Positions 1 through 33,062 of a stretch of 33,062 nucleotides of DNA are shown here, in pieces (the first letter of the stretch is position 1; each line of letters opens with the position of its first letter). The stretch comes from a virus. A program made the position numbers and the translations under genes. The notes beneath the pieces were generated by a model. The model was given only the letters and a program-made list of their open reading frames with translations, ran no database searches and was not told the DNA's origin. The stretch covers positions 1-33,062 of the IMG/VR virus record IMGVR_UViG_3300050821_007458; one strand, 5' to 3'.

Positions 1-138
1 GCCGGAGCCGGAGCCGGAGCCGTAGCCGGAGCCGTCGCCGGAGCCGGAGCCGTCGCCGGAGCCGTAGCCGGAGCCGGAGCCGGAGCCGGAGCCGTAGCCG
101 GAGCCGGAGCCGTCGCCGTAGCCGGAGCCGTAGCCGTA
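1..138. repeat. Hexanucleotide tandem array (GCCGNN)x23
   Basis: Twenty-three uninterrupted 6-bp units, each GCCG followed by GA, TA or TC, run from the first base to 138. GA is the commonest ending, with TA and TC interspersed irregularly. The array is far more GC-rich than the neighbouring AT-rich DNA and touches the window edge, so its full length is unknown. One plus-strand frame reads alternating Ala-Gly/Ala-Val and another Arg-Ser; the minus strand reads Gly alternating with Tyr, Ser or Asp. Low-complexity arrays of this kind are often coding in phage structural genes, and they also often end assemblies. Confidence 0.95.
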
Positions 139-144
139 AGATAA
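1..144 (+). CDS. Possible C-terminus of a rightward gene with (Ala-Gly/Ala-Val) repeats (partial)
   Basis: In the frame starting at base 1 the hexamer array reads Ala-Gly or Ala-Val dipeptides, then Arg and a TAA stop at 142-144, five bases before the stop codon of the converging leftward operon (TTA at 149-151 on the plus strand). That placement would suit the last gene of a rightward (tail or lysis) operon meeting the early operon end to end. The start lies outside the window. A second plus frame (Arg-Ser repeats) and all minus frames are also open, so the choice of frame is inference and the array may be non-coding. Confidence 0.25.
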   Translation, partial: AGAGAGAVAGAVAGAGAVAGAVAGAGAGAGAVAGAGAVAVAGAVAVR

Positions 145-148
145 AACT

Positions 149-526
149 TTATGCTTTAAATTCATCTTGAGCCTCAATATTTTTGATAGCCTCTTTTGTG
201 CAAGGGATTATCTCAATTGCCTCAAGCCAAATAGCTTCTACTGCCGCACAAACTTTGCTATCTTTTGCCACACCAGCTAAGGCAATCTCATTTAAAGAAA
301 TACCTTTATTGGTGGTTTTCCAATACCAAAGACGACGCGCATTTTTAATAATAACTTCTTTGCCATCTTTTTCGATAAGCTCACCATAATGCACGCCAGA
401 AGAATAGCTGCGGAAAATGCACTTCTTCCCAATCATAGAATTACAGCCTGAACTTGGCGCAGATTTACTGCCAAACAGGCTAGCCAGTTCTTTCGCCTCA
501 CTGATAGTTAAGTCATTAATATTCAT
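149..526 (-). CDS. Small conserved phage protein (DUF6948-like, tentative)
   Basis: A 125-aa soluble protein, last gene of the leftward early operon. The central part (about residues 38-75) holds a YSSGVHYGELIEKDGKEV stretch followed by a RRLWYW motif, and the C-terminal part a LEAIEIIPC motif. This arrangement resembles a family of short phage proteins that I associate with the name DUF6948; its function is unknown to me. The start at 526 is supported by an AAAGGAGAG ribosome site and by a 4-bp ATGA overlap with the 40-aa gene before it, so it is translationally coupled. There are no membrane segments. The family assignment is from memory of the motif pattern and needs a profile search. Confidence 0.75.
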   Translation of the reverse strand: MNINDLTISEAKELASLFGSKSAPSSGCNSMIGKKCIFRSYSSGVHYGELIEKDGKEVIIKNARRLWYWKTTNKGISLNEIALAGVAKDSKVCAAVEAIWLEAIEIIPCTKEAIKNIEAQDEFKA

Positions 527-645
527 CTTACTCTCCTTTGGTTGTTGTTAATGTCATCGCCACGTTTCCACCACATCAGACTAGCCAGCACCGCAATAGC
601 GCCAAGCGTCACGACTGCGGCTTTTTGGAATAGGTCAGGTTTCAT
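523..645 (-). CDS. 40-aa single-pass membrane protein
   Basis: A very short reading frame, MKPDLFQKAAVVTLG at the start, with one hydrophobic segment at about residues 9-26 ending in WWKR. The positive residues after the segment suggest an N-out, C-in small membrane protein. It has a strong ribosome site (GGGAAGGATT directly before the ATG). It is joined by ATGA overlaps to the genes on both sides: its stop overlaps the start of the 125-aa gene, and its start overlaps the stop of the 59-aa gene. That coupling is the main evidence that it is real. Function is unknown. It is too small and in the wrong operon to be called a holin. Confidence 0.65.
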   Translation of the reverse strand: MKPDLFQKAAVVTLGAIAVLASLMWWKRGDDINNNQRRVR

Positions 646-821
646 AATCCTTCCCATTGCTTAACTGCTATTTCAGCAGATTTTTTATCTCTAAATTTCT
701 TTTTCTTTACGACGATAGGTTCTCTATACTTTTTCTGTCTTGTAAGTTCTGGTCTAGCCAGAAATATCACTAATCTGCCAATCATAACACCATAGAATGG
801 TTTTTCAGAAGTTCGTATCAT
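642..821 (-). CDS. 59-aa basic protein of unknown function
   Basis: A 59-residue reading frame in the leftward operon. The N-terminal third is moderately hydrophobic (about residues 10-22, GVMIGRLVIFLA-like), followed by a strongly basic stretch (RQKKYREPIVVKKKKFRDKK) and a C-terminal tail ending EGL. The start at 821 has a good AGGAGG site ten or so bases upstream, and both ends form ATGA overlaps with neighbours. The lysine run could bind nucleic acid or phospholipid; that is inference from composition only. I recognise no family. Confidence 0.65.
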   Translation of the reverse strand: MIRTSEKPFYGVMIGRLVIFLARPELTRQKKYREPIVVKKKKFRDKKSAEIAVKQWEGL

Positions 822-1051
822 TTTATCTTCTTTCCTCCTAATACCGCTGGCAATTCATAATCTTCCCGCTCACCAGTTTTGACGAGTTCTATGCCATCTG
901 GCATTTTTACTCTGCAAGTCGCCAACATGGCTAATATTCTATACACAGGCTTGCGTATTGTTACAGTTTCCACTGCATCTGGGTAAACAACTGCGATGGC
1001 ATCAAGTTGTTCTGGTGTTAAATGGCTAAAATCGAATTTCCGGCTTGTCAT
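818..1051 (-). CDS. Hypothetical protein, 77 aa
   Basis: A small soluble protein beginning MTSRKFDFSHLTPEQLDAI, with no recognised domain. I place the start at the ATG at 1051 because an AAAGGA site lies seven bases upstream. The longer frame opens with TTG at 1057, which has poorer spacing. The gene overlaps the end of the exonuclease gene by 26 bases, and its own stop overlaps the start of the 59-aa gene as ATGA, so it is embedded in a translationally coupled chain. Its position just after the ERF/exonuclease pair makes an accessory recombination role conceivable, but nothing in the sequence shows it. Confidence 0.7.
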   Translation of the reverse strand: MTSRKFDFSHLTPEQLDAIAVVYPDAVETVTIRKPVYRILAMLATCRVKMPDGIELVKTGEREDYELPAVLGGKKIK

Positions 1052-1679
1052 TGGCAATTCCTTTTCTAAGTGGTTGCATTTCAGATATTTTATCAGTCAC
1101 AGTTTTTAGGAAATTATTAAATTCCCATAATAGATTTTCGAGACATCCGATATAAGCATCATCACGCTCAACACGGATAATGCTACGGGGTAACTCAGGA
1201 TTGAAACTGAGAATATCAACCCACTTTCTTCCGGTGACATAAAGCTGGCCTTGAAGTTGTGGATAATATTCCTTCGCCACTTTTCCAGTGATTAAATATT
1301 CCATTTGTGTCTGAGGTTGGGGACATTTTATTTCAAGCAATCCCTCATCGCCGACAAGTCTATCCGGACTACATCCGACCAAACCATCATCCGTGGTGAC
1401 AAATCCGGCCAAGGAAGTATCTAACCCACTCTGCAATTCATAATCAGCAGCGGCATCTTCTTCAATAATTTTTCCATTTTCCATAGCTGCGCTGGTATAA
1501 GTATTTATTTTCCGATTCAAGAATCTCTCTGCCAGCAAGAAATAAGCATATTTTTCCTGCTGTTTTGAAGGCTTTCCCTCTGGCGTAATTATTTTATCAA
1601 AAGAAGAACTGGTTGGAATTCCCAAGCGCAGACGTTCCCAAGCTTCTGTTCCTTGCTCAACATCATGCAGTTTTGGCAT
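1026..1679 (-). CDS. YqaJ/lambda-exonuclease-family recombination nuclease
   Basis: A 217-aa member of the PD-(D/E)XK exonuclease family that resects double-stranded ends 5' to 3', leaving 3' single strands for the annealing protein encoded just upstream. Visible family motifs: QGTEAWERLRLGIPTSSSF (9-27, substrate and DNA-end region), a Glu in ENGKIIEE (67-74), SPD at 104-106, then LEIK at 115-118, which supplies the catalytic Glu116 and Lys118, and YYPQLQGQLYVTG (138-150, the Gln-containing motif). The length matches lambda exonuclease (226 aa). The start overlaps the end of the ERF gene by 17 bases, with GGGGA upstream. The ERF plus exonuclease pairing is a standard phage two-component single-strand-annealing system. 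Confidence 0.93.
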   Translation of the reverse strand: MPKLHDVEQGTEAWERLRLGIPTSSSFDKIITPEGKPSKQQEKYAYFLLAERFLNRKINTYTSAAMENGKIIEEDAAADYELQSGLDTSLAGFVTTDDGLVGCSPDRLVGDEGLLEIKCPQPQTQMEYLITGKVAKEYYPQLQGQLYVTGRKWVDILSFNPELPRSIIRVERDDAYIGCLENLLWEFNNFLKTVTDKISEMQPLRKGIANDKPEIRF

Positions 1680-2445
1680 TGTTCCCCGCTTTCATTATTT
1701 CCTGTGAATTTCGCCACTTTTTAGCATCAATGGCTGATGTCGCACGCGCATAATCACGGGTGCGGATTTCCTCGACTGATTCCGCCTTCAACGTTTTCAG
1801 GAATTTGACGGTATCGAGGCCGGTTTCTTTCAGGCCGTCTTTTATCTCTTTGGCTTGCGCGTCTGTGATTGCACCACCTTGAGCATCGTCATCTTCGCCC
1901 TTTATCACCAGATCGAACATCATCCCCACAAGGTAACGTTTTCCATAAGAAATCGTGCTCCCCATAGCCTGAAGATTATTTTTGCTGCCAGAAGTATCTA
2001 AAGGAAGCGGCATAGAGATTGTTTTGGAATGGCCTCCCTTATGCGCCAGAGTGCAGCTTATGATAGGCATACTGTTTGGGGCAGCCGTGGTATCAAAAGA
2101 GATGGTAAAGCCCTCAGTAGCCAAATGCGGGTCAATGGCTTCCTGAATATCCTCATAACGTGCATGGGGTGTATTGCGCTCTACCCCGTTTTTATCGGTG
2201 AATTTTATCATACCTTTCTTTTCAACTTTTGGCAGCTTCGGCTTCATGCGCGCCAGCGCCTCAGTGAAGTCAATTTCGGATTGCTTCGTCATGATGCGCT
2301 CTTGCAAAGAAAGCATTCTCTCCAGTTTCTCAACATCCGCATGCGGATCAGATGCTACACGCTCTATTATAGCCAGCATCCCACCACTTACTGGCTGCTG
2401 GGGTGTAATGACCGGGATTAAATTATCCTCTGCGTTTTCTATCAT
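1663..2445 (-). CDS. erf: ERF-family single-strand annealing recombinase
   Basis: A 260-aa protein with the ERF superfamily signature: HARYEDIQEAIDPHLATEGF (about 94-113) and LDTSGSKNNLQAMGSTISYG (about 149-168), followed by an acidic EDDDAQGG linker and a C-terminal helical tail. P22 Erf is about 200 aa, so this one carries extra C-terminal sequence. Erf proteins form rings on single-stranded DNA and anneal complementary strands, aiding phage circularisation and recombination. I prefer the ATG at 2445 because GGAAGGA lies three bases upstream of it; an alternative ATG at 2457 gives four more residues. Either start lies inside the end of the HNH gene, so translation is probably coupled. The exonuclease follows directly. 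Confidence 0.93.
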   Translation of the reverse strand: MIENAEDNLIPVITPQQPVSGGMLAIIERVASDPHADVEKLERMLSLQERIMTKQSEIDFTEALARMKPKLPKVEKKGMIKFTDKNGVERNTPHARYEDIQEAIDPHLATEGFTISFDTTAAPNSMPIISCTLAHKGGHSKTISMPLPLDTSGSKNNLQAMGSTISYGKRYLVGMMFDLVIKGEDDDAQGGAITDAQAKEIKDGLKETGLDTVKFLKTLKAESVEEIRTRDYARATSAIDAKKWRNSQEIMKAGNNAKTA

Positions 2446-2854
2446 AAATCCTTCCATTTGCCCTGCGGCAGGTTAAACAAACTCTTTTTTGTGAAACAAT
2501 TCGTGTATTATCTACAGAAAACTCGTGCCCATTAATGCAATGTGTTTTTAATGATGCATGTCGAAATCGATTTTTAGCCCACATATCATCAATGTTATCT
2601 TGTTGAGTCCCGATAAAAAGATGATCAGGATTGACACATGCGGGTTGATCACATTTATGTAAAACATTCATACCATCAGGGATAGACCCGATATTGATTT
2701 CATATGACACCCGATGGGCTAATTTCTGCTTTCCCTTTATATTTATTTTACCATATTTATTTGGCGGCTCATACCCTTCCCAAAGCCAGCAGCCTGTGTT
2801 TGGCTCAGGAATCGCTTTTCTGAAAAACCTTTCTTTAACGCTAATCGTTTGCAT
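2423..2854 (-). CDS. HNH endonuclease, homing (HNH_3) type
   Basis: A 143-aa free-standing HNH endonuclease. The N-terminal half has the familiar pattern IPEPNTGCWLWEG (15-27), KLAHRVSYE (44-52), then the beta-beta-alpha-metal core HKCDQPACVNPDHLFIGT (66-83) with Cys68, Cys73, His78 and the Asn/His pair. A second cysteine/histidine set (Cys106, His110, Cys126, Cys129) forms a small C-terminal zinc-binding region. Such genes are typically selfish homing endonucleases, although some phage HNH proteins assist packaging. It sits between the Ref-like nuclease and ERF, overlapping both (14 bp and about 23 bp), so it has been fitted neatly into the operon. AAGGAG precedes the ATG. Confidence 0.9.
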   Translation of the reverse strand: MQTISVKERFFRKAIPEPNTGCWLWEGYEPPNKYGKINIKGKQKLAHRVSYEINIGSIPDGMNVLHKCDQPACVNPDHLFIGTQQDNIDDMWAKNRFRHASLKTHCINGHEFSVDNTRIVSQKRVCLTCRRANGRIYDRKRRG

Positions 2855-3110
2855 GTAATTTCTCCTTCACCTTTTTCAATAATTCCGTTTCAGTCCCATA
2901 TTTTTCTTGCCATTTTTTCCTACCGATGGTGTGTATGCCTTCTTTGCCCTGGTGATGTCCGTAGCAAAGCGGGAGCACCTTCATGTGATTCTTCCGTCCC
3001 CCAGCCCCCGTTAAAGCGTGGTGTACAGACACCGGCCAAGCGTTGCAGATGATGCATGGCAATTGTCCAACGGCGGCCATGTGTTCACGTTCTTCCTTAG
3101 TTTTGCTCAT
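2841..3110 (-). CDS. Ref-like (recombination enhancement) HNH nuclease, compact
   Basis: An 89-aa protein with the pattern of the P1 Ref / RecA-dependent nuclease family: CIIC (19-22), VSVHHALTGAGGRKNHMKV (28-45), PLCYGHHQGKEGIHTIG (47-63) and WQEKYGTETELL (67-78). The Cys pairs and His30/His31/His52/His53/His60 are consistent with the HNH-like zinc and magnesium sites. P1 Ref is about twice as long because of a disordered basic N-terminus absent here. Ref cleaves displaced strands in RecA-made D-loops; whether this short form does so is inference. The start overlaps the preceding gene as ATGA, and the company of ERF and exonuclease fits a recombination role. Confidence 0.82.
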   Translation of the reverse strand: MSKTKEEREHMAAVGQLPCIICNAWPVSVHHALTGAGGRKNHMKVLPLCYGHHQGKEGIHTIGRKKWQEKYGTETELLKKVKEKLHAND

Positions 3111-3334
3111 TTCTTACAAATCGCTTCTAAATGCTGTGGCATATTGCAATAAATCCGCAATCTATCAGTTCGTGTCACTTCCTGTTGTCTGTCAAGCTCT
3201 CGGTCTGCCCCGATAAAGAAAAAGAGTATCATTGCAGCTACAACTATTCCCATTAGGGCAAACCAGCCAATCATATCCTCAATATAAATCAATACGTCTT
3301 TCGGATTAGTGACTATATCTTTAAGCTTGCTCAT
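3107..3334 (-). CDS. 75-aa single-pass membrane protein
   Basis: A small protein with one clear transmembrane helix at about residues 22-42 (GWFALMGIVVAAMILFFFIG), an acidic or amphipathic N-terminal part and a charged C-terminal part beginning ADRELDRQQEVTR, with two cysteines near the end. It is coupled by ATGA overlaps to both neighbours. Early-operon membrane proteins in temperate and lytic phages are often superinfection-exclusion or host-takeover factors, but no specific motif supports that here. I recognise no family. Confidence 0.75.
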   Translation of the reverse strand: MSKLKDIVTNPKDVLIYIEDMIGWFALMGIVVAAMILFFFIGADRELDRQQEVTRTDRLRIYCNMPQHLEAICKK

Positions 3335-3624
3335 AACGGTTCGCCCTTCGCAGCATGCGTTGCTGGATTGGTTGGTGTGCGAAGAGTTTCCGAATCAGTC
3401 ATGGATGACATGACTTTGACAAATCTATCCAAAGCAGCATTAAAGGCTGTATCTTTGCATATTACTGCTTCATCATCATAAGGCTCGCTATTAAACGCCC
3501 AGCCATTCCTCAAAGCATATTTTGCGGCATGGTCGGCTACGTTCTCTTTTTGGCCTTTAGCAAACCGTTTGATGGCAAAACCATCTTCGCTCAACCGGCA
3601 GTCTTGCAGAAATGTGATAATCAT
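3331..3624 (-). CDS. First gene of the leftward early operon, 97 aa, unknown
   Basis: A 97-aa protein whose first 45 residues (MIITFLQDCRLSEDGFAIK, then F-KGQ, VADHAAKYALRNGWA) match the general pattern of short phage beta-strand modules that begin with a FL-D...DG...KG...A..L...GWA arrangement; their function is not known to me. The rest is polar with a Thr/Pro-rich tail. I reject the longer frame starting at 3687, because it would run through the promoter and dyad. The ATG at 3624 has GGAGG at ideal spacing, about 25 bases after the predicted transcription start. Being first in the operon, it is where an early regulator might sit, but no DNA-binding motif is visible. Confidence 0.72.
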   Translation of the reverse strand: MIITFLQDCRLSEDGFAIKRFAKGQKENVADHAAKYALRNGWAFNSEPYDDEAVICKDTAFNAALDRFVKVMSSMTDSETLRTPTNPATHAAKGEPL

Positions 3625-3636
3625 TTTTACCTCCGT

Positions 3637-3665
3637 TTGACATTTACTAAAAACTACTATAAAAT
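3637..3665 (+). promoter_or_regulatory. Rightward sigma70-type promoter
   Basis: TTGACA (3637-3642), a perfect -35, is followed after 17 bases by TAAAAT (3660-3665); TATAAA at 3658 with 15-bp spacing is the alternative -10. It faces the HTH gene at 3723 and would drive the rightward operon including the sugar cassette. It overlaps the leftward promoter almost completely, so occupancy of one should exclude the other. Confidence 0.6.
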
Positions 3666-3672
3666 AGTTTTT
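3649..3672. promoter_or_regulatory. Operator candidate: perfect 8-bp inverted repeat
   Basis: AAAAACTA (3649-3656) and TAGTTTTT (3665-3672) form a perfect dyad with an 8-bp spacer that contains both -10 regions. A dimeric repressor bound here would close both divergent promoters at once. The neighbouring HTH protein (3723-3935) is the obvious candidate ligand, by analogy with Cro-type control; that pairing is inference. Confidence 0.5.
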
Positions 3673-3684
3673 GTGATATTGCAA
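3656..3684 (-). promoter_or_regulatory. Leftward sigma70-type promoter
   Basis: On the minus strand TTGCAA (3684-3679) and TATAGT (3661-3656) are separated by 17 bases, predicting a start near 3649. GGAGG and the ATG at 3624 follow closely. It would drive the whole leftward recombination operon. Its -10 lies inside the 24-bp dyad. Confidence 0.6.
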
Positions 3685-3690
3685 CAAATA

Positions 3691-3714
3691 TTTTAGAAAA
3701 AGTTTTAGAAATAG
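3691..3714. repeat. Tandem 12-bp direct repeat before the HTH gene
   Basis: TTTTAGAAAAAG (3691-3702) and TTTTAGAAATAG (3703-3714) are adjacent copies differing at one base, lying between the divergent promoters and the HTH start codon. They occupy the 5' untranslated region where a ribosome site would be expected; none is obvious, so the repeat may be a regulator site or an autoregulatory target. Confidence 0.55.
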
Positions 3715-3722
3715 TTAAATAT

Positions 3723-3935
3723 ATGAATTACAATGATAATACAGAGGTTTGGGGAATTACCGATGCCGCCAAAATAGCCAATATGACTATTGGCGCTTTC
3801 TATTACTATTATAAACGCAACCGCACCCCCACTTATCGGATGGAACGTAATAAACCGACTTGGAATATTGATGCTTTAAAAAACTGGAAGCCTATTCTCA
3901 AAGGCCGTGGCCGTCCTCGGAAATTTATAGCATGA
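3723..3935 (+). CDS. Small helix-turn-helix regulator in the Cro position
   Basis: A 70-aa protein with a predicted helix-turn-helix of the AlpA/excisionase/MerR-like kind: WGITDAAKIANMTIGAFYYYYKR (about residues 10-32) resembles the helix-turn-helix in which alanine and a turn precede the recognition helix, followed by a short wing (TPTYRMERNKPTWNIDALKNW) and a basic tail (KGRGRPRKF) that could enter an AT-rich minor groove. It is the first gene of the rightward operon, immediately downstream of the divergent promoters and dyad, the place held by cro in lambdoid phages. It may act as repressor or as excisionase-like architectural protein. No strong ribosome site precedes the ATG. Confidence 0.72.
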   Translation: MNYNDNTEVWGITDAAKIANMTIGAFYYYYKRNRTPTYRMERNKPTWNIDALKNWKPILKGRGRPRKFIA

Positions 3936-4084
3936 AGATTACACGTCTTGAAGACCGCCTACCTGATTTCCGTCGTGAATTGACCTATTCCGAAATGCAG
4001 AAGCGCCTTTTACAGGCTGAAATTGCTATTGCTTCATTAAAGCTGAATATTGAAAGTATGCGGCGTGAAAGAGATGCGGAATGA
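3932..4084 (+). CDS. 50-aa coiled-coil protein of unknown function
   Basis: A short frame starting MKITRLEDRLPDFRREL, almost entirely charged/alpha-helical, with heptad-like Leu/Ile spacing from about residue 25 on (KRLLQAEIAIASLKLNIES). It is linked by ATGA overlaps to the HTH gene before it and to the kinase gene after it, which is strong evidence that it is translated. It could be a small partner of the regulator or just a bridging gene. I recognise no family. Confidence 0.65.
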   Translation: MKITRLEDRLPDFRRELTYSEMQKRLLQAEIAIASLKLNIESMRRERDAE

Positions 4085-5061
4085 TTATTTCTAGGACGCC
4101 ATACCGCATAAGTTTTTTCGGCGGTGGGACTGATTATCCCGCGTGGTATCGTGAACATGGTGGGGCGGTACTTTCTACAACTATCAACAAATATTGTTAT
4201 ATCAGCGCCCGTTATCTTCCGCCATTTTTTGAGCATAAATATCGTATTGTTTGGTCACGGATTGAGAATGTCAAAGAAATTTCTGAAATAAAACACCCAT
4301 CAGTAAGGGTGATTTTGGAGATAATGAACCTACGGCAAGGGGTAGAGATTCATCATGATGGTGATTTGCCGGCGCGGTCTGGTTTAGGCTCAAGCTCTGC
4401 CTTCACCGTGGGGCTTCTTTATGCTCTAAGCTCGTTAATCGGGCAGCATATTTCTAAAGATAAATTGGCTTATCAAGCTATAGATATTGAGCAGAATATC
4501 ATAAAGGAAAATGTCGGTTCACAAGACCAGATTTCTGCGGCTTTTGGCGGATTCAATCAAATAGAATTTTCACAAAATTATGAATTTAAAGTTTCCCCCT
4601 TAGTTCTATCACATGAAAAGGTAAAAGAATTAGAAAGCCATCTAATGCTGGTTTTTACCGGGTTACAACGCAATGCTTCCGAAATTGCCAGTGAACAAAT
4701 TAAAATAATTGATGATAAAGTTTCTGAAATGAAGACAATGCAAGGAATGGTTGGTGAGGCTATAAATATCCTTAAATCTCGGGGTAATATTGATGCTTTT
4801 GGACAACTTTTGCATGAATCTTGGAAGATAAAGCGCACACTTGCTAAAGGGATTTCCAATGATGATATTGATACTCTTTACGAAGGATTACGCAAATCCG
4901 GGGCAATAGGCGGAAAAATGCTTGGAGCGGGTGGAGGAGGATTTATGCTGCTTTTTGTTCCGCCAGAACGGCAACAAAAAATCCGCGAGCTACTCAAAGA
5001 TTTTATCCATGTGCCATTCAAGTTTGAATCTGAAGGGAGTAAGATAATTGTAAATGTTTAA
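4081..5061 (+). CDS. hddA: GHMP kinase, D-glycero-D-manno-heptose 7-phosphate kinase (HddA) type
   Basis: A 326-aa GHMP-family sugar kinase. The first residues (MIISRTPYRISFFGGGTDYP, 1-20) and the ATP loop DLPARSGLGSSSAFTVGLL (95-113) are typical of the HddA/FGGY-unrelated heptose kinases, which phosphorylate C1 of D-glycero-D-manno-heptose 7-phosphate to the 1,7-bisphosphate. KENVGSQDQ (142-150) and the C-terminal GGKMLGAGGGGFMLLFVP (about 276-293, GHMP C-domain) complete the fold. Length matches full-length bacterial enzymes. It is coupled by ATGA to the 50-aa gene and overlaps transketolase by 8 bp. Isomerase and nucleotidyltransferase genes nearby support the heptose substrate, although fucose kinase-like specificity cannot be excluded from sequence alone. 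Confidence 0.9.
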   Translation: MIISRTPYRISFFGGGTDYPAWYREHGGAVLSTTINKYCYISARYLPPFFEHKYRIVWSRIENVKEISEIKHPSVRVILEIMNLRQGVEIHHDGDLPARSGLGSSSAFTVGLLYALSSLIGQHISKDKLAYQAIDIEQNIIKENVGSQDQISAAFGGFNQIEFSQNYEFKVSPLVLSHEKVKELESHLMLVFTGLQRNASEIASEQIKIIDDKVSEMKTMQGMVGEAINILKSRGNIDAFGQLLHESWKIKRTLAKGISNDDIDTLYEGLRKSGAIGGKMLGAGGGGFMLLFVPPERQQKIRELLKDFIHVPFKFESEGSKIIVNV

Positions 5062-5857
5062 AGAACTTGAAGATAAAGCCCGTGCTATACGTGCAACCAT
5101 TATTCAAATGGCACATGATGCCGGAGAAGGGCATCTGCAGGGGGCTTTAAGTTGTGTGGATATTCTCGTAGCACTTTATAATGGATTCTTACGTGAAGAA
5201 CCGAGGGATAGGTTTTATTTCAGCAAGGGACATACAGCAGCGGCTTTATATGCGACTTGGGCTGAAAAGGGCATCATCCCCCGTGAGGAGCTAAAAACCT
5301 ACTGTAAAGCCAATTCTCGGCTTCCTAGCCATCCATCTAAACAGGCCATGCCGTTGCTGGAAGTCAGCTCTGGTAGTTTAGGTATGGGGCTGGGGGTTGC
5401 CGCTGGGGCAGCTTATGGTTTAAAGCTTGATAACAATTCCTCACGCTGCATTGTCCTGATGAGCGATGGGGAATGCAATGAGGGTTCGGTTTGGGAAGCG
5501 GCGATGTTCGCCAAGGCCCAGAAGCTGAATAATTTGATAGCGATTGTGGATAATAATAATATTCAGTCTGTCGGAAAACATGATGAATTGAATGGGAATA
5601 CTTTTTTACGTAAGAAATTTCAGGCATTTGGATGGGACACTTTTTGCTGTAATGGTAATAAAATAAATGATATTCTTTATGTTCTTGGCCATGCAATCAT
5701 CGAGCCAAAATCACCTCTTGCCATAATTGCTAATACCACCGGAGGAAAAGATGTTGATTTCATGGAAAATCAAGTGCTATGGCATTACCGAACACCTTCT
5801 GATGATGATTTGAAACGTGCTCTTGAGCAATTAGGTGCGAGGCCGCTGTATGCGTAA
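5054..5857 (+). CDS. Transketolase, N-terminal (ThDP-pyrophosphate) subunit
   Basis: A 267-aa split-transketolase subunit. Visible ThDP-domain features: GEGHLQGALS (24-33, His27), SKGHTAAALYA (57-67, His60), SSGSLGMGLGVAAGAAYG (105-122), and the metal/diphosphate motif SDGECNEG (137-144) ending in VDNNN (165-169). A Ser replaces the usual first Gly of GDG. Transketolase moves two-carbon units between pentose phosphates and would generate sedoheptulose 7-phosphate, the substrate of the isomerase encoded 1 kb downstream. It overlaps the kinase by 8 bp and the C-subunit gene by 8 bp. The subunit length is normal. A different ketol transfer is possible; the context argues for sedoheptulose supply. 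Confidence 0.9.
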   Translation: MFKELEDKARAIRATIIQMAHDAGEGHLQGALSCVDILVALYNGFLREEPRDRFYFSKGHTAAALYATWAEKGIIPREELKTYCKANSRLPSHPSKQAMPLLEVSSGSLGMGLGVAAGAAYGLKLDNNSSRCIVLMSDGECNEGSVWEAAMFAKAQKLNNLIAIVDNNNIQSVGKHDELNGNTFLRKKFQAFGWDTFCCNGNKINDILYVLGHAIIEPKSPLAIIANTTGGKDVDFMENQVLWHYRTPSDDDLKRALEQLGARPLYA

Positions 5858-6332
5858 AGCCTTTGCAGAGACACTTTTCAAGTTGGCGGAAGCCGACCCG
5901 CGTATTATCTTTTTAACTGGCGATATGGGTTTCGGGACGTTCGATGCCTTCAAGGAAAAGTTTGGTAAACGATATGTCAATGTAGGCGTGGCGGAACAAC
6001 AGCTTATCGCTACTGCCGCTGGTCTTGCATTGGAAGGTTGGAAGCCTGTGTGTTACTCCATTGCCTCATTCCTGACGGCGCGGCCTTTTGAGTTTACCCG
6101 CTTCCTGATAGGGCATCATAATCTTCCGGTAATTCTCGTAGGTGCTGGGGGCGGTTTATATTATGAATCTAGCGGATTTTCTCATCATGCGACAGATGAT
6201 TTTGCGCTTATGAAATTAATACCTAATATGCTGCCAATGGATGTAAATAATGCTGAGGATGTAAGATGGAAATTACCCGAAGCTTTTAACTTAAAACAAC
6301 CAGTCTATATGCGATTAGGGTCAAAGAAATGA
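5850..6332 (+). CDS. Transketolase, C-terminal subunit reduced to the pyrimidine domain
   Basis: A 160-aa protein with the transketolase pyrimidine-binding domain: FLTGDMGFGTFDAFKEKFG (21-39), NVGVAEQQLI (44-53) with the catalytic Glu49 that activates ThDP, and SGFSHHATDD (108-117). The normal partner subunit is about 300 aa; this one stops at the end of the pyrimidine domain (VYMRLGSKK), so the third, C-terminal transketolase domain is missing. The active site is built from the first two domains, so activity is still plausible. I prefer ATG 5850 (GAGG seven bases upstream) over the GTG at 5835. Its TGA overlaps the next ATG, so the truncation is clean, not a frameshift. Confidence 0.87.
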   Translation: MRKAFAETLFKLAEADPRIIFLTGDMGFGTFDAFKEKFGKRYVNVGVAEQQLIATAAGLALEGWKPVCYSIASFLTARPFEFTRFLIGHHNLPVILVGAGGGLYYESSGFSHHATDDFALMKLIPNMLPMDVNNAEDVRWKLPEAFNLKQPVYMRLGSKK

Positions 6333-6901
6333 GAGCAATTATACTTTGTGGGGGATTTGGTACTCGCTTACGTCAAATCACCGGCGAGCAAGTACCAAAA
6401 TGCATGGTCAAAGGTTGGTTTAAACCCGGAACTCGTGAGATTCCTTGGTTGAGAATCGTTATTGACAATCTAAAATCTCAAAGCATAGAGGACATCACTT
6501 TATCCTTGCATTACAAACCAGAGGTATTCACGGATTATTGGGGTGATAAATTAAAATACAAAATAGAACCTGAACCTCTTGGAACTGGGGGTGCGATTAA
6601 AAATTGCCTAGAGGAAAGCGATAAAAATAATCCAATTCTAGTACTCAATGGTGATACCTATGCCAAATGTGATTTTCAGGAAATGCTTGCTATACACAAA
6701 GCACCTTTGACTGTGGCTATTGCTGAAAATGGCGCTGAAAGTGCTGGGGTGTATATTCTAAATCAATCATTATTTTTTAATGCGCCAAGTGGTGCTTTTT
6801 CTTTCGAGGAATTTATTAAAGATAGGAAGAAAAAATATTATATAATACCATTTTTTACTGATATGGGGACACCGGAAGGTTATAAAAAGGCGCAGGTATG
6901 A
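6329..6901 (+). CDS. hddC: Sugar-phosphate nucleotidyltransferase (HddC-like)
   Basis: A 190-aa nucleotidyltransferase of the GT-A-like NTP-transferase fold. Motifs: LCGGFGTRL (6-14, nucleotide loop), VPKCMVKG (22-29, conserved Lys), PLGTGGAIK (83-91), LNGDTY (106-111, metal-binding Asp) and TDMGTPEGY (177-185). It would transfer a nucleotide, most likely GMP, onto D-glycero-alpha-D-manno-heptose 1-phosphate to give GDP-heptose. Nucleotide specificity cannot be read from the sequence. It is shorter than cellular HddC proteins (about 230 aa), with the loss towards the C-terminal half. ATGA overlaps join it to the genes on both sides. Confidence 0.83.
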   Translation: MRAIILCGGFGTRLRQITGEQVPKCMVKGWFKPGTREIPWLRIVIDNLKSQSIEDITLSLHYKPEVFTDYWGDKLKYKIEPEPLGTGGAIKNCLEESDKNNPILVLNGDTYAKCDFQEMLAIHKAPLTVAIAENGAESAGVYILNQSLFFNAPSGAFSFEEFIKDRKKKYYIIPFFTDMGTPEGYKKAQV

Positions 6902-7350
6902 AAGAAGCCAAACGAATTGCTAATATTTGTATTCAAGCCCTGAAAGCAGGAAATAAAATCATGTTTTGTGGCAACGGAGGTAGTGCGGCACAAGCCCAGC
7001 ACCTAGCAGCAGAATTAGTCGGAAAATTAAACTTTGAGAGACCTGCTTTGGCTGCCCTAGCATTAACGACCGATACCTCAATCATAACAGCAATTGGTAA
7101 TGATTATGGTTTTGAGAATGTTTTTTCTCGTCAAATAGAGGCTTTAGGTAAAAAAGGTGATGTACTTATTGGCATTTCTACTTCAGGTCGCTCTTTAAAT
7201 GTAATAAATGCTCTAAAAACTGCTGTTGCAGGAAAAATTAATATCATTGATTTAGAAAGAAAAGGTGAAAATACTCAACAAATTCAGGAATACCAGCTTA
7301 AATTAGGCCATGAATTTTGTTCCATTATCGAAAAGGAAATGTTTGCATGA
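6898..7350 (+). CDS. gmhA: Phosphoheptose (sedoheptulose 7-phosphate) isomerase, compact
   Basis: A 150-aa SIS-domain protein of the GmhA type, converting sedoheptulose 7-phosphate to D-glycero-D-manno-heptose 7-phosphate. Motifs: CGNGGSAAQAQHLAAELVG (24-42; Glu39 corresponds to the catalytic Glu of E. coli GmhA), ERPALAALALTTDTSIITA (47-65), GNDYGFENVFSRQ (67-79), STSGRSLNV (94-102, phosphate loop) and IQE..LKLGHEFCSIIEKEMF (129-149; His138 corresponds to the catalytic His). E. coli GmhA is 192 aa; here the N-terminal helices and part of the C-terminal half are shortened, yet the catalytic residues are retained. It is coupled by ATGA to the nucleotidyltransferase. Confidence 0.92.
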   Translation: MKEAKRIANICIQALKAGNKIMFCGNGGSAAQAQHLAAELVGKLNFERPALAALALTTDTSIITAIGNDYGFENVFSRQIEALGKKGDVLIGISTSGRSLNVINALKTAVAGKINIIDLERKGENTQQIQEYQLKLGHEFCSIIEKEMFA

Positions 7351-7406
7351 TAAAGCAAGATAAAAAACTGGAAGATTTGTCGGGAACCAAAGTAAACCCG
7401 GCATAA
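7347..7406 (+). CDS. 19-aa frame between the isomerase and HNH genes, doubtful
   Basis: The isomerase stop overlaps an ATG (ATGA) that opens MIKQDKKLEDLSGTKVNPA and then stops at 7404-7406. It could be a translation-coupling leader or the remnant of a gene displaced when the HNH gene arrived; cellular heptose clusters often carry a phosphatase (gmhB) that is missing here. Nineteen residues are too few to identify. I list it because every other junction in this operon uses ATGA to enter a real gene. Confidence 0.25.
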   Translation: MIKQDKKLEDLSGTKVNPA

Positions 7407-7411
7407 TAGAT

Positions 7412-7888
7412 ATGGAAACTCTCGAAAAAGGCTTAGCCATCGGTATTGATTTACGAAATGGCTCTTTAAGCAATAAAGATGGTCGCGTGAGAATTTATTG
7501 TCCTCAATTTCCTGGCTCTCACAAATCCGGATTTTGTCTGCGTTCTCGCGTTGTCTGGTGGCTTCATACTGGCGAAATTATTACGGATATGGAGGCAAAT
7601 ATCCACCATGAAAATCATATCCCTTCAGATGACAGGTTCGACAATTTGGAAAAACTTTCTCATGCGGAGCATTCACAATTGCATAATGCCGAACGCAGTG
7701 AAAAGGCCATCTGTATCTCAAAATGCGCTGGTTGTGGTAATGATTTTAAGATTTTACAATGGCGATTAAATCAAGGAAAAGGAAAATATTGTTCTCTAAA
7801 ATGTTATAATAAAAAACCTCGGGAGATTTCACACAAAAAGAATATATCGAAAGGCCTAAAGAGGGCTTATAAGGAAGGTAAAAGATGA
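7412..7888 (+). CDS. HNH endonuclease, homing type, inserted in the sugar operon
   Basis: A 158-aa free-standing HNH protein. The core RSRVVWWLHTGEI (about 44-56), IHHENHIPSDDRFDNLEKLS (64-83) and HAEHSQLHN is the HNH_3 homing pattern, with the His-His pair, the Asn-His-Asp elements and the downstream Asn-Leu. The C-terminal part has a second zinc site (CAGC, YCSLKC at about 109-136) and a basic tail. It is unrelated in function to the sugar genes around it and separates the isomerase from the SDR gene, so it is probably a mobile intruder. Its TGA overlaps the ATG of the SDR gene, preserving operon translation. Confidence 0.87.
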   Translation: METLEKGLAIGIDLRNGSLSNKDGRVRIYCPQFPGSHKSGFCLRSRVVWWLHTGEIITDMEANIHHENHIPSDDRFDNLEKLSHAEHSQLHNAERSEKAICISKCAGCGNDFKILQWRLNQGKGKYCSLKCYNKKPREISHKKNISKGLKRAYKEGKR

Positions 7889-8814
7889 GCAAAATCCTAT
7901 GCTTAGGGGGTGCTGGCTATATCGGCTCTGTTCTTGTTCCTTGTTTGCTTGCCAGTGGCCATGAAGTCACTGTATTGGATAATTTCATGTACGGACAGGC
8001 CAGCTTGAATCATATCTGTATGCACCATAATTTCCATATCAGTCGAGGCGATATTCGTGAACCATCAACCATGATTCCTTTGATGCGTGAAGCTGAGGTT
8101 ATTATTCCTTTGGCGGCTTATGTCGGCGCACCATTATGCGATAAAGACCCTATTGGGGCTAAAACTATCAATTATGATGCGGTGCTAATGATGCTGAAGA
8201 ATGCTTCTAAAGAGCAGCATATTATCATGCCGACAACGAATAGTGCTTATGGCACGTCTGATAATATTTGCACTGAGGAATCGCCCCTTAAACCCATTAG
8301 TACCTATGCCCAGCATAAAATGCAGATAGAAGAACGTCTGATGCAGCATGAAAACGCTATTAGTTTACGTTTAGCAACTGTATTCGGCATGTCCCCCCGT
8401 ATGCGTATAGATTTGCTGATGAATGATTTAACTTACCGGGCGGTGAATGACCGCGCCGTAATCCTATTTGAAAGTCATTTCAAGCGTAATTTTGTGCATG
8501 TAATGGATGTGGCTGGAGCTTTCATACACACCATAGATAAATTTGATAAAATGAAAGGGCAAGTCTATAATTTCGGGCTTTCTGCAGCCAATTTATCCAA
8601 GAAAGAATTATGTGAACGAATTAAATTACAATTGCCAGAATTTACATTCCTAGATGCACCTATTGGCACTGATATTGACCAACGTAATTATGTTGTTTCC
8701 AATGCGAAAATAGAAGCTACCGGCTTTAAAGCTACCATAAGTCTTGAGGAAGGGATTAAAGAGCTTATCAAGGGATTTAAAATGCTTCGTAATACACGAT
8801 ACGGTAATATCTGA
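7885..8814 (+). CDS. NAD(P)-dependent epimerase/dehydratase (extended SDR)
   Basis: A 309-aa extended short-chain dehydrogenase/reductase. The Rossmann loop GGAGYIG is at 8-14, an acidic residue ending strand 2 (Asp32) suggests NAD preference, PLAAYVGAPLCDKDPIGAKT (75-94) is a cofactor/substrate segment typical of nucleotide-sugar epimerases, and the catalytic residues are Ser120 in TTNSAYG plus Tyr141 and Lys145 in YAQHK. It would oxidise, epimerise or dehydrate a nucleotide-activated sugar; position at the end of the heptose cassette suggests GDP-manno-heptose, but the substrate is inference. The start overlaps the HNH stop as ATGA. It is the last gene before a new promoter region. Confidence 0.87.
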   Translation: MSKILCLGGAGYIGSVLVPCLLASGHEVTVLDNFMYGQASLNHICMHHNFHISRGDIREPSTMIPLMREAEVIIPLAAYVGAPLCDKDPIGAKTINYDAVLMMLKNASKEQHIIMPTTNSAYGTSDNICTEESPLKPISTYAQHKMQIEERLMQHENAISLRLATVFGMSPRMRIDLLMNDLTYRAVNDRAVILFESHFKRNFVHVMDVAGAFIHTIDKFDKMKGQVYNFGLSAANLSKKELCERIKLQLPEFTFLDAPIGTDIDQRNYVVSNAKIEATGFKATISLEEGIKELIKGFKMLRNTRYGNI

Positions 8815-8829
8815 AGGTGAAGTTGTGAA

Positions 8830-8856
8830 AGTCAAGCCCGAAATACTCTCTTGACT
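8830..8856. promoter_or_regulatory. 7-bp inverted repeat covering the -35 box
   Basis: AGTCAAG (8830-8836) and CTTGACT (8850-8856) form a perfect dyad with a 13-base loop. Its right arm is the -35 box of the promoter at 8851. There is no following T-run, so it is more likely an operator or attenuator than a terminator for the sugar operon. Confidence 0.4.
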
Positions 8857-8879
8857 ATAAATTTTCCATAAATTATATT
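8851..8879 (+). promoter_or_regulatory. Strong sigma70-type promoter before the replication genes
   Basis: TTGACT (8851-8856) and TATATT (8874-8879) are separated by exactly 17 bases, giving a predicted start near 8886 and a leader of about 115 bases before the ATG at 9001. It lets the replication genes be expressed separately from the sugar operon. No terminator is seen between them, so read-through is also expected. Confidence 0.62.
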
Positions 8880-8908
8880 TGCTCCACTGTTTACTCGTAG
8901 GAGCAGAT
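8877..8908. promoter_or_regulatory. 9-bp inverted repeat at the predicted transcription start
   Basis: ATTTGCTCC (8877-8885) pairs with GGAGCAGAT (8900-8908) around a 14-base loop, with one G-T pair. It overlaps the end of the -10 box and the start site, a common place for an operator. Together with the dyad at 8830 it brackets the promoter. Confidence 0.4.
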
Positions 8909-8942
8909 TCATAATGAAATATTCCCTTTATATTTAGCTTAT

Positions 8943-8986
8943 GGCCGTGCGGTTTGCGCGTCTACGAGCGCGTGGACTGCACGGTC
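8943..8986 (+). ncRNA. 18-bp GC-rich RNA hairpin in the leader of the replication gene
   Basis: GGCCGTGCGGTTTGCGCG (8943-8960) pairs without bulges to 8969-8986 around an 8-base loop (TCTACGAG). Thirteen pairs are Watson-Crick and five are G-U, so the pairing works as plus-strand RNA better than as cruciform DNA. It lies in an AT-rich leader about 15 bases before the ATG at 9001 and has no U-tract, so it is not a simple terminator. Possible roles are an RNase III processing site, translational control of the replication gene or an origin-associated structure. An in-frame ATG at 8941 sits at the base of the stem. Confidence 0.6.
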
Positions 8987-9000
8987 TACCCTTGAGAATT

Positions 9001-9714
9001 ATGCCCGGTTGGATAAAATTACATCGGAAGATTTTGGAATGGGAATGGTATCAATCCCAAAATACCCGCGCTCTTTTTTTTCATCTATTATTATCGGCAA
9101 ATTACGAACCAAGCCGCTACATGGGAATAGATATTCCTATTGGCAGTCTAGTAACAGGCCGCGTTTCATTGTCGGTCGCGCTACGGTTATCAGAGCGTCA
9201 AGTTCGTGTCGCAATAGAGCATCTAAAAAAGTCAGGTGAAGTGACCAGCAGAATATACCAAAAATTTTCAGTTATAACAATAGTTAATTGGAATGAATAT
9301 CAAGGAAATGACCAGCAGAATGACCAGCAAGTGACCAGCAGAATGACCAGCAAACGACCAGCAAGTGACCAGCAAACGACCACATCTAAAGAAGATAAGA
9401 AAGGAAGAAAGGAAGAAAGTAATACCCCCTTACCCCCATGGCTTCCAGTTATTGAATGGGAAGCTTTCAAGGAAATGCGCCGTAAATCAAAAAAATCTAT
9501 GACACCCCATGCTGAGAAACTAGCCATAAAGAAGCTGGAAAACTATCATTTTGAAGGTAAAGACATAAAAGAAATATTAAATTACAATATCTTAAATAAC
9601 TACCAAGGTATTTTTGAACCCAAACCACAAGGAGAGCTTTATGGACAACCAAAACCCTCAAAATGGGGTACAGCAGCCCACGATTATATCGCAAAACATT
9701 CACAGCCAAGCTGA
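9001..9714 (+). CDS. Replisome organizer / replication initiation protein (O-like), with internal iterons
   Basis: A 237-aa protein. The N-terminus MPGWIKLHRKILEWEWYQ, the middle LVTGRVSLSVALRLSERQVRVAIEHLK (winged-helix, about 50-76) and VITIVNWNEYQ (91-101) are typical of phage replication initiators. A polar linker (102-145) is encoded by repeated DNA, and the C-terminal domain WEAFKEMRRKSKKSMTPHAE (153-172) through FEGKDIKEIL...YQGIF is the conserved helicase-loader-contacting module seen at the ends of many such proteins. By lambda O analogy it would bind the iterons inside its own gene and recruit the host helicase through a loader. An open frame extends upstream to an ATG at 8941, but it is read through the hairpin and has no ribosome site, so I use 9001. 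Confidence 0.85.
   Translation: MPGWIKLHRKILEWEWYQSQNTRALFFHLLLSANYEPSRYMGIDIPIGSLVTGRVSLSVALRLSERQVRVAIEHLKKSGEVTSRIYQKFSVITIVNWNEYQGNDQQNDQQVTSRMTSKRPASDQQTTTSKEDKKGRKEESNTPLPPWLPVIEWEAFKEMRRKSKKSMTPHAEKLAIKKLENYHFEGKDIKEILNYNILNNYQGIFEPKPQGELYGQPKPSKWGTAAHDYIAKHSQPS
9310..9382. repeat. Iterons: probable replication origin inside the replication gene
   Basis: The octamer GACCAGCA occurs at 9310, 9322, 9333, 9345, 9356 and 9367, with a truncated GACCA at 9378 and an outlying copy at 9243. Spacing is 11 or 12 bp, about one helical turn, so the sites share a face of DNA. Because spacing is not a multiple of three, the same word is translated in all three frames (Asp-Gln-Gln, Thr-Ser, Arg-Pro-Ala), so selection is on the DNA. 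A purine-rich tract (9386-9420) follows directly. Lambda has the same arrangement: iterons then an AT/purine-rich region within gene O. Confidence 0.82.
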
Positions 9715-10138
9715 TAAGATTAAGCTTGTAAAAGTATTAGCTAGTGTATGTGCTTTGCAAAAGCAATATGGGAAAACCCCTAATGAACTTGAAGCTTTAG
9801 TTGAAGGATTTTCAAGAATACTTAAACATATTCCAATGGATATTATTATTCAAGCAATTGACAAATATTCTTTAAATAACAATGATATACCAACACCTTC
9901 TGATATAAATAAAATCATCAATCCACCTCCTCAAAAAATTGATTGGCCGCTTTACATTGAGCTTAAAAAACGCAGTCGTGAAGGCTATTCCTATATCACT
10001 CGTGAGGAAAAACAATTCATGCGCAATTGCGAGGATATGGCTATTCTTCGGCAGACCCAAGAAATGCAAAACTATCAATCCGCCCAAGCACAGCTTGCTC
10101 GTCCTGATTTTTTAGAACTAACTCATAATTGGGATTGA
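9641..10138 (+). CDS. Replication-associated protein, possible helicase loader (P-like)
   Basis: A 165-aa helical protein overlapping the end of the initiator gene by 74 bp in another frame. The core KLVKVLASVCALQKQYGKTP (about 28-47), an Leu-rich helix, then IPTPSDINKIINPPP (about 83-97) and a W..Y.ELKKRS segment match the pattern of proteins that follow initiators in many phages and are thought to load the replicative helicase. The start ATG at 9641 has AAGGAGAG upstream; the alternative TTG at 9614 does not. No ATPase motif is visible, so it is a P-like, not a DnaC-like, candidate. Assignment rests mainly on position and pattern. Confidence 0.6.
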   Translation: MDNQNPQNGVQQPTIISQNIHSQADKIKLVKVLASVCALQKQYGKTPNELEALVEGFSRILKHIPMDIIIQAIDKYSLNNNDIPTPSDINKIINPPPQKIDWPLYIELKKRSREGYSYITREEKQFMRNCEDMAILRQTQEMQNYQSAQAQLARPDFLELTHNWD

Positions 10139-10142
10139 TGAC

Positions 10143-10233
10143 AGCCCAAGCCGGTTAGTGGGCTAAAACACCGGCAGCCTAAGCGATAGGTTTTATCGTG
10201 CACAAGCGGTAGTCCTTCCTGTTGTGATTAGGC
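10143..10233 (+). ncRNA. Structured RNA candidate: H-type pseudoknot plus three-way junction
   Basis: In a 145-base gap without a gene. Pseudoknot: AGCCC (10143-10147) pairs with GGGCT (10160-10164), and GCCGGT (10150-10155) pairs with ACCGGC (10170-10175); loops are 2, 4 and 5 bases. One base later, GCCTAA (10177-10182) pairs with TTAGGC (10228-10233) and encloses two hairpins, GCGATA/TATCGT (10183-10199) and CACAA/TTGTG (10201-10226). The second hairpin loop contains TCCTTCC. All pairs are mutually compatible. It could be a riboswitch-like element or small RNA; no known class matches what I remember. Confidence 0.4.
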
Positions 10234-10235
10234 GC

Positions 10236-10264
10236 TTGACAAGAGTATAAAAAACTCATAATGA
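10236..10264 (+). promoter_or_regulatory. Promoter candidate upstream of the glycosyltransferase gene
   Basis: TTGACA (10236-10241) is a perfect -35. The best -10 at 17-bp spacing is TAATGA (10259-10264); CATAAT at 10257 has 15-bp spacing. A small GAGT/ACTC dyad lies between. The GGAGAG ribosome site and ATG at 10284 follow. The -35 overlaps the edge of the RNA structure, which would therefore not be in this transcript. Confidence 0.42.
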
Positions 10265-10283
10265 TTTTATATCGGAGAGTATA

Positions 10284-11189
10284 ATGTCTGAAAAACCTGT
10301 TGAATCCCCCCCCCAAGCTATTCTTCCTAAACCAACCACCATTGGCCTTTATGTCCCTACCAGAGGCCGTTCGCAACTTTGTATGTCTTCCCTCAATGCT
10401 TGGGCGCAGATGTGTGCTGATGCCGCCAATGTGAAATTTCTTATTGGGGTTGATGGCGATGACCCCGATGCAGATAAATTCATCCCCGTTAATTCTTTGG
10501 AAGTCCTGAAATTTGATGAAAGTATTATTACTTGCGGTGGCAGGCTAAAGCTGATGGCCGAAAGTATGGACGTAGATATTTATCTCGCTATGAATGATAA
10601 ATATTTCCCTTTGACACAAGGCTGGGATAATATCTTACGGCAGATAATGACCCAAACAGGTGCAGAAATAGTTGCCTTCACCTACATACCAGCTCCTAAT
10701 GCTTTTCATACTACCGCTTGTACGAAACGCTGGATAGAACTTGCAAACAAATATGAACCCACCATGTTTCCCTTTTGGTTTTCCGACCAATGGCGCATTG
10801 AAACGCATTGTTACGTGTTCAATCGTGCGCCGCAAATTATCCCTCAACTTCAGGTAGGCGGCCAGCAGCATAATACCCAGCATATGCGCGAGATGGATTT
10901 CTGGTGGGGGTTGTTTACTGCTTTGAGGCCGCGCCGTTTACGTGAGGCCTATGAAATTTACAAAGGTTATGGTCTGACTGCGCCTACTTTCGAGGAATTT
11001 GTAGCGGCTCGCCGTGGGTGGATTGATGATTTCATGCTGGTTGACATCGCCAAACGCAAGCAATTACCGGGTTACGAAATAATGACCGGCGATAAAACGT
11101 TACCAGGCGATAAATACATGCACTCACGTATTGCGGCTGATAAAATGATTGCAGAACAAAATCTTATTCTTTGGGAAGCAAAAATATGA
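10284..11189 (+). CDS. Glycosyltransferase-like protein, GT-A type
   Basis: A 301-aa protein with the N-terminal pattern of GT-A glycosyltransferases: IGLYVPTRGRSQLC (20-33, nucleotide-sugar strand/loop), FLIGVDGDDPDAD (52-64) and IYLAMNDKYFPLTQGWDN (99-116), where the usual DDD/DXD is replaced by MND; then FWFSDQWRIE (164-173) and EMDFWWGLF. It would move a sugar from a nucleotide donor to an acceptor. With a nucleotide-heptose pathway in the same genome, a heptosyl donor is an attractive inference. Acceptor unknown: DNA, virion protein or host envelope are all possible. It begins its own unit (GGAGAG before ATG) and is coupled by ATGA to the RyR gene. Confidence 0.68.
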   Translation: MSEKPVESPPQAILPKPTTIGLYVPTRGRSQLCMSSLNAWAQMCADAANVKFLIGVDGDDPDADKFIPVNSLEVLKFDESIITCGGRLKLMAESMDVDIYLAMNDKYFPLTQGWDNILRQIMTQTGAEIVAFTYIPAPNAFHTTACTKRWIELANKYEPTMFPFWFSDQWRIETHCYVFNRAPQIIPQLQVGGQQHNTQHMREMDFWWGLFTALRPRRLREAYEIYKGYGLTAPTFEEFVAARRGWIDDFMLVDIAKRKQLPGYEIMTGDKTLPGDKYMHSRIAADKMIAEQNLILWEAKI

Positions 11190-11536
11190 ATGATACCGAA
11201 ATCGCGCAAATCGCCTATGAAGCCATTAGAAATTATTGCATTGTAAGCGATGATGGCCTTAAGCATACGCCATGGGATGAATCGCCGGAATGGGTAAAAA
11301 CTTCATTTACGGCAGGCGTCAGATGGCTTCGCCTACATCCAAAAGCATTATCGCTATTTTCCGCTGATAATCACAATCACTGGCTCAATGACCGAAAATC
11401 AAAAGGCTGGAAATGGGGTGAAATAAAAGATATTTCCAAAAAAGAGAACCCATGCATTGTGCCTTATGATGAACTTCCGCCCTACCAAGTGAAAAAAGAT
11501 AATCTGTTTAAAGCAATTGTGGGTATTTTGAATTAA
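11186..11536 (+). CDS. RyR-domain protein
   Basis: A 116-aa protein matching the RyR (ryanodine receptor repeat) domain found as a single copy in many phages and bacteria: IAYEAIRNYCIVSDDG (about 8-23), PWDESPEWVKTSFTAGVRW (29-47), NHNHWLNDRKSKGWKWGEIKD (about 61-81) and PCIVPYDELPPYQVKKDNLF (about 88-107), the last being the most conserved stretch. Function in phages is unknown; the domain is thought to bind ligands or nucleic-acid-linked molecules. The ATG at 11186 overlaps the glycosyltransferase stop as ATGA; the TTG at 11171 is a less likely start. Translational coupling suggests the two proteins are needed together. Confidence 0.85.
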   Translation: MNDTEIAQIAYEAIRNYCIVSDDGLKHTPWDESPEWVKTSFTAGVRWLRLHPKALSLFSADNHNHWLNDRKSKGWKWGEIKDISKKENPCIVPYDELPPYQVKKDNLFKAIVGILN

Positions 11537-11537
11537 G

Positions 11538-11696
11538 ATGGAAGTGATATACCGTAGCATTACGCCTAATTCTCGTTTTAAGCCTGTTTATAGCGTTGAA
11601 AAGGTAAAAAAGCTAGTCACCCCTAGCAAAGAGACAAAACCCCCTAAAAAGCCAAATAACATGGATTATGCCCTAAGCTGGAAACCAAATGGATAA
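11538..11696 (+). CDS. 52-aa basic protein of unknown function
   Basis: A small frame beginning MEVIYRSITPNSRFKPVYS, with a Lys/Pro-rich centre (ETKPPKKPNNMDY) and ending WKPNG. It begins one base after the RyR stop and overlaps the next gene by 8 bp, which, with the absence of stops, supports it as real. The composition suggests a disordered, basic peptide. No family recognised. Confidence 0.55.
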   Translation: MEVIYRSITPNSRFKPVYSVEKVKKLVTPSKETKPPKKPNNMDYALSWKPNG

Positions 11697-12138
11697 TAAG
11701 GAACAGATTGAGTGGACACCTAAAGACCCGCTTATAAAGCCGGAACGTAAAGACATCATTGTTATCATTGGGGATAGAGGTGGTGCTGAATATAGAAGCC
11801 AAGCCAATTTATTAGATTGGTATTTCCACGCTAATCATATCACATTCCAACAACACCGTGCCGGGTTTAAATTCTACCGCTTATGGCATTTCACCATTTT
11901 GCGCGATAGATATGTTAAATGCAATTATGGCAATGAAATAAAAGGCGATACCGATTACGAAGATATGGCTATTATACCGCATCAATTCATGGAAGCTAAG
12001 TTCTCAATAAATAACCCAAATGCCCGTATTGCAGCGATTGATGTTTGTTGTCATAATGTAACACCAGGCGCACGGAAAATGAGGTTAGTACGTGAAGCGC
12101 TTGATAATTTAATCGCACATTTTAAAAAAGACGCTTGA
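11689..12138 (+). CDS. Conserved phage protein before terminase, unknown
   Basis: A 149-aa soluble protein. The pattern AEYRSQANLLDWYFHANHITFQQH (about 34-57), YRLWHFTILRDRYV and a C-terminal VCCHNVTPGARKMRLVREALDNL (about 119-141) with paired cysteines resembles a group of phage proteins that often lie just upstream of the small terminase gene. Some of them have been proposed to act on late transcription; I cannot confirm that from sequence. Its stop lies within the -35 box of the promoter for the packaging genes, so it is probably the last gene of the middle region. Confidence 0.65.
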   Translation: MDNKEQIEWTPKDPLIKPERKDIIVIIGDRGGAEYRSQANLLDWYFHANHITFQQHRAGFKFYRLWHFTILRDRYVKCNYGNEIKGDTDYEDMAIIPHQFMEAKFSINNPNARIAAIDVCCHNVTPGARKMRLVREALDNLIAHFKKDA

Positions 12139-12164
12139 CACCAAATGCAGATAGATGGCATGAT
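12135..12164 (+). promoter_or_regulatory. Promoter candidate for packaging and head genes
   Basis: TTGACA (12135-12140) overlaps the stop codon of the preceding gene and is followed after 18 bases by CATGAT (12159-12164), a four-of-six match to the -10 consensus. It would start transcription near 12171, just ahead of the small terminase gene at 12192. Confidence 0.45.
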
Positions 12165-12191
12165 ATCAGGCAAGATTAAAGAAGTGTCAGT

Positions 12192-12557
12192 ATGAGTGAT
12201 TATACTCCCGCCCTTGGCGATAAAATATGTGATGGTATTATTATAGGGAAAAGCCTTGTTAAAGTATGCAAGGAACTACAAATAAACTATCGTTACGTAT
12301 TTGATTGGCTTAAAGAATATCCAGATTTTTTAGATAACTACACGCGCGCAAGAGACGCACAGGCAGATTATTACGCTGATGCTGTTATTGAAATAGCCGA
12401 TACTGAAGAACATTCTGATAAAGCAAGAGTGCGCATTGATGCCCGCAAATGGGTTGCAGGTAAAATGAAGCCTAAGAAATATGGGGATAAGCAACTTGGT
12501 AGCGCTGATGACCCTATTCATACGATTGGCGTATTAGAATGGAAAAGCGACGCATAA
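12192..12557 (+). CDS. terS: Terminase small subunit
   Basis: A 121-aa protein with an N-terminal helix-turn-helix (about residues 5-40, GKSLVKVCKELQINYRYVFDWL) and the conserved C-terminal ARVRIDARKWVAGKMKPKKYGDK stretch (about 78-100) typical of small terminase subunits of Alpha- and Gammaproteobacterial phages. It recognises the packaging site on concatemeric DNA and presents it to the large subunit, whose gene overlaps its end by 19 bp. Length is normal for the family. No pac or cos sequence was recognised by eye. Confidence 0.9.
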   Translation: MSDYTPALGDKICDGIIIGKSLVKVCKELQINYRYVFDWLKEYPDFLDNYTRARDAQADYYADAVIEIADTEEHSDKARVRIDARKWVAGKMKPKKYGDKQLGSADDPIHTIGVLEWKSDA

Positions 12558-13831
12558 TTATTCCTTATGCTCCCCGCCCATTGCAAAGAGAAGTCCATAA
12601 CAATATCAAACGATTCAGCATACTTGTTTGTCACCGCCGATGGGGTAAGACAGTATGTGCCATCAATGAAATCATTAAGTCACTTGGTAAATGCCAACAT
12701 CCTAATCCGCGCTTTGCCTATATCGCCCCATTATTTAATCAAGCGAAAACGGTGGCATGGGATTATGCAAAGTATTTTACGCAGCCTATTCCCGGGGTGA
12801 AGGTAAATGAAGCAGAGTTGCGAATTGACCTACCAGGAGGCGCTCGCATCAGTTTATACGGTGCTGACAACCCTGACCGCCTACGCGGGCTGTATTTTGA
12901 TGGAGTCGTACTCGATGAATACGCCGATATGTCCCCACGACTTTGGTCAGAAGTTCTCAGACCTGCTTTGTCAGATAGAAAAGGCTGGGCATTGTTTATC
13001 GGCACTCCAAAGGGACGGAACCAATTCTGGGAAGTCTATAACAATGCACTGAAAGATTCAGATTGGTATGCAGCGATGTTTAAAGCCAGCGATACTGGGG
13101 TATTGCCAATAGAAGAGCTTGATGCCGCTCGTAAGGATATGAGCGAAGAACAATACGCCCAAGAGTTTGAGTGCTCATTCCAAGCTGCTCTGATAGGGGC
13201 GTATTACGGCAAAGAGATTGCCAAGCTTGAAGCTGGTAGGCGTGTTACGGGCGTACCACATGACCCGGCTCTGAAGGTCTATACCGCTTGGGATTTGGGC
13301 GTTGATGACAGTACGGCAATATGGTTTGTGCAGGTAACTGGCCCAGAGATAAGGTTGATAGATTATTATGAGAATTCTGGTTGTGGTTTAGACCATTACG
13401 CCAAGATATTAAAGCAGAAACCTTATGTTTATGCTGAACATTATCTACCGCATGATGTTAAGGTTACAGAACTTGGCACAGGGCGTTCACGTCTTGAAAC
13501 TCTTAGAGGTTTGGGAATAGAAGCAACGCCTCTTGAAGCTACAAGCGTTGAAGATGGTATCAATGCAGCTAGACTAGTGCTTGGTAAGGCATGGTTTGAT
13601 GAAGAGAATACCAAACGTGGCCTTGAGGCTTTGAGGCAATACGAGCGTGAATGGGACGATAAGCAAAAGACCTTCAAGAATCGCCCAAGACATAACTGGA
13701 CAAGCCATGCAGCGGATGCTTTCAGGTATCTGGCTATGGGATTGCCAGGTGCGCAGCCTACAGCGATGCAGCAACCGTTGTTTCCTTATTCATCGAGAGA
13801 GCAATCATCAACCTCATGGATGGCGGGATGA
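12539..13831 (+). CDS. terL: Terminase large subunit
   Basis: A 430-aa packaging motor. ATPase: an adenine-binding region followed by Walker A CHRRWGKT (31-38), Walker B VVLDEYAD (123-130, catalytic Glu127) and coupling motif GTPKG (155-159). Nuclease (RNase H-like): first metal aspartate in WDLGVDDST (251-259) and the C-terminal HAADAFRYL motif. This is the Terminase_6/headful type, consistent with P22-like packaging. It overlaps the small subunit gene by 19 bp, and its stop overlaps the next gene as ATGA. The last 30 residues are Gln/Ser-rich linker. The enzyme cuts and translocates DNA into the prohead through the portal. Confidence 0.95.
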   Translation: MEKRRIIIPYAPRPLQREVHNNIKRFSILVCHRRWGKTVCAINEIIKSLGKCQHPNPRFAYIAPLFNQAKTVAWDYAKYFTQPIPGVKVNEAELRIDLPGGARISLYGADNPDRLRGLYFDGVVLDEYADMSPRLWSEVLRPALSDRKGWALFIGTPKGRNQFWEVYNNALKDSDWYAAMFKASDTGVLPIEELDAARKDMSEEQYAQEFECSFQAALIGAYYGKEIAKLEAGRRVTGVPHDPALKVYTAWDLGVDDSTAIWFVQVTGPEIRLIDYYENSGCGLDHYAKILKQKPYVYAEHYLPHDVKVTELGTGRSRLETLRGLGIEATPLEATSVEDGINAARLVLGKAWFDEENTKRGLEALRQYEREWDDKQKTFKNRPRHNWTSHAADAFRYLAMGLPGAQPTAMQQPLFPYSSREQSSTSWMAG

Positions 13832-14040
13832 AGCTTCCTGATAAGATATATTTGTCCGAATCAACCTATTGCATATATGAGAAAATACATTGCAAGGGGA
13901 TGTTTGCAGAAGCATTAGTCGCCAGCTTTAATAAAACGCCATATGGCCTAGAAATGGCAAGAAAGCTAGTTGAACTTTATAATAAAGAGCCATACGAGAA
14001 ATCAGAGCCAGAATTACAAATTGCAACTTATAATACATAA
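13828..14040 (+). CDS. Hypothetical protein, 70 aa
   Basis: A small protein starting MKLPDKIYLSESTYCIYEK. The middle KGMFAEALVASFNKTPYG and YNKEPYEKSEPE segments show no domain I know. I take the ATG at 13828, which overlaps the terminase stop as ATGA and has GGATGG upstream, over the one at 13816. After it, 14041-14095 contains a weak CCGC/GCGG hairpin with no T-run and then the portal start. Confidence 0.6.
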   Translation: MKLPDKIYLSESTYCIYEKIHCKGMFAEALVASFNKTPYGLEMARKLVELYNKEPYEKSEPELQIATYNT

Positions 14041-14095
14041 AAAGCCCGCATTAGCGGCAACCACACAAAAACATATTCAACTTATATGATATATC

Positions 14096-16561
14096 ATGAC
14101 CGACTCACTCATAGGTACAGGTTCACCGATTGGCCGTCCGGCTGGGGTAGGTGAAGGAAAAGGCGATGTTTCAGACGAAGACGCAGCAGTCCTTACCGAA
14201 ATGCGCAAGCGGTTTGAATATGCTTGTCTCATGGAAGAAGAGAACGATGCTGATTATGTCAAGAACGTCAAGATAAGCTCTAGCTCTAACCAATGGGATG
14301 ATGAAGTAAAGAAAAAGCGTGGCTCGAATCGTCCGGCATTGACATTCAATTTACTCAATCTTGTGGTCAAGCAGATTATAGGTGATTATCGCCAGAATAA
14401 GATGTCGATTAAGGTTTTACCTTCGGGTGGGCCAGCGACAGAAGAATCGGCTGATATATTGGCAGGCATTATCCGTAATATCGAAATGGATAGTAATGCC
14501 GGGGAAGCTTATACCAATGCTTTAGAATGCGCGGCACGCGGTAATAGGGGTGAGATACGCATCCTGCCGGAATATGAAGCGGATGATGTATTCACGCAGA
14601 AACTTGTCATTAAATCGATAAAGAACCCACTGACGGTTAAACGTGACCCTAACGCCAAGCTTTTAACCCGTGCCGATGCGGAATGGACTTTCATCACAGA
14701 GATGATGAGTAAGGAAGAATTTAGACGCCTTTATCCTAAAGCTGAAGAATTCGGATGGGATATTGTTGACGTGCATGATGACGACCAAGGCGCATGGGGC
14801 GATGATAAGACCATAAGATTATGTGAATATTTCACAAAGAAACGGATAGAAGCGCGCTTAGTGGCTTTTGACAACGGTGCATGTATTCAGATTGATAACG
14901 ATGAAGAGATTTATGCCATTAAGCAACTTGGTATTAATCCGGTAAAAGAACGTAAAGCCGATAGGATTAATATACATTGGCGGAAATGCAATGGCTCACA
15001 TATCCTTGAAGAACGTATCTATAAGACGAAATATATACCCGTCATCCCGGTACTCGGCGAGGAAGTTAATATTGAAGGAAAAACTTACCTTAGAAGCGCG
15101 ATTTATTACGGCATTGATGCACAGCATTCCTATAATTACGAGCGCTCTACTGCTATTGAGAATAGCGCATTAAGCGCCAAGGCTCCTTGGAAAGTCACTC
15201 ATAAGATGATTGAGCTGTGGCGCGACCAATGGGACAAGGCTAACACAACACCACAGCCTTATCTGATTTATACCCATGACCCGGCTGTTCCAGCGGGGCC
15301 AGAACGTATTGAACCACCGACGCCATCAACGGCTGCAATGCAGAACTCACAAACTGCGGCATTAGATGTGCAGAGGACAACGGGTGTATTTAACTCGCAG
15401 GTTGGCGAGCAAACTAATGTTCAATCAGGTGTGGGGTTAAGCGAGCAGCAAAGCCAAGGACAGACTTCTACTTATATTTTTCCTGATAATCTAAAGGCAG
15501 GAATTGAACAATGTGGCCGGGTATTAGTGGACTGGATACCAGAATTTTATGATACCGACCGCGTCGTTCGCACGATAAATAGCGAAGACGATGTGGAAAT
15601 GCAGAAGATTAACCAGAAGAAAGAAAACCCGCTGCTGGGCATTACCGAAGTCTTAAACGATATACGCGTAGGGGAATATGATGTCATCGTTACGGCTGGT
15701 AAAGCATTCGCCTCCCGCAGACGGGAAGCTGTCGAAGGACTTATCAACTGGGCTAAGGCCTTTCCACAGCAGGCTCCTCTTGTCGCAGACCAAGTTCTTG
15801 AAAACATGGATGTGCCTGGCGGCGAGGTTATGGCTGAACGTATTAAACGAAGCCTTCCGCCTCAAGTTGTAAACGACCCTGATTCGCCTGAAGGACAACA
15901 GGCTGCTCAGCAGGCTCAACAGAAGCAGCAGCAGGCTGAGCAATTGCAGATGCAGCTCGTACAAGGAAAACTGCAAGTTGAACAAGGCAAGAATCAAGCT
16001 TCAATGGCTAAATCCAGCGCTGATGTGCAGAAAGCCAATGCTGAAGTAATAAAGGCCAAATCAGATATAGAGATTGCCGCTATTGAGGCGCATAACGCAA
16101 AAATGGAAACCGCAGCCCATATTCTTGATGTGACTCGTATGAATACTGGGGCAACTCCCACGGCCTCCGGCCTAGGCAGCTCGCCGTCGCAGCCCCCAGT
16201 AGCGCCGCAAGGTGCAGTGAGTGCGGGAGGTTCCTCCGTGCCTCCCGCCGCTCCACGAACCAATTATGGTTCACGACAGGAAGATATCCAAAAGGCACAC
16301 AAAAAAGACGAGCAGGACATGAAGGATGCCAGTGATATTAAGCAAATGTTGACGGGACTTGCCGGGCATTTAGTCGCTTCACATCAGCAGAACCAGCAGA
16401 TGATGCAGCACTTGGCTCAATCAACGGCTGAAGGTCATAAAGCCATTGCACAAGGTTTAGCACATACCGCTGCTATAGCGGGTGCTCCGGTTGAAGCGAT
16501 ACGAGATAAAACAGGCAGGATAACCGGCAGCAGAAAAAAGATGCCTGAACAGGCTGCCTGA
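14096..16561 (+). CDS. Portal protein, P22 type
   Basis: An 821-aa portal, similar in size to P22 gp1 (725 aa). The N-terminal core includes RKRFEYACLMEEENDADYV (about 37-55) and NRPALTFNLLNLVVKQIIGDYRQNK (about 78-102), the family's typical opening; YNYERSTAIENSALSAKAPW lies near the middle. The C-terminal third is Gln/Ala-rich coiled-coil (QQAAQQAQQKQQQAEQLQMQ), probably the barrel that acts as a pressure sensor in P22, then a Gly/Pro/Ser linker and helical tail. It forms the dodecameric ring for packaging, connecting coat, terminase and tail. No classical ribosome site is seen. Confidence 0.9.
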   Translation: MTDSLIGTGSPIGRPAGVGEGKGDVSDEDAAVLTEMRKRFEYACLMEEENDADYVKNVKISSSSNQWDDEVKKKRGSNRPALTFNLLNLVVKQIIGDYRQNKMSIKVLPSGGPATEESADILAGIIRNIEMDSNAGEAYTNALECAARGNRGEIRILPEYEADDVFTQKLVIKSIKNPLTVKRDPNAKLLTRADAEWTFITEMMSKEEFRRLYPKAEEFGWDIVDVHDDDQGAWGDDKTIRLCEYFTKKRIEARLVAFDNGACIQIDNDEEIYAIKQLGINPVKERKADRINIHWRKCNGSHILEERIYKTKYIPVIPVLGEEVNIEGKTYLRSAIYYGIDAQHSYNYERSTAIENSALSAKAPWKVTHKMIELWRDQWDKANTTPQPYLIYTHDPAVPAGPERIEPPTPSTAAMQNSQTAALDVQRTTGVFNSQVGEQTNVQSGVGLSEQQSQGQTSTYIFPDNLKAGIEQCGRVLVDWIPEFYDTDRVVRTINSEDDVEMQKINQKKENPLLGITEVLNDIRVGEYDVIVTAGKAFASRRREAVEGLINWAKAFPQQAPLVADQVLENMDVPGGEVMAERIKRSLPPQVVNDPDSPEGQQAAQQAQQKQQQAEQLQMQLVQGKLQVEQGKNQASMAKSSADVQKANAEVIKAKSDIEIAAIEAHNAKMETAAHILDVTRMNTGATPTASGLGSSPSQPPVAPQGAVSAGGSSVPPAAPRTNYGSRQEDIQKAHKKDEQDMKDASDIKQMLTGLAGHLVASHQQNQQMMQHLAQSTAEGHKAIAQGLAHTAAIAGAPVEAIRDKTGRITGSRKKMPEQAA

Positions 16562-16938
16562 TGTTTCCGCAAATCGTTTACTCACAATATGGGTCAGCGC
16601 GCTCTTACTACGGAAATATAGCTTACGGTTTAGCGCCTAAATTGTTTCAGGTTTATGGCGCATGGCCGGAAGAACGGCCAGCACAGCCGGGAATGTTGGT
16701 TGAGGATTGGCAAGAGCCAACGGGTAGGGAAAACTTACAAGTTGTTTATGAAGCTGAAATATCTGCGCGTATTGAGATTATCCATCGGCTTAAAATCCAA
16801 GTCGAAGCTGAAACCGATTTAAAGATTAAGAACCGCATACGTGAACAACTTCGCATCGAACGTGAAGCTAAGGAACGTGCCTTTAAACTTAAGGCGATGA
16901 TAGACGAAGAAGAATCATTATTCATTCTTTTGCATTAG
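16561..16938 (+). CDS. Hypothetical virion-module protein, 125 aa
   Basis: It begins MFPQIVYSQYGSARSYYGNI and shares one base with the portal stop (TGATG). The first half is Tyr/Pro-rich; the second half (about 65-115) is a long charged helix (EISARIEIIHRLKIQVEAET) with coiled-coil character. Location between portal and scaffold suggests a head-assembly factor. I know no named family. Confidence 0.65.
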   Translation: MFPQIVYSQYGSARSYYGNIAYGLAPKLFQVYGAWPEERPAQPGMLVEDWQEPTGRENLQVVYEAEISARIEIIHRLKIQVEAETDLKIKNRIREQLRIEREAKERAFKLKAMIDEEESLFILLH

Positions 16939-16945
16939 GAGATTT

Positions 16946-17329
16946 ATGAGACCGGCATATCCCACTATCGCATGGCCGACTACAGGCAAAACTTCCGCAC
17001 CATTTAGCTTAAATGGGAATCAATTGGTTGGCTTTATTATGCCTTCAACGATTGCTTCGACGGCTGTGACATTCAACATGGCATTAAATAAAGACATCAG
17101 CAGTTCAATGCTTTCCATAACATGGGTGCCGGTATCGGATGCCGCAGTATCATCGGCTGCCACAACTTTGAGTTTTACCATCGCATCTTCCACAGCTCGA
17201 TATTATGGTTTCAGCCAAGACCAGATTTGTAAATTGTCCGGTACTGAAATTATACAAATGGCCGCTAATTCATCTGAAACAGCCAATCAAAGCATTCAAT
17301 TAGTTTTATTACCCCGTCCCTCAATGTAA
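16946..17329 (+). CDS. Small beta-rich structural protein, 127 aa
   Basis: A Ser/Thr/Ala-rich protein (SLNGNQLVGFIMPSTIASTA, ITWVPVSDAAVSSAATTLSF) with the alternating polar/hydrophobic pattern of beta-sandwich virion proteins. Good GGAGATTT ribosome site. It lies between portal and scaffold, so a head-decoration or head-completion role is plausible. No known domain recognised. Confidence 0.65.
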   Translation: MRPAYPTIAWPTTGKTSAPFSLNGNQLVGFIMPSTIASTAVTFNMALNKDISSSMLSITWVPVSDAAVSSAATTLSFTIASSTARYYGFSQDQICKLSGTEIIQMAANSSETANQSIQLVLLPRPSM

Positions 17330-17342
17330 CCAAGGAGTATTT

Positions 17343-17600
17343 ATGGCAGAAGATAAAAGCGCAGAATCAGGCCGCATGGGAAGTTCCGATAAGATAGGAA
17401 ATATTTCCAGTGAAGCCAAAGACCATCCACCCGGCGAAAAAGAAAAAGGCGGTATGGGGCATGACGGTGGTGACCGCAATATGACGACTGGGAAACTGGT
17501 TTCACAATCCGGTCTTCCGCATAAGCATGAAGCCAAGAAAATGCCGCATGAGCATTTCGTGGATAAAATGGCCGGTTCATTATCTGGTGATTGTTACTAA
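17343..17600 (+). CDS. Hydrophilic His/Gly/Lys-rich protein, 85 aa
   Basis: An 85-aa low-complexity, highly charged protein (DHPPGEKEKGGMGHDGGDRN, then HKHEAKKMPHEHF). It has a strong AAGGAG site and precedes the scaffold gene by 9 bases. The His-rich composition could bind metal or nucleic acid; this is inference. No family recognised. Confidence 0.6.
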   Translation: MAEDKSAESGRMGSSDKIGNISSEAKDHPPGEKEKGGMGHDGGDRNMTTGKLVSQSGLPHKHEAKKMPHEHFVDKMAGSLSGDCY

Positions 17601-17609
17601 AGGATTTTT

Positions 17610-18470
17610 ATGACCGATATTACCACGGCACCAGTTGAAACTGTTGCCACTCCTGCCCCTGTTGAGCAGAAATCAACAGAATTAGAGCCTAAAAGTAGAT
17701 ATGAGCAGCGCCAAATTGAATTAGCTCAACCTGTCATTGAACCCAAAATTGAGCCAGTAAAACCTACTGAACCAACTGAGGCAGATAAAGCCAATCAGGT
17801 TGCGCGGCAGGCATTACAGGATAAAATCCGTGCCGATGATGCTGAACGTCGTTTGAAGGAGATGACGCCAAAAACTGAAACTCCTGATAAGATGCCGGAC
17901 ATCAATGATAAGGCCACATGGGGCAAAAAGTATCAAGATGCGCCAAATGACCTCGAAACCTTCCTGAAAGCCCGTGATGAGTGGGCTGAGGCACAAGGTG
18001 AACGAAAAGCCACCGAACGCCAGAAACAGGAATTAGCTAATCAAACATTGCAGAAGCAGCGTGTTGAAATAGCGGCAAGGGATGATGCAGCTCGTAAAAA
18101 ATTCACAGACTATGACGCAATCATCAATCCTATCGTCCCTATCCTTTCCAGCAGTCCTATCTTAAAAGACTTCGTGACCAAGAACCCGATGGGTTCGGAA
18201 GTCGCTTATGAATTGGGTAGGAATCCTGCTGTATTACAAGCCTTACTCTCAAATGCCGATATATGGTCGGTAGGAGAACAACTTATAAGCATGGCTGCGC
18301 GACTCAAAGCGCCGAAGCCTGTCGAAATAACCAAAGCGCCCGAACCTATCACGCCTGTCGGTTCCAAAGAAACCGCCAGGGTTAATCTCTTGCAATTAGC
18401 CTCTAAAGATACCGGGGCATATCAAGCAGAGATGAACAAACGTGAATTGGCTCGTATGCGCCGTCATTAG
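17610..18470 (+). CDS. Scaffolding protein candidate
   Basis: A 286-aa acidic, helix-rich, low-complexity protein with a Pro/Glu/Thr-rich N-terminus (EPKIEPVKPTEPTEADKANQ), a long coiled-coil-prone centre (about 60-165) and a basic C-terminus (NKRELARMRRH) of the kind that contacts coat protein in P22 scaffold (303 aa). It lies directly upstream of the coat gene, the P22 gene order (gp8 then gp5). It would shape the procapsid and then leave. The role is inferred from composition, length and position; sequence similarity to P22 gp8 is not evident by eye. Confidence 0.78.
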   Translation: MTDITTAPVETVATPAPVEQKSTELEPKSRYEQRQIELAQPVIEPKIEPVKPTEPTEADKANQVARQALQDKIRADDAERRLKEMTPKTETPDKMPDINDKATWGKKYQDAPNDLETFLKARDEWAEAQGERKATERQKQELANQTLQKQRVEIAARDDAARKKFTDYDAIINPIVPILSSSPILKDFVTKNPMGSEVAYELGRNPAVLQALLSNADIWSVGEQLISMAARLKAPKPVEITKAPEPITPVGSKETARVNLLQLASKDTGAYQAEMNKRELARMRRH

Positions 18471-18481
18471 GAGTTAATACA

Positions 18482-19726
18482 ATGGCCAATATTGAATTAG
18501 TCCAATCCCTCGTTGCCTCTGAGATGCTCCGTGTCCTGAGTAACGAGCTTGTTTTTACGAATAAAGTAAGCCGTCAATATGAAGATAAATACGACTTATT
18601 CGTTGAAGACCATCGCATAGGAACTACCATTAATATCCCACTGCCGATGAGAAATTCCATCCGTTCTGGTTGGGCGATGAACACTCAGCAGATTGTTGAG
18701 ACATCCATTCCGCTTACCATAAATACGATTCGCGGTTGCGACTTAGCTATCTCTGAAAACGAACTAAGTTTGCTGATTCCTGACCCCAATAACAAAATGG
18801 AAGCATTCTCCAAGCGCTTCATCAAACCGCGTATTACCCGTCTGGCGAATGAAATCGACCGCCTGAACTATGCTTCAGCTTATCTTTTAGTAGCAAATCA
18901 GGTAGGTACTGCCGGTACGGTTCCGCAGACTTGGTCTGTGGTAGGTGATTCCATGCAGAAACTTGATGATAACCTTGCGCCGCAGAGTGACCGCATTATC
19001 ATTATGAATCCAGCCATGCGTAATAAAATGTCGGATGCTTTGAAAGGTACTTATGTTAAAGAAGTATCAGAAAAAGCCCTGCTACGTGGTTTCATAGGTG
19101 AACTAGCCGATATGGAATTCTTCATGTCGCAGAACGTCGCAACGCAGACTGTTGGCGCGCAGGGTGGTACGCCTCTGGTTAACCAATCAGGCGCAACGGG
19201 TTCTTCAGTTATTACTAACGGTTGGACTGCTTCTGCTGCGGTTTTAAACGCCGGTGACATCATAACCTTCGCTGGTTGTAATGCAGTGAATTACGTGACA
19301 GGTGCAGCACTCACCAATTTGCAGCAGTTCGTTGTAACGGCAAACGTGACGGCGGATTCCGGCGGCAATGCGACGATTCCGATTTCTACCGGCATCGGTG
19401 GTTATAATGGTATCATAACTTCCGGCCCGACACAGAACTGCTCTGCTTCGCCTACCAATGGAGGAGCCGTAACGGTAACTGGTTCGGCTTCAACGGGTTA
19501 TGCCCAGAACATCGCCTTCCACAAAGATGCTTTCACTACCGCTTTTGCCAGACTTTCTCTGCCGAAAGAACAGGGTGTCAAAGCTTCACAGGCATCACAT
19601 GATGGATTTACCATCCGTTATATGCGCGGTTACGACATCGTGAACGCACAGCAACTCGACCGGCTTGATGCATATTGGGGCTTTACCGGCCTTTATACAC
19701 AGCACGCTGTTCGTATAACCGCTTAA
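18482..19726 (+). CDS. Major coat protein, P22 gp5 family
   Basis: A 414-aa coat protein (P22 gp5 is 430). The N-terminus SLVASEMLRVLSNELVFTNK and VEDHRIGTTINIPLP, the middle KRFIKPRITRLANEIDRLNY and the region after about 220 correspond to the P22 coat pattern, including the inserted I-domain (about 220-340: GDIITFAGCNAVNYVTG...LQQFVV) and the return to the HK97 core at NIAFHKDAFTTAFARL. The C-terminus IRYMRGYDIVNAQQLDRLDA is characteristic. Strong ribosome site (AGGAG). It builds the T=7-type icosahedral shell in relatives. Confidence 0.93.
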   Translation: MANIELVQSLVASEMLRVLSNELVFTNKVSRQYEDKYDLFVEDHRIGTTINIPLPMRNSIRSGWAMNTQQIVETSIPLTINTIRGCDLAISENELSLLIPDPNNKMEAFSKRFIKPRITRLANEIDRLNYASAYLLVANQVGTAGTVPQTWSVVGDSMQKLDDNLAPQSDRIIIMNPAMRNKMSDALKGTYVKEVSEKALLRGFIGELADMEFFMSQNVATQTVGAQGGTPLVNQSGATGSSVITNGWTASAAVLNAGDIITFAGCNAVNYVTGAALTNLQQFVVTANVTADSGGNATIPISTGIGGYNGIITSGPTQNCSASPTNGGAVTVTGSASTGYAQNIAFHKDAFTTAFARLSLPKEQGVKASQASHDGFTIRYMRGYDIVNAQQLDRLDAYWGFTGLYTQHAVRITA

Positions 19727-19736
19727 AGGAGGGCTT

Positions 19737-20114
19737 ATGTCTGACGGTATTTTATACTTCAATGCCAAAACGCTGGAAATGCGCTATGTCAATCCTCATA
19801 AGAATGAGGAAAGGGAGCGCCTTAAGGCAGAAGGCTGGATGGAAAATCCCGCTCTCGTGCATATGCACCATCCCCGCCCGGGCGCTGGTCAAGTACCGGA
19901 TATAAATATCCCGGTGCAAGACCAGAAAATCTGGGAGGTTAAAGGCTATTATGCCAAGCCTACCATGATTTATCATCCGGTTGATGGAACGCAGATGGTT
20001 TCGGAAGAAGACGCCAAGAAAGCCTTTAAAAACGGCTGGTATGCTTCTCCTGCTCATTTCCCCGGTAATGATATTGGCAAGCTTAAAACCCTTGTCAGTA
20101 AGGAGGCCGCATGA
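19737..20114 (+). CDS. Hypothetical protein downstream of coat, 125 aa
   Basis: A 125-aa soluble protein (YFNAKTLEMRYVNPHKNEERE at the start) that contains two related segments: ERLKAEGWMENPALVH-type (about 27-42) and DAKKAFKNGWYASPAHFPG (about 92-110), both of the pattern charged helix, then GW, then P/A. This looks like an internal duplication of a short binding motif. It has an excellent AAAGGAGGG site and is coupled by ATGA to the next gene. Position suggests a head accessory protein. No family recognised. Confidence 0.65.
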   Translation: MSDGILYFNAKTLEMRYVNPHKNEERERLKAEGWMENPALVHMHHPRPGAGQVPDINIPVQDQKIWEVKGYYAKPTMIYHPVDGTQMVSEEDAKKAFKNGWYASPAHFPGNDIGKLKTLVSKEAA

Positions 20115-20449
20115 GTTTCCCCATTAATTTTGACCGTTACGTTTGGACGCAGCTTACACTCAGTCCAACGGCGGTAGCGTCTAGTACAACCTCGACGCAA
20201 ACTTTTACGGTAAATGGTTTGCTTGCAACTGACCAGATTGTGGAAATTGATAGAACCAATCTACAAACTGGACTTTTTATAGCGAATGCCGCTGTAAGTG
20301 CTGCTAATACTTTGCAGTTGCAGTTCGCAAATATAACAAGCGCATCCATTACTCCAACGGCAGGGGGCACCTATAATGCCTGTTTCTGCCGCCCGGAAAA
20401 ATCTTTAGGCGGACCGGATGCATTATCCGGCAACGTCGTATTTCCATAA
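20111..20449 (+). CDS. Single-copy beta-repeat virion protein, 112 aa
   Basis: A protein consisting of one copy (about residues 15-100) of a Thr/Ser/Ala-rich beta module: AVASSTTSTQTFTVNGLLAT, DRTNLQTGLFIAN, AANTLQLQFANITSASITPT, then a Tyr. The same module occurs four times in the next gene. Such modules are typical for decoration or fibre-like proteins on phage heads. AAGGAGG precedes the ATG, and the previous gene's stop overlaps as ATGA. Confidence 0.72.
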   Translation: MSFPINFDRYVWTQLTLSPTAVASSTTSTQTFTVNGLLATDQIVEIDRTNLQTGLFIANAAVSAANTLQLQFANITSASITPTAGGTYNACFCRPEKSLGGPDALSGNVVFP

Positions 20450-20466
20450 TTTGAAGGAGAACTCAT

Positions 20467-21849
20467 ATGCCCACACAAACCGGCCAAAATCTACTCCGCC
20501 AGCTTACCGATGGTAGCACGGACGGAACCAACCTTGGTAATGCCGCCGCCGACCCGATTGGGTTTTATGGCGCAACGCCTATCGTACAACCTTCCGGTAA
20601 TGCTCAATCTGCGGTTTCTAGAGGCCAGCAGGCAGGTGTAGTAGCAACCTACGCTACAACCCAATCTCCTGTTTCGGCAGGTGTCGCAACCATTACTACT
20701 TCTGAATTTGTTGCTACAGTTCAGACCGGAACGGGCGGTACGATGCTTATTGCCACTGGTGATTTGTTATTCTTTAACCCTGCCAGTTCGCAGGCGGGTT
20801 TGGGATATGGTAATATCCGCGTTTCCGCCTCTAACACTGTCGGTATTAATTTTAATAATATCACCTCTGCAACTATTACTCCGACCGCTTCCGCCCTTTA
20901 TACGGTTGTTGCAATACGCGGTCTTGGTAAACTTACTTCCTCACTTGTTCCTGCGGCAGTTCCTGCCTCAACGACGATGGAACAACAATTTACTATTCCT
21001 GGTATTCAGGTTGGTTCTCTGGTGCAGGTATCTAAACCCACCTCACAGACCGGCCTTGATATTGGTGGTTGCCGTGCCGTTTCCAATAACGTCATTGGTA
21101 TCACTTTCGTCAACGTCACGTCGGCTGCTATTACCCCGACCTCTGCTGAAACCTATACGGTTACATCATTAAACGGCCTAGATGCTGTCAATAATGAAAT
21201 TATGTATGGTTTCAACGTAGGCTCTCCAGGTTCAGAAACCACCGGCCTCGTTGTTTCTGGCGGCTCTACTGCTTTGAACGGTTTGGCAACTACGGATAGT
21301 ATTTACGGTATCTATAAGCCGACGGCGCAGGCTGCGGCTTCTGCCGGTATTCCGTTCGCTGTAATAAGCGCAGCTAACACGCTTGCGCTGTACTATCTCT
21401 CACAGGCAACATGGACACCTACTTCGGGTGAAGTGTATGGTATAAAAACCGCACGCATTAATCCGGTAGCTCCGCTATTGCTTTACAGCCAGCAGTTAGC
21501 GCCGGTGGCCGTTTCTGCTACTACTACGGCAGAACAGACCTTTACTGTCTCTGGCCTCGTAGCCAGCTCGGCAGTATGGGTGAATAAGCCTTCTTTCCAG
21601 CCGGGTCTTGCTATCTGCGGTGTTCGTGTCTCTGCGGTTAATACACTGGCAATTACCTATCTCAATACCACCAGTGCTTCCATTACTCCCACAACGGAAG
21701 TTTACACTATCGGTAACTTCCAAGTGCCGGAACCGGGCGCAGGTAACGTTGTTTATCAGACTGCAGCCCCGATTGTGAACAGCCTTGGGAATTTGGCAAA
21801 TGCTAGTCGTTCAGCGATGACGAGTCTTGGTTTGATAGCAGGAGCTTAA
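20467..21849 (+). CDS. Four-module beta-repeat virion protein (decoration/fibre candidate)
   Basis: A 460-aa protein made of a short N-terminus (1-60) and four imperfect modules at about 62-150, 158-235, 252-330 and 343-420, each ending in an SxNTxxIxF-N-TSAxITPT-xxxY pattern (SNTVGINFNNITSATITPT in module 1, SAVNTLAITYLNTTSASIT in module 4). The third module is most diverged (LSQATWTPT). The preceding gene has a single such module, so the pair arose by duplication. It lies between coat and the tail-machine genes; a head-decoration or Ig-like surface protein is the likely role. Good AAGGAG site. Confidence 0.75.
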   Translation: MPTQTGQNLLRQLTDGSTDGTNLGNAAADPIGFYGATPIVQPSGNAQSAVSRGQQAGVVATYATTQSPVSAGVATITTSEFVATVQTGTGGTMLIATGDLLFFNPASSQAGLGYGNIRVSASNTVGINFNNITSATITPTASALYTVVAIRGLGKLTSSLVPAAVPASTTMEQQFTIPGIQVGSLVQVSKPTSQTGLDIGGCRAVSNNVIGITFVNVTSAAITPTSAETYTVTSLNGLDAVNNEIMYGFNVGSPGSETTGLVVSGGSTALNGLATTDSIYGIYKPTAQAAASAGIPFAVISAANTLALYYLSQATWTPTSGEVYGIKTARINPVAPLLLYSQQLAPVAVSATTTAEQTFTVSGLVASSAVWVNKPSFQPGLAICGVRVSAVNTLAITYLNTTSASITPTTEVYTIGNFQVPEPGAGNVVYQTAAPIVNSLGNLANASRSAMTSLGLIAGA

Positions 21850-21850
21850 T

Positions 21851-22567
21851 TTGACGACTTGTCAGGACGTTTTATATGGCGCTCTCCGCCAAATAAGTTC
21901 TGTCACGCCAGGTGAGCCTATTGATGGCACCGAAGCATCGAATGCTTTGACTGTCATTAATAGGCTCCTTGCCGCATTCAGCATGGAATGGGGCTTGATT
22001 CAAGACGTCACGGTTGAGAACTTTCCTCTTGTAGTCGGACAGGTATCTTATACTTGGGGAATCGGTGGGAATTTCAATTCTGTACGGCCTGATAAGATAT
22101 TCAATTGCTGGATTTATGATTCGCAAGCCGGAATACGTTATCCGCTGAAAGTACTTTCGGATAATCAGTATCAGGGAATTATGCTGAATACTATTTCCTC
22201 AATTCCGAAAGCGATTTATTATGACCAACAATATCCTTTAGGTATTGTTTATATATATCCAACAGCCAGTCTGACTACTTATTCACTTTATACTGAGACA
22301 TATAAGCCCATAGCCCAGTTTGCCACGCTCACTTCGACTATGAACCTACCGGGGGAATATTTTGAGGAACTTGTCATGCTTACAGCGGATGAGTTGGCAC
22401 CGGAATATGGTTATGAAATGACACAACGCCAAATACAAAAAGTGGATTATGTCAAAGACCTGATGAAAGCACGGAATTTCAAACGTTCGGTAGCTGAATT
22501 TGATTCAGCGATAAACGGTTCTGCACACTTGGCAGGAGGCACAATCCTTGATGGATTTATAAGCTAA
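21851..22567 (+). CDS. Tail accessory factor, P22 gp4 type (TTG start)
   Basis: A 238-aa protein with the pattern of the P22 gp4-like head-tail adaptor: ALRQISSVTPGEPIDGTEAS (about 11-30), NALTVINRLLAAFSMEWGLI (30-49), a beta-rich centre with YTWGIGGNFNSVRPDKIFNC and a helical C-terminus with EEVMLTADELAPEYG-like character. In P22, gp4 binds portal and begins tail assembly. The start is a TTG at 21851, chosen because AGGAG lies six bases upstream and there is no better ATG before residue 45. It is followed without gap by the gp10-like gene, as in P22. Confidence 0.82.
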   Translation: MTTCQDVLYGALRQISSVTPGEPIDGTEASNALTVINRLLAAFSMEWGLIQDVTVENFPLVVGQVSYTWGIGGNFNSVRPDKIFNCWIYDSQAGIRYPLKVLSDNQYQGIMLNTISSIPKAIYYDQQYPLGIVYIYPTASLTTYSLYTETYKPIAQFATLTSTMNLPGEYFEELVMLTADELAPEYGYEMTQRQIQKVDYVKDLMKARNFKRSVAEFDSAINGSAHLAGGTILDGFIS

Positions 22568-24111
22568 TGCCATTACAACCAATACCTTTCTGCGGCGGCA
22601 CTTATCAAGATAAGACGCTGATAGCTAATGCACAAGAAAGTATCAATCTTTATGCGATGAAAACGCCGCAGCCGCAGACTACTGCGATTAAGACGGAGAT
22701 GATGCAGGGACGTGCGGATAATATAATAATGTACCCCACGCCGGGGTATCAATTTGCACAATCCTGCGTTTCTTTGGCAACTTCGGCACAGACACCTATC
22801 AGGGCACTTTATACTATTAACACAACACTTTATGGTATAGTCGGAAATACGCTATTTAGTTTCATGCCAAGCGGTTCTGGATTTGATTTAACTAATGGAA
22901 CATTTTCTGCATTAGGGACATTAAATACATCGCAAGGGCTTTGTTCGATTGAATGTAATACCGTTCAGCTTGCTATCAGCGATGGTTCAAATGGTTATAC
23001 TTATACGATTTCAAGCAATACTTTCGCCGGGATAAGTTCAAGCGGGGCATTTCCTGCTTCAGGTGGTGTGACGAATTTTACCTATTATGATGGATATATC
23101 ATCGGTGCGGTGAATAATAGTAGGCAGGTGATACAATCCAATGAACTTGATGCAACGACATGGCAGGCTTTAGCATTCGATAAGATAGTTTCTTTTCCTG
23201 ATAATCTGGTGACAGTGTTTTCTGATGAACTGACGCTTTATTGTTTTGGCCCGAAAATTACTGAACCACAGGTTGATGTGGGGTCTATACCTTATGCTTT
23301 CCAGAAAATATCAGGTGTTCTTATCCAAGGCGGATGTTTAGCATGGGCATCCGTCAAGAAATTTGGCGATACCATTATGTTTCTGGCTTCGGATGTCGCT
23401 GGAAGCCCATTTTTTGCCACACTTGCAGGGTATTCGCCTAAACCACTCTCTACCCCTCCTATCAATGAATTTCTCGCCAGACTCAATACATCACAGCTTG
23501 CTGCCGCCTATTCTTGGACATATCGGGAAGGTGATAACCATTTTTATTGTTGCACGGTCGGCGGTGTTACGTGGTGTTATGATAAGAAAATGGATATGTG
23601 GCATAAACGGTCTATTGCAGGTGGCCCTGATTTGCCGCAATGTTATACATACTGGCAAAATAACCATGTAGTAGGTGATTTATCAGGAAACCTATGCCTG
23701 ATGTCCCAGAATTACTCATGGTATAGTTCAGGTGCTGGCGTACATGATGTTCCTTTAGCACGTACCCGCACAGCGCAGCATTTAATTGCTGGCGGCATGA
23801 CAGCTTTTGTCAGGGAATTGCAAATAGATTTTCAGGTGGGGTTTGGATTCACACCAGATGCGAATCTAGTCAATCAGCCAGTTACAGGCTCTACACCGCT
23901 CGTGACACTCTATGCTTCAAGGGATTTAGGCTATATCTGGCATAATTTAGGCACTCGTTCGCTTGGAGCACAAGGGAAATATCTGCAACGTGTTATCTGG
24001 AGAAATCTTGGTAGGTTCCGCAAGGCAGTAACGTTCAAGGTGGTGATTACTGACCCGGTAGCTGTTTTTATTACGGGTGCGAGGGCGGATATTAAGGTCG
24101 GGAAGAAATGA
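22567..24111 (+). CDS. Packaged-DNA stabilisation / tail hub protein, P22 gp10 type
   Basis: A 514-aa protein (P22 gp10 is 472). N-terminal PLQPIPFCGGTYQDKTLIAN and the QESINLYA motif (about 24-31), then repeated beta-blades around YSWTYREGDNHFYC (about 316-329) and WCYDKKMDMWHKRS are characteristic of this beta-propeller tail hub. It closes the portal channel after packaging and carries the tail needle and spikes. It shares one base with the gp4-like stop and ends with an ATGA overlap to the next gene. The order gp4-gp10 matches P22. Confidence 0.88.
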   Translation: MPLQPIPFCGGTYQDKTLIANAQESINLYAMKTPQPQTTAIKTEMMQGRADNIIMYPTPGYQFAQSCVSLATSAQTPIRALYTINTTLYGIVGNTLFSFMPSGSGFDLTNGTFSALGTLNTSQGLCSIECNTVQLAISDGSNGYTYTISSNTFAGISSSGAFPASGGVTNFTYYDGYIIGAVNNSRQVIQSNELDATTWQALAFDKIVSFPDNLVTVFSDELTLYCFGPKITEPQVDVGSIPYAFQKISGVLIQGGCLAWASVKKFGDTIMFLASDVAGSPFFATLAGYSPKPLSTPPINEFLARLNTSQLAAAYSWTYREGDNHFYCCTVGGVTWCYDKKMDMWHKRSIAGGPDLPQCYTYWQNNHVVGDLSGNLCLMSQNYSWYSSGAGVHDVPLARTRTAQHLIAGGMTAFVRELQIDFQVGFGFTPDANLVNQPVTGSTPLVTLYASRDLGYIWHNLGTRSLGAQGKYLQRVIWRNLGRFRKAVTFKVVITDPVAVFITGARADIKVGKK

Positions 24112-24551
24112 CCAATATTCTACCGTTACAGCAGAATTTTCCGATTACGGACGTACAAACCGGATTTTTTACGCCATATTTTAAAAGGTACATGGATAGT
24201 CTGCTTGCAAGGTTAGGCGGAATAACCGGGGGAACTTATACAGCATTAGCAAATAATGCCGGTACGGTGATTTGGGACTTGAATTCAGCACCTGATGCAG
24301 CTTTGACGCTAGTGAATGGTACAAATACTATTAGTTCACCTTTAAACCTCGTGGCTGGCCTGAAATATTATATCACAGTGATTCAACCGGCTTCTGGCGC
24401 TGCTGGCACTATTTCTTATCCGGGTAATTTCAAATTTCCAGGTGGTTCTGCACCGACACTTTCTACGGCAAATAGTGCAGTAGATATGTTCATGTATCGC
24501 TGCGATGGAACGAATCTATACTTGATGATAAGTGCGATTAACGAGCACTGA
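24108..24551 (+). CDS. Tail needle-position protein, short fibre-like
   Basis: A 147-aa protein at the place of P22 gene 26 (needle). It starts MTNILPLQQNFPITDVQTGF and contains a helix (TPYFKRYMDSLLARLGG) followed by a beta-rich Gly/Ala/Thr domain (GTVIWDLNSAPDAALTLVNG, ISSPLNLVAGLKYY) of the type common in small phage fibre or baseplate-proximal proteins. There is no long trimeric coiled coil as in gp26, so it is not a conventional needle. Its 3' end overlaps the end of the opposite-strand lipoprotein gene by 14 bp. Confidence 0.6.
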   Translation: MTNILPLQQNFPITDVQTGFFTPYFKRYMDSLLARLGGITGGTYTALANNAGTVIWDLNSAPDAALTLVNGTNTISSPLNLVAGLKYYITVIQPASGAAGTISYPGNFKFPGGSAPTLSTANSAVDMFMYRCDGTNLYLMISAINEH

Positions 24552-24804
24552 GCTGGTGATTTTTGTCAGCCATACATTTATTAATCATAGATTGCAAATT
24601 AGGGCCTTTATTACTGGCATTTGATATTAATCCACCGATTAAGCCTAGAGATGCTCCTGAAATATCAGAATTAATAGTATCGTTGGCATAATAATCTCGA
24701 ATACTTTTATGATTACATTCTTGTAAATCGGACTGAAGATTATCGCCTCCCACATAAGCAGGCGCACAACCAGAGAGCAATAAAAGAATTAAAATAATCC
24801 TCAT
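24538..24804 (-). CDS. Lipoprotein moron on the opposite strand
   Basis: An 88-aa protein with a short signal peptide and lipobox (MRIILILLLLSGC, Cys13), so it should be an acylated lipoprotein, followed by a Gly/Ser/Asn-rich region and three more cysteines or so, with a possible membrane-proximal ISGASLGLIGGLISNAS stretch. It is the only gene on this strand within the virion module, has its own near-consensus promoter and overlaps the end of the gene opposite. Such insertions in P22-like genomes are often lysogenic-conversion or superinfection-exclusion genes. It is not an Rz1, since there is no Rz partner and little proline. Confidence 0.75.
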   Translation of the reverse strand: MRIILILLLLSGCAPAYVGGDNLQSDLQECNHKSIRDYYANDTINSDISGASLGLIGGLISNASNKGPNLQSMINKCMADKNHQLSAR

Positions 24805-24812
24805 AATTAACC

Positions 24813-24840
24813 ATTATATCTTAACGGTATAAAAAGTCAA
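24813..24840 (-). promoter_or_regulatory. Near-consensus promoter of the lipoprotein gene, leaderless mRNA expected
   Basis: On the minus strand TTGACT (24840-24835) and a perfect TATAAT (24818-24813) are separated by 16 bases. The start of transcription is predicted at about 24806-24805, only one or two bases before the ATG at 24804, and there is no ribosome site in front of the ATG. The gene should therefore be transcribed independently and translated as a nearly leaderless message. Confidence 0.7.
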
Positions 24841-24841
24841 G

Positions 24842-25288
24842 ATGCATATTAAATTTATCAAAACCACGGAACATATTGAACAAGCTTGGGAATTGCTTGA
24901 AATGCATCGTGAAGAATTAGCTACTTATAAGCATTTGATGGTTTTGAAGCCTGATGTAACAGCCTATAAGAGACTTGAGGATGCTGGAAAGCTTTTAGGT
25001 ATAGGGCTTTTTGATGGGGATAAAATCGTTGGATATTCCATTTTCATTCTAACTCATGCTTTGCATTATGCTGACCTAACAATGGCACAAAATGATATTC
25101 TTTATGTGCATCCTGATTATCGTAAAACCAAATGGGGAATGCGATTAATTAAGAGCAGTGAAGAAGCCATAAAAGAGCGTGGAATCAAAATGATTACATG
25201 GCATGGCAAGGAAAAAACTAATTTCTCCGAATTGATGCCAAAGCTCGGCTATATCGTTCAAGATATTCTTTTTAGTAAGGAATTATAA
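24842..25288 (+). CDS. GNAT-fold protein in the P22 gene-14 position
   Basis: A 148-aa protein with GNAT acyltransferase pattern: beta-strand followed by LLGIGLFDGDKIVGYSIFI (about 51-69), QNDILYVHPDYRKTKWGMRLIK (82-103), where the Arg-x-x-x-x-Gly resembles the acetyl-CoA pyrophosphate loop, and ITWHGKEKTNFSELMPKLGY. Several podoviruses carry a GNAT-like protein just before their ejection proteins, where it may be a virion assembly protein and not an enzyme. Location between the gp10/needle genes and the ejection genes matches P22 gp14. Activity is not proven. The ATG shares the region of the lipoprotein promoter and lacks a clear ribosome site. Confidence 0.75.
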   Translation: MHIKFIKTTEHIEQAWELLEMHREELATYKHLMVLKPDVTAYKRLEDAGKLLGIGLFDGDKIVGYSIFILTHALHYADLTMAQNDILYVHPDYRKTKWGMRLIKSSEEAIKERGIKMITWHGKEKTNFSELMPKLGYIVQDILFSKEL

Positions 25289-25289
25289 A

Positions 25290-26717
25290 ATGGGTATTAC
25301 AGCAGCAATAACAGATGCTCTAGTAACTGCTGGGGTGGGTGCTGATACGGCAGGTATTATTGCACCTGCATTATTAGGCGCAGGGACTGGTGCCGGTCTA
25401 TCGGGTCTCACTGGTGGGAATATAGGGAAAGGTGCTTTAGAAGGTGGCATTACCGGGGGTCTTGGTGGCGGTTTAGGGGAAATAGCCGATGCAGGTGGTG
25501 GTGGCCTTAGTGGATTTGGTAATTCAGTTGGCGGAATTTTTGGTGATTCAACCCTTGGCTCCGATATAGGAAGCGGTCTATCGAATTTTATTCCTTCTAG
25601 TGGTCTTTCTTCTCTTCTTGGCGGCACAGCACAACCCACCAATGATTTAACAAATATTGCTTCTGACTTAGGAAATGTTTCCACACCTGATGTCGCAGCA
25701 CAAGCGACAAGTCCTAGTAATTTCGCATCCGGCGGCGATTATGGTGCTGGCGGTTCGCCCGTACCCGGGGCAGCAACTGGCCCCGGAGCTATTACGGCCA
25801 CAGCTGGAGGTGGAGGTGGTGCTATAGGAGGAGGTGCAGTAGCTCCTGCCGGACAGGCAATAGGTGAGGATGTGGGGAATATTGGCTCTGCTGTTAGCGG
25901 TGCAGGAATAGGCGCTCCTCCCGCTTCACAAAATATGTTTTCTAATTTGTTTTCCCCTTCAAATAACGCCGGAACTTTCAATTATGACATCAATGGTGCG
26001 CCAGCCGGAGCATCATCCTTTTCCCCCACAGAACAATTTGCAAACGCCGCTTCTCCAGCGAGCAATACATCAGGTCTATCATCATTGGCAGGAGGCTCTA
26101 AAATGTCACCAATAAACGGCCTTATAAATTCTGGGCTTGGTATGCTACTTAATAATCCCAATCAAAAGGGTGCGAATCAAATAACTGGCGCGACAAATGC
26201 CGCTAATGCCAATTATCAACCTTATTTACAACAGGGAACTGCCGCAGAAAATACTCTCGGAAACCTTTATGGAAACAATGGCGCGGCGGCGCAGACTTCG
26301 GCCATGAATAATTTCCAAACACAACCCGGATATCAGTTTGCCCTTAATCAAGGTCTGAATGCCGTTAATGCCAATGCTGCTGCGATGGGCAATCCTCTTT
26401 CAGGAAATAACGAACAGGCCATCAATAACTATGCTCAAGGAACTGCTTCGCAACAATATAACAATTACATCAATCAGTTGCAGAATATGGCCTCTGGTGG
26501 CATGACAGCGGCAGGTGGGATAGGAAGCAATCTTTTGACTGGCGCGGGTGCACAATCTGCCGCAAGCGGAAATAAGGCGCAGGCACAGAATACCGCAGTT
26601 GGAACTGGCTTAAATGCACTATTCCCTACAGGCGGATTTAACTTACAGCAGCTTTTAAGCGGTGGTAATACCGGAGGCGGTGGAGCTGGTCTGCTCGGAA
26701 TGTTAGGTCTTAGCTAA
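25290..26717 (+). CDS. DNA ejection / transfer protein 1 (gp7-like position)
   Basis: A 475-aa very Gly/Ala/Asn/Ser-rich protein. N-terminus MGITAAITDALVTAGVGADT then glycine-rich helical stretches (LGGGLGEIADAGGGG) that could insert in membranes, and a C-terminal helical portion (QQYNNYINQLQNMASGG) with Gln/Asn. Phage ejection proteins of P22 and relatives have such alanine/glycine-rich hydrophobic character and span the envelope during infection. It is the first of three consecutive large genes, as gp7-gp20-gp16 in P22. Sequence identity to gp7 is not evident by eye. Confidence 0.7.
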   Translation: MGITAAITDALVTAGVGADTAGIIAPALLGAGTGAGLSGLTGGNIGKGALEGGITGGLGGGLGEIADAGGGGLSGFGNSVGGIFGDSTLGSDIGSGLSNFIPSSGLSSLLGGTAQPTNDLTNIASDLGNVSTPDVAAQATSPSNFASGGDYGAGGSPVPGAATGPGAITATAGGGGGAIGGGAVAPAGQAIGEDVGNIGSAVSGAGIGAPPASQNMFSNLFSPSNNAGTFNYDINGAPAGASSFSPTEQFANAASPASNTSGLSSLAGGSKMSPINGLINSGLGMLLNNPNQKGANQITGATNAANANYQPYLQQGTAAENTLGNLYGNNGAAAQTSAMNNFQTQPGYQFALNQGLNAVNANAAAMGNPLSGNNEQAINNYAQGTASQQYNNYINQLQNMASGGMTAAGGIGSNLLTGAGAQSAASGNKAQAQNTAVGTGLNALFPTGGFNLQQLLSGGNTGGGGAGLLGMLGLS

Positions 26718-28012
26718 TGCCTGCCGTACCAATTCCTCAACAGGTTCCTATTGCAGGAGCTTCATGGTCAACAGGTTTAAGCCCTGGTGGGATTGGAGAA
26801 GCCGCAGGCGCAGTGGGGCATCCTGAGAATCCTATCTTAGCCGGACAGAATATCGCCGGAATGCAAGCGCAACAGGCTTTGCAGGGCGCACAAGCCAAAA
26901 ATGCCCTAACCGATGTCCAGCAGAAAAGCCGTGGGATGCAAGCTTCTATGCTTGGGGCATTGGCAAACCTTCCGCCTGACCAATATGAAGCACAAAAAGC
27001 CACGACGATAGGCGCAATCAATAAACTGAATCCATCATGGCAGATTGACCCTAATATCGACCAGCAAACTGCAAAAATGAATGCTATGGCTGGTATTCCA
27101 GTACAAGAACAGCCTGCTTATCAGATGCAGACATACAAAAATCCATATATTCAACAACAAATTGCTCAATCATTTGGTGGTGGTAATCAGCAATCTGGTC
27201 AACCCACAGAAAATGGCGTAGCAGAAGACCCGCGCTTAACTGAGGCTCATAATGCTTCATTATTAGGGATGAATGATTTAGCTCAAACAGATATTAAAAG
27301 ATATGAAGCAGATCCTCACACAAAAGAATTGCAAAAAGAACAAGAGGAAAGCGGCGGGAATCTGGCTGACGCACAGAAAACCTTTAACGTCGCCTTTTCC
27401 AATCTTCCTCGCGCTATGCAACGATTTCAAGAAGTGCGCGATGCGGCAGATAATGCGAGTTATGGCACGGGGACTGATACCGAAGGTAAGGGATATGGCC
27501 CAAATTTTGCAAAAACATCATTAGGCGGATTAATTGAACCTAAAACAGCAGGTGCGAATCAAACAATAGATACGGCAATAAGCCAAGGCATGATTTCGGA
27601 ATTAGGGCCACAATTGCAGGGCTTAAAAGGTAATAAATATCTTGAAAGCATAGCTGGTGGTGCAACAGGGTTAAAACGTGATGACCCACCCGCTGTTAAA
27701 AAACAAGCCGTAAACCAAATCCAAGACCAATATGTCGCCACGCTTAAATCTCTTGCCGCACAGCGGCGTACATATGGAGACAAGAACGTACCTACGGATG
27801 CAGAAATTGACGCGGCAGTTGCACAAAATGCGCCAAAAACTGCTTCTGGGCAAGCTAGTGCGGCATTCGGTAATAATCGAGGTGGCAATCCACAAAGTAT
27901 AGCCAATGCACCTATAATAAAAACCCAAGCAGATTTTGATAAACTTCCTTCTGGTGCTGCTTATATTGAAATAGATAAATCAGGAATTCCTCACCAAGTT
28001 TGGAAGCCATAA
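26717..28012 (+). CDS. DNA ejection protein 2 (gp20-like position)
   Basis: A 431-aa helical, Gln/Ala-rich protein (IAGMQAQQALQGAQAKNALT, about 47-66) with a central acidic region (TKELQKEQEESGGNLADAQK, about 197-216) and a disordered Asn/Gly/Ala-rich C-terminus. Its start shares one base with the previous stop (TAATG). The composition and location between the Gly-rich protein and the transglycosylase-containing protein match the second ejection protein of P22-like phages. No enzyme motif visible. Confidence 0.68.
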   Translation: MPAVPIPQQVPIAGASWSTGLSPGGIGEAAGAVGHPENPILAGQNIAGMQAQQALQGAQAKNALTDVQQKSRGMQASMLGALANLPPDQYEAQKATTIGAINKLNPSWQIDPNIDQQTAKMNAMAGIPVQEQPAYQMQTYKNPYIQQQIAQSFGGGNQQSGQPTENGVAEDPRLTEAHNASLLGMNDLAQTDIKRYEADPHTKELQKEQEESGGNLADAQKTFNVAFSNLPRAMQRFQEVRDAADNASYGTGTDTEGKGYGPNFAKTSLGGLIEPKTAGANQTIDTAISQGMISELGPQLQGLKGNKYLESIAGGATGLKRDDPPAVKKQAVNQIQDQYVATLKSLAAQRRTYGDKNVPTDAEIDAAVAQNAPKTASGQASAAFGNNRGGNPQSIANAPIIKTQADFDKLPSGAAYIEIDKSGIPHQVWKP

Positions 28013-28013
28013 C

Positions 28014-30398
28014 ATGGAGCAATTTGTTTCACAATTTGGGGGTGTATCTTCTCCTCCTCAACCTCAGCAATTCGTTTCACAATTCGGAGGAGTTACTAAA
28101 CCGCCAGAGCCACAGGAAGTCCCATCAACGCCTTCGCCTTTCGGTTCGAATCGTGGTGTTGCTCCTCCTAATTCAAATTCACCTGATGATTTTAATAAAT
28201 CTATGATTTCGGGAGCAGAACAAGCCCCTATGTGGTTAGGCGATACTGCAAATGCCTTGACGCAAGGTATAACAAGAACGGCAGGCGCGGCTTATCAAGG
28301 AATAGGTGGCGATTTGTCACCAGAACAAGCAGAAAAGCTTACTAATCCCACCCTTCCATTTAAAGGCTCAAGAGAGGTCTATAAAGATGCTGGAATGCCT
28401 TTATATGACCCAAAAACTTCACTTGGGATATTTGGCCAACTTCTAGGCAATGCCGGTGGAATGACCGGTATAGGAGAAGCTGCACCTTTGGTGGATGTGG
28501 CAGGAAGTAAGATAGCGGATGCCGCAAAATCTGTACCTGAAGGAGTTGGCTTAAGAGCAAGAGGCGCGATGGCAAAAGATGCAGAGGCTCGTGATGCCGA
28601 ATCGGAAGCGCTTTCTAACGATACATCAGCAAAATATGCCGCATTTGACAAGACAGGTGCAAGGCTTACCGACGAAAGTGCAAATGATTTTAATAATACT
28701 GTAAGAAAAAGCTACGCTGATATTAAAATAGACCCAGTTGCTAGTCCTAAAACTGTTAGTGCGCTGAAGAATATTTATCAGAGAGTAACTCAGGGAAAAG
28801 TAGACCCGATTACGGGAGAAATAACGCAAGAACCATTAAGCGTAGGCGAGATAGACCAATACAGGAGGCAATTAGCTAGAGCTTCTTATGGTGAAGATAC
28901 GGCGGCGGCGAGCGCTGCAAGAAAAGCTATTGATGACCATTTAAATAATCTTAGCAATGAGGATTTTGTAGGCGGAGATAGTGGTAATGCCATTAATAAA
29001 CTTACTGCGGCACGGGCTGCAGCAGCCAAAGAATTTAAGTTTAATGATTTACTGGATATTCAGAAAAAGGCCGGTGGTGACCCGAATGCAATTAAACGAT
29101 TGGTCGGTAAATATTTAGACCAAAATCCAGCTGGGTTAAGCGATGAAGAAATCCAAACATTAAAACGCGCGGCTACGCGCTCACCTGCAGAATTTCTTGA
29201 AAGAGGATTAGGAACCTTTGGGCTAGATTTTGGCAAAGTAAAGAATGTCGCATTGCCAACTATGTTAGGTGAGAATGCTACAAAAGGGGCGGCAGCATTG
29301 TTGCCACATGGCGCTCCATTAGTAGGGGCAGGAACCGTTGCCCGTCAGACCGGAAAATGGGCAGCCAGAGGGGCATTGGAAGATGCAATAAATGCTATAG
29401 CTAAAAGAGATACCTCTATCGTTTCGCCTCCTCCTGCACCCCCACAAGCACCGATGCTTGCATTGCCAGCACCTAAAACAACGGTTTATGGCAATACAGC
29501 CGGACAAAACATTACTCAGACGGAAGCCGAGCGCGCAAGTGTTGAACCATCAGCAGGAACCGCCGCAGAAGGTCGCCCCAGCGCCGCAGCTCAAGCCGAG
29601 CAAGCATTGCAACAGAAACGTGCCGCTAGAGCAGCAGAAGATGAAGCAGAGATAGCAAGGGACAAAGCCGCACGGGAAAATATTCCGAAGCCAGCCGCTT
29701 CAATGGGGGGCAAAACCATTGAAGAACTAGCCGCTGCCAATGCTGATAAAAATAATCTTGGTGGAGTAGGTAAAGCATTTCTGAATATGGGTAAAAATAT
29801 ACAAGGCAGCGTACCGCCAGCAGTTTCTATCGGTGCAGGTGGTGCGGCATTAGCTGGGGCTGCGGCAAAAGGCAGTATCGGTCAGAAAAATCAGGATGAG
29901 TTGCAAAAACTTCAATTCCCTGCGCAGCCGCAACATAAACCCCAAGCTTCATTGCCCGACGTTTCAAGCTTCATAAAAGCAGAATCTGGTGGCAATCCTA
30001 ATGCCAAAAACCCGAATAGTTCCGCCTCCGGCCTTTATCAATTTACCAATAAAACTTGGAATGACATGGTTAGCCGTCATGGAAAGCAAACCGGTATCAA
30101 TTTTGGTGATAAGAACAATCCGCAGGCACAGGCCACTATGGCTAGTTTGTTGGCAAAAGATAATATTACTTCTTTGCAGAAATCCTTAGGGAGAATGCCT
30201 ACAAAACCTGAATTATATATGGCACATTTTTTAGGAGCGCATGGGGCATCAAAATTGATTAATGCCCCGGCGAATCAGGAAGCTATTATGTTATTCCCCC
30301 GTCAAGTTTTCGATTCCAATAGACAGATATTCTTTGATAAATCCCGACCTAGAACGGTTGCGGAAGTTCAACAACTTCTAGCAAATAAGGTAGCTTAA
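28014..30398 (+). CDS. Ejection protein with C-terminal lytic transglycosylase (gp16-like position)
   Basis: A 794-aa protein. Its first 25 residues contain a duplicated QFVSQFGGV motif. The middle is helical and Ala-rich. The last 148 residues are a transglycosylase SLT-like domain: FIKAESGGNPNAK (653-665; Glu657 is the candidate catalytic residue), ASGLYQFTNKTWNDMV (671-686), then the conserved ALFLGAHG-like element YMAHFLGAHGAS. It would cut peptidoglycan locally as the ejection channel forms. The long Ala/Gln linker before it separates it from the membrane-active part. It is third in the ejection trio. P22 gp16 is 609 aa, so this one is larger. Confidence 0.83.
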   Translation: MEQFVSQFGGVSSPPQPQQFVSQFGGVTKPPEPQEVPSTPSPFGSNRGVAPPNSNSPDDFNKSMISGAEQAPMWLGDTANALTQGITRTAGAAYQGIGGDLSPEQAEKLTNPTLPFKGSREVYKDAGMPLYDPKTSLGIFGQLLGNAGGMTGIGEAAPLVDVAGSKIADAAKSVPEGVGLRARGAMAKDAEARDAESEALSNDTSAKYAAFDKTGARLTDESANDFNNTVRKSYADIKIDPVASPKTVSALKNIYQRVTQGKVDPITGEITQEPLSVGEIDQYRRQLARASYGEDTAAASAARKAIDDHLNNLSNEDFVGGDSGNAINKLTAARAAAAKEFKFNDLLDIQKKAGGDPNAIKRLVGKYLDQNPAGLSDEEIQTLKRAATRSPAEFLERGLGTFGLDFGKVKNVALPTMLGENATKGAAALLPHGAPLVGAGTVARQTGKWAARGALEDAINAIAKRDTSIVSPPPAPPQAPMLALPAPKTTVYGNTAGQNITQTEAERASVEPSAGTAAEGRPSAAAQAEQALQQKRAARAAEDEAEIARDKAARENIPKPAASMGGKTIEELAAANADKNNLGGVGKAFLNMGKNIQGSVPPAVSIGAGGAALAGAAAKGSIGQKNQDELQKLQFPAQPQHKPQASLPDVSSFIKAESGGNPNAKNPNSSASGLYQFTNKTWNDMVSRHGKQTGINFGDKNNPQAQATMASLLAKDNITSLQKSLGRMPTKPELYMAHFLGAHGASKLINAPANQEAIMLFPRQVFDSNRQIFFDKSRPRTVAEVQQLLANKVA

Positions 30399-31451
30399 AT
30401 GTCAGGTTTCGCAATAGCAAAATATTACGGCCTTTATCAGGGTCTACCCGCCGCTAGTGGCACGCTCAATGTTTATCAGACTGGCACTACCACACCTGTA
30501 ACATGCTATTCTGATGCTGGCTTAACTACGCCGATTTCCAATCCAATCACACTTGATGCCAATGGCTGTGCTGCGTTTTATTACTCTGGTTCCGTCAATC
30601 TGAAATTTACAGCTTTTACTGTTTCCGGCACTCTCATTGAAACGCTTGACCCTGTTTATCCTACAGGGGGGACAACGATAGGAACCACCGTCAAAGTAAG
30701 TTCAAACACAACGGTTGCCGCATCAAATGCCGGGAATAATCTTGTTTCTACCACAGCTATTAATCTTACACTTCCTCTTTCGACATCAGTTTCTAACAGC
30801 TTTAATTTTAATGCCAATGCGCAAGGTGGTGCAATAACTCTTATCCCGCAATCTTCAGATGCGATTCAAGGCGGTGCGGTCGGTTCTAGTTATGTCATGC
30901 CAATCAGTAGCACTGCGGAAGTATGGACGGATGCCAATGGCAATTATGGTTTGAATTTTTTCAGTAATGCGGCAATAAATTCGACTCAAAGCGCAAATAA
31001 AATATTTGCTGGCCCAACTTCTGGTGGTGCCGCAATTCCTACTTTTCGTTCGTTAGTAACTGCTGATTTGCCCTTTACCTCTTCTCCTATAACAAGTTCT
31101 TTAACAGGGGATGTAACACTCAGTAGTGCGAATACTTATTATGATGGCCCTTCTATCGCTCAAGGCTCATCAGGAACATGGTTTGCATCAGGAACGGTTA
31201 CGGTCATTGATAGTGGTGGCACGGCAATATTCCCGGCCAAATTATGGGATGGAACGACGATTATTGCTACAGCTAATGGTGGTGCATCGAGTAATCCAGG
31301 TGTTATTACCTTATCAGGTTATCTTGCTTCTCCAGCAGGTAATTTACGTATCAGTGTCGCTAATAGTACCCATAGTGGTTCTGGCGCAATAAAATTTAAT
31401 TCTAGTGGTAATTCAAAAGATTCAACTATTACTGCATTTAGGATTGCATGA
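30399..31451 (+). CDS. Tail spike/fibre protein with head-binding-like N-terminus
   Basis: A 350-aa protein. The N-terminal domain LPAASGTLNVYQTGTTTPVT (about 15-34), YSDAGLTTPISNPITLDANG (about 37-56) is the recurring module that attaches podovirus tail spikes and fibres to the virion. The rest is Ser/Thr/Gly-rich beta structure (about 100-350) with AGPTSGGAAIPTFRSLVTAD typical of fibre shafts. It follows directly on the ejection gene (TAA ATG without gap). Receptor binding and perhaps serotype specificity are its likely roles; no depolymerase active site was recognised. Confidence 0.8.
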   Translation: MSGFAIAKYYGLYQGLPAASGTLNVYQTGTTTPVTCYSDAGLTTPISNPITLDANGCAAFYYSGSVNLKFTAFTVSGTLIETLDPVYPTGGTTIGTTVKVSSNTTVAASNAGNNLVSTTAINLTLPLSTSVSNSFNFNANAQGGAITLIPQSSDAIQGGAVGSSYVMPISSTAEVWTDANGNYGLNFFSNAAINSTQSANKIFAGPTSGGAAIPTFRSLVTADLPFTSSPITSSLTGDVTLSSANTYYDGPSIAQGSSGTWFASGTVTVIDSGGTAIFPAKLWDGTTIIATANGGASSNPGVITLSGYLASPAGNLRISVANSTHSGSGAIKFNSSGNSKDSTITAFRIA

Positions 31452-33062
31452 TGACCGAACAATTTGCCAATTTCGCCCAAGGCGTTCTGGCCGCACCGAT
31501 TACGGCTGCGCAAACCACTATTTCCATCACGCCGACGGATTATACGGGACGGCCAGCCCCCTCTAATTTCCCCTCACAAGGCAATTTCCGCATTACTGTT
31601 CAATCCTTCGACGTAACAACACAAATTCCAACGTCAGCGCCGGAAATAATGTTGGTGACTTCGGTAGCAGGAAATACCTTTACCGTTCAACGTGGTGCAG
31701 AAAGTAGTACAGCAATCGCCTTTGCCTCTGGTGCACAAGTAATACACATTGCTACGGCAGCAGTTATGACAGCACTTAGCGGCGGTACATCACCTTTAAC
31801 TACTAAAGGTGATGTATATGGATTTTCCACAGTTGCTGCGCGTGTTCCAGTAGGTGCGGACGGAACAGTTTTAACCGCAGATTCAACGCAGCCTACAGGA
31901 TTAAAATATGCGGCAACAAGTGGCACTGGAACAGTTACCACCGTTTCTGTGGCAACAGCCAATGGATTTTCTGGCACAGTAGCGAATGCCACTACCACAC
32001 CAGCCATCACTGTTCAAACCAGCGTAACAGGAATACCCGTAGGCAATGGCACTGCTTTTTCTGCCTCTAATGTAACCAATAATGCTCAAACTAAGGCCGC
32101 CATAGTTCCGAATACGGCTCCTTCATCTGGACAAATTTTAGTAGGAAACGCGGGTGGGACAGCTTACGCCCCACAAACAGCCTCAGGTGATTTAACAATA
32201 GATAGCTCGGGGGCGCATACTCTTGCTACAGTCAATTCCAACGTTGGGACATTCAACGGCACTACAGCCAATGGCAAAGGCCTGATTACTGCTATAGCCC
32301 CGCTTGGTAGATTAAAGGCTGTTCGAGCCGCAACTACTGGAGATTTGGGCGGAACCTATAACAATGGGGCTTCCGGAGTTGGCGCGACTATAACCAATTC
32401 AGGTGCGCAGGTGACGCTTTCTATTGATAGTGTGAATTTATTTGTAGGTGACAGGATATGTGTTAAAAATCAGGGGACTGCTTTTCAGAATGGTATTTAT
32501 TCTGTAACAAATGCTGGTAGCGGTTCTACCAATTGGGTGATTACCCGAAGCTCTGATTATGATAATTCAACCGCAGGTTCGATATTTGAAGGCACAGAGA
32601 CAGTAGTTTCCGAGGGAACTACGAATGCCGGTGTGCTTTGCATTATGACAACGCAAGGCGCAATTACAGTCGGGTCAACGGGGTTAATTTGGATAGTAAA
32701 TTCCGCAGGCAGTATCGCCGGTGGTTATGCTGCCTCGGTTTCAAATTCAGATGGTACACTGACCATTAGCCCGACAACCGGTGCCGTGGTGGCCTCAATT
32801 GCCTTGGGGCACCCAAATTCATGGTCGGGCCAGCAAACATTTACTAACCCTATTGTCGGGACGCAGTCATCATCGGACAACAGCACTAAAGGGGCATCAA
32901 CCGCATATGTCACCACAGCAGTAAATAATGCTATAGCAGGGGTAAACCCTGCCGTGGCCGTACAATATGCCACAGTAGCCGCGGGGGACACCAGTGCCCT
33001 GACTTATAGCAATGGCGTCTCCGGTGTGGGTGCTACATTAACGGGGGCAAACAACACGGCTA
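31448..33062 (+). CDS. Tail fibre protein, repeated modules (3'-truncated by window end)
   Basis: An open frame runs from ATG 31448 (ATGA overlap with the previous stop; AGGA upstream) to the end of the window, at least 538 codons. It begins MMTEQFANFAQGVLAAPI. Typical fibre motifs: SPLTTKGDVYGFSTVAARVP (about 115-134), TVTTVSVATANGF and NSTKGASTAYVTTAVNNAI. A module beginning VRAATTGDLGGTYNNGASGV and running to GLIWIV (about 293-420) has a second copy starting AVQYATVAAGDTSAL near the end, cut by the window. The repeated GVGAT...VKNQ...QNGIYSVT pattern occurs widely in podovirus and siphovirus fibres. Stop and C-terminus are unseen. Confidence 0.88.
   Translation, partial: MMTEQFANFAQGVLAAPITAAQTTISITPTDYTGRPAPSNFPSQGNFRITVQSFDVTTQIPTSAPEIMLVTSVAGNTFTVQRGAESSTAIAFASGAQVIHIATAAVMTALSGGTSPLTTKGDVYGFSTVAARVPVGADGTVLTADSTQPTGLKYAATSGTGTVTTVSVATANGFSGTVANATTTPAITVQTSVTGIPVGNGTAFSASNVTNNAQTKAAIVPNTAPSSGQILVGNAGGTAYAPQTASGDLTIDSSGAHTLATVNSNVGTFNGTTANGKGLITAIAPLGRLKAVRAATTGDLGGTYNNGASGVGATITNSGAQVTLSIDSVNLFVGDRICVKNQGTAFQNGIYSVTNAGSGSTNWVITRSSDYDNSTAGSIFEGTETVVSEGTTNAGVLCIMTTQGAITVGSTGLIWIVNSAGSIAGGYAASVSNSDGTLTISPTTGAVVASIALGHPNSWSGQQTFTNPIVGTQSSSDNSTKGASTAYVTTAVNNAIAGVNPAVAVQYATVAAGDTSALTYSNGVSGVGATLTGANNTA
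31786..31816. repeat. 13-bp perfect inverted repeat inside the fibre gene
   Basis: TACATCACCTTTA (31786-31798) and TAAAGGTGATGTA (31804-31816) form a perfect dyad around ACTAC. It encodes the conserved SPLTTKGDVY segment of the fibre. There is no T-run, so it is not a terminator. It may be a recombination focus for fibre exchange or a by-product of codon use on the conserved motif. Confidence 0.7.

Follow-up and report, generated by a model that had tools for sequence, protein, structure and literature searches.

The stretch of DNA analyzed here (the window) is a 33,062-base IMG/VR entry of the linear class, with its final ORF open at position 33062. Judged by its portal (phrog_156), coat (phrog_283), and head closure (phrog_578) genes, the phage looks like a P22-like podophage. 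The gene under study is an unbroken ORF with an ATG start, predicted to encode a glycosyltransferase (GT) of 301 aa (Table 1). The original prediction, made from the sequence, had recognized in it the motifs PTRGR, GVDGDD, and MND, all of which are present in the intact frame (aa 25-29, 55-60, and 103-105, respectively). It had also placed the gene about 1.5 kb past a sugar cassette and beyond replication genes, which agrees with the 1.47 kb between the end of the cassette (8814) and the GT start (10284) and with the two replication-type ORFs that lie in this interval.

Table 1. Features of the sugar cassette and of the glycosyltransferase region (window coordinates).
Feature	Position	Strand	Evidence or remark
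HddA-like GHMP (heptose-7-phosphate) kinase	4081..5061	+	Pfam; NCBIfam NF049969 E 2e-46, below curated cut-off
Transketolase N-terminal half (ThDP domain)	5054..5857	+	Pfam PF00456 E 2.6e-29
Transketolase pyrimidine-binding half	5835..6332	+	Pfam PF02779 E 1.1e-25
HddC-like nucleotidyltransferase, 190 aa	6329..6901	+	Pfam PF00483; NCBIfam NF049965 E 3.6e-29, below cut-off
GmhA-like SIS isomerase, 150 aa	6898..7350	+	Pfam SIS_2; NCBIfam PRK13936/TIGR00441 below cut-off
HNH endonuclease, inside cassette, before epimerase	7412-7888		
NAD-dependent epimerase/dehydratase (SDR)	7885..8814	+	Pfam PF01370 E 8.9e-27; 56.6% identity to SDR of bacterial locus L359
DnaD-like helicase loader	8941-9714		phrog_2514, E 2e-29
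Replication-type ORF	9614-10138		
Promoter-like site TTGACA-18-AATGAT, directly 5' of GT	10236..10265	+	Consensus match only
GT-A (GT2-like) glycosyltransferase, 301 aa	10284..11189	+	ORF, phrog_14945, family alignment, AlphaFold, Foldseek
C9 run near GT 5' end	10306..10314	+	Slip of 1-2 bases gives stop at 14-50 aa
RyR-domain protein	11186..11536	+	Pfam RyR E 2.4e-9; RyDEP structure 35tm E 1.8e-6

Consensus matching found 33 promoter-like sites in the region where 25.9 were expected, a background against which the site directly before the GT gene has to be read. The intergenic stretch that contains it (10139-10283) has predicted hairpins with an RNA fold z of only -1.8, and an Rfam search over the whole window, this stretch included, returned zero matches. 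The C9 run is the longest G/C run in the window, but a run of this kind would arise somewhere in the window with a chance of 8-16%, and it is not shared by the GT relatives in which it was looked for; we therefore treat phase variation at this site as a curiosity only. Far downstream, a GNAT-type acetyltransferase gene (24842-25288) sits amid tail-end structural genes.

In the cassette, transketolase is encoded by two overlapping genes (5054-6332) with no C-terminal domain detected, and a comparable split pair recurs near the GT family in both viruses and bacteria. The cassette nucleotidyltransferase and isomerase are short. No phosphatase of the GmhB type turned up in the window ORFs that were scanned, and a heptose pathway would thus need a host step. 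The same ORFs yielded no other GT-like family; since the record is a linear fragment whose last ORF is open, a second GT may lie out of view.

The gene product is almost certainly a GT-A transferase, as the original prediction had suggested. The window protein matches the PHROGs profile phrog_14945, annotated "glycosyltransferase," over aa 18-171 (E 2.9e-5). Pfam and NCBIfam gave no match, PF00535 (the GT2 sequence family) included, leaving phrog_14945 as the sole library model that recognizes the protein. AlphaFold gave a pLDDT of 34 from the single sequence and, from a 61-sequence alignment, a confident GT-A (Rossmann-like) fold (pLDDT 93.1, pTM 0.88). The comparison with GT-A families that had been proposed as a check likewise placed the fold in GT-A, close to GT2: top Foldseek matches in the PDB, at the E ~1e-8 level (2e-8 to 1e-7; TM ~0.5), were PcManGT (a mannosyltransferase), WrtF (GDP-fucose), and TarP (UDP-GlcNAc), and GT2 proteins of phages and giant viruses were matched as well. 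The family profile, compared with GT2 structures, matched DPMS (5mlz) at E 2e-4 and SpsA weakly (E 0.066). The classical heptosyltransferases WaaC and WaaF belong to GT9 and have a GT-B fold; the fold predicted for the window protein is GT-A.

Relatives were out of reach of single-sequence searches, whether by tblastn against 50,697 phage records (E 0.01) or against viral contigs and plasmids, all of which returned nothing. A degenerate pattern, FP[FY]W[FW]xDxW, designed from the window sequence after aligning distant relatives, found at least 120 viral loci, and 111 of the 120 matches listed encode GT relatives. The closest among these, L205, is 39% identical over its full length (E 1e-74). 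In a set of 61 family members, phrog_14945 is matched by 53 and PF00535 by eight. Conserved residues kept in the window protein comprise R27/R29, D57/D59/D60, D98, D105, D115, and D168, together with a set of the family's own, T198-R202-W207-R218; the search pattern biases the FPxW..D.W columns of the alignment, and R27, D57, D59, D60, D98, D105, D115, T198, R202, W207, and R218 are conserved outside this selection. We predict with good confidence that the enzyme is catalytically active. A bacterial genome scan added 24 family loci, mainly in Rhodospirillales and other Alphaproteobacteria, Verrucomicrobia, Patescibacteria, and Burkholderiales. The family is thus large, phage-enriched, and uncurated, and curated libraries barely cover it. 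Tandem GT gene pairs occur in L159, L137, L149, and L178, the L159 pair directly after a coat gene.

Co-occurrence of the GT with heptose genes had been proposed as a test of whether the two belong together, with GT-bearing relatives in which the heptose genes are always missing as the outcome that would speak against it. That outcome was not what we found: among the matches listed, 28 of 111 viral family loci have heptose-type core genes nearby, compared with 0 of 129 controls (Fisher p 5e-11), the controls being 51 terminase-relative loci, 69 loci of distant GTs, and nine pattern matches without a GT. By gene, the same 111 loci gave an HldE-like fused nucleotidyltransferase/kinase in 25, a GmhA-like isomerase in 18, and transketolase halves in 11. 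The association holds only in part, however, because most of it comes from one clade. On a tree made by a quick method, the HldE/GmhA association required three changes and amounts to essentially one clade plus the window, and this clustering means that the viral loci are not independent. In the half of the tree that contains the window, transketolase halves turn up on separate branches (L159, L169/L235, and L196). The window groups with L205 with full support, and the deeper placement of the pair is unsure because a long branch, L244, joins there. In L201 and L185, the genes run in the order GT, HldE, GmhA, E1-like, transketolase-pyr, and radical SAM, with a few small or unrelated ORFs between, and from this arrangement the run reads as one operon. 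Full-contig searches detected SIS or transketolase genes in several further family contigs; these whole-record PF13580/PF02779 counts are lower bounds, as is clear from the L159 contig, whose transketolase half escaped PF02779. Roughly three in four viral GT loci among the matches listed, many of them fragments, show no core gene, and the 41.4-kb contig of the sister L205 yielded no SIS, transketolase, GHMP, or HldE gene.

Seen from the kinase side, the link is sparse: of the 80 viral loci to which the HddA-like kinase led, four match the GT profile, and counted by whole record the figure is four of 48. Three of these matches are weak, and the only strong one, in the phage with the closest heptose kinase (L265), is to a GT of the distant EHxHP type and was therefore rejected as an instance of family co-occurrence. 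A podophage-like contig (L266) carries a kinase, nucleotidyltransferase, and isomerase 57, 47, and 56% identical, respectively, to those of the window cassette, along with DegT, GDP-mannose-dehydratase-like, and split E1/transketolase genes, and has no match to the window GT family. The nearest terminase relative of the window phage (L002, 74%) has neither the GT nor the cassette, and the closest terminase relatives lack both. The coupling between GT and heptose genes is optional.

In bacteria, an HddA-like kinase lies within ~10 kb of the GT in 4 of 24 family loci (57.6% identical to the window kinase in L367, 52.3% in L361, 52.0% in L358, and 46.0% in L359, the last of which also carries an SDR 56.6% identical to that of the window), and split transketolase halves lie near the GT in eight of the 24. 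These loci resemble polysaccharide clusters, where GTs of every sort are expected close to sugar genes, so that adjacency in itself does not identify a donor. The part that may be informative is the repeated presence of the HddA-like kinase and the split transketolase among these 24 loci. A Pfam tally of the bacterial neighbors was dropped, as simple ORF calling picked antisense frames in the GC-rich loci.

The other neighbor of the GT points in a different direction. The proposed translational coupling to a RyR-domain protein is borne out by the ATG of that gene at 11186, which overlaps the GT stop codon (ATGA, 11186-11189), and by the Pfam RyR match of its product. A preprint of May 2026 reports that RyDEP, a glycosidase of phage origin, cleaves 2' and 3' cADPR and that other phage RyR proteins act as sponges, and gives roles for RyDEP ligand-contact residues including H75, W78, H100, and D117 (PMC13232231). 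When mapped by hand through motif spacing, three of these four residues, H75, W78, and D117, are kept in the window RyR protein as H63, W66, and D105, and H100 is replaced by Asn (N88). Among the matches listed, no RyR gene lies near a GT relative. By its sequence, the RyR gene linked to the GT probably serves counter-defense in an anti-Thoeris-like manner, which makes a single unit of GT and cassette less likely.

Glycosyltransferases of phages modify host surfaces, virions, or DNA, and which donor they use is seldom known. We propose that the window enzyme, a soluble GT-A protein of GT2-like type, would take a single sugar from a nucleotide donor and pass it to an acceptor. The donor would be an activated heptose-type sugar, probably GDP-linked, supplied by the cassette (4081-8814), and the acceptor would most likely be a host surface glycan and less likely a virion protein. 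Given the family's gene neighbors, the cassette product ranks first among the candidate donors, by a narrow margin over a common host donor, and we make this assignment tentatively, as a case slightly short of even. The original prediction proposed that cassette and transferase together would form a complete sugar-modification system. In its favor are the GT-A fold and the co-occurrence with heptose genes in viruses and bacteria, but the clustered viral signal, the lack of core genes in L205, and the four of 48 records on the kinase side keep it from standing as a whole.

GT and cassette are not obviously a single unit, given the replication genes and the promoter-like site between them. These two features also fit what we consider a serious contender, though one that remains somewhat less than probable, namely that GT and RyR genes form an independent insert (a moron) with its own promoter, that the GT takes its donor from the common nucleotide sugars of the host, and that it has no functional tie to the cassette; it might then change the host surface, for instance to fend off superinfection. 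The ATGA overlap with a gene resembling an anti-Thoeris protein (PMC13232231) and the sister L205, in which the GT occupies a similar place after the replication genes and no heptose-core gene was found, argue for such an insert. What speaks against it is that the family recurs, in viruses as well as bacteria, next to the same HddA-like kinase and to transketolase halves. It is improbable, by comparison, that the GT uses a cassette product that is a branched or higher-carbon sugar, to which the split transketolase-like pair would have added a two-carbon unit. Split ThDP enzymes are known to transfer two-carbon units onto sugars in the case of avilamycin. Of the three transketolase domains, the window halves show the ThDP and pyrimidine-binding ones but not the third, and in relatives E1-like or transketolase halves neighbor genes for DegT aminotransferases, radical SAM enzymes, and SDRs. 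On the other side, the cassette's kinase (HddA-like) and isomerase (GmhA-like) fit the conversion of sedoheptulose-7-phosphate to a heptose.

Regarding the acceptor, the case for the host surface is about evenly balanced, and it is made by analogy with phage seroconversion and with pelagimyophages, whose rfaE and GT genes have been read as serving O-chain modification (PMC7029224). Virion proteins come next, as a rather unlikely candidate, since several GT relatives sit among portal, coat, and tail genes and since mycobacteriophage virions are glycosylated (Freeman et al., 2023, as cited in PMC12619734). Glycosylation of modified bases in the phage DNA is very improbable: GTs of other phages act in this way (Pyle et al., 2024, as cited in PMC12619734) and the structural match at Foldseek rank 20 is a TET-associated GT of phage phiRSL1, but the scanned ORFs of the window yielded no enzyme for base hypermodification (hydroxymethylase, TET/JBP).

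The metal-binding motif bears on whether the enzyme works at all. The family motif is x-D-D, and the window sequence N104-D105-K106 retains the first Asp and has Lys at the second. The earlier statement that DXD is replaced by MND thus holds for the second Asp; the first, D105, is conserved in 72 of 73 homologs, and the idea that both Asp residues had been lost was discarded. Position 106 is Asp in 55, Tyr in 11, and Arg in six of the 73 aligned homologs, Lys in the window GT, and Tyr in its sister L205. Because D105 is nearly invariant and position 106 is variable in the family, MND is, as judged from the alignment, a lineage variant rather than an indication that the enzyme is broken. In GT2 structures the second Asp is a metal ligand, and since Lys stands in for it here, the K106 line may be metal-independent or may bind the metal differently. 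That the GT is a degenerate, non-catalytic relative is highly unlikely: the residues common at position 106 in the 73 homologs do not include Lys, but roughly one family member in four has Tyr or Arg there, the remaining family residues are retained along with D105, and the reading frame is unbroken.

On a bolder reading, the FP[FY]W[FW]xDxW family could be a dedicated line for heptose-type or transketolase-derived sugars, carried with donor pathways that are not homologous to each other (one viral clade having HldE/GmhA, and the window and, partly, bacteria having HddA/HddC/GmhA plus split transketolase) and with metal-independent K/R/Y-106 lines. We regard this as rather unlikely; were it true, phages would install an uncommon sugar of their own making. 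With an apparent donor pathway and a transferase in the same phage, donor use can be tested directly with few purified enzymes. A single short motif now suffices to find the family, which is repeatedly met next to heptose-type genes, viral and bacterial alike.

Phages that combine heptose genes with GTs are already known (Cr30, SynMITS9220M01, and pelagimyophages), and phage GT2 proteins are common; a limited literature search found no description of a link between this GT family and heptose-type or transketolase genes. Caulobacter phage Cr30 and Synechococcus phage SynMITS9220M01 have, like the window, a heptose kinase and GmhA with a GT nearby, and these GTs have no detectable similarity to the window GT. 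The phrog_14945 kin (Streptomyces phage Comrade gp78, Arthrobacter phage Atuin gp170, Actinoplanes phage phiAsp2 Pas34, and Pelagibacter phage HTVC008M) share with it the N-terminal PTRxR, VDxDDP, x-D-D, and GWD motifs, and in Comrade and Atuin the GT gene adjoins a second GT and a nucleotidyltransferase. They are shorter, however (~220 vs. 301 aa), the profile match is weak, and they have EHxHP..AGKA where the window's family has T198-x3-R202-x4-W207; in an alignment with 44 distant relatives from viral contigs, the window reads GGQQHNTQHM at this place. PcManGT (6yv7), the fucosyltransferase WrtF (9omn), TarP (6h21), SpsA, and DPMS share the GT-A core by Foldseek, with the weak profile match to DPMS, but identity is ~10%, Lys takes the place of the second metal-motif Asp in the window, and the C-terminal part differs. 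Further parallels are the operons of L201, L185, L146, L174, and L197, on larger environmental phage contigs, which combine the same GT family with HldE-like, GmhA-like, and split E1/transketolase genes. Their kinase and nucleotidyltransferase families are unlike the HddA-like and HddC-like enzymes of the window, and their GT gene lies inside the operon, whereas in the window it stands apart.
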